Shown in pieces: positions 1 through 64,000 of a stretch of 64,000 bases of DNA. The notes under the pieces are model-generated. The model did not search any database, was not told the DNA's origin, and saw nothing but the letters and a program-made list of their open reading frames with translations. The stretch comes from Clostridia bacterium. Lineage in GTDB: Bacteria > Bacillota > Clostridia > RGIG6154. The translations under genes and the position numbers were made by a program. How positions within the stretch are numbered: position 1 is the stretch's first letter; each line of letters begins with the position of its first letter. Where the stretch lies: NCBI GenBank assembly GCA_017409875.1, contig JAFQRW010000017.1, positions 1-64,000 on the forward strand. Direction: 5' to 3'.

Positions 1-102
1 ACAACATTGGATGTCGTCCGAATGACAGCAAGAGCATAGTCCGTATGGATTCTTGCCTGTGATGCAGACAGGGAGTCCCTGTTCGTTTCTCTTTATGCTC
101 AT
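1..102 (-). CDS. Partial unknown element protein (N-terminus only)
   Basis: The first 34 codons of a leftward gene are visible and read open to the window edge. The start is an ATG at 102 preceded by an AGGAGG-type ribosome binding site at about 112-119, and it overlaps the stop of the upstream gene as ATGA, which implies translational coupling. The visible peptide ends in a Cys-rich stretch (CSCCH, then CC) that could be the start of a metal-binding domain. I do not recognise the family. Position at the end of the leftward early operon suggests an accessory phage or integrative-element gene. Confidence 0.6.
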   Translation of the reverse strand, partial: MSIKRNEQGLPVCITGKNPYGLCSCCHSDDIQCC

Positions 103-293
103 TCCGTCTGCACCTCCTCAACCTTATCAAGCGCCACAATGTGTACGCAGTTGGCTTTCAATTCGTGAAGTTCCGCCTGATAGTAATACTGCCCTTGGGG
201 GTTCTTCCGAAGGATGCAAGCCGTCAGGGTGTATGTGTGGTCGCCGTGCTTTACCTTTTCGCCGATGATTCGCTTTGCTATTCTGATGTCCAT
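99..293 (-). CDS. Small unknown element protein, 64 aa
   Basis: A 64-residue protein with a good ribosome binding site (GAAGGGAG) upstream of ATG 293. It is predicted to be a small soluble beta-rich protein; I see no signal peptide, membrane segment or catalytic motif. Its stop overlaps the start of the next leftward gene by ATGA, and it follows the 126-aa clamp-motif gene by about 15 nt, so it belongs to the same operon. Function unknown; small proteins of this kind are common in clostridial phage and integrative-element early regions. Confidence 0.6.
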   Translation of the reverse strand: MDIRIAKRIIGEKVKHGDHTYTLTACILRKNPQGQYYYQAELHELKANCVHIVALDKVEEVQTE

Positions 294-308
294 TGGTTTC
301 TCCCTTCG

Positions 309-689
309 TTAAAATAATGATATCTGCTTGCCCGAGTTTATCTCGATGCAGGCGGTTTGCCACAATGATATCAAGATATCTTTGTGGTATTCGAGGTCGT
401 CCAAGTCACCGCCACGAGCTGCCTTGTCGATTGCGTGTTCCTCGGTCGTGATTTTCTTTATCATTTCCTTGGTGGCAAGTTTCCGACAGTCTGTGCATCC
501 GTACTGGCTCTCGATGTCCTCTTTGAGTTTCCTGATGCTCTCGTCATCGATGCCGAGTTTCTTTCGCTCACTCTCAATCCGGGAGAGAAGTTCGAGGTAT
601 TCTTCCTCATACTCTGCGAGTTTGTGCTTCGGCATCATCGAGGCATTTTTCTTTTTGTCCAGTAGTCTTTTAAGGCGTGTGTTCGGCAT
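309..689 (-). CDS. Unknown coiled-coil protein with C-terminal clamp-binding motif
   Basis: 126 residues, rich in Lys and Glu, with a probable helical hairpin or coiled coil at about 20-60 and a Cys pair (C-x2-C, CTDC) near residue 85. The last residues are GKQISLF. QISLF matches the QL(S/D)LF pentapeptide by which DNA polymerases, MutS, DinB and some phage proteins bind the beta sliding clamp; that it binds the clamp here is inference. Start ATG 689 has a GAGGTGA ribosome binding site and lies inside the 3' end of the MT-A70 gene (20-nt overlap). It probably acts in element replication or its interface with the host replisome. Confidence 0.65.
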   Translation of the reverse strand: MPNTRLKRLLDKKKNASMMPKHKLAEYEEEYLELLSRIESERKKLGIDDESIRKLKEDIESQYGCTDCRKLATKEMIKKITTEEHAIDKAARGGDLDDLEYHKDILISLWQTACIEINSGKQISLF

Positions 690-1248
690 CAGGATTCACC
701 TCGTTTCCCCAGCAATCCCAGCCGGCCCGAAAGTTCCGAGCATACAATTCGATTTTCGGAAGGTCAGGATACAACCTCTCGATTATTTCGTATGAAACCT
801 CCGGCTTTTGGCTGTGTCGTTTTGGCTTTTCCGTGAATACGGTATGTATCTTGCCACGCTCTGCCTTTGCTACCGGGGTGAATTTTCCCTTATACATATA
901 AAGGAGGTATTCGTGTCCGTATCGAACCGTAAAAGCTGCAGGGATTCCTGTTACTTTGTTCCATATCATTCTTGCGTGGAGTTTGTATCCCAGTTCCTTT
1001 GCGATTTCCTCGGTCTTGGGTAGATGTTTGTCAATCGTCCATAAAAAGAGGATATGGTCATCGGTTGCGTGTTCGCCTGCGACTCGCAGATGCTCTTTGA
1101 TTTCATCAAATGTCAGGACGGTATAATCGAGTTGCTTTCCGCTACTGTTCGGTCGCCTTGATTTCTTTCCGCCCTTTGCTTGCTTCCATGGTGGGTCTGC
1201 AAGGATGAGGCTGTATTATTTTTCGGTGTTGTGGATGTCTACGAACAA
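670..1248 (-). pseudogene. MT-A70 family DNA adenine methyltransferase with premature stop
   Basis: The reading frame encodes a typical MT-A70 phage methyltransferase: DPPW catalytic motif at codons 18-21, a middle region ending in the KLHARMIWNK type strand, and a C-terminal KPKRHSQKP segment, with 192 codons as expected for the family. The natural start appears to be TTG 1248, behind a GAGGTGA site that lies in the end of the preceding gene. Codon 11 is TAA (1216-1218), placed where homologues carry Lys between the start and the DPPW strand. No ATG, GTG or TTG occurs in frame between that stop and DPPW; the first downstream ATG (969) would give a 99-aa fragment without the catalytic motif. 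The gene is therefore probably dead unless this base is a sequencing error. Confidence 0.75.
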
Positions 1249-1634
1249 TTCGACTCACCTCGCTTTTCTTTCATCAGCCTGTCGAGGGTGAATTCCCCGG
1301 TTGCGTATTCTTCTCTGATTAAGGTTATAAGTTCGGCACACTCGAAGTCCGAGAGCATCCTCATCAATTCCATAATTCTGTTGAATACTTCCTTTTTGTT
1401 CGGGAACTGGTCAGCCGTTTCGGGCTGTTCATCCAAGATGCCGAGAACGTCTCGCAGTCCTTTGGCTGCTTCCGTGTATAACTGTTTCACTCTGCAGTAT
1501 GATTCGTTCTGCTTCAACCGCTCCGAAATGACGGGGCGGTAAATGTCCCGATAACAAATGAAGGGGATTTCATCTTTTATAGCTTTGCTTATTTCGGCAT
1601 CGCTCATTTCTTCAATGGGTTTCTTTGCTTCCAT
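1239..1634 (-). CDS. Unknown element protein, 131 aa
   Basis: A 131-residue, mostly helical, charged protein with no recognised domain. ATG 1634 is preceded by GAAAGGAG. Its 3' end overlaps the TTG start and carries the ribosome binding site of the MT-A70 methyltransferase, so the two would be co-translated. It lies 36 nt downstream of the primase-helicase gene in the same leftward operon. There is no signal peptide or membrane segment. Function unknown; context suggests an accessory replication or modification role. Confidence 0.6.
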   Translation of the reverse strand: MEAKKPIEEMSDAEISKAIKDEIPFICYRDIYRPVISERLKQNESYCRVKQLYTEAAKGLRDVLGILDEQPETADQFPNKKEVFNRIMELMRMLSDFECAELITLIREEYATGEFTLDRLMKEKRGESNCS

Positions 1635-1669
1635 TTCTCTGCTCCTTTCCGGGGACTATCCCTGCCGTG

Positions 1670-4297
1670 TTAGAACGGCAGGTCATCGTCCTCATCGACC
1701 TCTACAAATCCCATCGACTCAAAGTCATTACTTTTGTCATTACTTTTGTCCGATTCGGTCGCTGCCAGTGCTTTTGTGAGGTCAAATTCTACGAAGCGAC
1801 CACGCTTCGTGTCGTTGTATTTGACAACCGAGTATTTGCCTTCGCTGTCCTTGGATATGATGTCCTTTTCGTATAAGAATTTCAGGGTTTTTCTCGGGGA
1901 GAATTTCATCTTCTCGAGTGCTTCGTTCAGGATGCTCGGGTATATGTAGTATTTGCCTGCGGACATAAAGCCGTAGCTGGGACTCCGTGCATCCGACCCG
2001 AACTGTCCGTTGTTTGACAATATCCAGTCGACAACAAACTGAAGGGCATTCTCGTTGACATCTCGGCTCTTTGCGGTCTGTTGCATCAGGAGTATTTCGA
2101 TGCTCATTGCTACCGCCCTCTCGATGGCTTCGTTTTCTTCCTCTCCGAATATCCATTGTGAAGCGAGGGCATCGGCTGTTGCTACCGTGCTGACTCCGTC
2201 AATGTGTGAACCGCTCTGACCCTGTGCCTTTTCTTTTATCCGCTTTGTGATTTCACGGTTCAGGGTGATTATTGCTTTGTCACCTGATTCTATAAGTCGC
2301 CTTACGAATTCAACGCCTGCTGCTCCGTGGTTCTCTGCTGTGAATGGGTATATGTCGCTGGCTTCCTGTGGGTTGTCAAACGGTGGCCCATAAACTTCAA
2401 GTACACGGGTGCTGACACCTGTCTGTGTGCTGTCGTTCGAGAGAGGTTCTTCTCCGTTGGCTATGATTACGGTCCGCCATTGCTTTATCGCTTGGAGTCC
2501 GCCGTTCTTTGTACCTCGGATTTTGCTTCCGCCCTCTGCGAGCATATAAACCAGTTGCTCTACTGATTCTTGCTTCGAGCCTGCGAGCTGCCTTTCGTTG
2601 AGTCCGAAGGGCAAGTCCTTAAAGAATGCAGCCGTCTGTTCCAGTCCGACCTTTGTGGCATTGAATGAAACCTTCAGGCTGTCAGGTTCGCCCCATACCG
2701 ACAAGGCTGCGTGTAAGGCTGCCGTTTTTCCGCCCTCTGAACCGCCCCAGTTGTAAATGAAGAATATTCTTTGATTTACTGTTTTGAGTATCGGGGGTGC
2801 AAAGGAAGCGGCAAGGAGAAAGCGGAAGCGGTTTCTCTGTCTGTGGTATTGCATCAGCTTCGTCCATTCCTCGAGTGAGCCTGTCTTTTGGTATGCGTTG
2901 ACTCTGCCTATCATCGAACGCTCGACATCGAGGACGATGTCGCCACCGTGTCCGGGGAGGAAGTTCTTCTCGGTCGCCCATCCGAGCTGCGACACCGACT
3001 TTGCTTCTTTGATTCGGTCGATGTTCTCCGATTCGAGTGCTTCCAAGAATGACACGACTTGCTTTGCGTTTTCGCTGGTTATCAATGCTCCGAGGTCTGC
3101 AAGGCTGACGATGTTTCGGCTTTGGTATATCGTGGTTGAGTTAAATATGCCGTATCGCCAGTTGTTTCTTATCTTGAATGCAATCTGTATCTTTTCCTCA
3201 TCGGTTTCGATGTTTCGCAGTCGCTTCACGATTATGATTGGTGTTCTGCAGACTCTCTTGTATTGCTCGGTTCGGCTGTCGTATTTGAATATGCCGTCAT
3301 CCGAGAGTTTCCAGCCTTCAGGCTCTCGAAGTTTTACGGGCATCCCTGCGACAAGGTCGGGGAGGTTCTCGGCTTCCGTTTTGAGGTCTACTGTTTCGGC
3401 TTTGCTCATTGCAGTTTTCACTTGCTCGAGTGCATCCATTCCGTTCTTGCCGTAGAGTTCGCTCGGGTCTTTGACCTCGTAATCTTCAAGAGTAAAGGTC
3501 AAAACCTCGCCTTCGTATCCGCCCTCATATAACTTACTTATCATTTGCTGGCGGAATGTCTGACCGCCCTTGTCAGGCTCGATGTGGAGGTATAATCTCG
3601 GTATGCTTGCGAGTTGTTCCGCCCATTTTGCCTGAAAGTTTGTAGCACCGGGAACTCCAAGAGTGGGAAGTCCGAGCATCCACAGACTCTGCGAGTCGCT
3701 TTCGCCCTCTACAAGAATTGCGTACTCTGTGAACTCTTTGGTTTTCCACAATCCGTAAAGGCAGAGGGTTGAGCCTTTTTGCCATTTGAACTTGCCGTTC
3801 GGGTTCGATGGGTTGTATCGCTTTCGGGTTGCCTTAACCTTTCCGTCTTGGTCTTTGTACGGTATCTTGATGTGCTTACCGCTTTGGTCGGTCCCTGCGG
3901 TTACACCGCACTCGTCTTTGAGCCATTCTGCCATGAAGTGCTTTTCGGTTGCGTATTGCTCCACTCCGTAATCGGGGAGTGAGGGAGGCTTTGTGCTTTG
4001 TTTTTTCTGCTCGACCGAGGTGTCTATGCCTGCGAGTTCGAGAAGTTCCTTGTAGGCTTCGGCATTGTCGATGCCTTTTATCTTGGAAAGAAAAACCGTG
4101 GCATTTCCGCTCTCTCCACATCCTTCGCACTTGAAGCACCCGTTCTTTGTGTTAAACCAAAAGCTGGGATGTCGTTCCTGATGAAAAGGGCAGCAAGCGT
4201 GCATTTTGTCTTTTCCGCAACTCCGAGGGTTCTTGACATACTGTGAGTAAAAGTCGACCCAGTTTATTCGGCTGTCGATATTTATTTGTTTTTGCAT
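1670..4297 (-). CDS. Primase-helicase: CHC2 zinc finger, TOPRIM, DUF927
   Basis: A large replication protein (875 aa from ATG 4297; an upstream ATG at 4315 would add six residues, but AAGGCGGTGA lies between the two and favours 4297). Counting from the longer form, a CHC2-type zinc finger is visible (C42-x2-H45, C63-x2-C66), then a TOPRIM-like strand LVEGESDSQS at about 201-210 with a second acidic patch EPDKGG near 246. The C-terminal half is a DUF927 helicase-like module with Walker A GGSEGGKT. In the family such fusions prime and unwind DNA during phage or integrative-element replication in the cytoplasm. It follows the 268-aa Cys-cluster gene and heads the downstream small-gene series. 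Confidence 0.88.
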   Translation of the reverse strand: MQKQINIDSRINWVDFYSQYVKNPRSCGKDKMHACCPFHQERHPSFWFNTKNGCFKCEGCGESGNATVFLSKIKGIDNAEAYKELLELAGIDTSVEQKKQSTKPPSLPDYGVEQYATEKHFMAEWLKDECGVTAGTDQSGKHIKIPYKDQDGKVKATRKRYNPSNPNGKFKWQKGSTLCLYGLWKTKEFTEYAILVEGESDSQSLWMLGLPTLGVPGATNFQAKWAEQLASIPRLYLHIEPDKGGQTFRQQMISKLYEGGYEGEVLTFTLEDYEVKDPSELYGKNGMDALEQVKTAMSKAETVDLKTEAENLPDLVAGMPVKLREPEGWKLSDDGIFKYDSRTEQYKRVCRTPIIIVKRLRNIETDEEKIQIAFKIRNNWRYGIFNSTTIYQSRNIVSLADLGALITSENAKQVVSFLEALESENIDRIKEAKSVSQLGWATEKNFLPGHGGDIVLDVERSMIGRVNAYQKTGSLEEWTKLMQYHRQRNRFRFLLAASFAPPILKTVNQRIFFIYNWGGSEGGKTAALHAALSVWGEPDSLKVSFNATKVGLEQTAAFFKDLPFGLNERQLAGSKQESVEQLVYMLAEGGSKIRGTKNGGLQAIKQWRTVIIANGEEPLSNDSTQTGVSTRVLEVYGPPFDNPQEASDIYPFTAENHGAAGVEFVRRLIESGDKAIITLNREITKRIKEKAQGQSGSHIDGVSTVATADALASQWIFGEEENEAIERAVAMSIEILLMQQTAKSRDVNENALQFVVDWILSNNGQFGSDARSPSYGFMSAGKYYIYPSILNEALEKMKFSPRKTLKFLYEKDIISKDSEGKYSVVKYNDTKRGRFVEFDLTKALAATESDKSNDKSNDFESMGFVEVDEDDDLPF

Positions 4298-4356
4298 TGC
4301 TTCACCGCCTTTCATTGCAACTTAAGGGAGGCAGGGTATGCCTCCCCAGTTCGCTC

Positions 4357-5163
4357 TTACTCGTTGGTGGGTGCTTCTTCAAATGTAGGCTCTGCATCGG
4401 TTATTACAAAGTCATCGGTATCGACATCGGCTGCGGTTGCCGTTGCGTTCTGTGCAGGCTTTGTATTGTAGTCATCGTCAATGATTCCGATTCTGCGAGT
4501 GGTTTTCTTGATGCTCTCTTTGTATGCATCGAGTTCCGCCTTCAGGCTGTCGTTGATTTTTCCGCCGATGCTGAACTGTGCGCTGGAGTATGCGATGCCC
4601 TGTTTGTTGGCTTCCTTTTTGAGTGTGATTTTTGTAATCACATGGTGCGGTCTGTGTCCCTTGATTACGATGCGTTTGCCGAGGTAATCTTTCCAGTTCT
4701 TGATGCTGGTAGGCGGAAGTGTAAGGATGAAGGGAAGCGGTGAGCCTTCCTGTAAAATGTAGAGGCGGTGCATATTCTTACACTTTTTGCCCTCGCCATC
4801 GCTACCGAATTCGTTGAAGGGGCAGTTCTGACAGTTATGTACCTCGCCTGTTTCGGGTTCGATGCCTACCTTGCCGTCCATGCTCGAGCAAGAGGGCGGT
4901 GTGTTCTGTCCGTCATACTTGCTTTCCCAGTATGCGTTCACGGGGTGGTGGTCGATTACGATGCCTGCGATTTCTTTTGCAAGGTCGGGACTGTCAGGGT
5001 CATCTCCGGGGATTTCAAAGGCGACACCGCCACCGCTCGGGATTTTTACTCTGTCGAAGGGGATTTCTCCGAGTCCGTCAAGTTCCTCTGCCATAATGTC
5101 TGCAATCTCTCCGTTGATTGCGAGTGCGAAGTTTTCTACTACCATAAGTTCGTTTTTAGCCAT
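4357..5163 (-). CDS. Conserved phage-type protein with Cys cluster, possible ssDNA-binding role
   Basis: 268 residues. The centre holds a Cys cluster (CSSMDG, then C-x2-C-PF, then KKC) that looks like a zinc site, flanked by beta-rich segments; the C-terminus is acidic and low-complexity (many D, E, T and A), as in single-stranded DNA-binding proteins. I recognise it only as a family found next to primase and Gp157 genes in clostridial elements. ATG 5163 has a GAAAGGATAGG site. Placement between the Gp157/clamp-motif genes and the primase supports a DNA-replication role, and ssDNA binding is inference from the acidic tail and context. Confidence 0.65.
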   Translation of the reverse strand: MAKNELMVVENFALAINGEIADIMAEELDGLGEIPFDRVKIPSGGGVAFEIPGDDPDSPDLAKEIAGIVIDHHPVNAYWESKYDGQNTPPSCSSMDGKVGIEPETGEVHNCQNCPFNEFGSDGEGKKCKNMHRLYILQEGSPLPFILTLPPTSIKNWKDYLGKRIVIKGHRPHHVITKITLKKEANKQGIAYSSAQFSIGGKINDSLKAELDAYKESIKKTTRRIGIIDDDYNTKPAQNATATAADVDTDDFVITDAEPTFEEAPTNE

Positions 5164-5188
5164 TGTTTTGTACCTATCCTTTCTCTAA

Positions 5189-5680
5189 TTACTGTGCATC
5201 GGCATCGGCATATTCGATGTCGCCTGCGGTTTCTGTGGGTTCTTCGAAGTCATCGTCATCGGTGCTGTTGATGAGTGCTTCGATGGGGTATTCTTCGTTG
5301 CCTGCTTCGACCATGATGTCGTAAATGATACGCTTTGCGGTGGCTGCCATGGCGATTGCATCGGCGGCGAGTTGCGATGCGTGTCCGTAAATGTCGCCTG
5401 CTACATCCTTGACGATGCTGTCGCTCGGCTCGGCGAGTTTTCCGAGGTAGTTCTTCATATCGTCCTTGATGCGTTTCATTGAAAGTTCGAGCCTTGTCAG
5501 TCCCTCGGCTGCGTGTCCGTAGCCTTCGTGTCTGTTCTTGATGGCTCTGATGTAGTGCTGTTCGCAGTCGTCCTTGGTTCTGTCGTATTCTCTCTCTACG
5601 CAGATGGTTACTTCCTGTTCAATTGCTTTTACCTCATCCCCGAATAAGGATGTCTGTGTGTTTTTATCTTCGTTATACAT
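5189..5680 (-). CDS. Unknown replication-module protein with N-terminal clamp-binding motif
   Basis: 163 residues. Residues 9-13 are QTSLF, a good match to the beta-clamp-binding pentapeptide, placed in an exposed N-terminal tail before a helical body. The C-terminus is strongly acidic (DDDDFEE). ATG 5680 follows an AAAGGAG site. It sits between Gp157 and the Cys-cluster protein, so it probably acts at replication forks, but no enzymatic motif is visible and I do not recognise the family. Clamp binding is inferred from the motif only. Confidence 0.65.
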   Translation of the reverse strand: MYNEDKNTQTSLFGDEVKAIEQEVTICVEREYDRTKDDCEQHYIRAIKNRHEGYGHAAEGLTRLELSMKRIKDDMKNYLGKLAEPSDSIVKDVAGDIYGHASQLAADAIAMAATAKRIIYDIMVEAGNEEYPIEALINSTDDDDFEEPTETAGDIEYADADAQ

Positions 5681-5697
5681 TTCGATTCGCTCCTTTA

Positions 5698-6147
5698 TTA
5701 AAATTCTTTTCCTGTTTTGGATTTACCGCCCTTGCCGGACACCTTGCGGACTCCGACACCCTGCTTTGTGAAAATGGTTACAATGCCCTCGAATTCCTCG
5801 GGGAGTTCCTCGCCATTTTCCTCGTAGATGCTTTTCATAATGCTGTTGAGTTTCGGTGCAGGGACTGTTTCTGTGATGATTTCCTCACGATCAATGCCGT
5901 GAAGTTTCAATGCTTCGATGAGTGCCTGTCGCTTATGCACCGTACTTGAGAAGATGTCTTTGTACTGCAGTGTGAATTTGTAGCCGTTGAGTTCGAAGCC
6001 GTCATTGCCTTCTTCAATCATAAGGTTGGAGAGTTCCAGTTCGGTCGCTTCGATTTCGGCATTGTTCTGCTTGGTGGCTTCGGCGAGTTCTTCCTTTTTG
6101 TCCCTCAAAGCCTTCAGTTTGGCTGCCAGTTCGTTCATTGTGTTCAT
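5698..6147 (-). CDS. Gp157-like phage protein
   Basis: 149 residues resembling the Siphovirus Gp157 family: an N-terminal coiled coil (LKALRDKKEELAEA, heptads to about residue 45), a short beta section, and a basic C-terminus. Gp157 proteins occur in phage replication or recombination clusters; their role is poorly defined, though one streptococcal member was linked to phage resistance. The start is ATG 6147, behind AGGAAAGGAG and overlapping the upstream stop as ATGA. The frame is open back to 6363, but the longer product would lack an upstream match to the family, so the internal start is preferred. Confidence 0.75.
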   Translation of the reverse strand: MNTMNELAAKLKALRDKKEELAEATKQNNAEIEATELELSNLMIEEGNDGFELNGYKFTLQYKDIFSSTVHKRQALIEALKLHGIDREEIITETVPAPKLNSIMKSIYEENGEELPEEFEGIVTIFTKQGVGVRKVSGKGGKSKTGKEF

Positions 6148-6356
6148 CGTCCTACAACTCCTTTCCTCATGAGTGTTCTCATTGCTACTCTCGAGCCTTT
6201 TCTTTTGCCTGTCCCGATTTTGCGGAGAAGTTCGGCGGTTTTGAAACCGTACTTTTTCTCTTGGTATCTGTGCCACATGGTTCTGAGTACCTTTGAGGTC
6301 TTTCCGCCTGTTTTTTCGGCTTCGTGTCGAGCGATTGCTCTTTTCAGTTTTCGCAT
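6144..6356 (-). CDS. Small basic unknown protein, 70 aa
   Basis: A 70-residue protein very rich in Arg and Lys, with no acidic patch or membrane segment, so binding to nucleic acid is plausible. The start ATG 6356 has AGGAG eight bases upstream and overlaps the last 13 nt of the C5 methyltransferase frame; its stop overlaps the Gp157 start. Such short basic ORFs are frequent in clostridial phage early operons. No function can be assigned. Confidence 0.55.
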   Translation of the reverse strand: MRKLKRAIARHEAEKTGGKTSKVLRTMWHRYQEKKYGFKTAELLRKIGTGKRKGSRVAMRTLMRKGVVGR

Positions 6357-8025
6357 TGTTCATGCTCCTCTCTTAAAATTTTGATTATGTTTTGTATCGG
6401 ATACTCGGCGACAACGGTTGCCACCGCATTTCCGTATCCTTTGTAAGCAGGGCTGTCTTTCATTTCGTTGCCCTTTTCGTCTGTTACCCCTTCGTGCCAA
6501 TCGAAAGGGAAGCCTTGAAGTTCTGCACACTCTCCGGGCATCAGTCGGCGGACGATGTATTCTATGTAGGCTGCGAGTTCTCCGAGTGTTATCTCGACTG
6601 GAACTCCGACCGCATTCGGCCCCTTTGCTACAAGGGTCTGCATCGTACCGTTGTCCTGAATGCTTATGTCATATTGTGCGTTGATGCCTTGGTTAAAGGC
6701 TGCACGGTCTATTGCGAATATGGGTATCATTGCGAGCGGAACATTGCCACCGCCTGTCCCCATTCTTCCTGTGAGTGTTTGGCTCGCACCGCTATCGTCA
6801 ATTTTCACTCGACTGTCGTTCGGGTGGTTCTCGAGCATAATCGGTATGAATGCCACCTGTGTACCTTTGTAGTCGGTAGCCGTTAGTGTGTTTGCGGTGT
6901 TCTCTCCGACTGTTAGTGCGTATTGTCTTTCATTCAATACAAGGATGGGAGCTGCCACTCCGTGGACATCGGTGCTGGTTAAGGTGTAGCACGGTCCGTC
7001 CTCTGTTACCCCGAGTCCGTTTCCTGTATTGCTTTCCTTTCGTCCGATGCTCTTGTCTTGCAGAACTATAATGGCTGGTAGGTTGTCGCCCATCTGCTCT
7101 CGAAGTGTAGGGCATACATCCCACACTCTCTGACCACCTTGCCCTCGGGATAATGCTCCGAGTTCGTATGCCTTGCCGTCTGTGAGTGCTATGAGAACTT
7201 TCGGCTGAATGACTCCGTTGTGGTGTCCCGGATTCGTGCCGTTGCACAATGTGCTTGACTTCTCATCCAGTTCGTACATATTCTCGGGTCTGCAGTTTAG
7301 TGGGATTCCGCAGAGCCTGATGCCTGTCTTTCCAAAGTCACACGCAGAAGCTCGGGCAGTTCCTTGCCCCTGTTGGCTGCTCTGCGTAGGATGCCTTGAC
7401 ACGCCTTCGGGGATAAAGAGAATTTCTGCGGAGCGTTCAGTCTTATAATCTGCCACAAGGACGATTCTCTTTCTTCGCTGGGGGACTCCCCAATATTGGG
7501 CATCCAAGATACGCCATGAAATGTCGGCTGCCCCCCCCGAACCATTCCGCTGTCTGCCCATCGCCCAGTATCAGGCATTGGAATTTCGGCTTCTGTGATT
7601 TCTTCGAGCACCGCTCGAAAGTCACCGCCGTTATGGCTGGTGAGTGAGCCGGGGACATTTTCCCAAATTGCAAAGTGAGGATATTCTCCATTTGTTGCTT
7701 CCCTCATTTCTCTTATGATTCTTGTTGCTTCGTAAAATAGAACGCTTCGGCTTCCTTCGATGCCCTCTCGCTTGCCTGCTACACTCATGTCCTGACAAGG
7801 ACTACCGAATGTTATAAAATCTACAGGCGGTATCTCTGCACCGTTTATTTTGGTAATGTCCCCGAGCTGCATCGCATCAGGGAAGCGGTGAGCGAGAAGT
7901 CGAACGGGCCACGGTTCTATCTCTGATTGCCATAGGCACTTCGCTCCGTGCCATTCGGCTGGTAGTTCAAATCCCCCGAAGCCAGAGAAAAGACTTCCCA
8001 TTGTTGGTGTGTATTCGTTATTCAT
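6344..8025 (-). pseudogene. C5-cytosine DNA methyltransferase, out of frame at a G8 tract
   Basis: Two overlapping frames together encode one C5 methyltransferase. The 5' frame (8025 down to 7297) has motif I (FSGFGG), motif IV with catalytic PC at residues 76-77 (GSPCQDMS) and motif VI ENV at 122-124. The 3' frame (ending at 6344) has motif VIII (QRRKR), the target-recognition region, motif IX and motif X (GYGNAVA). The switch lies at eight G on the coding strand (7531-7538 in + coordinates). One more G would join the frames into about 560 aa without other change, so the tract is either a phase-variation switch in the off state, a slippage site, or a sequencing error. Its start overlaps the helicase stop. 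Confidence 0.85.
7531..7538. repeat. Homopolymer tract (8 C on +, 8 G on coding strand)
   Basis: Eight identical bases inside the C5 methyltransferase gene, at about codons 163-165. Nine would restore a single reading frame. Mononucleotide G/C tracts of this length are prone to slipped-strand mispairing and are also frequent sequencing-error sites. Confidence 0.9.
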
Positions 8026-9406
8026 CTCCGAAGTAACACCTCCAGTTGTCGACTATCGACTTTGCCAGTTCCTCTTTGCGTGTTAAGGCTCGGAGTATTT
8101 GCATATCGACTGTCTTTGGGCATACAAGGTGAATGTAAGTGCAGGGGTAATGCTGACCGATTCTGTGTATTCGGTCGGTGCTTTGTGCGTAGGTTGCGTA
8201 ATTGTATGTAAGGCTGTAGTAAACTACGCAACTGGAAGCGTGGAGGGTTATGCCTGTGCCTGCTGCCTGTATCTGTCCGACCATTACCATTGAGTCGCCT
8301 TTTTGGAATTCCTCAATGATGGGGCCTCTGTCCTCTTGCTTCACGCTACCGTTTATCATGCCGTACTTGATTTTCTTGCTGTCCAGCATCTTGCAGATTG
8401 CCTTGACCTCTGCTGTGAATTGTGCGAATACTACGAGTTTCTTTTTGGCATCTACGACATAGTCGTCTATGATACTCTCCAGTTCTTTGAGTTTGCTGTT
8501 GCCGATTTGTGTCGGCAGGGGTTCGTCATCGAACTGTGCAAATCCGCCGGTGATTTGTTGCAGGCGGAGGAGTTTGGTGGTTATCATCGCTGCCGTGATT
8601 TCACCGCCCTCGATTTCTGCGTAGCACTCTCTTTTGATTTGGTCGTATAGTTTCTGTTCTTTCGGACTCATCTCGACCTCTCTGTTCAGGAAGGTTTTCT
8701 CGGGTAGGTCGAGGGCATCTTCCTTTGTTACTCGGTATGCGATGCTGTGAGCCTTTTCGGTGAGTATGTCGGTATCTCTCGTTCCGACTACTTGCTTTCC
8801 GTTAAATCCGCCCATCACTCCGTATCTTGCTCTGAACTTATAGAAGTTATCTCCGAACACGGTCGGGTCGAGGAAGCGGTATTGACTCCATACATCCATT
8901 GCCGAGTTTTGTATCGGTGTTCCTGAAAGAATGAGTTTATATTTGGCGATGTCGCCGAGTTTGTGCATTGCCTTGCTCTGTTCTGCGGTGTTGGTCTTTA
9001 TCTTTTGGCTTTCATCGCAGATTATCATGTCGGGTTTCCAAGCGAGCAGGGCATCAAATATTGACTCTTTTGGTTTGTCCTCGTTGGTTCTCCATGCGGA
9101 TTCGTAGTTAATGACTGCGACCTGCAGGGGTTCGGTTTTGAATACTCGCTTCGAGGTTTCTATGTCGTGCAGAAGTTCGACCTTCTTTTTTGCCGTGCCT
9201 TGCATGGCTCGGACGATATAAGGGAAGTCTGCGTATTCGTCAAATTCCTTGGGCCATACTGAAACCACCGAAGCCGGAGCAACTACAAGGAGTTTCTTTA
9301 CCTTGCCGAGTTTGTAACCTTGCCCTGCGATTGCTATTGCCGTCAGGGTCTTTCCGCATCCCATCTCGAAGAGCAATCCGAAGCCTTTGTTACGCTGTTG
9401 CTCCAA
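8018..9406 (-). CDS. SNF2-family helicase, motor part lacking its N-terminal segment
   Basis: 462 residues containing the SNF2 ATPase motor: Walker A GCGKT at 16-20, DESQ box at 131-134, motif III SGTPIQN near 161, and the C-terminal RecA lobe with motif VI (STDRIHRIGQ). In homologues about 120 residues, including the Q-motif region (KLFxHQ), precede the Walker strand. Here the protein begins with TTG 9406 almost directly at that strand, and the missing segment is encoded 1.8 kb upstream at 11196-11561 with four genes in between. The ribosome binding site seems to be the end of a 10-G tract, 8 nt before TTG. The 3' end overlaps the methyltransferase start. Whether the two pieces assemble is unknown. 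Confidence 0.85.
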   Translation of the reverse strand: MEQQRNKGFGLLFEMGCGKTLTAIAIAGQGYKLGKVKKLLVVAPASVVSVWPKEFDEYADFPYIVRAMQGTAKKKVELLHDIETSKRVFKTEPLQVAVINYESAWRTNEDKPKESIFDALLAWKPDMIICDESQKIKTNTAEQSKAMHKLGDIAKYKLILSGTPIQNSAMDVWSQYRFLDPTVFGDNFYKFRARYGVMGGFNGKQVVGTRDTDILTEKAHSIAYRVTKEDALDLPEKTFLNREVEMSPKEQKLYDQIKRECYAEIEGGEITAAMITTKLLRLQQITGGFAQFDDEPLPTQIGNSKLKELESIIDDYVVDAKKKLVVFAQFTAEVKAICKMLDSKKIKYGMINGSVKQEDRGPIIEEFQKGDSMVMVGQIQAAGTGITLHASSCVVYYSLTYNYATYAQSTDRIHRIGQHYPCTYIHLVCPKTVDMQILRALTRKEELAKSIVDNWRCYFGDE

Positions 9407-9409
9407 GTA

Positions 9410-9709
9410 TCACACCCCCCCCCCGAAAATTTTATTGAACAGTTCTGATATCGGGTTGTCGGTGCGTTTGCCTGAAGGTTCGCTTTCGGTGCGGTGGTTG
9501 TCCACTTTGTGTTCCTTGGTCTTTGCGATTCTTCGTGCTTCCATCGACACAAACTCTGCGATGAACGGCAGTTCTTTGCAGTTTTCTTCGACCATTTCCA
9601 AAAGGGAAGCGACCGCTATTGTGGTTTCCATGATGAGGTCTATCGTCTTTCCCTGTGCTTCGATTTTTGCCATGCCGTTCTTTTCTTTTGAAACTTCCAG
9701 TTTAATCAT
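9410..9709 (-). CDS. Unknown element protein, 99 aa
   Basis: 99 residues, helical in the middle, with a basic C-terminal third and a terminal FGGGV encoded by the poly-G tract. No known domain. ATG 9709 overlaps the stop of the HD gene and has GGAGGAAAAG upstream. It is in the same frame as the downstream helicase motor, separated from it by a TGA and one further codon (TAC). It is one of four genes lying between the two pieces of the SNF2 helicase. Confidence 0.6.
   Translation of the reverse strand: MIKLEVSKEKNGMAKIEAQGKTIDLIMETTIAVASLLEMVEENCKELPFIAEFVSMEARRIAKTKEHKVDNHRTESEPSGKRTDNPISELFNKIFGGGV
9415..9424. repeat. Homopolymer tract (10 C on +) serving as Shine-Dalgarno region
   Basis: Ten identical bases that encode the last Gly codons of the 99-aa protein on the minus strand and lie 8 nt before the TTG start of the helicase. 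Length change would alter both the C-terminus of the 99-aa protein and possibly helicase translation. Confidence 0.85.
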
Positions 9710-10319
9710 TTTTCTTTTCCTCCGTTTCTTCGTTCTCGAGTATGCTCGATGCTATAAGGTCTGCAGAGTGGATGAGTGCGATTTCGGGGTGCTTTGCCAT
9801 CGCTGCCGACAAGGTCATTTGATTACCCTGTGCTTCAAATCCGCCCATGTGCCAGCGTATCATGTAGATTTCGCTCTCCGTGAGCTGCAGTCCGCATCGC
9901 TGGAGCAAGTACACACTCTTTTCTCCGTGTCCGAGCGGTTCGTCCTCTGCGAATTCGTACACATCGTACTGTTCCCATCGGTTGTTTGCATCTTTTCGCC
10001 ATCTCTGACCTTTCTTGTAGGTGTTTGCCTTGCATACATCGTGAAGCAGGGAGGCGATTACCACCGAGTCTGTCGGCATCTCTGTGTTTGTGAGTTTGCT
10101 ATGTGCGAATGCCATCAGGAGCATCGTCTTGTAAACATTCAGGCTGTGCCTTAAAAGTCCGCCCTCGTAGTTCAAATGAAAGCGTGTGCTTGCTGGTGCT
10201 TCGAAGAAGTCAGTTGACATCAGCCATTCGATGACCTTTTCCATTCCCGGTCGTTTTGTTTCCATTAAGAGGTCTATAAACCTCTGCTTGTTTTCCTGTA
10301 ATTGTTCAGGTGTCAGCAT
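9702..10319 (-). CDS. HD-domain phosphohydrolase
   Basis: 205 residues with an HD-superfamily metal site: H58 (LLRHSL), H93-D94 (LLHDV), H131 (GHGEKS), a further His in RWHMGG and an Asp in HSADLIAS. HD proteins of this size in phages and elements hydrolyse nucleotides or nucleic-acid ends; resemblance to the YhaM exonuclease HD module is possible but the substrate cannot be read from the sequence. ATG 10319 has AAAGGAG. It lies between the 3D-domain and 99-aa genes, inside the stretch that separates the SNF2 helicase pieces. Confidence 0.8.
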   Translation of the reverse strand: MLTPEQLQENKQRFIDLLMETKRPGMEKVIEWLMSTDFFEAPASTRFHLNYEGGLLRHSLNVYKTMLLMAFAHSKLTNTEMPTDSVVIASLLHDVCKANTYKKGQRWRKDANNRWEQYDVYEFAEDEPLGHGEKSVYLLQRCGLQLTESEIYMIRWHMGGFEAQGNQMTLSAAMAKHPEIALIHSADLIASSILENEETEEKKND

Positions 10320-10346
10320 TGCTTTTTCTCCTTTCTTGGGTGCTGA

Positions 10347-10862
10347 TTATTCAGCCTTAATCTGTACCGTATGAGTCTGTTTGCCATACTCTAATGCTTC
10401 CGCATGGGAGTTGTGGAAGATGTCGATTTTGTTGCCCTTGATTGCCCCCCCGATGTCCTCTGCTATGTATTCCTGTCCGTCAATTAAGAGGGTGCTTCCA
10501 AGCGGTATAACTTCGGGGTCAACTGCGACCGTTCTGCCTGCGGTTGCTTTTGTGCCTGTCTTTGTGATTCCGTCCGTCTTGCCACAACAGTCGGTGCAGG
10601 CATCGTAAGCGACACAAGTGAAAGGTCCGAGGTCAATCCACAATTCAGGCTCTTTGGTCGGCTCTTGTGCGGCTGCTACCGTCAGGACTCCCGGCTCATG
10701 TGCTTCGGCGGTGTCCTTGTTTCGGATTGCATTGTTAATGCCTGCCCCTGCTAATGCTCCGAGCAGAAATGCAATCAATAAGGCGATGCCGATTATCATC
10801 AGCAGTCTTTCAAATGCTTTGTCCGATTTAGTTTTCGGTCTTTTTGTTGGTTTTGGGTTCAT
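10347..10862 (-). CDS. Membrane-anchored 3D-domain protein
   Basis: 171 residues: a basic cytoplasmic start, a transmembrane helix at about 18-40 (LLMIIGIALLIAFLLGALAG), a linker, then a 3D (three-Asp) domain from about 75. Visible features are FTCVAYDACTDCCGKTDG, GRTVAVDPEVIPLG and the EDIGGAIKGNKIDIF metal-site region. The 3D fold occurs in MltA-type lytic transglycosylases and Rpf/YuiC-like enzymes that cut peptidoglycan outside the membrane. A cell-wall-cutting role, for example in DNA transfer or cell exit, fits but is inference. Its start overlaps the DUF4406 gene end by 35 nt; AGAGGAGG precedes ATG 10862. A 7-G run here is in frame. Confidence 0.8.
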   Translation of the reverse strand: MNPKPTKRPKTKSDKAFERLLMIIGIALLIAFLLGALAGAGINNAIRNKDTAEAHEPGVLTVAAAQEPTKEPELWIDLGPFTCVAYDACTDCCGKTDGITKTGTKATAGRTVAVDPEVIPLGSTLLIDGQEYIAEDIGGAIKGNKIDIFHNSHAEALEYGKQTHTVQIKAE

Positions 10863-11199
10863 CTTCGTTCCTCCTCTTACAATCCTCTGTGAAGAATTTC
10901 ACGGGTATTCTCTTTTTGAATGCGAGTTCAATCTCTTTTGCCATCCCATCTGATATATGGTCACCGAACACCCATACCTCTCTGCAAGTTTCCAAGAGTT
11001 CAAGTCCCATGTTCATTCCGAGGGTTCTTTCCTCGGGGATGTCGTCTTTCAAGAACTCGGTGCAGTAAATGTGCGGTGCTATCGGTGTGTTCCCGGTTTC
11101 CATCGCTACAAATCTGCAGTAATTCTTTGCTTTTTCAATGTTGGAGTATGATGTGTTGTAGTTGTAAGCCTTCAGGGGTGAGCATACATAAATCTTCAT
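10828..11199 (-). CDS. DUF4406 / nucleoside 2-deoxyribosyltransferase-like protein
   Basis: 123 residues opening with MKIYVCSPLKA, the Rossmann-like first strand and loop of the nucleoside 2-deoxyribosyltransferase-like superfamily, with further features PHIYCTEFL, TLGMNMGLELL and VWVFGDHISDGM, where the aspartate and Ser-x-Gly-M segment is typical. Such proteins are common in phages and may act on nucleosides or bind nucleotides; reaction unproven. The start at ATG 11199 has AAAGGAG and overlaps the stop of the 121-aa SNF2 N-terminal piece (ATGA). A longer frame to 11250 exists but lacks family similarity upstream. Confidence 0.75.
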   Translation of the reverse strand: MKIYVCSPLKAYNYNTSYSNIEKAKNYCRFVAMETGNTPIAPHIYCTEFLKDDIPEERTLGMNMGLELLETCREVWVFGDHISDGMAKEIELAFKKRIPVKFFTEDCKRRNEDEPKTNKKTEN

Positions 11200-11561
11200 T
11201 GTGCTGTCGCTCCTTTCGCTTCTTCGTCCCATCCGAACAAGTGCATACACATATTTGCTCCCCTGACTTGGTGTGTGAAAAGTTTGACCTTCACGGGGTA
11301 GTCGTACATCGGTTCGGGGTGTTCGTTGAGTCTTTCGTGGTCTACTTTGTTCTGCACGGTCCGCATCCTCTGTCGTTCGGCTTCCAAGGTTTCAGGAAGT
11401 TTCACGATTCTTTGTAGCCTGTCCAGCATTTCAAGTGTCGCTGGTGTTACCCATGCGAGTTTGTTTTTGTCAAACTTCACATTCGGTAGTCCCTTGACGA
11501 TGGGGTATTCCTCTTTGCTGGTCTTTATGTAGATGCTTCCGTTAAATAGTGCAAGCTGCAT
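11196..11561 (-). CDS. SNF2-family helicase, detached N-terminal piece
   Basis: 121 residues from ATG 11561 (AGAGGTG site; a GTG at 11570 is possible). It starts with MQLALF, which contains a clamp-binding-like QLALF, followed by a HARP-like beta/alpha section and the helicase Q-motif segment VKVKLFTHQVRGANM near the end. In full-length homologues this runs straight into the Walker A strand. Here it stops after GATAQ, and the continuation is the motor ORF at 8018-9406. The stop codon overlaps the DUF4406 start. Around both break points is a near-repeat: GGAGCGACAGC here and GGAGCAACAGC at the motor start. Split gene or insertion remnant; whether it is functional is open. Confidence 0.75.
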   Translation of the reverse strand: MQLALFNGSIYIKTSKEEYPIVKGLPNVKFDKNKLAWVTPATLEMLDRLQRIVKLPETLEAERQRMRTVQNKVDHERLNEHPEPMYDYPVKVKLFTHQVRGANMCMHLFGWDEEAKGATAQ

Positions 11562-11724
11562 TGTTTGCACCTCTTTTCTTTTTCCATGCTTCGTAGCGTT
11601 CCATCATTCCGGGTCTTGCCATGACCGAGTCCGCAAGGTCGAGGATTGCTTTTGCGATTCCCTCGATTTCCCTGTCGGGTATGCTCTTTGCGTTGATGTC
11701 TGCGCCGTTTGTCATTGTTTGCAT
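11542..11724 (-). CDS. Small unknown element protein, 60 aa
   Basis: 60 residues behind a strong AAGGAGGA site, the first gene downstream of one operator-leader copy. It overlaps the SNF2 N-terminal piece by 20 nt, which suggests coupling. The sequence is helical and amphipathic, with no recognised motif. Its first residues (MQTM) echo those of the next frame, because the start regions are similar. Function unknown. Confidence 0.55.
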   Translation of the reverse strand: MQTMTNGADINAKSIPDREIEGIAKAILDLADSVMARPGMMERYEAWKKKRGANNAACTI

Positions 11725-11729
11725 AGTGT

Positions 11730-11762
11730 CCTCCTTTCTAATCGTTGCAATTTCGCAACCCT
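11730..11762 (-). repeat. 33-bp direct repeat, copy 1: operator plus Shine-Dalgarno leader
   Basis: Identical over 33 bp to 11978-12010. It contains the 16-bp palindrome GTTGC-N6-GCAAC (11744-11759) and, on the minus strand, the AGAAAGGAGG site of the 60-aa gene. This looks like a duplicated operator-leader unit bound by the element repressor or Cro-like protein. Confidence 0.85.
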
Positions 11763-11970
11763 AACCGCAAAAAAAATAAGGTCTTGGGTCGTCAATTTTG
11801 AGAATTCCGATAAGGGAGTAGATGTCGTCAAGTGTCAATCTTGAACCTGTGGGGTCGTTGACCTTTGCATTTAGAGTCCCTCTGTCAATTCCCATCTTCT
11901 CGGCTACTTCTCCTTGGTTTGTTCCTAATTCAACCATTCGAGCCTTGATTTTTTGACAATTCAGTACCAT
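11761..11970 (-). CDS. Cro-like XRE-family regulator
   Basis: 69 residues with a helix-turn-helix of the XRE/Cro type (QGEVAEKMGIDRGTLNAKVND) at about 19-39. It is read divergently from the 127-aa repressor and is the first gene of the leftward early operon, the usual place of Cro. Its leader has a perfect promoter (TTGACA-N17-TATTAT) with an operator just downstream of the -10. Expected role: repress the lysogeny promoter and tune early transcription. ATG 11970 has AAAGGAGG. Confidence 0.8.
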   Translation of the reverse strand: MVLNCQKIKARMVELGTNQGEVAEKMGIDRGTLNAKVNDPTGSRLTLDDIYSLIGILKIDDPRPYFFCG

Positions 11971-11977
11971 ATTATCG

Positions 11978-12010
11978 CCTCCTTTCTAATCGTTGCAATT
12001 TCGCAACCCT
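11978..12010 (-). repeat. 33-bp direct repeat, copy 2: operator plus Shine-Dalgarno leader
   Basis: Second copy of the operator-leader unit, with the palindrome at 11992-12007. It lies between the -10 of the Cro promoter and the Cro start, so a bound repressor would block that promoter. Half-sites also occur at 12053-12057 (GCAAC) and 12084-12088 (GTTGC), beside or inside the divergent promoters. Confidence 0.85.
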
Positions 12011-12015
12011 TTATC

Positions 12016-12044
12016 ATAATACCACTTGTATCAAACTTTGTCAA
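12016..12044 (-). promoter_or_regulatory. Leftward early promoter
   Basis: Minus strand TTGACA (12039-12044), 17-bp spacer, TATTAT (12016-12021). Drives the Cro-like gene and the replication operon. The palindromic operator at 11992-12007 overlaps the expected start site. Confidence 0.8.
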
Positions 12045-12084
12045 GCGTTTTCGCAACATTTTATTGCTTTTTTTCAAAATTCTG

Positions 12085-12113
12085 TTGCATTTTTAGAACT
12101 TATGTGTTATTAT
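12085..12113 (+). promoter_or_regulatory. Rightward repressor promoter
   Basis: TTGCAT (12085-12090), 17-bp spacer, TATTAT (12108-12113). The GTTGC operator half-site at 12084-12088 overlaps the -35, so autoregulation is likely. The leader before the repressor start is only about 15 nt. Confidence 0.7.
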
Positions 12114-12133
12114 AAGTAGTGAGGTGAAACTAA

Positions 12134-12517
12134 ATGTCATACGAAATGTTGGACTCAAAAGAATTGGGTAGAAGAATTAAAAATGCGAGAGAGGCGGCTG
12201 GTTTGTCTTTGAACGATGTTGCTTCACGACTCGGTGTAAATAAATCAACTATATTAAGGTACGAGAATGGAACTGTTGCAAAAGCAAACGCACAGCTTCT
12301 CAGTAATTTAGCCCCTGTTATTCGTGTGTCCGCCCACTATCTTTTGGGGTGGTCTGATACTCCTGACGAGGCAGCTGGAGTTCCCTCGGTTGACGGTGTT
12401 CCTCTCACAAGTAATGAGTGCGATTTGGTTATGTTGTTCCGTCAGCTTGACTTGCTCGGTCAGTCTGCAGTTGTTACAAAGGTTATGGAAGAATTGCAAA
12501 GGGTAAAAAATAAATAA
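12134..12517 (+). CDS. XRE-family repressor (lysogeny-type)
   Basis: 127 residues. The N-terminal XRE helix-turn-helix spans about 10-65 (LGRRIKNAREAAGLSLNDVA, GVNKSTILRYENG), followed by a short C-terminal helical region without a peptidase domain. Read divergently from the Cro-like gene, upstream of the recombinase, it is the probable maintenance repressor binding GTTGC-N6-GCAAC sites. It lacks a LexA-type Ser-Lys dyad, so release would not be by self-cleavage. ATG 12134 follows GAGGTGA. Confidence 0.8.
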   Translation: MSYEMLDSKELGRRIKNAREAAGLSLNDVASRLGVNKSTILRYENGTVAKANAQLLSNLAPVIRVSAHYLLGWSDTPDEAAGVPSVDGVPLTSNECDLVMLFRQLDLLGQSAVVTKVMEELQRVKNK

Positions 12518-12536
12518 GTACATAGGAGGTCTTTGT

Positions 12537-12974
12537 ATGGGACTTTTTGAATTTCTAAAAAAGAAGCCGTCCGAGAATGTCGTTGTGGTTCGCCCTGTGG
12601 CTGTTTCGGATTTTCCGGCTGAAGATAAAAACGGCAGAAAGGCTTTGACGGTCCGTGAAGCTGACATCTACGGTGTTGGTCGCTCTTTCGGCGGTGTTTC
12701 TGCACAGGATATTATTTCGGGGTTGAGTATTGGCGATTCAGTTGTTTTGGAAAACTCCAAGACTGGGGATGCGGTTCGTGTTCTTTCGTCTGATATGAAG
12801 CAGTTCGGCTTTCTTCCTGAATGGAAGGATGTAAATACTCCAAAGGTAAAATACGAAGTACACAAAAGTCTTGAGCAGGGAGCGACTGTTCTTGCTCGGG
12901 TAAAAAGGAAATATACAAATAATAATGGTTCGGTTGGTGTGGTTATCGACATCTGCCGTTATTCTGCAAGGTAG
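12537..12974 (+). CDS. HIRAN-like domain protein
   Basis: 145 residues. The region from about 38 to 100 (IYGVGRS, GLSIGDSVVLENSKTGDAV, VLSSDMKQFGFLPEW) resembles a HIRAN domain: strand, two polar loops, and a terminal GFLP/GYIP-type motif. HIRAN domains bind DNA ends or single strands and are found in helicases and phage proteins. The assignment rests on the motif order only. It lies between repressor and recombinase in a rightward operon, 20 nt after the repressor, with AGGAGG before ATG 12537. A role in the recombination or lysogeny module is plausible. Confidence 0.5.
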   Translation: MGLFEFLKKKPSENVVVVRPVAVSDFPAEDKNGRKALTVREADIYGVGRSFGGVSAQDIISGLSIGDSVVLENSKTGDAVRVLSSDMKQFGFLPEWKDVNTPKVKYEVHKSLEQGATVLARVKRKYTNNNGSVGVVIDICRYSAR

Positions 12975-12985
12975 GGGGTGCGTTA

Positions 12986-14497
12986 ATGCGAGCTGCAATA
13001 TATGCCCGGTTTTCATCGCATAACCAAACCGAGCAGAGTATTGAGGGGCAGATGCGAGACTGTCTGTCCTATGCAAACACAAACGGCATTCGTATCGTGG
13101 GCGAGTATATCGACCGTGCCTTGTCTGCAAAGACCGACAATCGTCCGCAGTTTCAAAAAATGATAAAGGACAGCGAGAAGGGGTTGTTCGATGTTATCCT
13201 CGTGTGGAAGCTCGACCGCTTCTGCCGTAATCGTTACGACTCTGCCACCTATAAAGCGAGGTTACGCCGTAACGGTGTGAAGGTCATCTCCGTCATGGAG
13301 AGCATCTCTGATGAACCTGAAGGCATCCTTGTCGAGTCTTTGCTTGAGGGTATGGCTGAATATTACTCTGCGGAACTGGCGCAGAAAATAAGGCGAGGAA
13401 TGCGTGAAAGTGCATTGAAGTGTAAGGTTACTGGTTCGCTTCCTCTTGGGTATAAATCCGATGCTGATAAGAACATCGTCCTTGACGAAGAGAAAGCACC
13501 GCTTGTCGCAAAAATATTTGAGTTGTATGCGGACGGCTGGTGTGCAAAGGATATCATTGAACACCTGAATGCGAGGGGCCTTAAAACTCAAAAAGGACAG
13601 CCTTTCAATAAGAATAGCCTTCCTCGTATTCTTTCAAATCCTCGGTATAAGGGTATCTACATTTATCAAGACCGAGTTGTTCCTGATGCTATCCCTCGCA
13701 TCGTGTCCGATGAACTTTGGGAGAAGGTGCAGAAAATGTTAAACAAAAACAAAAAAGCCGGGGCAAAGAAGAAGGCTCGGGTGGACTATCTTCTTACCAC
13801 GAAGTTGTTCTGCGGTCATTGTAAATCGATGATGATTGGTGAAAGTGGGACGGGTAAGTACGGCGATGTGTATCATTATTATAAGTGTGCTGCGAAGAAA
13901 AACCACACCCTGCCGTGTGATAAGAAAAATATAAAAAAGGACTACATCGAGAATTTGGTTGTCGAGAATATCTATTATAATATCCTCGGGAACGATGAAC
14001 TCGTGGAACGCATCGCTGACAAGGCGATGGAGATTCAGGCTTCCGAAAGGTCGGACGGCATCCTCGATGCTCTGAAAGCGGAACTCTCCGAAGCACAAAA
14101 GGCTTTGAATAATTTAATGTCTGCCATCGAGAGCGGTGTCGTTACCAAGACAACAAAAAAACGCCTTGAGGAACTCGAAGCGACTGTTGAGGATTTGGAG
14201 TTTGAAATCCAAAAAGAAAAAGCCGAGAAACCGAAACTTGAAAGGGATATGATTATCTTCTTGCTTGACCAGCTTCGGGACGGCGATTTGTCCGATGTGG
14301 AGTATCGAAAGCGACTAATAAATACATTTGTGCATAAAATATTCTTGTATGATGATAGGCTTCTTATTGTCTACAATTACACGAACCGAGATACGAAGGT
14401 TTGTGAGGAAGAGTTGCTTGCGTTGGTTGAGGGTGAAAGTTCGGATACTGACGCATCTGCTCCACCAAAACAAGCGAATGATTTAGATGATATCTAA
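12986..14497 (+). CDS. Large serine recombinase (element integrase)
   Basis: 503 residues. The N-terminal resolvase domain begins AIYARFSSHNQTEQSIEGQ, with nucleophile Ser10 in the YxRFS motif and the DRFCRNRYD segment. Next come the recombinase domain (GYKSD, RILSNPRYKGIY) and a zinc beta-ribbon (CGHC then KCAAKKNHTLPC), and finally a long coiled coil at about 350-420. Such enzymes integrate and excise phages or integrative elements by recombining short att sites. ATG 12986 lies 11 nt after the HIRAN-like gene. The last codons (encoding ANDLDDI) form the left arm of a terminator hairpin and match a box repeated downstream, so the att site may lie in or beside the 3' end. Confidence 0.93.
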   Translation: MRAAIYARFSSHNQTEQSIEGQMRDCLSYANTNGIRIVGEYIDRALSAKTDNRPQFQKMIKDSEKGLFDVILVWKLDRFCRNRYDSATYKARLRRNGVKVISVMESISDEPEGILVESLLEGMAEYYSAELAQKIRRGMRESALKCKVTGSLPLGYKSDADKNIVLDEEKAPLVAKIFELYADGWCAKDIIEHLNARGLKTQKGQPFNKNSLPRILSNPRYKGIYIYQDRVVPDAIPRIVSDELWEKVQKMLNKNKKAGAKKKARVDYLLTTKLFCGHCKSMMIGESGTGKYGDVYHYYKCAAKKNHTLPCDKKNIKKDYIENLVVENIYYNILGNDELVERIADKAMEIQASERSDGILDALKAELSEAQKALNNLMSAIESGVVTKTTKKRLEELEATVEDLEFEIQKEKAEKPKLERDMIIFLLDQLRDGDLSDVEYRKRLINTFVHKIFLYDDRLLIVYNYTNRDTKVCEEELLALVEGESSDTDASAPPKQANDLDDI

Positions 14498-14512
14498 ATT
14501 GTTCGCTTTTTT
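14474..14512 (+). terminator. Recombinase terminator overlapping the stop codon
   Basis: A 15-bp hairpin (GCGAATGATTTAGAT / ATCTAAATTGTTCGC, loop GAT, two G-T pairs) followed by TTTTTT. The arms carry the box that recurs at 17.9, 19.3 and 21.8 kb. Confidence 0.85.
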
Positions 14513-14617
14513 CAATGGTTTGAAGGCTTTTTGAAAAAATCAGTTTTGAAACAAAAGGGTAGATGCCAAGCGGTTTTGAACCAGACTTGAACCTGAGACA
14601 CAGAATGGTAGTGCTAT

Positions 14618-14646
14618 TTGCATGATATACTTGTTTATGATATAAT
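14618..14646 (+). promoter_or_regulatory. Promoter of the four-gene accessory cassette
   Basis: TTGCAT (14618-14623), 17-bp spacer, TATAAT (14641-14646). A 13-bp palindrome TGATATAATATCA lies close to the ribosome binding site and could be an operator for the first gene product. Nothing else recognisable lies between 14513 and the cassette start. Confidence 0.65.
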
Positions 14647-14709
14647 AATTGTGTTAAATGACATACAGTTGTCGCCAGATAATGATATAATATCAAAAGA
14701 GGTGATGAA

Positions 14710-15309
14710 ATGATTGAAACGAAGAATATTTTCACTTATGGTTTAACAGAAAAAGAAGAGAATATATTAAAAAAATCTCTTCCGAAAAAAGATGTTGATA
14801 TAACTGATATTACAGATGCAGCAACAGATATTGTTAGTCGTAGTAATTTTGCGTTGATTATCAATTTGGAAAATATTACAGATGACGAACTTCAGGTTTT
14901 TGTGGATTTTTATAGTGATGCTGATGACAGTACAGAAACAATTGTTTTTACAAGTGGCGAAGAGTGGGTTTTAGATAAATTTAAAAAGGTAAAAACAATT
15001 GTTTATAAGGATTTATTCGAAATGGAGCAAAAACTAAAATACGATTTATTGAAAGCATATCAAAGGACAGCTAAATCAAACGGTTATTCTGATAAATTGG
15101 CAATGCTTATAAAAATTTTGTTTGCAATTAGAAACAAACCATACATTACTACAAGGGAATTAGCAGACAAGATAGAAAGAACTGACAGAACTGTTCAGCG
15201 CTACATTGAGACTTTAAGATGTGCAGGGGAGTTTATTGGTTATGACCGACAGAAAAAAGGGTGGTATCTTATGGTAGATGGCAAATCCGTTTTAATGAAT
15301 GAATTTTAA
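14710..15309 (+). CDS. HTH-domain regulator of accessory cassette
   Basis: 199 residues in two parts. The N-terminal half (1-110) alternates strands and helices like a receiver or Rossmann domain but lacks the usual phospho-acceptor layout. The C-terminal part (about 125-195) is a winged helix of the HTH_11/DeoR type (TTRELADKIERTDRTVQRYI, then a GYDRQKKGWYL wing). It is the first gene of a four-gene rightward unit with spacings of 13-21 nt, so it may control the operon through the palindrome next to its start. It could instead sense a ligand for a defence function. GAGGTGATGAA precedes ATG 14710. Confidence 0.7.
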   Translation: MIETKNIFTYGLTEKEENILKKSLPKKDVDITDITDAATDIVSRSNFALIINLENITDDELQVFVDFYSDADDSTETIVFTSGEEWVLDKFKKVKTIVYKDLFEMEQKLKYDLLKAYQRTAKSNGYSDKLAMLIKILFAIRNKPYITTRELADKIERTDRTVQRYIETLRCAGEFIGYDRQKKGWYLMVDGKSVLMNEF

Positions 15310-15329
15310 GCGAGTCAAGAGGGACTACA

Positions 15330-16508
15330 ATGGAAGTAATTATACATAGAGGTACACACCAGATTGGTGGATGTGCCACAGAATACAGAACGAAAAACAC
15401 AAGAATATTTATTGACTTTGGAGCAGAACTTGACAGTGAGAATGCAAAACTATTTGATATTGAAGGTGTAACCAAAGGAGAAACAAACTGCGATGCAGTT
15501 TTCTTTACGCACTATCACGGAGACCATATAGGATTGCTTGATACGATTAATAAGGATATTCCGTTGTATATGGGCGAAGTGTCAAAGGGGATTGCTAAAA
15601 TTCTTAACGACAGAATAAGTAAGTCTGCTAATATCGAATCATATAATACGGAGCGAATTGACAATATAAAAACATTTGCAGTTGCAACCCCAATCGTTAT
15701 AGGAGATATCAAAGTAACTCCATACATGGTTGACCATTCTGCGTTCGATGCTTATATGTTCAAGATTGAAGCAGACGGAAAGAGTGTGCTTCATACAGGT
15801 GATTTCAGAACACATGGTTTCAAAGGGAAGGGAGTAAAGGCACTACTTGAAAAATATGTAAAAAAGGTGGATGCACTCGTATGTGAAGGAACGACTCTCA
15901 ACAGAGCAGAAGCAAAATGTGAAACCGAGAACGATTTGAAAAACAGAATTAAAAAAGTTCTTGAAGAAAACAAGTATGTTTTTGTGGTTTGTTCATCTAC
16001 AAACATCGACAGGCTTGCAGGAATATGTTCTGTAATTCCAAGAGGCAAGTATTGTATATGCGATAAGTATCAGTTATCTGTAATTGATTATGTGAGAAAG
16101 CACTCAGGACAAAGAAGTTCTCTTTACAGATTTAATAAAGTGTTATATTACAGCGAAAATCTTGATGAAAAGATGAACGACAGAGGATTTTGCATGTTTG
16201 TCAGATGTGGTCATCCTGAACATAAAAGAATTATGGAAAAATATAAAGATAAAAATCCGGTTGTCATATACTCAATGTGGCAAGGATATCTTGAACAGGA
16301 TAATATAAAAGAATTCCTGGACGGATATCAAAGACTTGATATGCATACAAGCGGACATGCAGATAGCGATGCAATAAAGATGGTTATAGATACTGTGCAG
16401 CCTGAAACAGTAATTCCAATGCATACAGAAGTGCCGGAAACATTTTTGGAAATTGCAGAAAATAGAGAAGTGAAATTGGTTAATGATAGAGAAATAATAA
16501 AAATATAA
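15330..16508 (+). CDS. Beta-CASP metallo-beta-lactamase nuclease (RNase J-like)
   Basis: 392 residues of the metallo-beta-lactamase fold. The metal ligands are H61-x-H63-x-D65-H66 (THYHGDH), H135 (VDHS) and H155/D158 (HTGDF). A beta-CASP insertion follows, and the late motifs HTSGHA (about 335) and IPMHTE (about 372) match RNase J and related DNA/RNA exonucleases. It lacks the RNase J C-terminal dimer domain and is shorter (RNase J is about 550 aa). It is expected to cut RNA or DNA in the cytoplasm. Placed between an HTH regulator and a PD-(D/E)XK protein, it is likely the effector or a processing enzyme of an accessory system rather than a housekeeping RNase. Confidence 0.85.
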   Translation: MEVIIHRGTHQIGGCATEYRTKNTRIFIDFGAELDSENAKLFDIEGVTKGETNCDAVFFTHYHGDHIGLLDTINKDIPLYMGEVSKGIAKILNDRISKSANIESYNTERIDNIKTFAVATPIVIGDIKVTPYMVDHSAFDAYMFKIEADGKSVLHTGDFRTHGFKGKGVKALLEKYVKKVDALVCEGTTLNRAEAKCETENDLKNRIKKVLEENKYVFVVCSSTNIDRLAGICSVIPRGKYCICDKYQLSVIDYVRKHSGQRSSLYRFNKVLYYSENLDEKMNDRGFCMFVRCGHPEHKRIMEKYKDKNPVVIYSMWQGYLEQDNIKEFLDGYQRLDMHTSGHADSDAIKMVIDTVQPETVIPMHTEVPETFLEIAENREVKLVNDREIIKI

Positions 16509-16521
16509 AGGAGAAAAAATT

Positions 16522-17184
16522 ATGAATAAAGATTCTAAACTATATGCTATAATGGAAAATGCAAAATTTCTTTTTGAAAACAAAAACGAAATCATACAAA
16601 AAAAGACTATAAAAGTGAGACCAACTGCTGAAGGCTTCACGGTTTATTCACTTGAATCAAATCACCCGATGAGAGGTGATAATAAAGCAAAAAAACGTGA
16701 TGTTGATGCGATAAACCATATTATTGAGCATCCTGATTTTACTGACAGAGGGAAAGAAGCGTCAAATGGCTTTAGGGAAGATGATGTTCAAGCGCGATTT
16801 GCGTTAGGCATGCTAAATAATGAAGAACAATTTGAAGGAATAGAGTTTGTTACAGCTGAATTTGTCCTAGAAAAAGAGAACAATAGGATAGATGTATTAG
16901 GTGTTAAAGATGATACATTGTATATATTCGAATTGAAAAAATCCACAACTACAAAAGTATTCGAACAAATGGCAGAGTATTTGGAAGAGATAAGTAGTAA
17001 GTATGACGATACATATAAAGAAATATTGCAATACTATCCTAACATGAATGGTAGAAATATTAAAAAATTTGTCACGATTGCCGTTATGCCATGGTCAGAG
17101 CATACAAAATTGAGAAATAAGAATATGTGGCTTTATGAGGTGCCTTTCTTGGAAGGTAAAGACATCATTTTTCATAAATATTAA
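16522..17184 (+). CDS. PD-(D/E)XK nuclease-like protein
   Basis: 220 residues. A nuclease-like core is visible: D124 in NRIDVLG and E137-L-K139 in YIFELKK, with the D-x12-E-x-K spacing and flanking strands of the PD-(D/E)XK superfamily, followed by a helix (FEQMAEYLEEI). The N-terminal part has a charged stretch and FREDDVQARFALGML, perhaps a recognition helix. Such folds cleave or bind DNA in restriction, repair and several phage-defence systems. GGAGAAAAAATT precedes ATG 16522, 13 nt after the beta-CASP gene. Specificity is unknown, and I do not recognise a named family. Confidence 0.7.
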   Translation: MNKDSKLYAIMENAKFLFENKNEIIQKKTIKVRPTAEGFTVYSLESNHPMRGDNKAKKRDVDAINHIIEHPDFTDRGKEASNGFREDDVQARFALGMLNNEEQFEGIEFVTAEFVLEKENNRIDVLGVKDDTLYIFELKKSTTTKVFEQMAEYLEEISSKYDDTYKEILQYYPNMNGRNIKKFVTIAVMPWSEHTKLRNKNMWLYEVPFLEGKDIIFHKY

Positions 17185-17205
17185 AAATACATAGGAGAAA
17201 ATAAT

Positions 17206-17916
17206 ATGTCAAAAGTATATGGTTATGTAATTAAAAACGAAATGCCGATTGTGGAGTTTTGGACTGCTGAATATGATGGTAAAAATATAAATGTAGACAC
17301 AAATATTGATTATGGTAATTCATATTTGTATTTTTCAAAGGAACTGTTAGGATTTGAGAAAAACGGAATGATTAAACTTGTCTCACCTATCGGTATTGCT
17401 GAGGGAGATGGATATGTAATATTGCCGCCAGAATATGACACAATAAAACCTTTAGGTCGCACAATTGAAATTTATGAAAACGGCAAATCAGAACACAAAG
17501 ATTTTTACAAAGTATCACGCAATGGCAAGCAGGGGGTTGTAAACGCATATAACGAAATTATAATTCCTATTTCTTATGATAGCGTAAATTGCGTAGATAC
17601 TAATCCATATAATGAACGATTGAACATTAAGTATTATATTATATGTGAAAATGAAAAATATGGAATAGCAACGACAGAAGGTAAAGTTGTATATGAGCCA
17701 CAGTATTCCAAAATACATTACAACATTCCATCTCCCATTGAGAATGACCATATGACTTTTGATTTTGATGAAAATATATATTCTTTGCCTAACAGATATA
17801 TTGTTGGAGAAATAGACGATAGTTTTGATGTTATAGATAACAAATTTGAGATTGTTTCGTCTGCATATATTAGAGCAGAAAAACAGGACGGGAAAATTAT
17901 ACTAAAAAGAGTATGA
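17206..17916 (+). CDS. WG-repeat-like protein, last gene of accessory cassette
   Basis: 236 residues. Two or more WG-like repeats can be seen (KQGVVNAYNEIIIPISYDSV and KYGIATTEGKVVYEPQYSKI), giving a beta-sheet repeat surface, preceded by a divergent first repeat (YVILPPEYDTIKPL). WG repeats are usually protein-binding. No signal peptide is present, so it is cytoplasmic. It follows the PD-(D/E)XK gene by 21 nt and the same AGGAGA-type site, and the operon ends in the box-hairpin at 17926-17986. A sensor or scaffold role in the cassette is inference. Confidence 0.65.
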   Translation: MSKVYGYVIKNEMPIVEFWTAEYDGKNINVDTNIDYGNSYLYFSKELLGFEKNGMIKLVSPIGIAEGDGYVILPPEYDTIKPLGRTIEIYENGKSEHKDFYKVSRNGKQGVVNAYNEIIIPISYDSVNCVDTNPYNERLNIKYYIICENEKYGIATTEGKVVYEPQYSKIHYNIPSPIENDHMTFDFDENIYSLPNRYIVGEIDDSFDVIDNKFEIVSSAYIRAEKQDGKIILKRV

Positions 17917-17925
17917 ACCTGATGT

Positions 17926-17986
17926 CATCTAAACCATTCGGCTCTTCCAAAATAAAAAAGCCATCATATGATGACTTTTTTATTTT
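17926..17986 (+). repeat. Recurring box R1 plus hairpin
   Basis: Box CATCTAAACCATTCGG followed by CTCTTCC (17926-17950), then an A/T-flanked hairpin around CCATCATATGATGAC with a T-run. The box matches the reverse complement of the recombinase 3' end (18 of 21 positions). See copies at 19328 and 21792. The hairpin should terminate the accessory cassette. Confidence 0.75.
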
Positions 17987-18013
17987 GACTTTATTGTTTT
18001 TTAGTGCTATAAT
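17985..18013 (+). promoter_or_regulatory. Promoter of the VanY-like gene
   Basis: TTGACT (17985-17990), 17-bp spacer, TATAAT (18008-18013), close behind the R1 hairpin. Confidence 0.75.
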
Positions 18014-18057
18014 ATCAGTGTCTAGAGCGAAAAACAAGAGACTATGGAGTGAATTTT

Positions 18058-19257
18058 ATGAAAAAACTGTTAGCAATGATAATGACAAGTATTATCTTTG
18101 TTACATCCTTAACTTGTGTCAGTGTAAGTTGTCAGGAGTTTGAAACTCGGCTTGGCTTTGTGGTTGAGTTTAACGGAGAGACGATAGATTCTGCATCCGT
18201 TATTATAAATAATACACACTATGTTCCTTTAAGAAAAGTTTTTGAAAAAATGGGTGCGTATGTATTTTATAGAAATCGCGACTGCCAGGTTTTAGCTTTG
18301 TCACGCGATGGAGATACGATACGTCACATTGTAGGAAGTAATATAATTATTGTTAACGGCGAGCAAAAGGAATTTGAAAATCCGTCTGTTTTAGAAAATG
18401 GGGGAACATACATACCAATAGAAATGGTATCAGCCGCTTTGAACCCGGATAGAATTTTGTATGACAATCAACAATTAAACATACAAAAATATCTTTTCAA
18501 CAATAATTATCACAAGATTATTAAGGACGTATTGGACGTATGCGGCAGCAGTAATTTTTATCCGGAAAGATTTCAAAGATACATAGATTATCATGTTAAA
18601 ATGCCTGATTACAGTATGCAGGAGGTTATTTTCAGGGTAAACTTGGGATTGGATTATTCTTTCTATGAAAATGCAACTACAATTGAACAACCGTATGATC
18701 TTTTGGTTTTGGTTAACAAGTATTTTAAGTTGCCCGAAGGCTATGAGCAGTACAATCTTGTTAAAATGGGTAGGGAATATACAGTAAACGATGGAAAACA
18801 GTATTTGCTTGCAGGCGTAGCTTATGAAAAATATATTGAGATGTCGGATGCCGCTAAAAAAGACGGTCTTTCAATGAAAGTTCTTTCGGCATACAGAACA
18901 GAGAATTACCAGAGAAACCTTTACAATAATAAAGTAAGAACAACAGGAAAAGTTAATGCAGATAATTATTCAGCAAGGCCTGGTCATTCCGAACATCAGA
19001 CAGGTCTGGCAGTTGATATAAGCTCCACGAAAGGTACATTTGAATACACACCTGAATTTAAGTGGCTGCAAAAACATGCACACGAGTATGGGTATATTTT
19101 AAGATACCCAAAAGGCAAAGAATGGATTACGGGATATTCCTACGAGCCGTGGCATTATCGGTACGTTGGTGTGGACGCCGCAAAGATAATATATGAAGAA
19201 GGCATAACTTATGAGGAATATTATGCAAAATATATATCCCAAAATGAATTCAGATAA
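18058..19257 (+). CDS. Secreted D-Ala-D-Ala carboxypeptidase (VanY-like) with N-terminal copper-amine-oxidase-like domain
   Basis: 399 residues from ATG 18058 (GGAG at 18046-18049; a GTG at 18049 would add three residues). A signal peptide (KKLLAMIMTSIIFVTSL) is followed by a copper-amine-oxidase-like N-terminal domain (FVVEFNGETID, YVPLRKVFEKMGA, YIPIEMVSAAL) known as a cell-surface module in Clostridia. The C-terminus is an M15B LAS peptidase: SAYRT, then GHSEHQTGLAVD with His and Asp ligands, and EPWHYRYVG with the third His. It should trim peptidoglycan stem peptides outside the membrane. A single-gene unit between boxes R1 and R2; the nearby R boxes suggest acquisition. Confidence 0.88.
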   Translation: MKKLLAMIMTSIIFVTSLTCVSVSCQEFETRLGFVVEFNGETIDSASVIINNTHYVPLRKVFEKMGAYVFYRNRDCQVLALSRDGDTIRHIVGSNIIIVNGEQKEFENPSVLENGGTYIPIEMVSAALNPDRILYDNQQLNIQKYLFNNNYHKIIKDVLDVCGSSNFYPERFQRYIDYHVKMPDYSMQEVIFRVNLGLDYSFYENATTIEQPYDLLVLVNKYFKLPEGYEQYNLVKMGREYTVNDGKQYLLAGVAYEKYIEMSDAAKKDGLSMKVLSAYRTENYQRNLYNNKVRTTGKVNADNYSARPGHSEHQTGLAVDISSTKGTFEYTPEFKWLQKHAHEYGYILRYPKGKEWITGYSYEPWHYRYVGVDAAKIIYEEGITYEEYYAKYISQNEFR

Positions 19258-19327
19258 GCTGAAAAAATAAAATCCTAAAAGGGATGAAAAAACTACGATA
19301 TTTTAAAAGTACTGAGAAATTAGGTGG

Positions 19328-19385
19328 CATCTAAATCATTCGGCTCTTCCAAAAAATCCGTACACGATAGTGTGCGGATTTTTAA
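19328..19385 (+). repeat. Recurring box R2 plus hairpin terminator
   Basis: Box CATCTAAATCATTCGG followed by CTCTTCCAAAA (19328-19354), then hairpin AATCCGTACAC-GATA-GTGTGCGGATT with a T-run. A 14-nt stretch ATCTAAATCATTCG equals the complement of the recombinase 3' end. The hairpin sequence differs from R1 and R3 although the box is conserved. Confidence 0.75.
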
Positions 19386-19462
19386 GGTGATAAGCAATAG
19401 TGAGTTTATGCATCTATTTTTTTGCTTGTTAAATCCCTATAGTAAATTTTACAGAGTTGTAT

Positions 19463-20398
19463 TTATTTTTTTGAGTTAGAGTCAATAAACTTCTGACAGG
19501 CTCTTGAGAGATAGTGATTGCTTTTTGTGTAAAAATATATTTTCCTTGTTGTTTCTTCATCTAATAGCTTATAGAAATAAAGCCGTGGTTCAAATTCTGT
19601 GTGTTTTATAAGTGTATCGCTTACAAATGATATTCCCATACCAGTACAGGAAATGTTATATGAGGTAACCTGCTGGTCAAGGAACAATGTTACCTTTGGG
19701 TTAAATCCGTATTTTTTAAATAATATATTTGCACGACTTCCGGTGTCATTTTCGGTGTTTAGTAATATAAAGTTACAGTCAGAAAAATGTTTTAGCGACA
19801 CATCATATTCGTTGGACAAATGTCTTCCATCTTTAATATCGTTTGTGGTTAAACGAAAATTTTTAAGTTTTTCGTTTACTGGTAAAGTATGGGGAACGGC
19901 CAATAAAAGTGTTTCGTTGGTGCATACTGTTGATCTTATTGTATCTTCGTTTATTATCGCGTTATCTATTATTATGTCAAGAACTCCCAAACTCAACTTT
20001 TCTATCAGGTTTTTTGTGTTATCCTCAACAATTTTAAAATTAACGAGAGGATATGCACTGTTAAATTCATAAATCATTTTTGGAAGCATAAATGATGAAA
20101 ACAGACTACTTCCTCCTATTTTTATAGGACCTTTAATCATGTTAGCATAATCTGATAGATACCTTTCAAAATCTTGTTCCTTTTGTCTGATTTCGAGTGC
20201 ATAGCGTATGTACTCTTGTCCTGCTTCGGTAAGGGAAATGGGGGAGGTAGAACGGTCAAAAAGAGGTACAGATAATTTATCTTCAATTCTTTTTACCGAA
20301 GCACTTAACGAAGGCTGAGAGATATAAAGCTGCTTTGCGGCTTTGGAAAAGCCGCCTTCCTCATAGATTGTTAGGATATAGTGTTTGTTTGTGAACAT
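19463..20398 (-). CDS. LysR-family transcriptional regulator
   Basis: About 311 residues from ATG 20398 (AAGGTG site; the frame could start with GTG 20407). The N-terminal winged helix is standard LysR (TIYEEGGFSKAAKQLYISQPSLSASVKRIE), followed by the two-lobe substrate-binding domain (PIKIGGSSLFSSFMLP, LDIIIDNA, GMGISFVSD). It is divergent from an aminotransferase gene across a 122-bp intergenic region holding a 20-bp imperfect palindrome (20433-20452), so it probably controls that gene in response to a related metabolite. Confidence 0.88.
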   Translation of the reverse strand: MFTNKHYILTIYEEGGFSKAAKQLYISQPSLSASVKRIEDKLSVPLFDRSTSPISLTEAGQEYIRYALEIRQKEQDFERYLSDYANMIKGPIKIGGSSLFSSFMLPKMIYEFNSAYPLVNFKIVEDNTKNLIEKLSLGVLDIIIDNAIINEDTIRSTVCTNETLLLAVPHTLPVNEKLKNFRLTTNDIKDGRHLSNEYDVSLKHFSDCNFILLNTENDTGSRANILFKKYGFNPKVTLFLDQQVTSYNISCTGMGISFVSDTLIKHTEFEPRLYFYKLLDEETTRKIYFYTKSNHYLSRACQKFIDSNSKK

Positions 20399-20432
20399 AG
20401 TATACACCTTGTTATAATTGTAAAATTATGAT

Positions 20433-20452
20433 ATACATATTTTAATATGTAT
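20433..20452. promoter_or_regulatory. Palindrome between LysR and aminotransferase genes
   Basis: ATACATATTTTAATATGTAT, 9 of 10 positions symmetrical, placed in the divergent promoter region; a candidate LysR-type operator. Confidence 0.6.
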
Positions 20453-20520
20453 TTGATTATACACTATATTAATGGTAAAATCAATAGCAGAGCAAAAAAG
20501 TTTATTATAGGAGTTAAAAA

Positions 20521-21720
20521 ATGATATTATCAAAAAATCTTAATAACGTTTATTCAGACATCAGAGGCGATATTTATATGCATGCACTTGAACTTGAAAA
20601 ACAGGGACATAAGGTGCTGAAACTAAACACGGGAAATCCTGCTGCATTTGGATTTAAAATGCCGGATAGCATCAAAAACAGGATTGTTGCCGATGCAGAA
20701 AGAGCACTGGGCTATTGCGATATAAAAGGACAAGAGTGTGCAAGAATAGCTATTAGAAATTATCATTATTCCAAAGGATTAAATAATATTACTGAAGATG
20801 ATATATTTATTGGAAATGGTGTAAGTGAAGTTGCGTATATGATTATAACCGCTTTGATAGGAAAAGATGATGAAGTGCTTGTTCCTGCTCCATGTTACTC
20901 TTTGTGGACAAATCTTACATTCCTTGCCGGTGGAAAGGTTGGTTTTTATCAATGTGATGAATTAAACGGATGGCAACCGGATATTGAAAGCATAAAAAAA
21001 GGCATTACCGCTAACACAAAGGCTTTAGTTATAATAAATCCTAATAATCCTACGGGTGTTTTGTATTCTAAAGAAATTCTATTAGAAATAGTAGATATGG
21101 CCCGAAAAAATAATTTGGTTATAATATCTGATGAGATATACGACAGATTAGTTTTAGACGAAAAACAACACATATCTATAGCTGCCCTTGCTGATGATGT
21201 AACTATGATTACAATGAATGGCCTTTCGAAATCACATTGTATATGCGGGTTAAGATGTGGGTGGCTTTGTATAAGCGGCATAGAAAAGGAAAAAAAGATA
21301 CTAAGAGACGCACTTGTTAAAATTGCATCTGTTAGACTGTGTTCAAATGCTCTTATGCAGTTAGTCATTCCTGATGCGTTGGCAGATTCAGCTTATACTG
21401 AAGATATGATTAGTTCAAACGGCAGGCTTTCAAGGCAAAGAAATGCTGTGATAGAGGAATTAGATAAAATTGATGGAATAAGTTATGTGAAAAATTCAGC
21501 GGCGTTTTATCTTTTCCCTAAGCTAAATCTTAAAGCATTCGGCTTAAAAAGTGATAGGGAATTTGCAAAAAAGCTATTGGACGAAAAGCATATATTAGTA
21601 ATTCCGGGAAGCGGATTTAATTGTGCAGATAACGACCATTTCAGAATTGTAATGCTTCCTGAAGAAAGTGAATTGAGAAATGCTATAAAAAGCATTGGTG
21701 ATTTTTTAAGGAATATATAG
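20521..21720 (+). CDS. Class I/II PLP-dependent aminotransferase
   Basis: 399 residues of fold-type I aminotransferase: LNTGNPAAFGF, YCDIKGQECARIAI, the GNGVSEV loop, the NPNNPTGV motif, SDEIYDRLVL with the PLP-pairing Asp, and the SKSHCICGLRCGW segment where K is the Schiff-base lysine; the C-terminal substrate arginine lies in HFRIVMLP. It resembles alanine- or aspartate-type transaminases (AlaT group). Substrate cannot be fixed from sequence. Divergent from the LysR gene; TATAGGAG precedes ATG 20521. The R3 box-hairpin follows about 70 nt downstream. Confidence 0.9.
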   Translation: MILSKNLNNVYSDIRGDIYMHALELEKQGHKVLKLNTGNPAAFGFKMPDSIKNRIVADAERALGYCDIKGQECARIAIRNYHYSKGLNNITEDDIFIGNGVSEVAYMIITALIGKDDEVLVPAPCYSLWTNLTFLAGGKVGFYQCDELNGWQPDIESIKKGITANTKALVIINPNNPTGVLYSKEILLEIVDMARKNNLVIISDEIYDRLVLDEKQHISIAALADDVTMITMNGLSKSHCICGLRCGWLCISGIEKEKKILRDALVKIASVRLCSNALMQLVIPDALADSAYTEDMISSNGRLSRQRNAVIEELDKIDGISYVKNSAAFYLFPKLNLKAFGLKSDREFAKKLLDEKHILVIPGSGFNCADNDHFRIVMLPEESELRNAIKSIGDFLRNI

Positions 21721-21791
21721 GTTAAAGAAAGTCCCTGCAGCATTTCTATTTATGGATACAAAAGCGTTGTTATTTTCATTTAAATCAACGG

Positions 21792-21847
21792 CAGCTAAAT
21801 CATTCGGAGCTTTCATATCAAAAGGATACCTATTGGTATCCTTTTTT
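21792..21847 (+). repeat. Recurring box R3 plus hairpin terminator
   Basis: Box CAGCTAAATCATTCGG followed by AGCTTTCA, then hairpin AAAAGGATACC-TATT-GGTATCCTTTTTT. Third copy of the box-plus-hairpin arrangement, at the end of the aminotransferase unit. Between it and the sdpR promoter (21848-21914) I see nothing recognisable. Confidence 0.7.
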
Positions 21848-21914
21848 ATTTAATGGCGGGGAGGTGCTGCTTTTTTCTTATTTTTTACTATTTAGAAAAA
21901 AATCGAAATAGATG

Positions 21915-21965
21915 TTGACATCAAATGTGTTTTATGGTATAATCTATTTAGAAACATTTCTAAAT
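21915..21965 (+). promoter_or_regulatory. sdpR promoter and operator
   Basis: TTGACA (21915-21920), 17-bp spacer, TATAAT (21938-21943), immediately followed by a palindrome ATTTAGAAA-CA-TTTCTAAAT (21946-21965) covering the expected start site. This is the normal layout for autorepression by an ArsR/SdpR-type regulator. Confidence 0.8.
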
Positions 21966-21986
21966 GCTTTTAGAGGAGTGGTGTTA

Positions 21987-22256
21987 GTGGGAATGAATGA
22001 AACCTTGAAAGCTATATCAGATCCGGTGAGACGAGATATATTATCCATGCTTAAGGATGGGAAAAAATCAGCAGGAGAAATTGGAGAACGGTTTAGCTTA
22101 ACGGGTGCAACTGTTTCATATCATTTGGCAAAACTTAAAAAAGCAGATCTTATTGCCGAACAAAAACACAAAAATTTTATATACTATGAGCTTAACACAT
22201 CTGTTTTTGAAGATGTAATTCGTTGGATTTACATGTTGGGAGGTAATGTAAAATGA
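21987..22256 (+). CDS. sdpR: SdpR-like ArsR-family autorepressor
   Basis: About 89 residues from GTG 21987 (spacing to AGGAG is better than for ATG 21993). A compact ArsR winged helix (LKAISDPVRRDILSMLKDGKKSAGEI, then TGATVSYHLAKLKKADLI) lacks the Cys metal sites of ArsR proper and fits SdpR, the repressor of the sdpRI immunity operon. It overlaps the sdpI start (stop TGA within ATGA), so the two are coupled. The palindrome over the promoter is its likely operator. In Bacillus, SdpI sequesters SdpR when toxin is present; that this applies here is inference. Confidence 0.8.
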   Translation: MGMNETLKAISDPVRRDILSMLKDGKKSAGEIGERFSLTGATVSYHLAKLKKADLIAEQKHKNFIYYELNTSVFEDVIRWIYMLGGNVK

Positions 22257-22864
22257 AAATTTTTAAATGGAAAACATTTATAATTACAAGCATTGTATGT
22301 TTGCTGCCTATACTGCTTGGAATTTTATTATGGACTAAATTGCCGGATACAATAGCAATTCATTTTAATATTTATGGTGAACCCGATAATTTTGCACCAA
22401 AAGGATTTGTTGTTTTTGGGCTTCCGATACTAATGGTAGCGTTGCAAGCAATTTGTTGCTTTATAAATGACATAAATTCATATAAACACGGCGACAGAAA
22501 AAAGTTTATAACAGTAACTAAATGGATTATCCCTGTTTTGACAGTTGTATTGCAGATAATAACTTTAGGATACGGACTTGGTTGGAATTTAGATATACGG
22601 AAGGTGGTTTCATTAATTGTAGGAGTTATTTTTCTTGTGATGGGGAACTATCTGCCAAAGTTTGATTACATTAAAAATTACGATGTAAATACTGAAAAAG
22701 CCAGAAAAATAAATCGATTTATAGGTTATGAAACAGTTGTTATGGGATTGTTGTTTTTTGTAAGTGTTTTTCTTCCGCCAATCAGCTCAATTATATGTCT
22801 GTTTTTACTGATACCCTATGCAATTATAAGTGTCGTTTATGGAATAATCACAGGCCGAAAGTAA
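22253..22864 (+). CDS. sdpI: SdpI-like immunity membrane protein
   Basis: 203 residues, DUF1648 plus SdpI family: an N-terminal transmembrane helix, the conserved extracytoplasmic segment KLPDTIAIHFNIYGEPDNF, then four to five further transmembrane helices. In Bacillus subtilis SdpI protects against the SdpC cannibalism toxin and signals to SdpR. No sdpABC toxin genes are nearby, so this is an orphan immunity pair. Coupled to sdpR by ATGA overlap; a 17-bp-stem terminator follows at 22886-22926. Confidence 0.85.
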   Translation: MKIFKWKTFIITSIVCLLPILLGILLWTKLPDTIAIHFNIYGEPDNFAPKGFVVFGLPILMVALQAICCFINDINSYKHGDRKKFITVTKWIIPVLTVVLQIITLGYGLGWNLDIRKVVSLIVGVIFLVMGNYLPKFDYIKNYDVNTEKARKINRFIGYETVVMGLLFFVSVFLPPISSIICLFLLIPYAIISVVYGIITGRK

Positions 22865-22885
22865 GAATAGATTGTTTGGAAATGT

Positions 22886-22926
22886 AAACCTCTTGTACGT
22901 CTGCAATTTAGACGGACAAGAGGTTT
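22886..22926 (+). terminator. Terminator after sdpRI
   Basis: Long hairpin AAACCTCTTGT-x-CGTCT ... AGACG-x-ACAAGAGGTTT followed by T-rich sequence. Confidence 0.8.
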
Positions 22927-22942
22927 GTTATGTTTTGTAAGT

Positions 22943-23057
22943 TTAGAATAGCATATTTTCAATAAATATCCCGTATCCTCTCGTGGGGTTATTTACAAAC
23001 ACATGAGTAACTGCACCGATTAGTTTGCATTTCTGAATGATGGGACTTCCACTCACG
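22943..23057 (-). pseudogene. spoIVB 3'-end fragment
   Basis: The minus strand reads [18 protein letters not shown], then [17 protein letters not shown], and a TAA stop. This matches the C-terminal part of the intact SpoIVB at 26987 (SGSPILQNGRIVGAVTHV..., with about 80 per cent identical residues over 34), while the DNA is clearly diverged. No start or upstream part is present; it abuts the activase gene. It is a truncated relic, and together with the intact copy it brackets the glycyl radical enzyme island. Confidence 0.85.
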
Positions 23058-23064
23058 AGTGATG

Positions 23065-23874
23065 TCAATATGGGACAACAGTATGCTTTAATTTTTCGAT
23101 TTTTTCTTTATTGGGAACATCAAATGTATTATATGTTTTCCCGAGCGCCGAATATTTATGTTCTCCCATCTTATGATAGGGAAGAAGTTCAATATTTTCT
23201 GGATATCCGTTTAATTCCAAAAAGGAGCGAATATTTTTCATTTCTTCTTCAGTGTCATTGACTCCGGGAATAATTGGGATTCTTACCCATACGGAAACAT
23301 CAGATTTCAACAATTTTGAAAGATTTTCAAGAATAAGAGTGTTTGTAGCACCTGTATATTCTTTATGTATTTCATCGTTCATACTTTTTATATCATACAA
23401 AAATAAATCTGTATAAGGCATTATTTTTTCAAAATATTCAAATGGAACATTTCCTGCAGTGTCAACCGCGGTGTGTATGCCTGCTTCTTTGCATTTTTTT
23501 AGAATTTCTGCAAGGAAATCTATTTGCAACATACATTCACCACCGGAAAAAGTTACTCCGCCGCCTGAAGTTTCGTAAAAAGCCTTGTCTTTAATTACAT
23601 CGTCCAATATTTCGTCAACCGTATATTCTTTTCCGCAGATTTCTTTTGCATCGTTAAAGCAAATAAAATTTTCATCATCTACAGTTAACTCTTTGCATCT
23701 TCCGCAACCGGTACATTTGCTTTTATAAAACAAGATTTCCTTTTCAAAACTCTGACTTTCGGGATTGTGGCACCATTTGCATCTTAGGTTGCAGCCTTTG
23801 AAAAATACTGTCGTTCGTATTCCCGGACCGTCAACGAAGGAGTTTCTTTGTATATCAAATATCATTGCCTTCAT
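23065..23874 (-). CDS. Glycyl radical enzyme activase (radical SAM)
   Basis: 269 residues. The radical-SAM cluster motif is C28-x3-C32-x2-C35 (GCNLRCKWC), preceded by [16 protein letters not shown] typical of activases; an extra ferredoxin-like Cys set follows (C54, C57, C60, C72). [10 protein letters not shown] (SAM binding) and the [10 protein letters not shown] strand are present. The enzyme uses S-adenosylmethionine and a [4Fe-4S] cluster to abstract hydrogen from the Gly of its partner. The gene overlaps the enzyme stop by ATGA, so the pair is translated together. The second Cys set places it with activases of dehydratase- or decarboxylase-type enzymes rather than the smaller PFL activase. 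Confidence 0.93.
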
Positions 23875-26006
23875 TTTTGTACTGTTCTTTCAATTATATT
23901 ATCTTTAATTGATTCCTTTAAATTAACAAAGTATTCAGAAAAACCGCTTACCCTTACTCTAAGGCTTTTATATTTTTCAGGGTTTTCCTTTGCTGCAACA
24001 AGATCTTCTCTTGAAACAGAATTTATCTGAATTTGTGCACCGCCGTTTCTGAAATATGTTTCAATAAGCTTAACTGTTTTTACAAAGTTGTCATCATTAT
24101 AAATCAGAGCAGAGTCGACATTTATATTTGTTACTGTTACGCCTGCAAAGTGACGAGTAGGATCGTATTTTGCAACTGAATTTAAAAGTGCTGTAAGGCC
24201 TTCTCTGTCTCTGCCTTCAGTCTGACCTGCACCAATTGTTTTAAAGGGGTCGCCTTTATATCTGCCGTCAGGAGTTGCACCAGTAATAGCGCCAAACCAT
24301 TTGTGGTACTCTCTGTAGCCGGGTGCAATAACGCCGATATAATGCTTTCCAAATAAATCTGTTTTTGTTTTGGCAAAATTGTTTATGCTGGTGGTTACTA
24401 ATCTTGCAACATCGTCTGAAGACTCATAATCATTACCAAAGAATTTGCCATTTTTCATAATCATACTGTACAAATATTCATAGCCCTCCCAATTAGCTTC
24501 AAGGGCGTCTAACATTTTTTCAGCCGATACAATTTTTTCATCATATACAAACTGCTTAAAAATAGCAAGCGAATCAATTGTACACATAAGTCCGACTCCG
24601 CCGCCCATCTCCGAAAAGCCCGACGCACCACCTTTGTGCATAGATACTCCTTTTTCTATGCATCCTGTCATAAAAAGACTTCCTAATATACACTCATCTT
24701 TTGATGCATAGGCGTGCAGTCTGTTTCCTACCTCTTGGTCTCTTGAAAGAGCTTTGTGTAATTCTTCTTCGTAGATTTTATAAAATTCATCAAAGTCTTT
24801 TGCTTTAATAATATCTTCTCTTCGTGTGTAAAGTGTATTGTCCAAGGCCTTTACCTGATTTGCATAACCGGTTCCGTACCACAGACCGCCTGAAAGTGCA
24901 ATCATATTACAGCCAATGGTTACATAATTAATGGCTTCTTCCCATGGAACATCACAATTTTTCATAAGACATTCAATTTTTACATCATCATTTACAAAGG
25001 CAACTCGCTGATGAGGATCCTTTCTTCCTAAATCCATGATGTGATATAAAAGTTCAAATGGGGTTTTCTTTGTCCAACGGAATGTTATCTGCGGAATGTA
25101 TAATGGCAATTCAAGCAGTGAGTTTATGATAAGCTCAGACAGCTCATTATACCCATCTTCTCCGTCAATGGTATAACCACCGAGTGAGAAATTGCTTTCT
25201 CCGCCTTTGGTGAAGTTGCCATGTATAGGAGTACAGCTTTGAACTCTTACAAAAAGTTCTTGTAAGAGATCTTTAGCAAAATCTTCTGTTATAGTGCCGT
25301 CAGCAATGTCCTGCTTGTAATACTTATAAAGCCAGCGGTCAGGAAGCCCCAAACTGTCAGATAAGAAATCAAAACAAAAGTATAAACTTTGCAATGCTTC
25401 GTAAAAATTAGTTGCAGGATAACGAGGTACACGTTTTAAATTTTCGGACATTTTTAAAAGCTGTTGTTTTCTTTCAGGATCAGTTTCTTCCAACGAACGT
25501 TTGTAACATTCATCGGCACATTTGTTTTCCCATGCAATTATGCCGTCACACATAATAAGACAAGCGTTTAAAAAGTCAACCTTATCCTCATCTTCGGAAT
25601 ATTTTTTTAAAGAATCATGTATCTGTTCTTTTATTCCTTCAACGCCAAACTCAATAAATTTGCCAAAATCGGCAGTTGCATGTTGCCAGCCCCAGAATTT
25701 AAAATCTTCAAAAGGCCCCTTTCTTTCGTCAAAGAAATTGTCAAGGATTTCACCCGTGTGTTTAAATCCAACCTTTCTCATGAAATCGGATGGGTAGGGG
25801 CATTTGTCAAATTTTATCATACCAACCATCAGTGCTCCATCGGGGATTGTAACATCCTGTGCAAGCATATATTCACACAATCTTTTGGTTGCTCTTAATC
25901 TTTCAGACAATAAATAGTCTGCTCTGTCATATTTAATCTCTTTTGCTTCGGGATAAATTGTCTTTTTTAAAATATAATCTACCATGTTTTTAATTCGTTC
26001 TGTCAT
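23871..26006 (-). CDS. Glycyl radical enzyme, substrate unassigned
   Basis: 711 residues from ATG 26006 (AAAGGAAGTG site). The PFL-like barrel is recognisable throughout; the C-terminus has the glycyl radical motif RVSGFSEYF with Gly688. The thiyl Cys appears to be C366 in the sequence TIGCNMIALSGG. In choline, glycerol, hydroxyproline and isethionate enzymes this site reads GCxE, and here the Glu is Met. The chain is also shorter than most (usually 750-850). This argues against the standard eliminases and leaves the reaction open; anaerobic C-C or C-heteroatom cleavage is the general chemistry. Partner activase follows; an AraC regulator is divergent. Confidence 0.9.
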   Translation of the reverse strand: MTERIKNMVDYILKKTIYPEAKEIKYDRADYLLSERLRATKRLCEYMLAQDVTIPDGALMVGMIKFDKCPYPSDFMRKVGFKHTGEILDNFFDERKGPFEDFKFWGWQHATADFGKFIEFGVEGIKEQIHDSLKKYSEDEDKVDFLNACLIMCDGIIAWENKCADECYKRSLEETDPERKQQLLKMSENLKRVPRYPATNFYEALQSLYFCFDFLSDSLGLPDRWLYKYYKQDIADGTITEDFAKDLLQELFVRVQSCTPIHGNFTKGGESNFSLGGYTIDGEDGYNELSELIINSLLELPLYIPQITFRWTKKTPFELLYHIMDLGRKDPHQRVAFVNDDVKIECLMKNCDVPWEEAINYVTIGCNMIALSGGLWYGTGYANQVKALDNTLYTRREDIIKAKDFDEFYKIYEEELHKALSRDQEVGNRLHAYASKDECILGSLFMTGCIEKGVSMHKGGASGFSEMGGGVGLMCTIDSLAIFKQFVYDEKIVSAEKMLDALEANWEGYEYLYSMIMKNGKFFGNDYESSDDVARLVTTSINNFAKTKTDLFGKHYIGVIAPGYREYHKWFGAITGATPDGRYKGDPFKTIGAGQTEGRDREGLTALLNSVAKYDPTRHFAGVTVTNINVDSALIYNDDNFVKTVKLIETYFRNGGAQIQINSVSREDLVAAKENPEKYKSLRVRVSGFSEYFVNLKESIKDNIIERTVQK

Positions 26007-26115
26007 AAAAAGCACTTCCTTTCATATAAGAACTATTCTCAATTTAAGAATATATGTTATGTTTTAATAAGTAAATGCACTAAATAATAATTTTATACTT
26101 TTTCAAACAAAAATA

Positions 26116-26144
26116 TTGCATATGTTTTAAAAAAATGATATAAT
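26116..26144 (+). promoter_or_regulatory. Promoter of the AraC-family gene
   Basis: TTGCAT (26116-26121), 17-bp spacer, TATAAT (26139-26144). The glycyl radical enzyme promoter should lie in the same 159-bp divergent region (26007-26165). Confidence 0.7.
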
Positions 26145-26165
26145 CTTGAGGAGGAGTTGAGAAGA

Positions 26166-26966
26166 ATGATTCACCATGACAAGATTAAAATAAACGATAT
26201 TATTTTCGTTAACCACCGTATCGGTAATAAAAAAGGAAGTTACACAAAATTTGAAACCGATTATGTTTTTCATTATCAGTTATTGTATAAACTCTCCGGA
26301 GAAGCTATTATTACCTTTGACCGAAAACAAGTAACAGAAAAAGCTGACTGCCTACGTTTTTTACCAAATCCGGCTCATTTCAGGTATGCTCCTCTCTATA
26401 CTGCAGAAGTTATTGAACAGGGAGAAAGCATTAATATAGGTTTCACCTCAGATTCTCCGCTTTCTAATGAGATAACAGTAAAAAAATATGACAATTCCCT
26501 GATATTAAAACAACTGTTTCAGAAACTGCAAAAATATTGGTATTATAAACCTGACGGTTATTATTATAAGTCTATGTCTGTCTTGTATGATATTTTTGCT
26601 GAAATTTCAAAGGCAGAAACAAACTATCTGCCCTCACACATATATAGTAAAATCCAACCTGCTATAGAATATATTGACAACAACTTTACTAATCAAAATA
26701 TTGACTGTGACCACCTTGCAAATTTGTGCAATATAAGCCACACATATATGACAAAGTTATTTAAAAAACGATTTGGCATAACTCCTGTAAAATATATCAT
26801 GTCAAAAAAACTGCAATACGCATGCGAATTGATCAATACAAGGCATTATAATATAAACGAAATATCTGAAATTGCCGGTTTTTCAAATGTGTATTATTTC
26901 AGCAGAGTTTTTAAAAATAATATTGGTTGCAGTCCGTCTGAATACATAAAAAATGCTCACCTATGA
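26166..26966 (+). CDS. AraC-family transcriptional regulator
   Basis: 266 residues from ATG 26166 (GAGGAGGAG site; TTG 26157 is too close to it). The N-terminal half is a cupin-like sensor domain (YQLLYKLSGEAIITFD). The C-terminal half has two AraC helix-turn-helix units (IDCDHLANLCNISHTYMTKL; INEISEIAGFSNVYYFSRVF). It is divergent from the glycyl radical enzyme operon and is its probable activator, responding to the substrate. Its stop codon is inside a bidirectional terminator shared with spoIVB. Confidence 0.88.
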   Translation: MIHHDKIKINDIIFVNHRIGNKKGSYTKFETDYVFHYQLLYKLSGEAIITFDRKQVTEKADCLRFLPNPAHFRYAPLYTAEVIEQGESINIGFTSDSPLSNEITVKKYDNSLILKQLFQKLQKYWYYKPDGYYYKSMSVLYDIFAEISKAETNYLPSHIYSKIQPAIEYIDNNFTNQNIDCDHLANLCNISHTYMTKLFKKRFGITPVKYIMSKKLQYACELINTRHYNINEISEIAGFSNVYYFSRVFKNNIGCSPSEYIKNAHL

Positions 26967-26985
26967 AATATAAGTGAGCATTTTT
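26949..26985. terminator. Bidirectional terminator between araC-like gene and spoIVB
   Basis: Hairpin AAAAATGCTCAC ... GTGAGCATTTTT, usable on both strands. Confidence 0.85.
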
Positions 26986-26986
26986 G

Positions 26987-28033
26987 CTATTTGATTTTCT
27001 CCGCTTCGGCAAGCATATTTTCTATAAATATGCCATAACCTCTTGTCGGATCATTCACAAAAACGTGTGTTACAGCGCCCACAATTCGTCCATTTTGCAG
27101 GATGGGTGAACCGCTCATTCCTTGTACAATACCATTGGTTTTTTCTAAAAGCTTAGGGTCTGTGATTTTAATAATCATACCTTTTGAGGTATACAGACTG
27201 CTTTTGATAATTTTTGAAATTTCAATTTCGTATTCTTTTACATCTTCATTTTGTATGCTGCAGTAAATGGTAGCTTTACCTTCTGTGATTTCGTTTGATG
27301 AAGCTATGGGAACAGGGGAGTGATTGACTTTTGACTTGTTATATGTCCCAAAAATTCCTGAGGAAGAATTTTTGATAAGCTCGCCCAAATATCTGTCATT
27401 TCCCAAAAATACTCCGCCGAGTTCACCGGCCTCGCCTTTTGTTCCTTTTCTTATTGTGGTTACCTTGGCGTTATATACGCTTGCGCTTTTCATGGATAAT
27501 ACTTTTTTGGTGTCCTGGTCGTTAATAGCATGTCCCAATGCGCCAAATACGTGCGTTTCAGGGTCGTAAAACGTGACAGTTCCAATTCCTGCAGTACTAT
27601 CACGTACCCAGATGCCAATTCGTCTGCTCCCATTTTCTTCTACTACAGGTGTGATTTTTGTTTTAAACTCATAACCGTTTCTTACAACGGTCAGCTCTGA
27701 GCTTTGCGAAAACTGAATACTATTACTTAAATCTTCGTTAGTATATATAGGTACAGAGTTTACAGCGGTAATATAATCACCGCTTTTAAGTCCTGCATCT
27801 TTTGCGGGATTTTTTTTGCCGAGAGGAGTTTGAACTCCTTCGCAGTTTAACACATGAACTCCGTCAATATAAAACTTAACTCCAATAACATTTCCGCCCG
27901 GTATAAGCATTTTTGAAGAATAATTTTCGCGTTGAGGGGATGATACATCGGTAAAACCGACAGCAACAAAACCGTATGTGAAAAATGTTATAATAAGTAA
28001 TATCGAAAATAATCCTTTTGATTTCGGTCTCAT
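26987..28033 (-). CDS. spoIVB: SpoIVB sporulation peptidase
   Basis: 348 residues from ATG 28033 (GAGGTG site; the frame extends to 28114 without support). An N-terminal membrane anchor (LFSILLIITFFTYGFVAVGF), a PDZ domain (about 70-150: LGKKNPAKDAGLKSGDYITAVN) and an S55 serine protease with LGHAIND and the active-site GMSGSP are visible. SpoIVB is made in the forespore and starts pro-sigma-K processing by cutting SpoIVFA. It shows that the host lineage forms endospores. A diverged fragment of its 3' end lies at 22943, beyond the glycyl radical enzyme island. Confidence 0.93.
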   Translation of the reverse strand: MRPKSKGLFSILLIITFFTYGFVAVGFTDVSSPQRENYSSKMLIPGGNVIGVKFYIDGVHVLNCEGVQTPLGKKNPAKDAGLKSGDYITAVNSVPIYTNEDLSNSIQFSQSSELTVVRNGYEFKTKITPVVEENGSRRIGIWVRDSTAGIGTVTFYDPETHVFGALGHAINDQDTKKVLSMKSASVYNAKVTTIRKGTKGEAGELGGVFLGNDRYLGELIKNSSSGIFGTYNKSKVNHSPVPIASSNEITEGKATIYCSIQNEDVKEYEIEISKIIKSSLYTSKGMIIKITDPKLLEKTNGIVQGMSGSPILQNGRIVGAVTHVFVNDPTRGYGIFIENMLAEAEKIK

Positions 28034-28143
28034 TTTTAGCACCTCTTTTTTTGAAAATTTACAATAATAATTTTTGTTTTTAAAAAATTTATATACTGTA
28101 AATAAGGTGCACATTAACTTAAAAAAACCTTGAAAAAATTTTC

Positions 28144-28170
28144 AAAAAAAAGCACCGCTAAGCGGTGCCT
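28144..28170 (-). terminator. hpf terminator
   Basis: Hairpin GCACCGCT-TA-GCGGTGC type with a T-run on the minus strand. Confidence 0.8.
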
Positions 28171-28183
28171 TAAATTTTTATAT

Positions 28184-28708
28184 TTAATCTGTTTCTATAA
28201 GACCGTAATTCAAGTCTTTTCTTTTATATACAATATTTACTTTTTCAGTTTCACTGTTTGTGAATACAAAGAATTCATGACCCAACAAATTCATTTGCAA
28301 AATTGCCTCGTCCACGCTCATAGGCTTCATGAAGAATTTTTTAGATTTAACAACCTTAAATTCTGTTTCTTCTTCTACCGATGATGGCTCATTAAAATAT
28401 GCATCAGGGGCAAATGTTTTAATTTTTCTTGAAAGCTTTGTTTTATACTTTCTAAACTGTCCCTCCAAAACGTCAATTATCTTGTCTATAGCTATTTTAG
28501 CGTCAGCATCTGAGCTTTCAGCTCTTATTATCATATCATCGGAACGTATTGAAATTTCAAGAAAAATCTTGTCCTTTTGAGTATTAAAGGTTGCAACAGC
28601 TTCTGCCGACTCACCCAGAAGCTTATCAAACTTTACGAGTTTGTTTTCCAGTTTTTCCCTTGTCTTATCGTTAATTGTAACCTTTCTTTCAACGACTTTA
28701 ATCTTCAT
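28184..28708 (-). CDS. hpf: Ribosome hibernation promoting factor, long form
   Basis: 174 residues. The N-terminal 95 residues are the RaiA/HPF fold (MKIKVVERKVTINDKTREKLENKL, ISIRSDDMIIRAE). A linker is followed by the C-terminal dimerisation domain (KKFFMKPMSVDEAILQMNLLGHEFFVF) of long HPF, which joins 70S ribosomes into inactive 100S dimers in stationary phase. GAGAGGAG precedes ATG 28708. The 234-bp gap to rnr holds a possible leader peptide (28801-28833) and the promoter. Confidence 0.95.
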   Translation of the reverse strand: MKIKVVERKVTINDKTREKLENKLVKFDKLLGESAEAVATFNTQKDKIFLEISIRSDDMIIRAESSDADAKIAIDKIIDVLEGQFRKYKTKLSRKIKTFAPDAYFNEPSSVEEETEFKVVKSKKFFMKPMSVDEAILQMNLLGHEFFVFTNSETEKVNIVYKRKDLNYGLIETD

Positions 28709-28800
28709 GGTAAACTCCTCTCATGCATGGTCTCAGATTTGAGACTTTTAAGTGCAAAGTTTATTTGTCGGTTGCATGACGGTTTTAACAGTCACTGAAC

Positions 28801-28833
28801 CTATTTAGCTTTAAAACATTCCTCAATAACCAT
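28801..28833 (-). CDS. Possible 10-aa leader peptide upstream of hpf
   Basis: ATG with an AGGGGTGA ribosome binding site five bases upstream opens the frame MVIEECFKAK and a TAG stop, ending about 90 nt before hpf. Between it and hpf lies a small hairpin GTCTCA-AATC-TGAGAC. Too short to prove; a leader ORF sensing translation status would suit a ribosome-hibernation gene, but this is inference. Confidence 0.3.
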   Translation of the reverse strand: MVIEECFKAK

Positions 28834-28942
28834 TGGAATCACCCCTAAATAAAGTTTACCTTTTATTATAAACACCATTTTGTGTTTTCACTGTATATAT
28901 TCTTCAAAAAATTTTAATTTCCTTTTTTTATTTTGAAAAATT

Positions 28943-31051
28943 TTAAATCATAAAATCAATTTCACCGGTAAGCGGGTTTGACGCAACAACGCATACTGTA
29001 ACTTTTTGGCCTATTTTATATTTACTGCCGGATGTTTTGCCGTAAGCAGTTAATGTTTCAGGGTCAAATTCAAAGTAATCGCTGGTTATATCGGCATATC
29101 TGATTAATCCTTCTATGGTGTTGTCAAGCTCGACAAAAATACCAAAGCCCGTAACAGAAGAAACAGTTCCTTCAAAATCTTCGCCAATAAAGTTTGCCAT
29201 AAACTCTGCTTTTTTCATAGCCTCAACTTCACGTTCAGCTTCCATAGCAGTAATTTCTGCATCAGATGACATTAAAGAAGCCTTTTGTGTAAACCCAGCA
29301 AGCTTACTTTGCCTTTTTTCACTTAAAAAACCATCCAAGCTTTCTTTTAAAATCCTGTGAACAACCAAATCGGGATAACGCCTGATAGGAGAGGTGAAAT
29401 GGCAGTAATATTTAGATGCTAAACCAAAGTGACCTAAATTTTCAGGACTGTAGCGAGCTTTCATAAAAGAACGCAGCATAAGAGTGCTTAAAATTCTTTC
29501 TTCGGGCTTGCCTTCAATTTGAGCAAGAATTTTATTAAATTCTGCTGAGTGAAGTTCTTTTGAGTTTTTCATTGAATAACCTAAAGCAGAAAGCATTTTT
29601 TTGAAATTTTCAATTTTTGACGAATCCGGAGTTTCATGAACCCTGTATACGCAAGGAAGCTCTGCCCAGAACATATGCTCTGCCACAGTTTCGTTACAGA
29701 TAAGCATAAATTCTTCAATTATTGAGTTTGCTCTTGTAAATTCACGTTTTACAACGTCTGCAACAAGTCCGCTTTCGTCAAATAAAATCTTAGCTTCGGG
29801 GAAATCAAAGTTAACACTTCCGCGCGCAAGTCTTTTTGCATGAAGAATGTCTTTTAAACAGTCCATATCATAAAGCATGGGTACAATCTTTTTGTATTTA
29901 TCACAAAGCTTTTTATCGCCATCTAAAATTTTGGTAACGTCTGAATATGTCATACGATAATCTGATAAAATAACACTTTTTATTACTTCGTATTCTGTGA
30001 CATTACCTTTTTTGTCAATTTTCATCATTACAGAAAGTGCAAGCTTTTTCTCATCAGGATTAAGAGAACAAAGACCGTTGGATAGTTTTACAGGGAGCAT
30101 AGGTATAACACGGTCTGCAAAATAAACGCTTGTCCCGCGTTTTAATGCCTCTTTGTCAATATAGCTGTCCTCTGTAACAAAATGACTTACGTCTGCAATA
30201 TGAACGCCAAGCTGATAAAATCCGTCTTTAATTTCAAGACTTATTGCATCGTCTAAGTCTTTTGCATCTTCGCCGTCTATTGTTATTGTAAGAATGTCTG
30301 TAAGGTCAGTACGGCTTTTAAAATCATTATCTGAAACTTTAAGTGTGTCAGCCTGCTGGAGAGTTTTTTTGTCAAAAAAGTCTTTGATATGATGATTTCT
30401 TATGACAGACATAACGTCTACGCCAACTTCATCCGCATATCCTAAAATTTCAATAATGTCACCTGCAGCACCTTTGAACCTGTCAGGCCATTTGGTTATT
30501 TTAACAACGGCTTTTTGCCCTGATTTGTATTTTTTGCTGTTTTTATTGGATATGAATATGTCCGAGCCTATTTTTTTGTCGTCAGGGATAACAAAAACAA
30601 TGTTTCTGTTAACCTGAACTGTACCCACTAAAGTGTTGTTAGCTCTTTTTGCTATTTTAACTACTTTTCCTTCAGCACTGCTGTCATTTTCAGCTTGTTT
30701 TGTTATTTTTACAAAAACCTCGTCGTTGTTCATCGCATAGCAGGTGTTTTCAGCAGAAATAAAAATATCCGGAATATTTTTATCTTTAGGTCTTATAAAA
30801 CCGTAACCCTTTTTAGAGCCCGAAAACGTGCCGAAAATGAGTCCCTCGTTAGAAACACTCCTGTATTTGCCGTCACGTTCTTTGGTTATTTCACCCTCAA
30901 AAACAAGTGTATCTAAAACTTTGCTTAAAATATAAATATCCTCTTTAGGGACGTTTAAAATCGCGGCAATATCGTTAAATTTCATTGGTGTATAATCTTT
31001 ATCATTTATCAAATCCAGCACAAGCTTTTGTTTTGTTTCTATTAAAATCAT
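28943..31051 (-). CDS. rnr: Ribonuclease R
   Basis: 702 residues in the usual RNase R order: N-terminal winged-helix, two cold-shock RNA-binding domains (GTFSGSKKGYGFI from about 75), an RNB catalytic domain with the acidic metal site DGEDAKDLDDAISLE, and a C-terminal S1 domain (GTVSSVTGFGIFVEL). It degrades structured RNA 3' to 5'. The Lys-rich tail of E. coli RNase R is absent. ATG 31051 sits directly behind AGAGAGGA with tight spacing. It lies next to secG, as in many Firmicutes, with a hairpin between. Confidence 0.95.
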   Translation of the reverse strand: MILIETKQKLVLDLINDKDYTPMKFNDIAAILNVPKEDIYILSKVLDTLVFEGEITKERDGKYRSVSNEGLIFGTFSGSKKGYGFIRPKDKNIPDIFISAENTCYAMNNDEVFVKITKQAENDSSAEGKVVKIAKRANNTLVGTVQVNRNIVFVIPDDKKIGSDIFISNKNSKKYKSGQKAVVKITKWPDRFKGAAGDIIEILGYADEVGVDVMSVIRNHHIKDFFDKKTLQQADTLKVSDNDFKSRTDLTDILTITIDGEDAKDLDDAISLEIKDGFYQLGVHIADVSHFVTEDSYIDKEALKRGTSVYFADRVIPMLPVKLSNGLCSLNPDEKKLALSVMMKIDKKGNVTEYEVIKSVILSDYRMTYSDVTKILDGDKKLCDKYKKIVPMLYDMDCLKDILHAKRLARGSVNFDFPEAKILFDESGLVADVVKREFTRANSIIEEFMLICNETVAEHMFWAELPCVYRVHETPDSSKIENFKKMLSALGYSMKNSKELHSAEFNKILAQIEGKPEERILSTLMLRSFMKARYSPENLGHFGLASKYYCHFTSPIRRYPDLVVHRILKESLDGFLSEKRQSKLAGFTQKASLMSSDAEITAMEAEREVEAMKKAEFMANFIGEDFEGTVSSVTGFGIFVELDNTIEGLIRYADITSDYFEFDPETLTAYGKTSGSKYKIGQKVTVCVVASNPLTGEIDFMI

Positions 31052-31072
31052 TCCTCTCTTTTTTATGTAAAC

Positions 31073-31122
31073 AAAAATGCAGGCAAGTGTATTATTCCCA
31101 GAAGAGAAAATAACTTGCCTGC
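31073..31122 (-). terminator. secG terminator
   Basis: Hairpin GCAGGCAAGT ... ACTTGCCTGC followed on the minus strand by ATTTTTG, between secG and rnr. Confidence 0.75.
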
Positions 31123-31139
31123 ATAAATTTTCTTTTTAA

Positions 31140-31376
31140 TTATTTCATCATAACGATTGATAAAGCAATCGAAGAGATGATAAACAATACTACAAGAACA
31201 GAAGTTATCTTGCTTAAAATTCCGTCTAAAGTACGACCTTTATTCTTTCCGAAAAATGTTTCGGCACCGCCTGCAATACTGCCTGACAAGCCTTGAGTTT
31301 TACCTGATTGCATAAGAACTAAAATAATCAAAGCAACAGTTATAATAATCTGTACTATTGTTAAAGCTATCTGCAT
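31140..31376 (-). CDS. secG: Protein translocase subunit SecG
   Basis: 78 residues from ATG 31376 (GGAGGTG site). Two transmembrane helices (IALTIVQIIITVALIILVLM and VLVVLFIISSIALSIVMM) flank the conserved loop GKTQGLSGSIAGGAETFFGK. SecG assists SecYE-dependent export in the cytoplasmic membrane. Confidence 0.95.
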   Translation of the reverse strand: MQIALTIVQIIITVALIILVLMQSGKTQGLSGSIAGGAETFFGKNKGRTLDGILSKITSVLVVLFIISSIALSIVMMK

Positions 31377-31437
31377 ACTTTTACACCTCCATAGCACTAA
31401 ACATCTTAACACATTTTACAGTTTTTGTCAACAAGTT

Positions 31438-33174
31438 TTATAAATAAATTTCAGTTTCCAGTCCAAGCTCCGGAGTTGTAGCTTCTGTTTTTGAAGAAGG
31501 CTCGGTGGGATCTTCAGGCAACACTTCAGGTTCTGCTGGAATTTCCTCTTCGGATGGGATTTCTAAACCATCTTGAGTTGCACCGGTTTCTTCAGTTTCA
31601 GCATTTTCTTCCATCTCGCCTTCATTTTCATTACGCAACACAATTTTGGCAAGTGGAATGTAGTAGCTTGAAGGGAGCGCTTCTGTTTTTATAACATTTC
31701 CGTTTTCATATATCGTTCTGGAAGATTTTATGGTATAACCGTTAGAGCCGTTTTGCTTAACAACTTCTTTACTAGGTTCTAAAGTTTCGTCATTTTCATA
31801 TTCTGTTTTAAATGGGGTAGAACCGGTGATTGTATTGTTAACAACAACTTTGTAATTTTTTTCTTTAATACCCATAATTGAAACAGTGCAGTTTCCACCG
31901 CTGATTGAACAGGTGATTTTCACTGGGTTTTGCATAGTGTTTTTAAATTTAAAGTCAATCGCACCCATTACAACAGTTGCGTCCTGACCTTTTGGAGCAT
32001 AAGAAACGGGGAATGAGTGGTTCTTTCTTTCTACAATTTCCATATTTGAATACAAAGCGGCATTGTAGATAGTGGTAGATACCTGACAAATACCTCCGGC
32101 TAATCCGTCAACAACACGGCCGTTTTCAAATACTTTTGCGTTTCTGTAGCCTTTTGCCACAGTTCTTGTTCCAACAACATCGTTGTATGAGAAAATCTGA
32201 CCCGGAGCTAAAACAGTTCCGTTAACTTTTTCTCCTGCAAGGCGCATATTATGAGTTCTGTCAACTTCTGCGGTATTATAGTTGGTTGTGTAGCTGGCTA
32301 AAACATCTTCAAACATTTTGCCTGAAAGCTTTGCTTCTGTGATTTCAGGATAAGTGATCTCAAGCTGAAATTCAAATTCGGTATTTTCAGCAGCATCCTT
32401 TGTTTCGTTTTTTGCTGAAGTTTTATCAAAGTTATATCCTGTTTTGTGAGGAATTATTTTTCCGTTTTCTTCATCATAATAGGCATCTTCCGGCTCGCAT
32501 GTTACTTCTTTGTAAATCTTGTTAATATTAATGCCGTCATATTCTTTGTAAGTAATTTTAGCATCAATTACGAGTTCTTTTCCTTTGGAAATTCCATCTT
32601 TAATCTGCGCTATTATATCTTGTTCGTCAATAGCATATCCTGCATTTCCTGATGTAATAATAAGTTTGTCTTCTTCAATTTTGTAAGAGGTAGGAACATA
32701 GTGGCTTTCAAGTCTTGAATACTCATTTTCTAAAAGCTTAACTACTTTTTCTTCATCAAGGTAAAACTCCATATTGAGATCACGGTTTACAAATGGAGTT
32801 ATGTAGGTAAAAAACTTTGAAATAAGATTTGTTTTGCCGTAGTTATAGGCATTTTGTGCAGATGTTTCGTAGTCGTATTCACCTACATCCTTAAAAGAAA
32901 ATGTTACATTTTGATCTTTGATGTTAATTTGAATTTCAGGAGCTTTTCCGGCATACCTTTCTTCTAAAACTAAAGATGCTTCATCAACGGTCATTGCGCT
33001 TAAATCGTTAGAGCAGACACTGATTCCACTGAATATTTTATCATATTGTGATGCAAGACAAAAAAAGACCGTAACAAACACAACTATTACCGCAAGACAA
33101 GCAATTATAGCGATATGAGTTTTAGAAAGCTTTTTACTTTTGTTTTGTTCTTCAAAAGAACGGTTTTCTGACAC
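31438..33174 (-). CDS. VanW-family membrane-anchored protein
   Basis: 578 residues with a GTG start behind AAGGAG. A cytoplasmic basic start is followed by one transmembrane helix (about 20-42). An extracellular part carries a PG_binding_4-like domain, then the VanW domain (LAGGICQVSTTIYNAAL, ERKNHSFPVSYAPKGQDATV), and a low-complexity Glu/Pro/Thr tail. VanW proteins are cell-envelope proteins of unclear biochemical role, frequent in Clostridia and not evidence for vancomycin resistance by themselves. Confidence 0.88.
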   Translation of the reverse strand: MSENRSFEEQNKSKKLSKTHIAIIACLAVIVVFVTVFFCLASQYDKIFSGISVCSNDLSAMTVDEASLVLEERYAGKAPEIQINIKDQNVTFSFKDVGEYDYETSAQNAYNYGKTNLISKFFTYITPFVNRDLNMEFYLDEEKVVKLLENEYSRLESHYVPTSYKIEEDKLIITSGNAGYAIDEQDIIAQIKDGISKGKELVIDAKITYKEYDGININKIYKEVTCEPEDAYYDEENGKIIPHKTGYNFDKTSAKNETKDAAENTEFEFQLEITYPEITEAKLSGKMFEDVLASYTTNYNTAEVDRTHNMRLAGEKVNGTVLAPGQIFSYNDVVGTRTVAKGYRNAKVFENGRVVDGLAGGICQVSTTIYNAALYSNMEIVERKNHSFPVSYAPKGQDATVVMGAIDFKFKNTMQNPVKITCSISGGNCTVSIMGIKEKNYKVVVNNTITGSTPFKTEYENDETLEPSKEVVKQNGSNGYTIKSSRTIYENGNVIKTEALPSSYYIPLAKIVLRNENEGEMEENAETEETGATQDGLEIPSEEEIPAEPEVLPEDPTEPSSKTEATTPELGLETEIYL

Positions 33175-33272
33175 TTGAAATATCTCCTTTTTTACATTAA
33201 ATCAATACAAGTACATTATAGACCAGCAAAGTAAAAAAATCAATTAAAAAAAGGTTAAATTTGTGTTACAAA

Positions 33273-33911
33273 TCAATACCCTAAATCCTCGTTAACAAGG
33301 ATTACTTTAATTCTTCCCTTGACTCTTTGGCTGGCGGTAACAACATAACTGCAGCATATACGGCTGTCTGAATTACATCCGTCACACATTTCGTGGCCTT
33401 GGTTGTTAAGAGATAAACATTTTCCTGAAGTTGAGCAGTAGCTTTTTATACCAAGTCTTTTGCAGTTTTTAGGGGTAGCTATGGTTTTGATTCTTAACTC
33501 GGCAGCTTTCAAATCCTCAACAATTTTATTCTTACCTGCAATAATTATAACCTGTTTTGGTCCATAAATTAAAGCAGCAACTCTGTTGCCGTTACCATCT
33601 ACGTTATAAAGACAACCATTTTTCGTTATGGCGTTGCTTGAAGATATAAAAGTATCCGCTAAAAGTCCCATGCGGAAGCGGTTTTGTATTTCTTCGGGAG
33701 AAATTCCGCTTTCATATCTGTCAATAAAGTTATAATCCCCATTTTTAAGTAATTCTATAACGCCAACCTGATCTAATGTAACAGAACCTCCTACAGCAAC
33801 GGTTTCACCTGGAATTAACATATTTTTCAAGAGACTTAATGCATCTTTTTTTGTTTCAACACAAAAGGCATCCATATTATTGTTTTTCAAAGCATTTGCT
33901 ACATTTTGCAT
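33273..33911 (-). CDS. LUD-domain protein (LutC/YkgG-like)
   Basis: 212 residues from ATG 33911 (AAAGGAGTG site). The LUD fold is recognisable from GETVAVGGSVTLDQVGV, DTFISSSNAITKNGCLYNVDGNGNRVA and YGPKQVIIIAGKNKI. A C-terminal Cys-rich patch (CSTSGKCL, CDGCNSDSRICC) may bind a metal. LUD proteins take part in lactate utilisation with LutA/LutB, but standalone clostridial forms like this have no proven role. It is divergent from the penicillin-binding protein gene. Confidence 0.85.
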   Translation of the reverse strand: MQNVANALKNNNMDAFCVETKKDALSLLKNMLIPGETVAVGGSVTLDQVGVIELLKNGDYNFIDRYESGISPEEIQNRFRMGLLADTFISSSNAITKNGCLYNVDGNGNRVAALIYGPKQVIIIAGKNKIVEDLKAAELRIKTIATPKNCKRLGIKSYCSTSGKCLSLNNQGHEMCDGCNSDSRICCSYVVTASQRVKGRIKVILVNEDLGY

Positions 33912-34024
33912 AAAAATCACTCCTTTTAAAGAAATTTTACATTGTATAAAATTGTTTGTCAATAATTTTTGTTTACTTTTAAGGATTTATTTGGTATACT
34001 ATAGTTATCCTAAGAGGTGATAAA

Positions 34025-36208
34025 ATGAGTTTTAATAAAAAATTTTTGTCAGTTTTCTGGAAATGTTTAATTATTTTCGGCATAATCGGAGCATTAATAA
34101 CAGGCATAATTATATATGCTCTTGCCGTTAGTGATTCGGGCGTTGATTACAGTTCAGTAGGACTTAATTTTTCCAGTGTTATATATTATACTGACGGGGA
34201 AGGAAACGAGGTTGAGTACGACCAGGTATATGGCGAGCAAAACCGCCTTTGGGCAGATATTTCGGATATGCCTGAGTATTTGCCACAGGCATTTGTAGCC
34301 ATAGAAGATGAAAGGTTTTACAAACATTTCGGATTTGATCTTCCAAGAACAATAAAAGCAACTTTTAATTATATCATAAAACGTGATTCTTCGTTCGGTG
34401 GAAGTACTATAAATCAGCAGCTTGTTAAAAATATTACCGGATATGATGATACTACCGCTAAAAGAAAAATCATCGAGATTATCCGCGCTATTGATATGGA
34501 CAGAAAGTTGTCCAAAACACAAATTTTAGAATTATATTTAAATACAATTTATTTAAGTCAGGGCTGTAACGGTGTTGAAACCGCTGCAAATAAGTATTTT
34601 GGTAAACCAGTGTCAGACCTTACATTGGCAGAAAGTGCATCTATCGCAGGAATTACGCAGTATCCTACAAGATATGATCCGATTTTAAATCCTGAGGCAA
34701 ATAAAGAAAAACAAGAGCTTGTGCTTAAAAAAATGCTTGAACTTGAGATGATTAGTCAAGAAGAATATGATGAGGCAATAGCAGAAGAACTTAATATTCA
34801 GAATAATGACACAAAAGATGCATTAAGCACACAATCATATTATACAGACCACGTAATTGAAGAAGTAATTCCGATACTCCAAAAAGAGCTTGCGATAAAC
34901 AAAACAATGGCAACTCAGATGATTTATCGCGGAGGACTTCAGATATATACAACAGTAGAACCAAAAGTCCAGAAGGCGATAGATGAAATTTTTTCAAATC
35001 CGTCCAAAACAATTAAATTTGATGAATCAAATCCAATTCAGGCTGCCATTATTGTTATTGACCCTTATACAGGACAGATTAAAGGCGTAGGCGGAGGACT
35101 TGGAAAGAAAACCTCTGAAAGAACATTAAACAGAGCAACCATGACGCTTCGTCAGCCAGGAAGTTCAATAAAACCTTTAAGTGTTTATGCTCCGGGATTT
35201 GAATATAAAAAATTCACACCAAGCACATTGTTTGTGGATGAGGCATACTCGGTTGGAAATCATACAATAAAGAATTATTATGACGGATACCGTGGCACTA
35301 TGACTGTAAAATATGCAGTTGAACAATCGGTAAATACCGTTGCGGCTAAGGCTTTAGAAAAACTCGGTTTGCAAAAATCTTATGATTTTTTAACCCATAA
35401 TCTTAATTTCACATCTATTGACAGCAGAGATAAAGCATATTCACCATTAGCATTAGGAGGACTTACAAAAGGCGTATCAGTTCTTGAAATGACAGCGGCA
35501 TATTCTGCGTTTGTAAATAAAGGAATTTACACACACCCTTATACGGTTGAAATGATTAAGGATAATGATGGAAAAGTTATTTACGAACACAATAAAAAAA
35601 GTAATGTTGCAATGTCCGAAAGCACAGCGGCAACAACACTTAGTGTATTAAAAAGCGTTGTAGATTACGGAACGGGTACACCTGCAAGACTGTCTAACGT
35701 GCCTGCGGGCGGAAAGACAGGCACAACTGATGATGATAAAGACAGATGGTTTATGGGCGTTACTCCGTATTATGCAGCCGGCGTCTGGGTAGGATATGAC
35801 GAGCCTAAAACAATTACAGGCTATGGTGTAAATCCTGCTGTTGCACTTTGGAAAGCAGTTATGCAAAAATCGCATGACGGACTTAAATACAAGCAGTTTG
35901 ATATTTCAAAAAGTGCAGCATCAGCAGTTAATATGTGTATGGACAGCGGAAAGCTTGCAACCGATATGTGCTATCAGGATTACCGCGGAAGCAGAGTTGT
36001 TACAGAGTACGTAGGAGTATCAAACCTGACCAACGAGACGTGCGACCTTCATAAATATGTTCAGGTTGATAAAACAACAGGCAAAATTGCAGGTCCTGAA
36101 TGCAATTTAAGTGATGTGGAAATGAGAGTCCAGCCACAGACAGGAACTGAAGAAATATGTACACATTCTTCTGCGCCTGATATAGAACCTGAAATTCCAA
36201 TACAATAA
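34025..36208 (+). CDS. Class A penicillin-binding protein (PBP1a-type)
   Basis: 727 residues: an N-terminal transmembrane anchor (about 12-36), a GT51 glycosyltransferase domain (AIEDERFYKHFGFD, GGSTINQQLVKN), and a transpeptidase with SxxK (GSSIKP), SVN (EQSVNT) and KTGT (GGKTGTTDDDKD). It polymerises and crosslinks peptidoglycan outside the membrane. A C-terminal Thr/Glu-rich tail follows. AAGAGGTGA precedes ATG 34025; a bidirectional terminator follows the stop. Confidence 0.94.
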   Translation: MSFNKKFLSVFWKCLIIFGIIGALITGIIIYALAVSDSGVDYSSVGLNFSSVIYYTDGEGNEVEYDQVYGEQNRLWADISDMPEYLPQAFVAIEDERFYKHFGFDLPRTIKATFNYIIKRDSSFGGSTINQQLVKNITGYDDTTAKRKIIEIIRAIDMDRKLSKTQILELYLNTIYLSQGCNGVETAANKYFGKPVSDLTLAESASIAGITQYPTRYDPILNPEANKEKQELVLKKMLELEMISQEEYDEAIAEELNIQNNDTKDALSTQSYYTDHVIEEVIPILQKELAINKTMATQMIYRGGLQIYTTVEPKVQKAIDEIFSNPSKTIKFDESNPIQAAIIVIDPYTGQIKGVGGGLGKKTSERTLNRATMTLRQPGSSIKPLSVYAPGFEYKKFTPSTLFVDEAYSVGNHTIKNYYDGYRGTMTVKYAVEQSVNTVAAKALEKLGLQKSYDFLTHNLNFTSIDSRDKAYSPLALGGLTKGVSVLEMTAAYSAFVNKGIYTHPYTVEMIKDNDGKVIYEHNKKSNVAMSESTAATTLSVLKSVVDYGTGTPARLSNVPAGGKTGTTDDDKDRWFMGVTPYYAAGVWVGYDEPKTITGYGVNPAVALWKAVMQKSHDGLKYKQFDISKSAASAVNMCMDSGKLATDMCYQDYRGSRVVTEYVGVSNLTNETCDLHKYVQVDKTTGKIAGPECNLSDVEMRVQPQTGTEEICTHSSAPDIEPEIPIQ

Positions 36209-36212
36209 AATT

Positions 36213-36236
36213 AAATCCACCCGTTCGGGTGGATTT
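36213..36236. terminator. Bidirectional terminator
   Basis: Hairpin AAATCCACCCGTTCGGGTGG followed by ATTT, between the penicillin-binding protein gene (+) and the Cys-rich gene (-). Confidence 0.85.
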
Positions 36237-36239
36237 GTT

Positions 36240-37082
36240 TTAGCAGCAATTATTACAACCGTTTGATGTGCCACCCGCAAAATCATGCTTTTGAGGCGGA
36301 TAAAACTCGTCAACCGGGAACTTGATTTTATCAAACAAGTCACAAGGGTCTCCTTGAGTGCTTGAAACAGATTCGTTTTCAGGAACACAGAAATCGTACA
36401 CAGGGATTAAAAGCTGAACACTTCTTTCAAGCTTGATAATAGTAAAAAGCCCTAGAGTAACATAAACTCTTCTTTCTGCACGAGGGTCAGAAAATACGTT
36501 TTCAAAGCAACCGCATACAACATCGGGAGTGCTTGCTATATCATAGCAGTCATCGGCGATGTTCCTCTGGCAGCAACGGTCAACAAATTTTGCAGATAAT
36601 GTAATAGGGTCAACTGCTTCAACAACAGCCTGCGGCAAGTTAGTCTTACCTGCCAGTTGCTTATCATAGCCGGATGCAGCGTAAACAGAACGGAAAACCT
36701 TTGATTTTCCTTCCGAACCAAATAAAACAACTTTTTTATCGTATACAGATAATCCTTCAACACGTTTAGGTCTGCCTGTGTCGCTGCAAACATCCAAAGT
36801 CACTCTGAAGAAAAATCTTATGTCAATAGAATAATAACCCGAGTGGAAAGGAACAGCCTCAACATCACTTGTTACCCAGATAAGCTCGGCAGTTGTTGCT
36901 TTGATGCTGACTGCACGGTCAACGATTTCCTGATCGCCAACGGTTAAGTAAACCCTTATATCCTCAAGACATTCCTTGTCACGGCAAGAGTCATATACTT
37001 TATCGGTGTGAATGCACACTGCTTCTTTAATGCAGTTTCCTGTGTTTGAGCCCACAGGACCGGGTGAAATTCCTTTATTCAT
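36240..37082 (-). CDS. Conserved clostridial Cys-rich protein of unknown function
   Basis: 280 residues without signal peptide. Recognisable clostridial features: CIHTDKVYDSCRDKECLED near the start, a central RFFFRVTLDVC segment and YDKKVVLFGSEGK, and a C-terminal NGCNNCC tail. Nearly twenty Cys are spread along it. Members occur in spore formers; a spore-coat or sporulation role is plausible because of Cys content and because another Cys-rich gene (47199) is in the window, but this is inference. AGGAGG precedes ATG 37082. Confidence 0.65.
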   Translation of the reverse strand: MNKGISPGPVGSNTGNCIKEAVCIHTDKVYDSCRDKECLEDIRVYLTVGDQEIVDRAVSIKATTAELIWVTSDVEAVPFHSGYYSIDIRFFFRVTLDVCSDTGRPKRVEGLSVYDKKVVLFGSEGKSKVFRSVYAASGYDKQLAGKTNLPQAVVEAVDPITLSAKFVDRCCQRNIADDCYDIASTPDVVCGCFENVFSDPRAERRVYVTLGLFTIIKLERSVQLLIPVYDFCVPENESVSSTQGDPCDLFDKIKFPVDEFYPPQKHDFAGGTSNGCNNCC

Positions 37083-37219
37083 TTAATAGTACCTCCTGAT
37101 AATTTTTAGGTATTCCCCAATACATAATATGTTAATTTGCAGTATTTGTTCCAAATTTCATATTTATCATCAAAAAGTCATATATTTAAAAAAAGACTTT
37201 TACGAAAGGATTGATTAAT

Positions 37220-38383
37220 ATGAAAAAAGCAGTGTATACATCAAAAGGTTGCTGGCAGTTTTATTATAATGAGGGCATAAGGTGCATTTTTCCGGACGGC
37301 AGCGACGAGATGCTGTTTCAAGAAGGACTTGACGATTTTGATATAACAGCCGATGGACAGGAAAAAATATATATGCTTTGTCAGGACAGTCGTAACTATT
37401 TTTATTTGTATTGGTTTGATGGGTTAAGCTGGCAGAATAAGTGTATGTTAGAATCAAGCACTACCGAAACATATAACAAAAACTTCTACCTTGTAAATGT
37501 GGGCGGATGGCTTAATGCATTTTATACAGTAAAGCATAACGAAAGCACACTTATTGTTCACCATATAATATATGGTGATGCTGAGCCTGAAATAATAGAA
37601 AAAAGTGAGTGCTTTAAAAGCTATTTTGCACTTTCTGATAAGTATGGTAATTTGTATTGTTTTATGGCAAGAGGAACAGAACTTGGATATAAAAAATATA
37701 TGTGGAATGAAAAAAGATGGTCAAAGTATAAAGGAATTTTTAAATTTAATGAAGAAATAAACTATATTTCGGCGGCATTTGATGAAAATAATAATTATCA
37801 TGTAGCAGTTTGCATAGGAGAAGATAAAAAATATAAGATTGCCTATACAAGCGAAAGAAAAACACATGAAATTATCAGCGGTGGGTATTCTGTGTTAAAA
37901 CCTGTAATAGTTATTAAAGATAATATCCATATACTGTTTGACTTTGCAGGAAGAGTTTTGCAGGCAGTAAGCCTTGATGGCGGAGACAGCTTTTTAGATG
38001 CCAAATACTTTTTCCCGGGCAGCTTTAAAAAGCAGGGGATTGTAAAAATAATATCTTCAAATAAAATAGGTGAAGAAATTAAAACGGATTATACATACGG
38101 CTACGAAACAGAATATGGGAAATTAGTTCCGTCTTTAATTGAAGAGAATATAAACAAAATAGAAAAACCTAAAATTGATGAACCTACCGAAATACAGCCT
38201 GAAATTGAAAATTTTATTGAGACAGAAGAAACTAAAAGCGCACCTCCGCCAGATTATAAAAAAGAAGAAAACACCGATACACTCTATGCAATGATATCAA
38301 AGCTTGCAAAAAGAATAGACGAAATAGAAAGCAAGCTTTTCGATAGCAGGGAAATTAAAATAGTACAAAACGAGGATGTGTAA
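37220..38383 (+). CDS. Unknown beta-propeller-like protein with C-terminal coiled coil
   Basis: 387 residues from ATG 37220 (AAAGGA site; TTG 37211 is possible). The first 290 residues form repeated blades with Trp/Tyr-rich strands (CWQFYYNEGIRCIF, NYFYLYWFDGLSWQNK, YGNLYCFMARG), like a sialidase- or BNR-type propeller. Then a Glu/Pro linker and a final coiled coil (LYAMISKLAKRIDEIESKLF). No signal peptide. Family unknown to me; divergent from the Cys-rich gene, and a sporulation-linked role is possible but unproven. Confidence 0.6.
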   Translation: MKKAVYTSKGCWQFYYNEGIRCIFPDGSDEMLFQEGLDDFDITADGQEKIYMLCQDSRNYFYLYWFDGLSWQNKCMLESSTTETYNKNFYLVNVGGWLNAFYTVKHNESTLIVHHIIYGDAEPEIIEKSECFKSYFALSDKYGNLYCFMARGTELGYKKYMWNEKRWSKYKGIFKFNEEINYISAAFDENNNYHVAVCIGEDKKYKIAYTSERKTHEIISGGYSVLKPVIVIKDNIHILFDFAGRVLQAVSLDGGDSFLDAKYFFPGSFKKQGIVKIISSNKIGEEIKTDYTYGYETEYGKLVPSLIEENINKIEKPKIDEPTEIQPEIENFIETEETKSAPPPDYKKEENTDTLYAMISKLAKRIDEIESKLFDSREIKIVQNEDV

Positions 38384-38399
38384 TCACATCCTCGTTTTT
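38367..38399 (+). terminator. Terminator overlapping the stop of the propeller-like gene
   Basis: Hairpin AAAACGAGGATGTG ... CACATCCTCGTTTT. Confidence 0.85.
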
Positions 38400-38455
38400 A
38401 TGTAAGACACAGAGATGTCCCTTGTCTCATTAAATTGACTAAAAAATCATTTCAC

Positions 38456-38484
38456 TTGATAAATAAAGAAACATGTGTTATAAT
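38456..38484 (+). promoter_or_regulatory. Promoter of the structured leader RNA
   Basis: TTGATA (38456-38461), 17-bp spacer, TATAAT (38479-38484). The start site is expected at 38490-38492. Confidence 0.8.
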
Positions 38485-38490
38485 ATACTT

Positions 38491-38712
38491 GCTACATCTT
38501 TTTTTATTATTATGTCATATTTTGACAGCATCTAATTGAATAAACATAGCATTAGGAGGTACGCTATTTGTAAAAAGCGTACACTCTTGTTTCGTCATAC
38601 TCCTAAGCTATGGTTTAGATGTAATGAAAAAAGTGTGTAGCAACCTTTGAAACAGAGTCCCTGCGTTTTTTGGTGCGTGGCTCTGCTTTTGGGTAGGCTA
38701 CGCACTTTTTTA
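38491..38712 (+). ncRNA. Candidate riboswitch or attenuator leader upstream of SLOG gene
   Basis: About 222 nt from promoter to terminator. By hand folding: P1 pairs 38491-38505 (the first transcribed bases) with 38627-38641, with one mismatch, and extends by 506-510 with 621-625. Inside are a small hairpin (513-517/523-527), a long arm (530-535/615-620, 545-550/607-612, 552-558/600-606) capped by hairpin 559-565/576-582, and an unpaired stretch 583-599. The 3' strand of P1 (38627-38641) is also the left arm of a terminator whose right arm is 38697-38711 and ends in T6. The two folds exclude one another. The terminator ends 5 nt before the ribosome binding site region of the SLOG gene. I recognise no known class in it. 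Confidence 0.72.
38627..38711 (+). terminator. Intrinsic terminator of the leader RNA
   Basis: A 15-bp stem, AAAAAAGTGTGTAGC with GCTACGCACTTTTTT (one G-T pair), enclosing an inner hairpin CAGAG ... CTCTG. Its left arm can instead pair with the RNA 5' end. Confidence 0.85.
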
Positions 38713-38728
38713 ATTAGCGGAGTATGTT

Positions 38729-39244
38729 ATGGGAACAGAGAAAAAAACCTGCTGCATTTTTGGTCATAGAAAAGTAGCAGGGAAAGAAGAACTAAAAGTC
38801 AGATTGTCGGGGATTTTTGAAAATCTTATTGTAAATGAAAATGTTTGTACTTTCCTTTTTGGAAGCCGAAGTGAGTTTGACGATTTATGTCGTGATATTC
38901 TTGCCGCCAAAAAGGAAAAATATCCGCACATTCAAAGGGTTTATGTTCGTGGCGAATATCCATACATAGATGACGATTATGAAAACTATCTTTTAGAAAG
39001 ATGTGAAAAGACTTATTTTCCACAAAGAGCGATAAATGCAGGAAAAGCTGTTTATATAGAACGCAATTATGAGATGATAGATAATGCCGACATTTGTATT
39101 GTGTATTTCAAAAATAATTATTTACCGATCAGGTGGAAAAACGGTAAACGAGATTTGTTTGATTATCAGCCCAAAAGCGGCACGGGTATAGCGTATAAAT
39201 ATGCTATTCGGAAAAATAGATTTATCATTAATGTGGCGGAATGA
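38729..39244 (+). CDS. SLOG-domain (DUF1273-like) protein
   Basis: 171 residues. The start CCIFGHRKV, then FLFGSRSEFD and the later INAGKAVYIERNYEMIDNADICIVYF plus SGTGIAYKYA fit the SLOG superfamily of Rossmann-like nucleotide-binding proteins, of the YpsA/DUF1273 subgroup. SLOG domains bind nucleotides or nucleotide-derived signals and occur in defence and stress systems. Substrate unknown. GGAG lies ten bases before ATG 38729, directly after the leader terminator, so expression is probably controlled by read-through. Cytoplasmic, no membrane segment. Confidence 0.75.
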   Translation: MGTEKKTCCIFGHRKVAGKEELKVRLSGIFENLIVNENVCTFLFGSRSEFDDLCRDILAAKKEKYPHIQRVYVRGEYPYIDDDYENYLLERCEKTYFPQRAINAGKAVYIERNYEMIDNADICIVYFKNNYLPIRWKNGKRDLFDYQPKSGTGIAYKYAIRKNRFIINVAE

Positions 39245-39248
39245 TTTT

Positions 39249-39310
39249 GCAAATTGGGGACGTGCCTGTTTTTGCAAATTGTGCAAATTGGGGACGTGCC
39301 TGTTTTTGCA
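39249..39310. repeat. Tandem 28-bp repeat pair (REP-like)
   Basis: Two identical copies (39249-39276 and 39283-39310) starting GCAAATTGGGGACGTGCC and ending TGTTTTTGCA. The ends GCAAA/TTTGC are complementary, so each copy can fold. Similar GGGGACGTGCC elements are known as REP sequences mobilised by Y1-type transposases; no transposase is present here. Confidence 0.75.
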
Positions 39311-39317
39311 CAATTTA

Positions 39318-39343
39318 AAAAGCCCTTTTATAAGGGCTTTTAA
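39318..39343. terminator. Bidirectional terminator between SLOG gene and gpmI
   Basis: Hairpin AAAGCCCTT-TTA-TAAGGGCTTT with T- and A-runs. Confidence 0.8.
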
Positions 39344-39354
39344 TTTTGTTTAAA

Positions 39355-40875
39355 TTATTTTATCAAGCTTTCGCCGGTCATTTCGGCGGGTTTTTCAATG
39401 CCCATAAGCTCGAGCATTGTAGGTGCGAGGTCGCAGAGGCGGCCTGCTTTTAAATCTTTATCGTCGCCAACTAAAATAAGGGGAACGAGGTTTGTTGTAT
39501 GAGCAGTAAATGTGCTGCCGTCTGTGTCAATCATTTTATCTGCATTACCGTGGTCAGCAGTGATTAATACTTTTCCACCTTTTTCAAGCATTTTGTCTAC
39601 CACTTTGCCAACACAGGTGTCAACAGCTTCTACGGCACTCACTGCCGCATCAAACACGCCTGTGTGACCAACCATGTCGCAGTTTGCAAAGTTTAAAATT
39701 ATAACGTCGTATTTTTCAGAGTCAATTCTTTTAATAACTTCATCACAAACTTCATAAGCGCTCATTTCAGGCTTTAAGTCATAGGTTGCAACTTTTGGTG
39801 ATGCAATCAGCGCTCTGTCTTCACCATCAGATACTGCTTCAACACCGCCGTTAAAGAAGAATGTAACGTGTGCATATTTTTCAGTTTCTGCAATTCTTAA
39901 TTGCTTTAAGCCTTTTTTGCTCAAAACTTCGCCTAATGTATTCTCTAAGGTTTGTGGTTTAAATGCAACCATAACATTTGGCATTGTAGCATCATACTGA
40001 GTCATACAAACATAAAGCGGTTTAATAAATTCTCTTTCAAAGCCTGTAAACTCATGGTCAACAAAAGTTCTTGTGATTTCTCTTGCTCTGTCGGGTCGGA
40101 AGTTAAACATTACAACGCTATCGTCTGCTTTGATTGTAGCAGTTGCCTCGCCTGCAGTTGTAATAACTGTTGGAACAACAAACTCGTCTGTGATATCTTG
40201 TTCATAAGATTTTTTAACAGCTTCGTAGGCATTGTTATCCATATTTCCGATGTCTTTTGCCATAGCGTTATATGCTTTTTCAACACGTTCCCAACGATTA
40301 TCTCTGTCCATAGCATAAAATCTTCCCATAACAGTTGCAATTTTACCTGTGCCGATTTTATCAAGCTCATCTTGTAAATCTTTAACAAAGTCAGCTCCCG
40401 ATGACGGGGGAACGTCACGTCCGTCTAAAAAGCAGTGAATGTAAACTTTTTCAAGTCCCATTTTCTTTGCCATTTCTACTAAAGCATAAAGATGCTTGTT
40501 GTGAGAATGAACACCGCCGTCTGACAAAAGACCCATCAAGTGAAGAGATGAGTTGTTGTCAAGACAGTTTTTTATTGCACTTTTAAGTGCTTCATTTTCA
40601 AAAAAGTCACCGTCAGAAATTGATTTTGTAATTCTTGTAAGCTCCTGATAAACAATTCTGCCTGCACCGATGTTTGTGTGACCAACTTCTGAGTTTCCCA
40701 TCTGACCTTCGGGAAGACCAACGTCCATACCGCTTGCAGAAAGTGTTGTGTTAGGACAAGTTTTAAAAAGTTTATCCATATTTGGTGTTTTTGCTTCATA
40801 GATTGCATTAACACCTTTATCGGTACACGGGTTTATGCCGTATCCGTCTAAAATCATAAGCATTAATGGTTTCAT
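39355..40875 (-). CDS. gpmI: 2,3-bisphosphoglycerate-independent phosphoglycerate mutase
   Basis: 506 residues from ATG 40875 (AAGGAG site; upstream TTG 40896 unsupported). Alkaline-phosphatase superfamily signature: MLMILDGYGI, the phospho-acceptor Ser in GQMGNSEVGHTNIGAG, the Mn ligands in ANCDMVGHTG and ADHGNAD. It interconverts 3- and 2-phosphoglycerate. It follows tpiA and pgk in a leftward glycolytic operon; spore-former GpmI is Mn- and pH-sensitive, which regulates 3-PGA storage in spores. Confidence 0.96.
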   Translation of the reverse strand: MKPLMLMILDGYGINPCTDKGVNAIYEAKTPNMDKLFKTCPNTTLSASGMDVGLPEGQMGNSEVGHTNIGAGRIVYQELTRITKSISDGDFFENEALKSAIKNCLDNNSSLHLMGLLSDGGVHSHNKHLYALVEMAKKMGLEKVYIHCFLDGRDVPPSSGADFVKDLQDELDKIGTGKIATVMGRFYAMDRDNRWERVEKAYNAMAKDIGNMDNNAYEAVKKSYEQDITDEFVVPTVITTAGEATATIKADDSVVMFNFRPDRAREITRTFVDHEFTGFEREFIKPLYVCMTQYDATMPNVMVAFKPQTLENTLGEVLSKKGLKQLRIAETEKYAHVTFFFNGGVEAVSDGEDRALIASPKVATYDLKPEMSAYEVCDEVIKRIDSEKYDVIILNFANCDMVGHTGVFDAAVSAVEAVDTCVGKVVDKMLEKGGKVLITADHGNADKMIDTDGSTFTAHTTNLVPLILVGDDKDLKAGRLCDLAPTMLELMGIEKPAEMTGESLIK

Positions 40876-40940
40876 AAGATTCTCCTTATTATCCAAAATT
40901 ATAGGGCGACTAAAAAATCGCCCTAATAATTAAGTTTTAA

Positions 40941-41687
40941 TTAAAAGTGTACGATTGTGCTAAAATCAGCAGCTTTTAAGCTTGCACCGCCAACCAAACC
41001 ACCGTCAATGTCAGACATTGCCATAAGACCTGATGCGTTTTTAGCATTAACACTTCCGCCGTACTGGATTGTAATTTCATCAGCAACATCCTGACCGTAG
41101 AGGGAAGCTAAAGTATCACGGATAGCTTTGCAAACTTCGTTTGCCTGTTCATCTGTTGCAGTTTTACCTGTGCCGATAGCCCAGATTGGTTCATAAGCAA
41201 CAATAATTTTCTTAGCATCATCTGCTGAAATTTCAGTAAAGCCGATTTTAATCTGCATTGCAACATGTTCAAATGTAATGCCGAGTTCTCTCTGCTCTAA
41301 GCTTTCACCGCAGCAAAGGATTGGTGTAAGACCATGCTGCAACGCTTTTTTAACCTTTTTATTAACTGTAAAATCAGTTTCAGCAAAGTATTCTCTTCTT
41401 TCTGAGTGACCGATTACAACGTGGCTAACACCTAATTCTTTAAGCATTGAAGGTGCGATTTCGCCAGTATAAGCACCGCTTTCTTCAAAATGCATATTCT
41501 GTGCGCCAACTTTGATATTTGTTCCTTTTGTTTCTTCCAAAACTGCACAAAGTGAAGTAAAAGGAGGGATAACAACAACATCGCATTTAGCGTCAGCAAC
41601 TAAAGGTTTTAACTCCTGAATTAAAGCTTTAGCTTCTGATGGAGTTTTGTTCATTTTCCAGTTTCCTGCAATAACATACTTTCTCAT
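40941..41687 (-). CDS. tpiA: Triosephosphate isomerase
   Basis: 248 residues of the TIM barrel: NWKMN at the start with the catalytic Lys, active-site His in IGHSERR, catalytic Glu in [12 protein letters not shown], and the phosphate loop GGSVN / GGLVGGASL. Interconverts DHAP and GAP. Middle gene of the pgk-tpiA-gpmI operon; GGAGAT precedes ATG 41687. Confidence 0.97.
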
Positions 41688-41768
41688 TTTTAAATCTCCT
41701 TGATATGTAAAATGTGCACAAAATCAGCTAAAACATAGGTTTTAACTGATTTTGCATTATATAAATTC

Positions 41769-42965
41769 TTATTTATCGTTTAGAGCAACAATTCCCGGGA
41801 GGTCTTTTCCTTCTAAGAATTCAAGTGAAGCACCGCCGCCTGTTGAAATATGGCTCATCTTATCGCCAAGACCTGCCTGATTAACAGCTGCAACACTGTC
41901 GCCACCGCCGATAACAGTTGTAGCATCAATTTCAGATAAAACCTTAGCTATTGCGTTTGTGCCTTTTGCGAAGTTTGGCATTTCAAACACGCCCATAGGT
42001 CCGTTCCATACAACTGTTTTTGCATTTTTAACAGCGCTTGAGTACAGCTCGATTGTTTTTTCACCAATGTCAAGACCCTGCCAGCCTGCTTCAATTCCAC
42101 CTCTTGCAACAGTTTTGTGCCCAGCATCGTTAGCAAATTCTTTTGCAACAACTGTGTCAACAGGGAGTAAAAGTTCAACGCCCTTTTCTTTAGCTTTTGC
42201 AACCATTTCGTTTGCGTAGTCAAGATAATCTTCTTCTAAGAGTGAATCGCCAACTTCTTCGCCCTGAGCTTTCATAAATGTGTAAGCCATACCGCCACCG
42301 ATAATGAGTGTATCAACTTTTTCCAAAAGATTATTGATAACAGAAATCTTACTTGAAACTTTTGAACCGCCTAAGATAGCAACCAAAGGTCTTACAGGAT
42401 TGTTAACAGCGTTGCCTAAAAATTCGATTTCTTTTTCAATTAAGAAACCGCAAACTGCTTCGCCGTCAATATATTCAGTAACACCAACTGTTGAGCAGTG
42501 TGCTCTGTGAGCAGTACCAAAAGCGTCATTAACAAAGATGTCAGCAAGTGAAGCTAAATCTTTGCTGAATGTTTCAATGTTTTTGGTTTCTTCAGCACGA
42601 TAACGTGTGTTTTCGAGGAGAACAACATCTCCGTCTTTCATTTTTTCAACTGCTTTTTTAGCATTTTCACCAACTACATTTGCGTCAGCAGCAAAAATAA
42701 CTTCTTTTCCGAGCTTTTCAGAAAGTGATTTTGCTACAGGAGCAAGTGAAAGCTTCGGGGCTGCTTCGCCCTTTGGCTTACCAAGGTGTGAGCATAAGAT
42801 AACTTTAGCGCCTGCGTCTACAAGATATTTGATTGTAGGGAGCGCACCGTTAATTCTTGTTTCGTCTGTAATGTTCTGGTTTTCGTCCAACGGCACGTTA
42901 AAGTCGCAACGAACCAGAACTCTTTTTCCTTTTGCATTAATGTCTCTGATTGTTTTTTTGTTCAT
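41769..42965 (-). CDS. pgk: Phosphoglycerate kinase
   Basis: 398 residues from ATG 42965 (GGAGATAAATGTT site). Signature [23 protein letters not shown], and the nucleotide-binding loop [13 protein letters not shown] near the end. Transfers phosphate from 1,3-bisphosphoglycerate to ADP. A gap gene, usual before pgk in Firmicutes, is not adjacent; degV is upstream instead. Confidence 0.97.
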
Positions 42966-43006
42966 AACATTTATCTCCATTTCCGCTCAAAATGAGCAAA
43001 TTAATC

Positions 43007-43864
43007 TTAATCGTCTAATGCGATAATTCCTAATACACCGGGACCTGCATGAGCACCAATAATTACACCAACCTGATTTATTAACGTGGTATCCAAACCA
43101 ACTGTTTCTTTGATAAGATTTTTAAGTTTTTCGGCTTTTTCAGGCACATCGCTTTGCAAAATGAATATTTTTGGGTTTTTCATTTCAGCAACATTCGGTG
43201 CTAAAAGCTCCATGAATTTAGGAAACACTTTCTTTTCGCCTTTAACTTTTCCGATAGCGTGAACCAGACCATCTGTAACAGTCAGTATTGGTCTTATGTC
43301 AAGCATACCGCCAATAACTGCAGTTGCGGTTTTAATTCTGCCGCCTTTTCTTAAAAAGTCTAAAGTTTCAACGGCAAAAAGTGTATAAGCACTTTTAATC
43401 ATTTTTTCGCATTTTTTTATTATTTCTTCAGCGCCCATACCCTCTTTAGCCATCTGTGCAGCACGTATTGCGGGATAACCATACGCAATAGATAAAACCT
43501 GAGTGTCAACAAGATGAATTTTAATGCCGCATTTTGCTTCAACATTAGCTTTTGCGTTGAATGCGTTCTGGAAAGTTCCGCTTGTGTTAGAGCCGATTAA
43601 AAACGCAATAATTTCGTCGTAGTCTTTTGCATATTCTTCAAATACTTCGGCAAATTTTCCGGGCGTAATCTGAGTGGTTTTAGGAACATCCCCGTCTTGT
43701 CTTAATCTTTTATAAAACTCGTCGGTTGTAATGTCGTATTTGTCAGTTAAAACAGTCTTGCCGTCAAAAGTAAGACAAATCGGAATAAAGCCGATATTGT
43801 ACTCTTTTGCCTGCTCTAAAGAAATATCAGAGCCGCTGTCAACCAACACTTTGATTTTACTCAT
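43007..43864 (-). CDS. DegV-family fatty-acid-binding protein
   Basis: 285 residues from ATG 43864 (GAGGTG site). DegV features: VDSGSDISLEQAKEYNI, the TTQITPGKF loop, IGSNTSGTFQNA, and VETLDFLRKGGRI. DegV proteins bind long-chain fatty acids; those paired with FakA act as FakB in fatty-acid phosphorylation. No fakA is in view, so its partner is unknown. Confidence 0.9.
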   Translation of the reverse strand: MSKIKVLVDSGSDISLEQAKEYNIGFIPICLTFDGKTVLTDKYDITTDEFYKRLRQDGDVPKTTQITPGKFAEVFEEYAKDYDEIIAFLIGSNTSGTFQNAFNAKANVEAKCGIKIHLVDTQVLSIAYGYPAIRAAQMAKEGMGAEEIIKKCEKMIKSAYTLFAVETLDFLRKGGRIKTATAVIGGMLDIRPILTVTDGLVHAIGKVKGEKKVFPKFMELLAPNVAEMKNPKIFILQSDVPEKAEKLKNLIKETVGLDTTLINQVGVIIGAHAGPGVLGIIALDD

Positions 43865-43944
43865 TAAAGCACCTCGTTTCGTCAATATTACATTATATAC
43901 CAAAAATGGCAGAATTTCAAGTAGTGTTAATTAATAAAGTAATG

Positions 43945-44778
43945 TTATTTTATGTTGTCGTGTCCACCTGGGCTTTGAGAAATAAGGTCTTGGATTTGCT
44001 TGTATATGTTAAGCTGAGCAACAAGGCCAAAAACAGAAGCACCAGTCAGTACAAATAAAATTATTCCAAGAAGTGGAATTAAATATACCAAAACTATGCA
44101 AAGTGCGATAACCAGTGAGGTTGCAACAAAATGCTTCAGAGTGGTTTTGGCATCGCCAAGCACAAAAAAGAGAGCGTTTTTGTAAATTTGTTTTTTGGTA
44201 AGGTTAAAAGTAACAAGCATTGTCCATTTGTAGGGTGTCATTAACGAATATACTATCATTATTAATACAAGTAGCACTAACGGAACAATTAAAACCAAGT
44301 TGCTTAAAGACATTATAAGATAAAATCTTAAAAGCAGAGTTGATATTACAACAATAACAAGGTCTATTATAAACATTATCCATGAGTTTTTAGAATTTTC
44401 ACGGAATTTGTCAATAAAATCCGAAAATACAAATGCATGCTTTTCAAATGAAAAGTTTCTTAAAACGTAATGAAATCCCGAAGAAAAAGGGCTCAAACCA
44501 AATGCTGTGCAAACAGCGATAGAAATAACAAGTGATAAAAACGATAAAGCAATTAAAGTGTCGTTCCCAGCTTGTGCAAAATCATTTAGAACAATCATTA
44601 TTATGTACCACATAATTGCTATGGCAGGAACTAAGCTTGTAATATAAAATAAATTAAGCTGAATATAAGCGCCTATTTTCCTGAAATAAAGCTCAAAAAA
44701 GAGTTTAAATCCTTTGGTGCGTGGTGCATTTTTGTTAATCCCCGGACCAGGCTTTTCAAAGTTTGAAAATAATCCCAA
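43945..44778 (-). CDS. DUF624 (YesL-like) membrane protein
   Basis: 277 residues, TTG start 44778 behind AAAGGTGA. Five to six transmembrane helices with the DUF624 pattern (NLFYITSLVPAIAIMW, then loops GFHYVLRNFSFEKHAFVFSDF). YesL-type proteins often accompany carbohydrate transporters; function unproven. It sits between degV and the divergent MATE gene. Confidence 0.8.
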   Translation of the reverse strand: MGLFSNFEKPGPGINKNAPRTKGFKLFFELYFRKIGAYIQLNLFYITSLVPAIAIMWYIIMIVLNDFAQAGNDTLIALSFLSLVISIAVCTAFGLSPFSSGFHYVLRNFSFEKHAFVFSDFIDKFRENSKNSWIMFIIDLVIVVISTLLLRFYLIMSLSNLVLIVPLVLLVLIMIVYSLMTPYKWTMLVTFNLTKKQIYKNALFFVLGDAKTTLKHFVATSLVIALCIVLVYLIPLLGIILFVLTGASVFGLVAQLNIYKQIQDLISQSPGGHDNIK

Positions 44779-44959
44779 AACAAATCACCTTTCTTTTTAC
44801 AAGTTAAACTTTATTATACACTAATATAAAAAAATTTTCAATATTTTTTATGACATTTACAAATTACGACAAATCTCTTGAAAAAATAATTAAATGTGAT
44901 ATACTAATATAATAGTGAAATATTTTGGCAACAAGTTTATTACAGAATGGAGACTATTT

Positions 44960-46309
44960 ATGGCAAAATTTGAAAATGATTTGTCAAGAGGAAATGTAGT
45001 TAAACAACTGATATTGTTTTCACTTCCGTTTTTATTGTCAAATCTGATACAGACACTATACAGTGTAGTTGATATGATTGTTGTAGGCCAATTTGCCGGA
45101 ACAGCAAGTATGTCGGGTGTTAATATCGGCTCACAGGTAACAATGCTTATTACAAATATGGTGCTTGGACTTTCGGTAGGCGCTACTGTTTTGATAGGTC
45201 AATACCTAGGGGCAGGGGACAGAAAAGCCCTGAAGGAAACAATAGGTACACTTCTTTCTACATTGATAGTTTTAGCAGCTATAATTACAGTTGTGATGAT
45301 TGTGGTTCAGGAACCGCTTTTAAGGCTTATAAAAACGCCTGCCGAGTCATTTTCTGAGGCAAAAGCATACTTCTTCATAACAATGACAGGAACAATATTC
45401 ATTTTTGGATATAACGCACTCTCTGCCATAATGAGAGGAATGGGTGACAGTAAAAATCCGCTTATATTTGTTGCTATAGCGTGTGCAATAAATATATTTT
45501 TAGATGTCTGGTTTGTATGCGGATTAAAAATGGGTGCCAGCGGCGCTGCGCTTGCAACTGTAATTTCTCAGGCTGTGAGTATGGTGCTTTGCATTATTTA
45601 TCTGTCTAAAAATAACTTTATATTCGATTTTAAATTAAGCTCGTTTGCTTTTCACAAGGAAAGACTTAAACTTTTGCTTAAAATCGGAGTTCCGACATCG
45701 GTGCAGAATATTGCAACAAGCGTATCGTTTTTGTTTTTAACAACATTGGTAAACTCGCTTGGCGTTGTGGCATCTGCTGCTGTGGGTGCAGTAGGAAAGC
45801 TTAACGGTTTTGCAATTCTTCCTGCAGTTGCAATGAGCTCAAGTGTGTCGGCAATGGCGGCACAAAATATAGGAGCCGGTAAAATTGACAGAGCTAAGAA
45901 AACAATGTTTACGGGCATGGCAATCGGTATGACAATAAGCGTTATTGTTTTTGCAATATTTAATTTGTTCCCCGAAGCACTTCTTAAAATCTTCGGCGAC
46001 GATGCAGAAATGATAAAAAAAGGCGCAGTTTACATTCATGCTTTTAGCTTTGATTATTTAATAGTGCCTATGGTATTTTGCTTTAACGGATTGTTTATCG
46101 GGGCAGGGCATACAACGTTTTCTTTGTTTAACAGCTGCGTATCTTCAATATTCGGAAGAATTCCTGCAGCATACATATTGGGAATGGTGCTTGATTTAGG
46201 CCTTTTTGGTTTTGGACTTGGTGCACCTATCGCTTCGCTTATATCATTTGTTTTAGGTTTTGTTTTCTATGTAAGCGGAAAATGGAAAAAGATGACTATT
46301 ATTAAATAA
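44960..46309 (+). CDS. MATE-family efflux transporter
   Basis: 449 residues from ATG 44960 (GGAG site). Twelve predicted transmembrane helices; MATE features include LPFLLSNLIQTLYSVVDMIVVGQF near the start, GLSVGATVLIGQYLGA and NALSAIMRGMGDS. Exports drugs or metabolites using Na+ or H+ gradients; substrate unknown. Overlaps the mscL leader by one base. Confidence 0.92.
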   Translation: MAKFENDLSRGNVVKQLILFSLPFLLSNLIQTLYSVVDMIVVGQFAGTASMSGVNIGSQVTMLITNMVLGLSVGATVLIGQYLGAGDRKALKETIGTLLSTLIVLAAIITVVMIVVQEPLLRLIKTPAESFSEAKAYFFITMTGTIFIFGYNALSAIMRGMGDSKNPLIFVAIACAINIFLDVWFVCGLKMGASGAALATVISQAVSMVLCIIYLSKNNFIFDFKLSSFAFHKERLKLLLKIGVPTSVQNIATSVSFLFLTTLVNSLGVVASAAVGAVGKLNGFAILPAVAMSSSVSAMAAQNIGAGKIDRAKKTMFTGMAIGMTISVIVFAIFNLFPEALLKIFGDDAEMIKKGAVYIHAFSFDYLIVPMVFCFNGLFIGAGHTTFSLFNSCVSSIFGRIPAAYILGMVLDLGLFGFGLGAPIASLISFVLGFVFYVSGKWKKMTIIK

Positions 46310-46323
46310 TGGAGGTAAAATAT

Positions 46324-46722
46324 ATGAAGAAGTTTATTAAAGAATTTAAGGAGTTTGCTTTAAAGGGTAATGTAATTGACATGGCAGTCGGCGTTATTAT
46401 CGGTTCTGCTTTCAGCAAAATCGTATCATCGTTGGTTGCTGACGTGTTTACACCTTTAATCGGCATTATCATCGGAGGAAAACAGTTTGAGGGTTTATCA
46501 TGGCAGGTTGGCGAAGCTTCAATAGGCTACGGCATGTTTATTCAGAATGTAGTAGACTTTTTTATTATGGCACTTTGTGTGTTTGTGTTTGTTAAGTTTA
46601 TCAGTATTCTTAAAAAGAAATATGAAAAACCTGTACCTGTTGTGGTAGAAGAACCTAAAAAGTCTGATGAAACAGTGCTTTTAGAGCAAATTTTAGAAGA
46701 ACTTAAAAAGAAAGGTGAATAA
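46324..46722 (+). CDS. mscL: Large-conductance mechanosensitive channel
   Basis: 132 residues from ATG 46324 (TGGAGG site). First helix FKEFALKGNVIDMAVGVIIGSAFSKIVSSLV, periplasmic loop, second helix VVDFFIMALCVFVFVKFI, and the C-terminal helix bundle. It opens under membrane tension to release solutes at hypo-osmotic shock. Confidence 0.96.
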   Translation: MKKFIKEFKEFALKGNVIDMAVGVIIGSAFSKIVSSLVADVFTPLIGIIIGGKQFEGLSWQVGEASIGYGMFIQNVVDFFIMALCVFVFVKFISILKKKYEKPVPVVVEEPKKSDETVLLEQILEELKKKGE

Positions 46723-46725
46723 TTT

Positions 46726-47163
46726 ATGCAGATAGAAATATTACAAAAAGACATGATTGCAGCAATGAAAGCAAAAGATAAGGTTACAAAAGATGCAGTT
46801 TCATCTTTGATTGCGGCAATAAAAAAGGTTGCTATTGACGAAGGTACAAGAGAAAATATTCCTGAAGAACTGGTTGACAGAGTAATATTAAAAGAGGTTA
46901 AATCAGTTAAAGAACAGATTGATACCTGCCCGGATGAAAGAGAAGACTTAAAACAACAGTATAAAACAACACTTTCGATTATTGAAAAATATGCTCCTCA
47001 AATGATGAGTGAGGCTGAAATCACAGCTTTTATAACAGAAAAATTTGCTGACCTTATTGCAGCAAAAAATAAAGGTATGGTTATGAAAAATGTGATGCCG
47101 GAGCTTAAAGGAAAAGCTGACGGAAAGCTTATTAATCAGGTTGTTGCAAAACTTTGTGACTAA
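46726..47163 (+). CDS. YqeY/GatB-domain protein
   Basis: 145 residues with the YqeY pattern (LQKDMIAAMKAKDK, LLEEVKS-like LKEVKSVKEQID, PQMMSEAEI, GMVMKNVMPELKGKADGKLINQVV). YqeY resembles the tRNA-binding tail of GatB; function as a standalone protein is uncertain. A terminator follows the stop. Confidence 0.92.
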   Translation: MQIEILQKDMIAAMKAKDKVTKDAVSSLIAAIKKVAIDEGTRENIPEELVDRVILKEVKSVKEQIDTCPDEREDLKQQYKTTLSIIEKYAPQMMSEAEITAFITEKFADLIAAKNKGMVMKNVMPELKGKADGKLINQVVAKLCD

Positions 47164-47168
47164 AATAA

Positions 47169-47195
47169 AACCCGTTGCCGAAAGGCAACGGGTTT
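47169..47195. terminator. Bidirectional terminator
   Basis: Hairpin AACCCGTTGCC-GAAA-GGCAACGGGTT between yqeY-like gene (+) and Cys-rich gene (-). Confidence 0.85.
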
Positions 47196-47198
47196 ATC

Positions 47199-47489
47199 TT
47201 ACTGCCAGTATATTTCGTCAATTTCGTTAAATGCGTTGTCTTTGTCTTCAGAACAACCTGAGTTACAGGTGTTAAAGCTGAAATTATCCTGCACTACAGT
47301 TTGAGTGTTGCATCCGCAGCCACAGCCTGCATTTGACAAATCATTTACCTTAACTCTTCTGCTGCACTCGGAATAACGCGGTGCGTTATACCATTGGTGC
47401 GGATAGCAAATGCAGCAGTATTCCTGCTTTTCATCGCAGGGGCTTGTTGGTCTGCAGTTACAATTGTTGTTTTTGTTTTTGCATGACAT
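47199..47489 (-). CDS. Small Cys-rich protein, coat-like
   Basis: 96 residues from ATG 47489 (AAGGAGA site). About 15 Cys occur in several pairs (NCNCRP, YCCICYPHQW, GCGCGCNTQ, CNSGCS), with many Asn and Asp. No signal peptide. Composition resembles spore-coat or coat-crosslinking proteins of Clostridia. No family recognised; the sporulation role is inference. Confidence 0.55.
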   Translation of the reverse strand: MSCKNKNNNCNCRPTSPCDEKQEYCCICYPHQWYNAPRYSECSRRVKVNDLSNAGCGCGCNTQTVVQDNFSFNTCNSGCSEDKDNAFNEIDEIYWQ

Positions 47490-47562
47490 ATATATTGTCT
47501 CCTTATTTATAATGATTATAGAGGTTTGCAATACATATTATGCAAGAATAAATATAAAGTTA

Positions 47563-47590
47563 CAGCCTCCCATTTAAGGGAGGCTGCTTT
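47563..47590 (-). terminator. Terminator of the secreted-protein gene
   Basis: Hairpin GCAGCCTCCCTTAAATGGGA followed by GGCTG on the minus strand. Confidence 0.75.
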
Positions 47591-47593
47591 TGT

Positions 47594-49009
47594 TTAGTTG
47601 CCTAAGAAATAATCTTGTAAGAAATTTGCAGCTTCGTTGCCGATTGCAAGAGGTATCAGATTTTCGAGTTCACCGTAGTATTTCGTTTTTAAATTTTCAT
47701 CCATTTGCTTTAGTATATTTATCTGCTGCTTTGCGGCACTTATCTCATTTTTAAATTTTATTTTAACAAATTCAGGAGTAATAACATATCCACTATTGGT
47801 TGCATCTAAAGCACCTTGAAGTCCTTGTGCTACATATTCCATTGCAAGGGCAGCAGCGTCACAAGCAGCATCGTTGTTATCGTCAGATTGACCGCTGATA
47901 GCAATATTAAATGAATAGTTTTTAATTCCTGGAACATTTGAACCATTGCCGTTTAATGTGATGTTAATATAGTTGATTGGCTCTGTGTTAAATGTTCCTG
48001 TATCTGCGTCAGTAAACATATACGTCAAAAGAACAATCTGACTGCCGCCTGAAGTGGTATATGTTTTTGTATGGTAATAGTTGCCGTTTTTAAGTTCGGA
48101 AGGAGATTTAACTGCGTAATCGCTTTCGCTTGCTCCATATTTTGCAGGAAGATACAATATTTTTGTGTCATTATTAAGTGTAATCTTATCATTGAAAGAA
48201 CGGGTAGAAAGTGTGTAAAAAGCAGCGGTCAATTTATCACCAGATGAAATTTTATTAAATAAAGTATCATCAGCAAGAGCTATTGAACTTATTTTTCCGT
48301 CGCTTGTTGATAAAAATCTTATAACCCTTTTGGTGTAATTGTCAAGGAAGTCAGGATATTTATATACTTGAGAAGTGCTTCCGCTTGTGTCTTTATAGCA
48401 TGTTCTTTCGTTTTTAAATATTTTCCAAAGAGAAGATAAAGTTCCTGTTCTTGTGTAATAAGTAAATTTTAAAGAATCAATATGACTTGTAGCAGATGTT
48501 TTTCCTGAAACAACCGTATTGCCATGCGATAATACAACGTTGTCATTTAGAGTATATGTAGTATAGCTTCCGTCTGTTGAAAAAATCTGCACACCGCCAG
48601 AACTGTTAAGCTCGGTAATCATACCAAACTTTTCTGAATAAAGAGCAGTGGAAACTTGCTCAAATTTGCAAAGGGGAGCAAAACTTCCGTCAGTTTTCCA
48701 CATCATCAGTTTAATTGAAGTGGGAGTATCCGCCATATCAACTTTAAATGTTTCAACTGTGCGAACACCCTCGGTAAGTGGAATACTGTCGCCGTACATA
48801 AGACCGCATAAAACTCCTGTTGAGTCGTAAGCGGCGATAACAGGCATGCACTCAGATGTTACACTTGGGGTTATAACGCATTCAAATGTATATCCGTCAG
48901 CAGTTGAAGTTAAACTGGTATTTGTCATAGAATTTTCAAGAGCTGAAACTGAAAAAGTTCCTATCAGTATTAAAAGAAAAACTGATAATATTATAAATGC
49001 CTTTTTCAA
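47594..49009 (-). CDS. Secreted protein of unknown function
   Basis: 471 residues from TTG 49009 (AAAGGATGA site). A clear signal peptide (KKAFIILSVFLLILIGTFSVSA) precedes an Ig-like first domain (TFECVITPSV ... STGVLCGLMYG), as found in clostridial surface proteins with Fn3-like or SLH-associated modules. The rest is beta-rich, with Ser/Thr-rich stretches and a helical end (AKQQINILKQMDENLK). No catalytic motif seen. Probably extracellular or envelope-associated. Confidence 0.7.
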   Translation of the reverse strand: MKKAFIILSVFLLILIGTFSVSALENSMTNTSLTSTADGYTFECVITPSVTSECMPVIAAYDSTGVLCGLMYGDSIPLTEGVRTVETFKVDMADTPTSIKLMMWKTDGSFAPLCKFEQVSTALYSEKFGMITELNSSGGVQIFSTDGSYTTYTLNDNVVLSHGNTVVSGKTSATSHIDSLKFTYYTRTGTLSSLWKIFKNERTCYKDTSGSTSQVYKYPDFLDNYTKRVIRFLSTSDGKISSIALADDTLFNKISSGDKLTAAFYTLSTRSFNDKITLNNDTKILYLPAKYGASESDYAVKSPSELKNGNYYHTKTYTTSGGSQIVLLTYMFTDADTGTFNTEPINYINITLNGNGSNVPGIKNYSFNIAISGQSDDNNDAACDAAALAMEYVAQGLQGALDATNSGYVITPEFVKIKFKNEISAAKQQINILKQMDENLKTKYYGELENLIPLAIGNEAANFLQDYFLGN

Positions 49010-49108
49010 AACATAATCATCCTTTCTCAAGATTATATTAACATAAAAGCACACAAATTTCAATATATTTATTAATTTTTTATATGCCATAAAACCTGTT
49101 TTTGTTTA

Positions 49109-49137
49109 TTGACTATGAATTTGTTTTATGGTATAAT
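49109..49137 (+). promoter_or_regulatory. metA promoter
   Basis: TTGACT (49109-49114), 17-bp spacer, TATAAT (49132-49137). The 36-nt leader to metA is too short for a SAM riboswitch. Confidence 0.75.
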
Positions 49138-49173
49138 ATTTTGGAATACGTATATTGTGCGGAGGTGCCTCAC

Positions 49174-50106
49174 ATGCCTATAAAAATTCCGGATAAATTA
49201 CCGGCAGCTAAAACTTTAAAAGACGAGAGAATTTTTGTGATGACAGAAAAAAGAGCTGCATCGCAGGACATTCGTCCGCTCAAAATTGCAATTTTAAATA
49301 TAATGCCTACAAAAATAACAACTGAAACACAGCTTTTAAGGCTTTTGGGAAATTCACCTATTCAGGTTGATGTAGACTTGCTAAAAACCCAGACATACGA
49401 ACCTAAAAACACCTCAAATGAGCATCTTTCAGCGTTTTACAAGGTTTTTGATGATATAAAAGATAAAAAGTATGACGGACTTATTATAACAGGCGCACCG
49501 GTTGAAATTATGAATTTCGAAGATGTTGAGTATTGGGATGAGCTTTGTGAAATTATGGAGTGGAGCAAAACGCATGTTACTTCAACGCTTCATATATGTT
49601 GGGGCGCTCAGGCAGGTCTTTATTATCATTTTGGTATTGATAAAGAATTGCTGCCTAAGAAAATTTCAGGAGTATACAACCATAAAATCAAGAAAAGAAA
49701 TGTCAAATTGTTAAGAGGGTTTGATGATGAGTTTTATGCTCCTCACTCAAGATATACAAAGTCGGTATCTGAGCAGATTAAAGCCAATGAAAAGTTAGAT
49801 GTTCTGGCTGAGTCAAAAGAGGCAGGCGAACTTTTAATTTCTTCAAAGGACAGAAAAATGTTGTTCATAACAGGACACATGGAATATGACGCAGAAACCT
49901 TGGCATCAGAGTATTTCAGGGATGTAAATAAAGGAATTAACCCCGATGTGCCTGAGAATTATTTCCCGGGAAATGATCCTAAAAAAGCACCGATTGTTAA
50001 ATGGCGTTCTGCTGCAACACTGCTTTTTTCAAACTGGATAAACTACTACTTGTATCAGGAAACACCTTATGATATTTCAAAGGTAGGAGACAAGTTAAAG
50101 AAATAG
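49174..50106 (+). CDS. metA: Homoserine O-acetyltransferase (MetA family)
   Basis: 310 residues from ATG 49174 (CGGAGGTG site). MetA fold with catalytic Cys in HICWGAQA, His in ITGHMEYD and Glu two residues later region. The discriminating position reads [10 protein letters not shown]: Glu after PV marks acetyl-CoA users (as in Bacillus cereus), where succinyl-CoA users have Gly. So it should make O-acetylhomoserine for methionine synthesis. Followed by mutS after 16 nt, likely co-transcribed. Confidence 0.92.
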
Positions 50107-50122
50107 AAACGGAGATGTATTT

Positions 50123-52723
50123 ATGACTCCAATGATGCTTCAGTATCTGGAGATTAAAGAGCAAAATAAAGATTGCATTATATTTTACAGGCTCGGCGAT
50201 TTTTACGAGATGTTTTTTTCTGATGCAAAAATTGCGTCGGAAGTTTTGGGCCTTACATTAACAGGACGAGACTGTGGGGAAGAAAACAGAGCACCTATGT
50301 GCGGTGTGCCGTACCATAGCTGTGACCCTTATATAGCAAAGCTTGTAAAAGCAGGATACAAGGTGGCAATATGCGAACAGGTTTCCGACCCAAAAGAAAG
50401 CAAAGGTCTTGTTGAAAGAGAAATTGTAAAGGTTATCACTCCCGGAACAATCACAATTCCTGATGCAATAGATGAAAATACCAATAATTTCATTGTAGGA
50501 ATTTTAAAAGACGGTGCATCTTTCGGCTTTGTAGCGTCGGATGCTTCAACAGGCGAGCTTTATGCAACAGAGTTTGTGTCAGACAGTGCAAAATCTGATA
50601 TGCTTAATGAAATTGCCAAATTTGCTCCGTCAGAAGTTATATTTAACCAGCTTCTTACAGAGGATAAATATTCTGTAAATGTTATCACAAAAAGATACAA
50701 TCCATTTATGCAGCAGACAGATGATGTGGATTTTACTTCTGCAAAGGCTTTTTTGGAAATGCATTTAAAAGAGCACTTTAAAAAGGACGATATAGCACAA
50801 AATAAGCTTGCAGTAAGAGCTGCGGCAATGATGCTGAAATACCTTGCAAAAACGCAAATGACAGGGCTTGAGCATATTAACAAGGCACAGTTTTATGAAT
50901 CTGCACAGTACCTATGTTTAGACAGTGCTGCAAGGGCAAATTTAGAGCTTACAAAAACTTTCCGTGACGGCAACAAAAAGGGTTCTCTGCTCAGCGTAAT
51001 TGACAAAACAAAAACAGGTATGGGAGCAAGAATGATTTCAAACTGGCTAGTTCAGCCTCTTGTTTCGTGCGGGCATATAAAAAGACGTTTAGATGCAGTT
51101 GAAGAATTTTTCAAAAAGCAGATATTAAGAGAAGAAATGAGAAATGCGTTGTCAAATATCAGCGATATTGAAAGAATTGTGTCAAAAATTGAGTATCAGA
51201 CAGTAAACGCAAGAGATTTGCTTGCTTTAAATGAATCAATAAGGCATCTGCCTGACATCAAAAATCTTATGAGTGAATGTGAAAGCAGTTTGCTCTGTGA
51301 AATGTTTACAGAGTTTGATTTGCTTAATGATATTTATAATCTTATTTCTGTTTCTATTGAAACAGAGGACACTCCGTTTACAATAAGAGAGGGCGGAATT
51401 ATTAAAAAAGGCTATGACGCTACGCTTGACGAATGGAGAGACGGAAGAGCAAACGGCGGGGCGCGTCTGGCAGAACTTGAGGCAAGAGAAAGAGAAAGAA
51501 CAGGTATTAAAAACTTAAAAGTAAGCTATAACAGGGTTTTTGGATATTATATAGAGGTAACAAGGTCATATTTTGACCTTATCCCTGAGGATTATATCAG
51601 AAAACAGACTTTAGCTAATGCAGAGCGTTTCATCACCGAAGAGTTAAAAGAAATTGAAGATATTGTTTTAAGGTCAAACGAAAAGATTGTTGCAAGAGAA
51701 TATAATCTTTTCTGCGAGATTAGAGAAAACATTAAATCAAAGATTGGAAGGCTTCAGCAAACTGCAAAAGTTATAGCGACTATTGACTCTATTGCTTCGC
51801 TTTCTGAAGTGGCTGTTAAAAACAACTACACAAAGCCCGAGGTTACTCCCGACAGCGAAATTACCATTAAAGACGGCAGACATCCTGTGGTGGAAACCTC
51901 CCTTAAAAACAGTCTTTTCGTGCCAAATGATACAACTATGGATTGTAATGATAACCTGTTTTCAATTATAACAGGTCCCAATATGGCAGGTAAATCTACA
52001 TATATGAGGCAGATTGCTGTTATAGTAATACTTGCGCAAATGGGCAGTTTTGTCCCTGCAACTTATGCAAAAATAGGTGTTGTTGATAAAATATTTACGA
52101 GAATTGGCGCATCAGATGATTTGTCATCAGGACAAAGTACATTTATGGTAGAAATGAATGAAGTTGCAAATATTATTAATAATGCCACACCAAGAAGCCT
52201 TTTGATTATTGACGAGGTTGGAAGAGGTACAAGCACTTTTGACGGACTTTCAATAGCGTGGGCATTGGTTGAGTATATAGCAGACAAGAAAAAACTTGGC
52301 GCAAGAACACTTTTTGCCACTCATTATCACGAGTTAACTCAGCTTGAAGAAAAGCTAAATGGTGTTAAAAATTACTGCATTATTGCAAAAAAACGTGGTG
52401 ATGATATCGTATTTTTGCGAAAAATTGTCCGAGGCGGTGCCGATGAAAGCTACGGAATTGAGGTAGCAAAGCTGGCAGGGATTTCGGATGACATTATAAA
52501 AAATGCAAAGAAAATTTTATCATCATTAGAAAGCGATGAGCCAAAGCAAACTGTAAAACCAAAAGCAGACAAAAGCGCTCAAAATGATATGCAGTTTAAC
52601 ATGTTTGACGATGACCGAAATGATTTTATAAAAGAAGTATCAGAGATTGATATTAATGTATTGTCGCCGATTGAGGCTATGAATAAGCTTTTTGAGCTTA
52701 AGAATAAAGCAGAAAAACTATAA
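50123..52723 (+). CDS. mutS: DNA mismatch repair protein MutS
   Basis: 866 residues. The mismatch-reading Phe-x-Glu is in GDFYEMF near the N-terminus; clamp and core domains follow; Walker A is GPNMAGKSTYMRQ, Walker B LLIIDEVGRGTSTFDG. Near the C-terminus MQFNMF matches the beta-clamp-binding motif. It detects mispairs and recruits MutL. First gene of mutS-mutL-miaA. Confidence 0.97.
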   Translation: MTPMMLQYLEIKEQNKDCIIFYRLGDFYEMFFSDAKIASEVLGLTLTGRDCGEENRAPMCGVPYHSCDPYIAKLVKAGYKVAICEQVSDPKESKGLVEREIVKVITPGTITIPDAIDENTNNFIVGILKDGASFGFVASDASTGELYATEFVSDSAKSDMLNEIAKFAPSEVIFNQLLTEDKYSVNVITKRYNPFMQQTDDVDFTSAKAFLEMHLKEHFKKDDIAQNKLAVRAAAMMLKYLAKTQMTGLEHINKAQFYESAQYLCLDSAARANLELTKTFRDGNKKGSLLSVIDKTKTGMGARMISNWLVQPLVSCGHIKRRLDAVEEFFKKQILREEMRNALSNISDIERIVSKIEYQTVNARDLLALNESIRHLPDIKNLMSECESSLLCEMFTEFDLLNDIYNLISVSIETEDTPFTIREGGIIKKGYDATLDEWRDGRANGGARLAELEARERERTGIKNLKVSYNRVFGYYIEVTRSYFDLIPEDYIRKQTLANAERFITEELKEIEDIVLRSNEKIVAREYNLFCEIRENIKSKIGRLQQTAKVIATIDSIASLSEVAVKNNYTKPEVTPDSEITIKDGRHPVVETSLKNSLFVPNDTTMDCNDNLFSIITGPNMAGKSTYMRQIAVIVILAQMGSFVPATYAKIGVVDKIFTRIGASDDLSSGQSTFMVEMNEVANIINNATPRSLLIIDEVGRGTSTFDGLSIAWALVEYIADKKKLGARTLFATHYHELTQLEEKLNGVKNYCIIAKKRGDDIVFLRKIVRGGADESYGIEVAKLAGISDDIIKNAKKILSSLESDEPKQTVKPKADKSAQNDMQFNMFDDDRNDFIKEVSEIDINVLSPIEAMNKLFELKNKAEKL

Positions 52724-52748
52724 ACATCCTTTAAAGAAAGGGAAATAA

Positions 52749-54560
52749 ATGGGAAAGATTAACGTACTCGATATTGAAACTGTTAATAAAATTGCGGCGG
52801 GCGAAGTTGTAGAACGCCCTGCTTCTGTTGTCAAAGAGCTTGTAGAAAACTCTATTGATGCAGGATCTGATGCAATTACCGTTGAAATAAAAAACGGCGG
52901 TATTTCCTTTATCAGAATTACAGATAACGGCTCAGGGATTGACAAAAGTGATGTTGAAACAGCGTTTTTACCTCACTCAACAAGCAAAATCAAGTCTATA
53001 GACGACCTTTATAATCTTTACACAATGGGCTTCAGAGGTGAGGCGCTTGCATCTATTGCATCTGTCGCAAAAGTTGATGTGATTACTAAATCAAAGGGTG
53101 AATTAGAAGGAACTGTTTTATCTTTAGAGGGCGGAAAAATTATTTCAAAATCAGAAACGGGATGTCCTGACGGAACAACTATGGTTGTTAAAGAGCTGTT
53201 TTATAATACCCCTGCAAGAATGAATTTTTTAAAAAAAGATGTAACCGAAGCGGCACATATTACAGAAATTGTGGACAGAATGATTTTAGGAAATCCAACT
53301 ATTTCTTTTAAATATATAAATGGCGGCAGGGAAACAAGATTTTCTTCAGGAAGCGGCAGTATAAAAGATGCAGCTGCATCAGTATGGGGAAATGAAATTG
53401 CCACATCTTTGATTGATGTTGATTATGAGTATGAGGGAGTGCACGTTTTTGGTGCTATAGGTATGCCTTATTCTGCAAGACAAAACAGAGGTATGCAGAA
53501 TTTTTATGTAAACGGCAGATGGGTAAGGTCAAAAACGATTTGCTATGCTGCCGAAAACGCATACAGAACAATGCTTATGACAGGAAAATTTCCTATTCTT
53601 GTTTTAAATGTTGAATTAGACAGCAGTTTGGTTGATGTTAACGTGCATCCGTCTAAGCTTGAAATCAAGTTTTCGGATGAAAGAAAAATCGGGGATGCAG
53701 TATCATGGGCTGTTCAAAATGCAATATTTACTTCAACCAAAGAAAAAGAGGTTAAAAGCCCTGTAAAAACCGAGCAAAAACCTGTGCTCAACCAAGCCGA
53801 AACGGTTAAAAGTGAGCCATTTAAGTTTAAAAACAATAACTTTGAGCAAAAAGAAACAAAAACCTTTGACTTTTTCTCAAAAGATATTATAGATGCTTTT
53901 AAAAATGAGGAAAAAACTGCTGAAGCCGAAAATATTACTTTTGAAGAAATACAAGAGCTTGCAGAACCTGAGACTGCACCAATTATCTCAGGCGAAGCAC
54001 CAAAAGCAAAGGTGTGCGGTCAGGTGTTTGATACATATATCATTGTACAGCAAGGCGACAAGATGCTTTTAATTGACCAGCATGCAGCACACGAAAGAAT
54101 AAGATACGAACAGCTTAAAAATTCAAGGGAAGAAATATCTCAGGTTCTTATGTTCCCCGAAACATTTACTGTGCAGCCTACTGATTGTCGGCTTTTACTT
54201 GACAATATTGAAGTTTTTGAAAAGTTAGGATTTGAAATAGAAGAATTTGGTGAAAATACTTTTGCTGCAAGGAGAGCACCGGGAGCTATTGCGGCTGTAG
54301 AGACACAAGAAACGGTTTTTGAGATTTTAGAACTGTTGAAAAAATCAAAAGATGTTATGGAAATATATGACAAAGCAATGTTTTCTGTTGCTTGCAAAGG
54401 TGCTGTTAAGGCAAATAAAAAATTAAGCGCAGATGAAATGCAGCAGCTTGTTGATACGGTTTTTTCTGATGAAAAAATAAGAACTTGTCCTCACGGCAGA
54501 CCTATTATTATTTCTTTCGACAAAAAATTTATTGAAAAGGAATTTAAGAGAATTGTGTAA
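52749..54560 (+). CDS. mutL: DNA mismatch repair protein MutL
   Basis: 603 residues. GHKL ATPase motifs: IAAGEVVERPASVVKELVEN, DNGSGI, TMGFRGEALASI. The C-terminal domain has the endonuclease metal motif DQHAAHERIRYE (DQHA-x2-E-x4-E) plus ACKGAVKA and CPHGRPI, so this is a nicking MutL as in organisms without MutH. GTTTGATACATAT-region residues (GQVFDTYII) resemble its clamp motif. Overlaps the possible miaA start. Confidence 0.96.
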   Translation: MGKINVLDIETVNKIAAGEVVERPASVVKELVENSIDAGSDAITVEIKNGGISFIRITDNGSGIDKSDVETAFLPHSTSKIKSIDDLYNLYTMGFRGEALASIASVAKVDVITKSKGELEGTVLSLEGGKIISKSETGCPDGTTMVVKELFYNTPARMNFLKKDVTEAAHITEIVDRMILGNPTISFKYINGGRETRFSSGSGSIKDAAASVWGNEIATSLIDVDYEYEGVHVFGAIGMPYSARQNRGMQNFYVNGRWVRSKTICYAAENAYRTMLMTGKFPILVLNVELDSSLVDVNVHPSKLEIKFSDERKIGDAVSWAVQNAIFTSTKEKEVKSPVKTEQKPVLNQAETVKSEPFKFKNNNFEQKETKTFDFFSKDIIDAFKNEEKTAEAENITFEEIQELAEPETAPIISGEAPKAKVCGQVFDTYIIVQQGDKMLLIDQHAAHERIRYEQLKNSREEISQVLMFPETFTVQPTDCRLLLDNIEVFEKLGFEIEEFGENTFAARRAPGAIAAVETQETVFEILELLKKSKDVMEIYDKAMFSVACKGAVKANKKLSADEMQQLVDTVFSDEKIRTCPHGRPIIISFDKKFIEKEFKRIV

Positions 54561-55485
54561 TATAAAGCAGAAAATTCCCATGGTGGTCATATTTGGTCCT
54601 ACCGCATCAGGTAAAAGCGATTTGGCAGTTAAGGTAGCAAGAGAATTAAACGGCGAGGTTGTAACTGCTGATTCAATGCAGGTATACAAGCGTATGAACA
54701 TCGGTACTGCTAAACCGACCATTGAAGAAATGCAAGGCATAAAACATCACATGATTGATGTTGCAGAGCCTACAGAAAACTATTCTCTGGCAAGATATAT
54801 AAAAGAGGCTGAATGTGTTATACAAAAAGTGTGGTCAAACGGGAAAATACCTGTTCTTGCAGGAGGCACAGGGCTTTATATAGACACTCTGATTAATGGA
54901 ACTGTTCTGTCTGAAACGGATTGTGACCAAGAGTACAGAAAAAGTCTTTATGACCTTGCACAAGAAAAGGGTAATGATTACGTTTATGACCTTTTAAAAA
55001 AAGTTGATTTACAGTCGGCTGAAAGTATACATCCTAATAATTTAAAGCGTGTTATAAGAGCGTTGGAGTTTTATAAGACTTCTGGAATAAGACAAAGCGA
55101 GCATATAAAAAAAGCAGAAATGGTAAATTCTCCATATAAAGTATTCAAATTCGGGACTTTAACTGAGCGCGAAAATTTGTATAACAAAATTAACCTGCGT
55201 GTGGATAAAATGCTTGAAAACGGACTAGTAAACGAAGTGGACGAGCTTAGGGCAGACGGCATAGACGGAAAATATACATCTATGCAGGCAATAGGATATA
55301 AAGAAGTTTTAGAATATTTAAACGGTAATATTTCGTATGAGGAAATGTCAGAGCTTATAAAAAAATCTACCAGAAATTACGCAAAGCGGCAGATTACGTG
55401 GTTTAAAAGAGAGCAAAATACGACATGGATTGATGTTAGCGATAAAAAAATTATTGAAATGTTTAAAAAAACTATGGAATTATGA
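54553..55485 (+). CDS. miaA: tRNA dimethylallyltransferase
   Basis: About 310 residues. P-loop GPTASGKSDLAV, then TADSMQVYKRMNIGTAKP and HHMIDVAEP, the GGTGLYI loop and a C-terminal YAKRQITWFKR segment fit MiaA, which puts a dimethylallyl group on A37 of tRNAs reading U-starting codons. The start is uncertain: TTG 54553 (AAGGA about 11 nt upstream) fits the family length; ATG 54532 and ATG 54580 are alternatives. Overlaps mutL. Confidence 0.92.
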   Translation: MCNIKQKIPMVVIFGPTASGKSDLAVKVARELNGEVVTADSMQVYKRMNIGTAKPTIEEMQGIKHHMIDVAEPTENYSLARYIKEAECVIQKVWSNGKIPVLAGGTGLYIDTLINGTVLSETDCDQEYRKSLYDLAQEKGNDYVYDLLKKVDLQSAESIHPNNLKRVIRALEFYKTSGIRQSEHIKKAEMVNSPYKVFKFGTLTERENLYNKINLRVDKMLENGLVNEVDELRADGIDGKYTSMQAIGYKEVLEYLNGNISYEEMSELIKKSTRNYAKRQITWFKREQNTTWIDVSDKKIIEMFKKTMEL

Positions 55486-55529
55486 CAGGTTGTATAGTAT
55501 AATTAGTACAATAAGGATTGGTGCATAGA

Positions 55530-56726
55530 ATGAAGTTTCCGTATAAAGCAGTTATAATTGTGCTTGTATGTGTGTGTCTTGTTTTGGGTATATATAATGC
55601 TTACGATAAAGTGTTTGGCAGAGTAAAAAAACAGATTGCAGTTTTAGGAACAATAGAAGACCGTATAGAAACAACCGGATATATTATGCGCGATGAGCTT
55701 GTTATAGCTGATAATTCCGGCACAGTAATAGATAGTTTAGTATCTGACGGAGAGAGAGTCAAAAAAGGTCAACAGGTTGCGGCCATCTACAGCGCATCAG
55801 TAGACCCTGAAACAAAAGCACAACTTAAAACACTTAATGAAAGAATTATAAATCTTGAAAAAAGCGCAATGCAAGGCAAAATATTAGGTAACGACAGTGT
55901 AAAAAGTGAGGCACTTATCAAGGCAAAAGTATCCGACATTATAAAATATGCACACAAAGGACAAGGCTTAGAGCTTTCTGAAATTAAATCCGAGCTTGAA
56001 ACTGTTATTGACGAAAAATTAACAGATGATAAAAGCGAGAGTGTTCTTGAAACTTTAAAAAATCAGAAAAGAGATTTAGAAGCAGGAATTACAGGAGAAA
56101 AAAACGCACTTTACGCGCCTGAGGCGGGAATGTATTTTTCGTTTTTAGACGGTGGTGAAAATGTTTTTCCTGCGGACAAGATATTTTCAATGACGGTAAA
56201 GGACTATAAAGGGATAAATGATGCATCTTTTGATGAAAAGGTGTATACAGGCGCAAAAATAGTCCGCGACTTTAAGTGGTATTATGTTACAGTTATTGAT
56301 ACCAAAAGGTCAATGGCAATGAAAAAGGGAATGAGTGTAAACTTAAGGTTTAACGAAAACAGCGATAAAGAAACGAAAGCACATGTGTGCTATATGTCCA
56401 AAGATGATGGCGGTAAAACTGTTGTTGCGTTTGAGGTCTACAGCTATAATGAATATGCATATTCCAACAGAAGCACTAAGGTAAGCGTCATTGTAAACAG
56501 CGCCCAGGGACTTAAATTTTTAAAAGATGCCGTACGTGTTGAAGACTCTGTTACAGGAGTTTATGTGATAGATGACACTGTTGCAAAGTTCAGACAGGTT
56601 GAAATTTTAGGAAGCGATGATAAATATGTTGTTGTAAAAAACAACATCACTGATTATAAAAGTGTTGCACTTTACGATGAAATTGTAGTAAAGGGCGATG
56701 TTGAAAATAATAAAGTTGTTAAATAA
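55530..56726 (+). CDS. HlyD-like periplasmic-adaptor-type membrane protein
   Basis: 398 residues from ATG 55530 (TTG 55518 or GTG 55521 possible). One N-terminal transmembrane helix (AVIIVLVCVCLVLGIY), then a barrel-sandwich (lipoyl-like) half GYIMRDELVIADNSGTVIDSLVSDGERVKKGQQVAAIY, a helical hairpin (about 95-190), and a second beta part. The layout is that of HlyD membrane-fusion proteins, but no exporter is next to it. In Clostridia such genes precede sepF and yggT, so an envelope or division role is likely. Confidence 0.8.
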   Translation: MKFPYKAVIIVLVCVCLVLGIYNAYDKVFGRVKKQIAVLGTIEDRIETTGYIMRDELVIADNSGTVIDSLVSDGERVKKGQQVAAIYSASVDPETKAQLKTLNERIINLEKSAMQGKILGNDSVKSEALIKAKVSDIIKYAHKGQGLELSEIKSELETVIDEKLTDDKSESVLETLKNQKRDLEAGITGEKNALYAPEAGMYFSFLDGGENVFPADKIFSMTVKDYKGINDASFDEKVYTGAKIVRDFKWYYVTVIDTKRSMAMKKGMSVNLRFNENSDKETKAHVCYMSKDDGGKTVVAFEVYSYNEYAYSNRSTKVSVIVNSAQGLKFLKDAVRVEDSVTGVYVIDDTVAKFRQVEILGSDDKYVVVKNNITDYKSVALYDEIVVKGDVENNKVVK

Positions 56727-56746
56727 AGTTTTATGAGGTGTGTATA

Positions 56747-57190
56747 ATGGATTTTATGAACAAAATGCTTGGTTTAATCGGACTTGATCAGGAGGAAGAA
56801 GAGGAAGAATTTTTAATTCCCGCAGAGCCTAAGCTTCCTGAAAGAAAGAGTAATGTAAGCTTGGTTCAGCATGCAAAAAAAGGAAAAATAGTTGATATTC
56901 ACGCAACCACTCAGTTTCAGGTTGTTGTTATGCATGCACAAAAATTTGATGACGTTATTGATATTGCAGACCATTTAAAATCTAAAAAACCCGTTGTTGT
57001 CAATATGGAAAGAACAGACCCTGAAATGATCAGAAGAATGATTGACTTTATCAGCGGTGTTGTTTATGCAATAGACGGCGGCATTCAGAAAATTTCAAAG
57101 GTTATTCTTTTGGTTACACCATACAATGTAGAAATTACAGGTGATTTGCAGGACGAATTAAGGTCAAAAGGGCTGTTCCCCTGGGAATAA
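56747..57190 (+). CDS. sepF: Cell division protein SepF
   Basis: 147 residues from ATG 56747 (GAGGTG site). N-terminal amphipathic membrane-binding helix (FMNKMLGLIGL), acidic linker, and the SepF core (VVVMHAQKFDDVIDIADHLKSKKPVVVNME, RMIDFISGVVYAIDGGIQKIS). SepF polymerises and ties FtsZ to the membrane. Followed by yggT and divIVA as in other Firmicutes. Confidence 0.95.
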   Translation: MDFMNKMLGLIGLDQEEEEEEFLIPAEPKLPERKSNVSLVQHAKKGKIVDIHATTQFQVVVMHAQKFDDVIDIADHLKSKKPVVVNMERTDPEMIRRMIDFISGVVYAIDGGIQKISKVILLVTPYNVEITGDLQDELRSKGLFPWE

Positions 57191-57208
57191 TATGTTGCGG
57201 AGGGATGA

Positions 57209-57490
57209 ATGTTGGAGAATATAATTATAAGAGCAGTTTTAATTTTGTCAGAAGTTGTGGAGTATCTTATTCTCATCAGAATTATTTTGCAGATTTTCAG
57301 AATGCCTTATAACATATTCGTGAATTTTATATATTCGGTAACAGAGCCAATCTTAGGTCCTGCAAGGGAACTTTTGAATAAAATTTTCAAAAGACAGCTT
57401 ATGATGGATTTTTCACCTATCTTAGTGTGGTGCCTTTTGGATTATGTTATAGTTCCGGTTGTTGTAAGACTTATACAATATATATTTTAA
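57209..57490 (+). CDS. YggT-family membrane protein (YlmG)
   Basis: 93 residues with two YggT segments (EYLILIRIILQIFRMP and VWCLLDYVIVPVVVRLI) and the PILGPARELLNKIF loop. Located in the sepF-divIVA cluster, where it affects cell-envelope or division functions. GCGGAGGG precedes ATG 57209. Confidence 0.9.
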   Translation: MLENIIIRAVLILSEVVEYLILIRIILQIFRMPYNIFVNFIYSVTEPILGPARELLNKIFKRQLMMDFSPILVWCLLDYVIVPVVVRLIQYIF

Positions 57491-57508
57491 AGAAAGAGAG
57501 TTTTTGAT

Positions 57509-57955
57509 ATGATTACCCCTGTTGATATTCAGAATAAAGAGTTTCCAAAAAAAATATCAGGTTATGACAGAATTTCAGTTGATGAGTTTATGCTTGAAGT
57601 TGCAGAAGCATACGAAAAAATTTACAGAGAAAACATTGATTTAAAAGACAAGCTTTCAAATCTTAATGAATCCTTAAGAAAATATATTGCAATGGAAGAT
57701 GCAATGCAAAATACCTTAATGTTTGCGCAAAATACGGCGGATGATGTTAAAAAAAGTGCAACCGAAAAGGCTGAAATTATGGTAAAAGAAGCCGAACTTA
57801 AAGCAAAAGAGGTAACTTGTAATGCTCAGAATAAAGTTTTAGAGCAGGAAAGAAAATTAGAAGAGCTTAAAAACGAAATCAATATTTACAAAACAAAGTT
57901 TGAGTCATTAATATCTGCTCAAAAGGCTCTTATTGATGAAATGTTTAATGCTTAG
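57509..57955 (+). CDS. divIVA: DivIVA-domain protein
   Basis: 148 residues. The N-terminal DivIVA membrane-binding segment (PVDIQNKEFPKKISGYDRISVDEFM) is followed by a long coiled coil to the end (FAQNTADDVKKSATEKAEIM). It recognises curved membrane at poles and septa. Position after sepF and yggT is the classic Firmicute order. Confidence 0.92.
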   Translation: MITPVDIQNKEFPKKISGYDRISVDEFMLEVAEAYEKIYRENIDLKDKLSNLNESLRKYIAMEDAMQNTLMFAQNTADDVKKSATEKAEIMVKEAELKAKEVTCNAQNKVLEQERKLEELKNEINIYKTKFESLISAQKALIDEMFNA

Positions 57956-57975
57956 TTTTTAGAAAAGGACATAAA

Positions 57976-58443
57976 ATGATACACATTATATATACAGTTC
58001 TGTTTGTGCTTATAGACAGACTTACAAAATATCTTGCGGTCAAGTATCTAATGCCGATAGGTTCGGCAGTAGTGCTTGACGGCATTTTTAATCTTACATA
58101 CGTTGAAAACACAGGAATAGCATTTGGAATGTTAAAGGGAATGAATTACATTATTGTACCCTTAAGCATTGTTATTGTGGCAGTATGTACATATCTGTTG
58201 GTTAAAACTGTAAAGAGCGGTAAGAAAATAATGCCCCTGGCACTAAATTTTATTATATCGGGAGCTGTCGGCAATATTATTGACAAGCTAAGCTATGGGT
58301 TTGTGGTGGACTTCTTAGAGTTTGCATTTATTGATTTCCCTGTGTTTAATGTTGCAGATATTTTTGTTTGCATCGGAGCAGTTTTGTTGGCTCTTATTAT
58401 CTTGTTTACAAAAGATGGTGATGTGTTTGGTTCTGATAAGTGA
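57976..58443 (+). CDS. lspA: Lipoprotein signal peptidase
   Basis: 155 residues with four transmembrane helices. LspA motifs: LTYVENTGIAFGM, the catalytic Asp in GNIIDKLSYGFVVDFLEF and the second in FPVFNVADIFVCIG. It cleaves prolipoprotein signal peptides. Its 3' end overlaps the pseudouridine synthase gene. Confidence 0.95.
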   Translation: MIHIIYTVLFVLIDRLTKYLAVKYLMPIGSAVVLDGIFNLTYVENTGIAFGMLKGMNYIIVPLSIVIVAVCTYLLVKTVKSGKKIMPLALNFIISGAVGNIIDKLSYGFVVDFLEFAFIDFPVFNVADIFVCIGAVLLALIILFTKDGDVFGSDK

Positions 58444-59329
58444 TTGTGATGGCGTAAGACTTGATAAGTTTTTGTCGCAGGAAATATCAAAAACACGTTC
58501 TTTTATACAAAATATGATATCGTCCGGCTTGGTTTTTGTAAACGGCAAAGCTGAAAAAGTAAGTTATACCGTAAAAAATGGTGATAAAATTGAATATACA
58601 CTTCCCGAAATTAAAGTGTTAGATGCCCGTCCACAGGATATACCTATTGATGTTGTATACGAAGACGAAGATGTTTTAGTAGTTAATAAAAGGGCGGGAA
58701 TGGTTGTTCATCCCGCACCGGGAAATCCTGATAACACTTTGGTTAATGCAGTTATGAAGCATTGCGAGGGGAATCTGTCAGGTATAAATTCAGTAATCAG
58801 ACCCGGAATTGTTCATAGAATTGATAAAGATACATCAGGACTTTTGGTTGTTGCCAAAAATGACGAAGCGCATTTAAATCTTTCAGAACAGTTTAAAGTT
58901 CATTCAATAACAAGGGTGTATACTGCCATAGTAAACGGGAGATTTAAGGAAAATTCGGGCACTATTGATGCGCCCATCGGCAGGCATCCTGTCTACCGTA
59001 AGAAAATGGCGGTTACAGAAAAAAATTCCAAAAACGCTGTTACACATTTTGAAGTTATAGAAGAATGCCTTAAATACAGTATTGTAAAATGCAGACTTGA
59101 AACAGGAAGAACTCACCAGATCAGAGTTCATATGGCATATATCGGGCATCCTCTTTTGGGAGATTTGGTGTATGGCGATAAAAACAAATTAGGACTAAAA
59201 GGGCAGATGCTTCATGCTGGAGTTTTAGGGTTTAATCATCCTAAAAGCGGTGAATATATGCAGTTTGAAGCTGAGCTTCCCGATGAATTTTTAAGCGTTT
59301 TGGATAAACTTAAAAAATCAGCTTTGTGA
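58415..59329 (+). CDS. RluA-family 23S/16S-type pseudouridine synthase (RluD-like)
   Basis: About 304 residues. An N-terminal S4 RNA-binding domain (DGVRLDKFLSQEISKTRSF) is followed by the catalytic domain with HRIDKDTSGLLVVAKND carrying the active-site Asp, and GRTHQIRVHMAYIGHPLLGD. It isomerises uridines in rRNA; the exact site is not predictable. The start is uncertain: ATG 58415, ATG 58421 or TTG 58427, all inside the lspA 3' end, as is usual for lspA-rluD pairs. Confidence 0.9.
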   Translation: MVMCLVLISDCDGVRLDKFLSQEISKTRSFIQNMISSGLVFVNGKAEKVSYTVKNGDKIEYTLPEIKVLDARPQDIPIDVVYEDEDVLVVNKRAGMVVHPAPGNPDNTLVNAVMKHCEGNLSGINSVIRPGIVHRIDKDTSGLLVVAKNDEAHLNLSEQFKVHSITRVYTAIVNGRFKENSGTIDAPIGRHPVYRKKMAVTEKNSKNAVTHFEVIEECLKYSIVKCRLETGRTHQIRVHMAYIGHPLLGDLVYGDKNKLGLKGQMLHAGVLGFNHPKSGEYMQFEAELPDEFLSVLDKLKKSAL

Positions 59330-59341
59330 GGAGAAGTTAAT

Positions 59342-60298
59342 ATGGAAATTATCATTCTTGACAGAAATACCGTTACACTTGAAGATATAGATTTTTCATG
59401 TTTTGAAGAAATGGGCGATGTAAAATATTATAATGTTTTACCAAAAGATAAACTGCCCGAAATTCTAAAAACTGCTAAGTATGTTATTTGTAATAAGGCG
59501 GTTTTTGATGAGAATTTAATAAATACTTGTGAAAAGCTAAAGTATATCGGACTTTTTGCAACAGGGTTTAACAATGTTGATTTAAAGGCTGCCAACCAAA
59601 GAAATATAACGGTATGTAATGCACCCGGTTATTCAACTGAATCTGTTGTGCAGCATACTTTTGCACTTTTACTTAATCTGGCAGGAAGCATTGGAAAGTA
59701 CGATGAGTTTACGCAAAACGGCGGATGGATAAACAGTGCAACTTTCTCATTTTTTGATTTTCCGATTACTGAAATACATGGAAAGACTTTAGGAATTGTA
59801 GGATTTGGCACAATAGGCAAAAGGGTAGCTCAAATTGCAGACGGATTTGGAATGAAGGTTATTGTTCACACAAGAACAATCCCTGATAATTCAAGATATA
59901 GTTTTGTTACAAAAGAAGAGTTGTTTGAAAAATCAGATTTTATAAGTCTTAACTGCCCGTTAAATGAAGGGACTAAAGATTTAGTAAATGACAAAACATT
60001 GGCTTTGATGAAAAAAAGTGCATATATTATCAACACCTCACGCGGAGGAGTTGTAAATCAGGACGCTTTGGCAAGAGTTTTAAATGAAGGCAGCATTGCA
60101 GGTGCGGGCTTAGACGTTTTAGAAACCGAGCCAATGCTTGAAAGCAATCCTTTGCTTAAAGCAAAAAACTGCATTATAACACCGCACACCGCATGGGCAT
60201 CAAAGGAGGCAAGGCAAAGAGTTGTAGATTTAGCAGCCTCAAATCTTAAAGAATATTTAAAAGGAAATCCGGTAAATACGGTTAATGACAGGGTTTGA
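59342..60298 (+). CDS. D-2-hydroxyacid dehydrogenase
   Basis: 318 residues: Rossmann loop GIVGFGTIGKRVAQIA, catalytic Arg in NTSRGGVVNQDAL, Glu in LDVLETEPM and His in TPHTAWASKEA. It resembles glycerate or hydroxypyruvate dehydrogenases that use NAD(P)H. Substrate not certain. AGGAGAAG precedes ATG 59342. The next gene begins two bases after its stop. Confidence 0.9.
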   Translation: MEIIILDRNTVTLEDIDFSCFEEMGDVKYYNVLPKDKLPEILKTAKYVICNKAVFDENLINTCEKLKYIGLFATGFNNVDLKAANQRNITVCNAPGYSTESVVQHTFALLLNLAGSIGKYDEFTQNGGWINSATFSFFDFPITEIHGKTLGIVGFGTIGKRVAQIADGFGMKVIVHTRTIPDNSRYSFVTKEELFEKSDFISLNCPLNEGTKDLVNDKTLALMKKSAYIINTSRGGVVNQDALARVLNEGSIAGAGLDVLETEPMLESNPLLKAKNCIITPHTAWASKEARQRVVDLAASNLKEYLKGNPVNTVNDRV

Positions 60299-60299
60299 T

Positions 60300-61457
60300 A
60301 TGGAGTTATTGTTTAAAATTTTTATAAAAAACAAAGATAATATTTCTGACCAAAGCGTAAGAAACAGCTATGGCGTTTTTTCAGGCGCAGTGGGAATATT
60401 GCTGAACATTGTTTTGTTTGTATCAAAGCTTGCAGTGGGCTTTTTAACAGGGTCTGTAAGTGTCGCGGCCGATGCACTCAACAATCTTTCTGATGCCGGC
60501 TCTTCAATAATTACTTTAATAGCTTTCAAACTCTCAGGCAAGCCTGCTGACCACGACCATCCATTTGGTCACGGAAGAATTGAATATATAAGCGGACTTT
60601 TTGTTGCAGTTTTAATTTTGTTTATGGGTTTTGAGCTTATTAAAAGCTCTGTTTCAAAAATCATAAATCCTGCTAAAATAGAATTTAGCACAGTATCTGT
60701 TGTTATCCTTGCTTTAGCGGTACTTTTGAAACTCTGGATGTATTTTTTTAATATGCGGATTTCAAAAAAGATTGCATCAAAATCTATTCAGGCAACGGCA
60801 AAAGACTCTTTAAGCGATGCTCTTTCTACCACAACAGTACTTTTAGGTATTTTAATTGCAAAAATATGGGGTTTTAACATTGACGGGTATATTGGTCTTT
60901 TAGTTTCAGTTTTTATTCTCTATACAGGATACAAAGCTATAATAGATGCAATTTCACCGCTTTTAGGTCATGCACCTGATGAAACCCTTGTGAGTGAAAT
61001 TGAAAAAACTGTTATGTCAAGCGAGGGGATAATTGGTACACATGACCTTATAATTCACAATTACGGTCCGACACGTTTTATGATGAGTATACACGCTGAA
61101 GTTCCTGCTGATTGTGATATTTTAAAAACACATGACGAAATTGATCTGATAGAAAAGCAACTGTGCGAAAAGTTTGGTTGTGATGCAGTTATACATTTAG
61201 ATCCTATTGAAACGAATAATGAGGTTATAAACGAAACCAAAAGAATTGTAGAAGATATAGTTTTAGAGCTAGATAAACGGCTTTCTATACATGATTTCAG
61301 GATGGTTACGGGCGACACCCATACAAATGTCATTTTTGACGTTGTTATTCCTTTTGATATTGGACTATCTGATAATTTTGTAATTGAAAATTTAAAACAA
61401 AAAATTTCAGAGTTTAACAATAAGTATTTTGCAGTTATTCATATAGACAGAACATAA
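60300..61457 (+). CDS. Cation diffusion facilitator transporter
   Basis: 385 residues from ATG 60300. Six transmembrane helices; metal-site signatures DALNNLSD and HDHPFGHGRIEYISG, and a C-terminal cytoplasmic metal-binding domain (HDLIIHNYGPTRFMMSIHAEV) with extended tail. CDF proteins export Zn2+, Mn2+, Fe2+ or related ions in exchange for protons. A hairpin terminator follows. Confidence 0.92.
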   Translation: MELLFKIFIKNKDNISDQSVRNSYGVFSGAVGILLNIVLFVSKLAVGFLTGSVSVAADALNNLSDAGSSIITLIAFKLSGKPADHDHPFGHGRIEYISGLFVAVLILFMGFELIKSSVSKIINPAKIEFSTVSVVILALAVLLKLWMYFFNMRISKKIASKSIQATAKDSLSDALSTTTVLLGILIAKIWGFNIDGYIGLLVSVFILYTGYKAIIDAISPLLGHAPDETLVSEIEKTVMSSEGIIGTHDLIIHNYGPTRFMMSIHAEVPADCDILKTHDEIDLIEKQLCEKFGCDAVIHLDPIETNNEVINETKRIVEDIVLELDKRLSIHDFRMVTGDTHTNVIFDVVIPFDIGLSDNFVIENLKQKISEFNNKYFAVIHIDRT

Positions 61458-61458
61458 T

Positions 61459-61484
61459 AAATCCACCCTGACGGGTGGATTTTA
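61459..61484. terminator. Bidirectional terminator between CDF gene and dinB
   Basis: Hairpin AAATCCACCC-TGAC-GGGTGG plus ATTT; nearly the same stem as at 36213. Confidence 0.85.
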
Positions 61485-62681
61485 TATTATTATTCCTAAA
61501 TCATTATTTAAAATGCTTGCATATAAAACACTGCTTTTGCCGAAATTATGTCTTACCTTGTTTATTGCATAGTCAAGGTTTTCTTGCTTTTTTAAGAGAA
61601 TGTCTTCTTCCTCAAATAAAGTTATCTGGCTTTGAGCGAGTTCTTCTGATATATCATACCCCGTAACAGTAAGTGACCTTAAAGGTTTTTCAAAGTCCCA
61701 CAAAAACGGCACTATAGATAACGCCTCCTGGTATATTTTTTGTGCAGATGAAGTGGGAAAATCAAGGCTCTTTTGTTTTGAAACTGTTTTGAAATGAGTG
61801 TCTTTTATGCTCACTGAAATTCCTGAAACTTTAAGTGATTTGTTTTGCATTCTGGATGCTATACAGTCACAAAGCGCAAGAATCCCCTTTTTTAAGTCTT
61901 CTATATCAGAAATGTCACGCCTAAATGTCATTCCGTTGCCGATAGATTTTGGAAGTTGCTTTTTATTAGCATAAGTTACATAGTCGCTGCTGTTTCCGTT
62001 TGCAAAATCATAAAGCATTTCGCCGCTTTTTCCAAGAAGGAGTTTTAAGGCTTCTTTGTTTGAATTTGCAATGTCGCCTATTGTTTTTATTCCGACACCT
62101 GCTAAAGCCTTAGTAGTGTTTCTTCCTACATACAAAAGGTCGCTTATGGGGAGCGGAAAAACAATACTTTTGAAATTTTCATGGTCAATTACAGTTGTGG
62201 CATCAGGCTTTTTATAGTCGCTTCCAAGCTTTGCAAAAATTTTATTAAACGAAACACCCACAGATACTGTGATTCCAAGTTCGTTTTTTACATCTTCTCT
62301 TATTTTGTCAGCTATTTGCTGCCCGTTCCCGAAAAGCCGCTCAGAACCTGTAACATCAAGCCAGCTTTCATCAATCCCAAATTTTTCTATACGGTCGGTA
62401 TATCTTTCGTAAATTTGATTAACCTTTTTTGAATACATAAGATAAATGTCATGATGGGGAGGAACAACTATCAAATCAGGACATTTTGCTTTTGCCTGCC
62501 ATATAGCCTCAGCGGTTTTAACATTAAAATTTTTTGCAAGCTCATTTTTTGCAAGGATGATGCCGTGCCTGTTTTCTATGTCACCGCCAACTGCCATAGG
62601 AACACTTTTCAGCGCAGGATTAAGCATACATTCAACTGAAGCATAAAAAGAATTACAGTCGCAATGCAAAATTGTTCTCAT
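61482..62681 (-). CDS. dinB: DNA polymerase IV (DinB)
   Basis: 399 residues from ATG 62681 (AAGGAG site). Y-family motifs: HCDCNSFYASVE with the first acidic residue and IDESWLDVTGSE with the catalytic DE, followed by helix-hairpin-helix (LAGVGIKTIGDIA) and little-finger domains. Near the C-terminus AQSQITLFEEE holds a beta-clamp-binding QITLF. It copies past DNA lesions. Confidence 0.95.
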   Translation of the reverse strand: MRTILHCDCNSFYASVECMLNPALKSVPMAVGGDIENRHGIILAKNELAKNFNVKTAEAIWQAKAKCPDLIVVPPHHDIYLMYSKKVNQIYERYTDRIEKFGIDESWLDVTGSERLFGNGQQIADKIREDVKNELGITVSVGVSFNKIFAKLGSDYKKPDATTVIDHENFKSIVFPLPISDLLYVGRNTTKALAGVGIKTIGDIANSNKEALKLLLGKSGEMLYDFANGNSSDYVTYANKKQLPKSIGNGMTFRRDISDIEDLKKGILALCDCIASRMQNKSLKVSGISVSIKDTHFKTVSKQKSLDFPTSSAQKIYQEALSIVPFLWDFEKPLRSLTVTGYDISEELAQSQITLFEEEDILLKKQENLDYAINKVRHNFGKSSVLYASILNNDLGIII

Positions 62682-62801
62682 ATTTTTTCTCCTTGTGCGC
62701 ATAATAAGGTATCGGTACACCTCATATTATAAGGAAAATAAGTTTAAAAAGTCAATGTTGTGTTGAAAAATAAAAAAACTAATATTTTTTGTAAAAAAGT
62801 A

Positions 62802-62830
62802 TTGACAATACTTCAAATATTTGGTATACT
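62802..62830 (+). promoter_or_regulatory. tRNA promoter
   Basis: TTGACA (62802-62807), 17-bp spacer, TATACT (62825-62830), reading into the two tRNA genes. Confidence 0.8.
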
Positions 62831-62864
62831 ACTAAAGCTGTCAGTTGAAGACCACGATAAATAT

Positions 62865-62939
62865 TGGGCTGTCGCCAAGGGGTAAGGCATCAGACTTTGA
62901 CTCTGACATTCGTAGGTTCAAATCCTGCCAGCCCAGCCA
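62865..62939 (+). tRNA. tRNA-Gln (TTG)
   Basis: A 75-nt cloverleaf with acceptor TGGGCTG/CAGCCCA, anticodon loop CTTTGAC (anticodon TTG), T-loop GGTTCAAATCC and encoded CCA. First of two tRNAs behind one promoter. Confidence 0.95.
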
Positions 62940-62969
62940 TATTTTTCTTGTGGTTGGAAAATGACAAAT

Positions 62970-63045
62970 GGGCCATTAGCTCAGATGGCAGAGCACATGA
63001 CTTTTAATCATGGTGTCCGGAGTTCGATTCTCCGATGGCTCACCA
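62970..63045 (+). tRNA. tRNA-Lys (TTT)
   Basis: A 76-nt cloverleaf with acceptor GGGCCAT/ATGGCTC, anticodon loop CTTTTAA (anticodon TTT), T-arm GGAGTTCGATTCTCC and encoded CCA. The 3' end is copied at 63233-63251 and part of the T-arm occurs inverted at 63097-63110. Confidence 0.95.
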
Positions 63046-63047
63046 AC
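63029..63047 (+). repeat. 19-bp direct repeat at the tRNA-Lys 3' end, copy 1
   Basis: TCTCCGATGGCTCACCAAC; identical to 63233-63251. Looks like an attachment-site core. Confidence 0.8.
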
Positions 63048-63079
63048 AAAAAAAGAACTCTTTTAGAGTTCTTTTTTTG
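63048..63079 (+). terminator. Terminator after tRNA-Lys
   Basis: Hairpin AAAAGAACTC-TTTT-GAGTTC with a T-run. Confidence 0.85.
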
Positions 63080-63096
63080 TTGTATACAATTAACGA

Positions 63097-63110
63097 GGAG
63101 AATCGAACTC
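63097..63110 (-). repeat. Inverted copy of tRNA-Lys T-arm segment
   Basis: GGAGAATCGAACTC, the reverse complement of the T-arm at 63020-63033. Part of the scar between the two direct repeats. Confidence 0.7.
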
Positions 63111-63127
63111 TAAGAGAGCAGTCACCG

Positions 63128-63156
63128 TAAAAAAACAGTCCGGTGGACTGTTTTTT
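63128..63156. terminator. Hairpin within the tRNA-Lys scar
   Basis: AAAAAACAGTCC ... GGACTGTTTTTT, bidirectional terminator-like. The rest of 63080-63232 has no gene. Confidence 0.75.
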
Positions 63157-63232
63157 AGGTGAGTGGTGTGCAGACGGGTACTGAAAGCTTTAGCTTTCGG
63201 TCGTCAAACAGTGCATATGCAAGGCAAATGCA

Positions 63233-63251
63233 TCTCCGATGGCTCACCAAC
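63233..63251 (+). repeat. 19-bp direct repeat at the tRNA-Lys 3' end, copy 2
   Basis: Second copy 204 bp downstream, preceded by unrelated sequence, so only the last 19 bases of the tRNA region are duplicated. Confidence 0.8.
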
Positions 63252-63253
63252 GG

Positions 63254-63289
63254 AAAACCGCTTAAGCAGTAAGCTTCAGGCGGTTTTTT
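63254..63289 (+). terminator. Third hairpin terminator of the tRNA-Lys region
   Basis: AAAACCGC ... GCGGTTTTTT with an inner hairpin. Between it and 63359 nothing recognisable is seen. Confidence 0.75.
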
Positions 63290-63359
63290 GTTTGCCTGAA
63301 AATATGGGTGTTTTTAAAAAATGCACAGTTTGAAATACATAATAGTTAGCTGTTATATG

Positions 63360-63388
63360 TTGAAATTATATAAAAAATGTGTTATAAT
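63360..63388 (+). promoter_or_regulatory. Promoter of second structured RNA region
   Basis: TTGAAA (63360-63365), 17-bp spacer, TATAAT (63383-63388), with ATGTGT before the -10 as in the promoter at 38456. Confidence 0.75.
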
Positions 63389-63394
63389 TGACAC

Positions 63395-63545
63395 ATACAG
63401 AATTTTATGAAATAAAATTCCTAAGAGCTAACGCTCTTTTGTTCTCTTGCGAGCACAGTGGTAATTGACGTCGCCTTTAAAATTGCATTTGCAAGCAAAT
63501 GTTTTTGCTGTTTTAAAGTACAAGACTACATCCCTGCTTTTTGTT
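63395..63545 (+). ncRNA. Candidate structured RNA or long leader upstream of yitT-like gene
   Basis: A chain of hairpins follows the promoter: GAATTTTAT-GAA-ATAAAATTC, AAGAGC-TAAC-GCTCTT, and TTTAAAA ... TTTTAAA enclosing CATTTGC-AA-GCAAATG. A possible closing helix is GTGGT with ACTAC. It ends near CATCCCTGCTTTTTGTTTTT, similar to GTCCCTGCGTTTTTT in the 38.5-kb leader. No ORF of note. It may be an independent small RNA or the 5' leader of the YitT gene 96 nt further on. No known family recognised. Confidence 0.45.
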
Positions 63546-63640
63546 TTTAACCAGATACTAACAATTACTAAAACCATTGACATCTAAACAACATATCAAT
63601 TATATGAAAGACGATAAATAATTAAATTAAGGAGATAAAA

Positions 63641-64000
63641 ATGTCCAAAAGAAAAAGCATTATAATGACAATCCTAGGAACGATGACAACAGGCCTTGCA
63701 ATCGGCGTGTTTTTGACACCGAATAAGATTGTAGGTGGTGGAGCATCTGGTATTTCAACCATACTGTTTCATACAATAGGACTCCAACCCGGTGTCAGTT
63801 TTTATATAATAAATATTATTCTTCTTGTTATGGGTTTAAAACTTCTGGGTAAGAAGTTTGTGGGAGAAACCCTTTTGGGTGGACTTTTATTGTCATTTTT
63901 TATACAAGTGTTCTCGGTGGTGCCGATATATACTGAAAATTTGATTCTCTCAACAATTTTTGGCGGTGTTTTGTACGGGCTGGGAATAGGACTTGCCTTT
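63641..64000 (+). CDS. YitT-family (DUF161) membrane protein, partial
   Basis: The first 120 codons, open to the window edge. It begins MSKRKSIIMTILGTMTTGLA and continues with GVFLTPNKIVGGGASGISTIL, the conserved first DUF161 unit, and several transmembrane helices. YitT proteins are Firmicute membrane proteins of unknown function, usually about 280 aa with a C-terminal DUF2179 domain not in view. AAGGAG precedes ATG 63641. Confidence 0.9.
   Translation, partial: MSKRKSIIMTILGTMTTGLAIGVFLTPNKIVGGGASGISTILFHTIGLQPGVSFYIINIILLVMGLKLLGKKFVGETLLGGLLLSFFIQVFSVVPIYTENLILSTIFGGVLYGLGIGLAF

Follow-up and report, generated by a model that had tools for sequence, protein, structure and literature searches.

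In the attenuators of pyr operons (PyrR), an anti-antiterminator, an antiterminator and a terminator are mutually exclusive structures. The same exclusivity is predicted for the leader described here, but its 5′ domain is more complex and includes a pseudoknot, and the genes located downstream are unrelated. Leader-peptide attenuators of the trp type also resemble it, as pairing of segments 1:2 plus 3:4 is opposed to pairing of 2:3; they differ in that the present leader has no leader peptide and carries its segment 1 inside a structured domain. T-box leaders (RF00230) likewise act by antiterminator/terminator attenuation in Firmicutes, whereas for this leader no Rfam match was obtained and the first genes downstream are not aminoacyl-tRNA synthetase or amino-acid genes. 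The c-di-GMP-I and c-di-GMP-II riboswitches (RF01051 and RF01786, respectively) occur in many copies per genome, also as tandem copies, and have a cell-surface regulon. All three properties are shared by the leader, which is distinguished from these riboswitches by the absence of an Rfam match and by its presence in genomes without a GGDEF match (23 of the 77 that carry it).

The literature search for the class yielded a single published candidate, the “SLH motif” of Stav et al. 2019. According to that report (PMC6429828), it is a riboswitch candidate from Thermovirga lienii with about 80 examples, reported from Synergistaceae, Clostridia and Negativicutes and located upstream of SLH-domain genes in ~60% of cases. 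On this description, the motif and the present leader are both riboswitch candidates found in Clostridia before genes of SLH-domain surface proteins. They differ in the share of such genes (~60% versus 11 of 95 first genes in this study), as far as the two descriptions can be compared. SLH, SLOG and surface genes are absent from the main text of two later surveys, and neither the mechanism proposed below nor the link to SLOG genes nor the copy numbers were found in the literature searched. The leader family is apparently uncatalogued, although it may overlap the SLH motif.

The leader is located at positions 38456-38728 of the window (the whole 64,000-nt stretch of DNA that was analyzed). We consider it to belong to a large family of transcription attenuators that act in cis through RNA structure, and this family is most likely an orphan riboswitch class (probability of about 0.7). 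The identified features are summarized in Table 1.

Table 1. Predicted features of the leader and of the gene downstream (positions within the window; MFE, minimum free energy structure).
Feature	Position	Strand	Basis and remarks
Sigma-70-type promoter, TTGATA-17-TATAAT	38456-38484	+	11/12 consensus match; TG before the -10 box
P1, 5′ strand (predicted 5′ end of the RNA)	38489-38508	+	MFE and swap test
P1, 3′ strand	38623-38643	+	MFE; alternative pairing of 38627-38641 with 38697-38711
P2, 5′ strand	38545-38558	+	Partner 38600-38612; covariation
P2, 3′ strand	38600-38612	+	Alignments of homologs
P3 hairpin, GTACGC-loop-GCGTAC	38559-38582	+	6/6 pairs covary in the 109-sequence alignment (A4)
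Segment 1: 3′ half of P3 plus junction J (AAAAAGCGTACACTCTTGTTTC)	38572-38593	+	Pairs with segment 2
Segment 2 (GAAACAGAGTCCCTGCGTTTTTT)	38649-38671	+	Partner is segment 1 (pseudoknot) or segment 3 (antiterminator)
Segment 3 (GTGCGTGGCTCTG)	38673-38685	+	3′ arm of the antiterminator and 5′ arm of the terminator
Segment 4: 3′ arm of the terminator plus U-tract 38706-38711	38691-38711	+	Covariation and fold
Ribosome binding site, GGAG	38719-38722	+	Sequence; ATG at 38729
Regulated gene (predicted), YpsA-like SLOG-type protein, 171 aa	38729-39244	+	Similarity to leader-linked subtypes

Both the full leader and its aptamer part fold more stably than dinucleotide-shuffled sequences (z of -7.1 and -8.3, respectively; 0/200 shuffles as good in either case). 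As claimed in the preliminary description of this DNA, a promoter, a P1 helix (containing one bulge in the MFE), a branched domain inside P1 and a terminator ending just 5′ of the ribosome binding site are all recognizable. That description also envisaged a 15-bp terminator formed by the 3′ strand of P1 and followed by T6, strictly exclusive with P1. The 15 bp are indeed possible, but six of them consume the U-tract of segment 4, which is directly followed by AATTAG and by no further T6. Strict exclusivity did not hold: the single-sequence MFE (-78.2 kcal/mol) contains P1 together with a short local terminator (38672-38681 paired with 38696-38705), compared with -75.9 kcal/mol for the large terminator with P1 open. 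A closed P1 alone would therefore not exclude termination. For a transcript ending before segment 4, folding predicts formation of the antiterminator.

Comparison of the whole window with Rfam 15 at gathering thresholds identified two tRNAs only. The leader alone, at E≤10, gave nothing but sub-threshold noise, such as hits of eukaryotic snoRNA/miRNA type, in agreement with the original view of a riboswitch-like attenuating leader undescribed in Rfam, and 20 loci with divergent homologs produced no credible match over the element at E≤1. The matches of BLAST-style DNA searches were confined to this leader family. Within the taxonomic family of the window, leaders were detected in 5 of 6 genomes, where they precede different genes, and a second copy was present in the window's own genome. 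An exact-pattern scan of named genomes returned 27 loci, two of which (L028 and L036) are chance matches; the 25 real copies all originate from MAGs of Clostridia or Oscillospiraceae, mostly with ruminant-gut labels.

A first covariance model (R1) was searched against 391 sampled genomes of the class and matched 77 of them. The second model (R2), built on 109 diverse members, revealed four leader copies in the window's own genome and, in a draw of 398 genomes from the phylum, gave matches in that genome only, which speaks for the specificity of the model. When 18 genomes were rescanned with laxer filters, 0 to 28 copies were found in each (9-28 in 13 of them). Most homologs lie directly 5′ of a gene, many at a distance of 15-30 nt, and most have a -10 box a few bases 5′ of P1. 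Tandem copies are common; locus L177 (G341:C59:10100-12819) consists of three complete leaders arranged head to tail before one gene, each with its own promoter-like -10 box and terminator. No match to the leader was found in viral contigs or in phage and plasmid collections.

Loci L008/L062 (G001:C61) and L046 (G002:C198) retain mainly the 3′ half of the element (segments 2-4, including the terminator), with little or none of the P1-P2-P3 domain. These are probably decayed copies. The partial copy L046 is located upstream of a CDP-alcohol phosphatidyltransferase gene.

Alignment of about 120 homologous leaders, for which the preliminary description had proposed a covariation test, revealed strong covariation in P1, P2, P3, the pseudoknot (1:2) and the terminator (3:4). 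In a MAFFT alignment of 29 sequences fitted to no structure (A2), P2, P3, the pseudoknot and the terminator were paired in 97% of cells, and 16 pairs were changed on both sides, compared to 6.5 from shuffles (0/500). The larger alignment, A4, comprised 109 sequences placed on R1; P2, P3 and T were part of the fit, whereas the pseudoknot was not. A4 contained 535 cells changed on both sides, compared to 127 in shuffles (0/500), and when the partner was slid by one column, the share of paired cells fell from 93% to 36% or less. Both-side changes were observed at 7/7 counted pairs of P2, and covariation at 9/9 pairs of the terminator (99.7% of cells paired) and 6/9 pairs of the pseudoknot (for P3, see Table 1). 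The pseudoknot strands read CTCTTGTTTC/GAAACAGAG in the window, CTTTACTTTG/CAAAGTAGAG in L034, CTTCGAT/ATCGAAG in L020 and L096, ATCTGGTA/TACCAGAT in L087 and GCTTTGATT/AATCAAGGC in L114; in the window, segments 1 and 2 share a 10-bp match (AAAAAGCGTA/TGCGTTTTTT).

Pairing specificity was examined by a swap test, in which the native pairing energy is compared with that of partners exchanged between 118 leaders; this test, like the shuffles, ignores relatedness among the leaders. The native partners were favoured in 90-99% of leaders for P1 (native -21.8 versus swapped -12.9 kcal/mol), 1:2 (-13.7 versus -9.9 kcal/mol; native better in 91%), 2:3 (-14.2 versus -10.4 kcal/mol; 90%) and 3:4 (-18.4 versus -12.4 kcal/mol; 99%). 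The gain for the control combinations 1x3, 1x4 and P1x4 was near zero. In the narrow alignment, a separate count for 2:3 gave two double-change pairs, a number not above that of shuffles, and support for this helix therefore comes from the wider swap test.

Segment 2 contains a near-invariant internal U-tract (38666-38671). Together with the four bases before it, this tract is complementary to the near-invariant A-run at the end of the P3 loop (38572-38576; 86-94% conserved) and the bases that follow. A full 9-11 nt match between A-run and U-run was found in 95 of 117 leaders, compared to 56% when partners were swapped. The lengths of the two runs are also related: where a G follows the A-run, the U-run is longer by one in 68 of 86 leaders, and where no G follows it is not longer in 27 of 31. 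The extra U may be the partner of the following G in a G-U pair. Pairing of the two runs, with lengths that track each other, provides a natural explanation for an otherwise odd conserved U-tract.

The element is a 5′ leader placed between promoter and gene with an intrinsic terminator at its end, and it possesses a conserved structured domain with covariation. As judged from within-sequence pairing specificity, the helices of its expression platform appear to be mutually exclusive, as in transcription-terminating riboswitches. The complementarities suggest that the conserved switch is a four-segment attenuator and not mainly a competition between P1 and the terminator, with 1:2 plus 3:4 as the terminating arrangement and 2:3 as the antiterminator. 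P1 would open the RNA and close a domain holding P2, the P3 hairpin with its A-run and the junction strand J. Segment 1 would capture segment 2 as a pseudoknot, leaving segment 3 free to pair with segment 4, and the resulting terminator would turn the gene off. If segment 1 were withheld by the P1-P2-P3 domain, segment 2 would pair with segment 3, resulting in read-through. An extended 1:2 helix would need to displace the 5′ strand of P3. In the clade of the window, opening of P1 would allow its 3′ strand to build a second, larger terminator, and P1 would therefore have to close for read-through. We infer that such switching takes place in the cell and that the P2-P3-J region is the direct binding site of a small molecule, which may turn genes either on or off.

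The genes downstream of the leaders mainly encode secreted or surface proteins. A crude search for a signal peptide or N-terminal hydrophobic segment was positive for 57 of 110 distinct first genes (52%), compared to a background of 13% among 282 other ORFs from the window and the loci (Fisher p ~3e-14). Pfam analysis of 95 first genes identified BspA-type LRR (12), SLH (11), YpsA/SLOG (10), copper amine oxidase N1 (7), CHAP (5) and MazE/AbrB-type (3) domains. SLOG genes constitute a lineage-specific subset, and three SLOG subtypes dominate the first genes in the window's own close group. The protein encoded in the window has no Pfam match of its own at 1e-3, but is 35% identical (E 5e-19) to the L031 protein, which belongs to the second leader-linked subtype. 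Another member of that subtype (L018) matches PF06908, and the third subtype matches both PF06908 (2.7e-26) and YpsA (PDB 2nx2). Since SLOG is one target among many, the earlier argument from a SLOG gene to a nucleotide-type ligand is weak.

Several further observations were made on the neighbourhood of the leaders. Right after the stop codon of the SLOG gene (39245-39312), a unit containing GCAAATTGGGGACGTGCCTGTTTTTGC occurs twice in tandem, and nowhere else in the window. The window's genome encodes another SLOG paralog (G000:C23:23075-23455; 24% identity), for which R2 detects no leader. At L110, L130 and L086, the genes after the leader encode small DNA-binding proteins of the AbrB/MazE type. 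These proteins carry a zinc-ribbon-like CxxC...CxxC at the C-terminus and could pass the signal on to additional genes. The leaders at L020, L095, L096 and L151 precede a small Cys-rich family (I[ID][IV]TGI[EK]L[TV]PGN..GK[ED]C.GNGE...CCC[DN]EC), whose L020 member has no Pfam match.

In view of the surface regulon, c-di-GMP was considered as the ligand. This is unlikely, given the leader-bearing genomes without a GGDEF match; one of these (G022, 97% complete) has 12 leader copies. GGDEF was not enriched with the RNA, occurring in 54 of 77 RNA-positive and 240 of 314 other genomes (the two genome lists were compared by eye). No metabolic pathway is common to the first genes and hence no single metabolite suggests itself, and it is possible that a protein replaces the ligand as the trigger. 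Tentatively, the leaders may form a new riboswitch class whose signalling molecule is not c-di-GMP. Such a class would globally control the secreted and surface proteome of Clostridia in gut and rumen, by strand exchange of the pre-terminator U-tract with the aptamer A-run; in this complete form, the proposal is possible rather than probable.

Other explanations have to be weighed against an orphan riboswitch class. If the leader belonged to the SLH motif, the class would have been seen before, in narrower breadth and without this mechanism, with which such an identity is compatible. The occurrence of both in Clostridia and the many first genes that encode other surface proteins, besides those with SLH domains, point in this direction. 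The SLH share of only 12%, the figure of about 80 examples in the earlier report and the phylum draw matching a single genome point away from it, and the identity is doubtful, though a serious possibility. The attenuator could also be worked by an RNA-binding protein, with PyrR- or TRAP-like logic, instead of direct ligand binding. The opposition of 1:2/3:4 to 2:3 also serves protein-controlled attenuators, e.g. that of the pyr operon, and such a role would suit both the broad regulon and the conserved single-stranded A-run of P3 and J, which could be a protein site. However, the long P1, P2 and P3 plus the pseudoknot exceed typical protein-binding hairpins in complexity, and a non-systematic inspection of the neighbourhoods revealed no regulator gene that recurs, which makes control by a protein rather unlikely.

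The switch originally proposed, P1 against the terminator with a nucleotide-type ligand, is strong in the window, where the competing pairing (-23.2 kcal/mol) equals the local terminator, and in close relatives, which retain GTGTGTAGC against GCTACGCAC. It is not conserved across the family: native P1′-terminator partners were better than swapped ones in 64% of leaders (-10.4 versus -8.9 kcal/mol), the pairing amounts to ~-6 kcal/mol in other members, and the local terminator is the stronger in 101 of 118 leaders. As SLOG is not a typical target either, this switch is improbable as the general mechanism. Attenuation mediated by ribosomes on a leader peptide would have the same four-segment logic as amino-acid attenuators, but an SD-preceded ORF of at least 8 codons is present in just 26 of 118 leaders, without shared position or sequence, the length of the P3 loop differs by non-multiples of three, and no conserved short ORF overlapping segment 1 was found among the 118 leaders; this mechanism is highly implausible. 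The “start-stop” ATGTAA that some members carry in the P3 loop was considered as a leader peptide and rejected, as it is not conserved. It is just as hard to credit that the leader is a dispersed mobile or repeat element devoid of regulatory function. The many copies per genome, the tandem arrays and a few partial 3′ halves would fit such an element, but pairing was kept while the copies diverged, as the covariation indicates, the position between promoter, terminator and gene is consistent, and the phage and plasmid collections gave no match.

For the leader as an attenuator of the orphan riboswitch type, the tandem and triple copies together with the four-segment logic lead to clear, testable predictions. 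If this reading is correct, the leader would be a regulatory RNA common among uncultured Clostridia of gut and rumen, present in about a fifth of the sampled species of the class, and would offer a handle on surface remodelling in these Clostridia and on the signal behind it.
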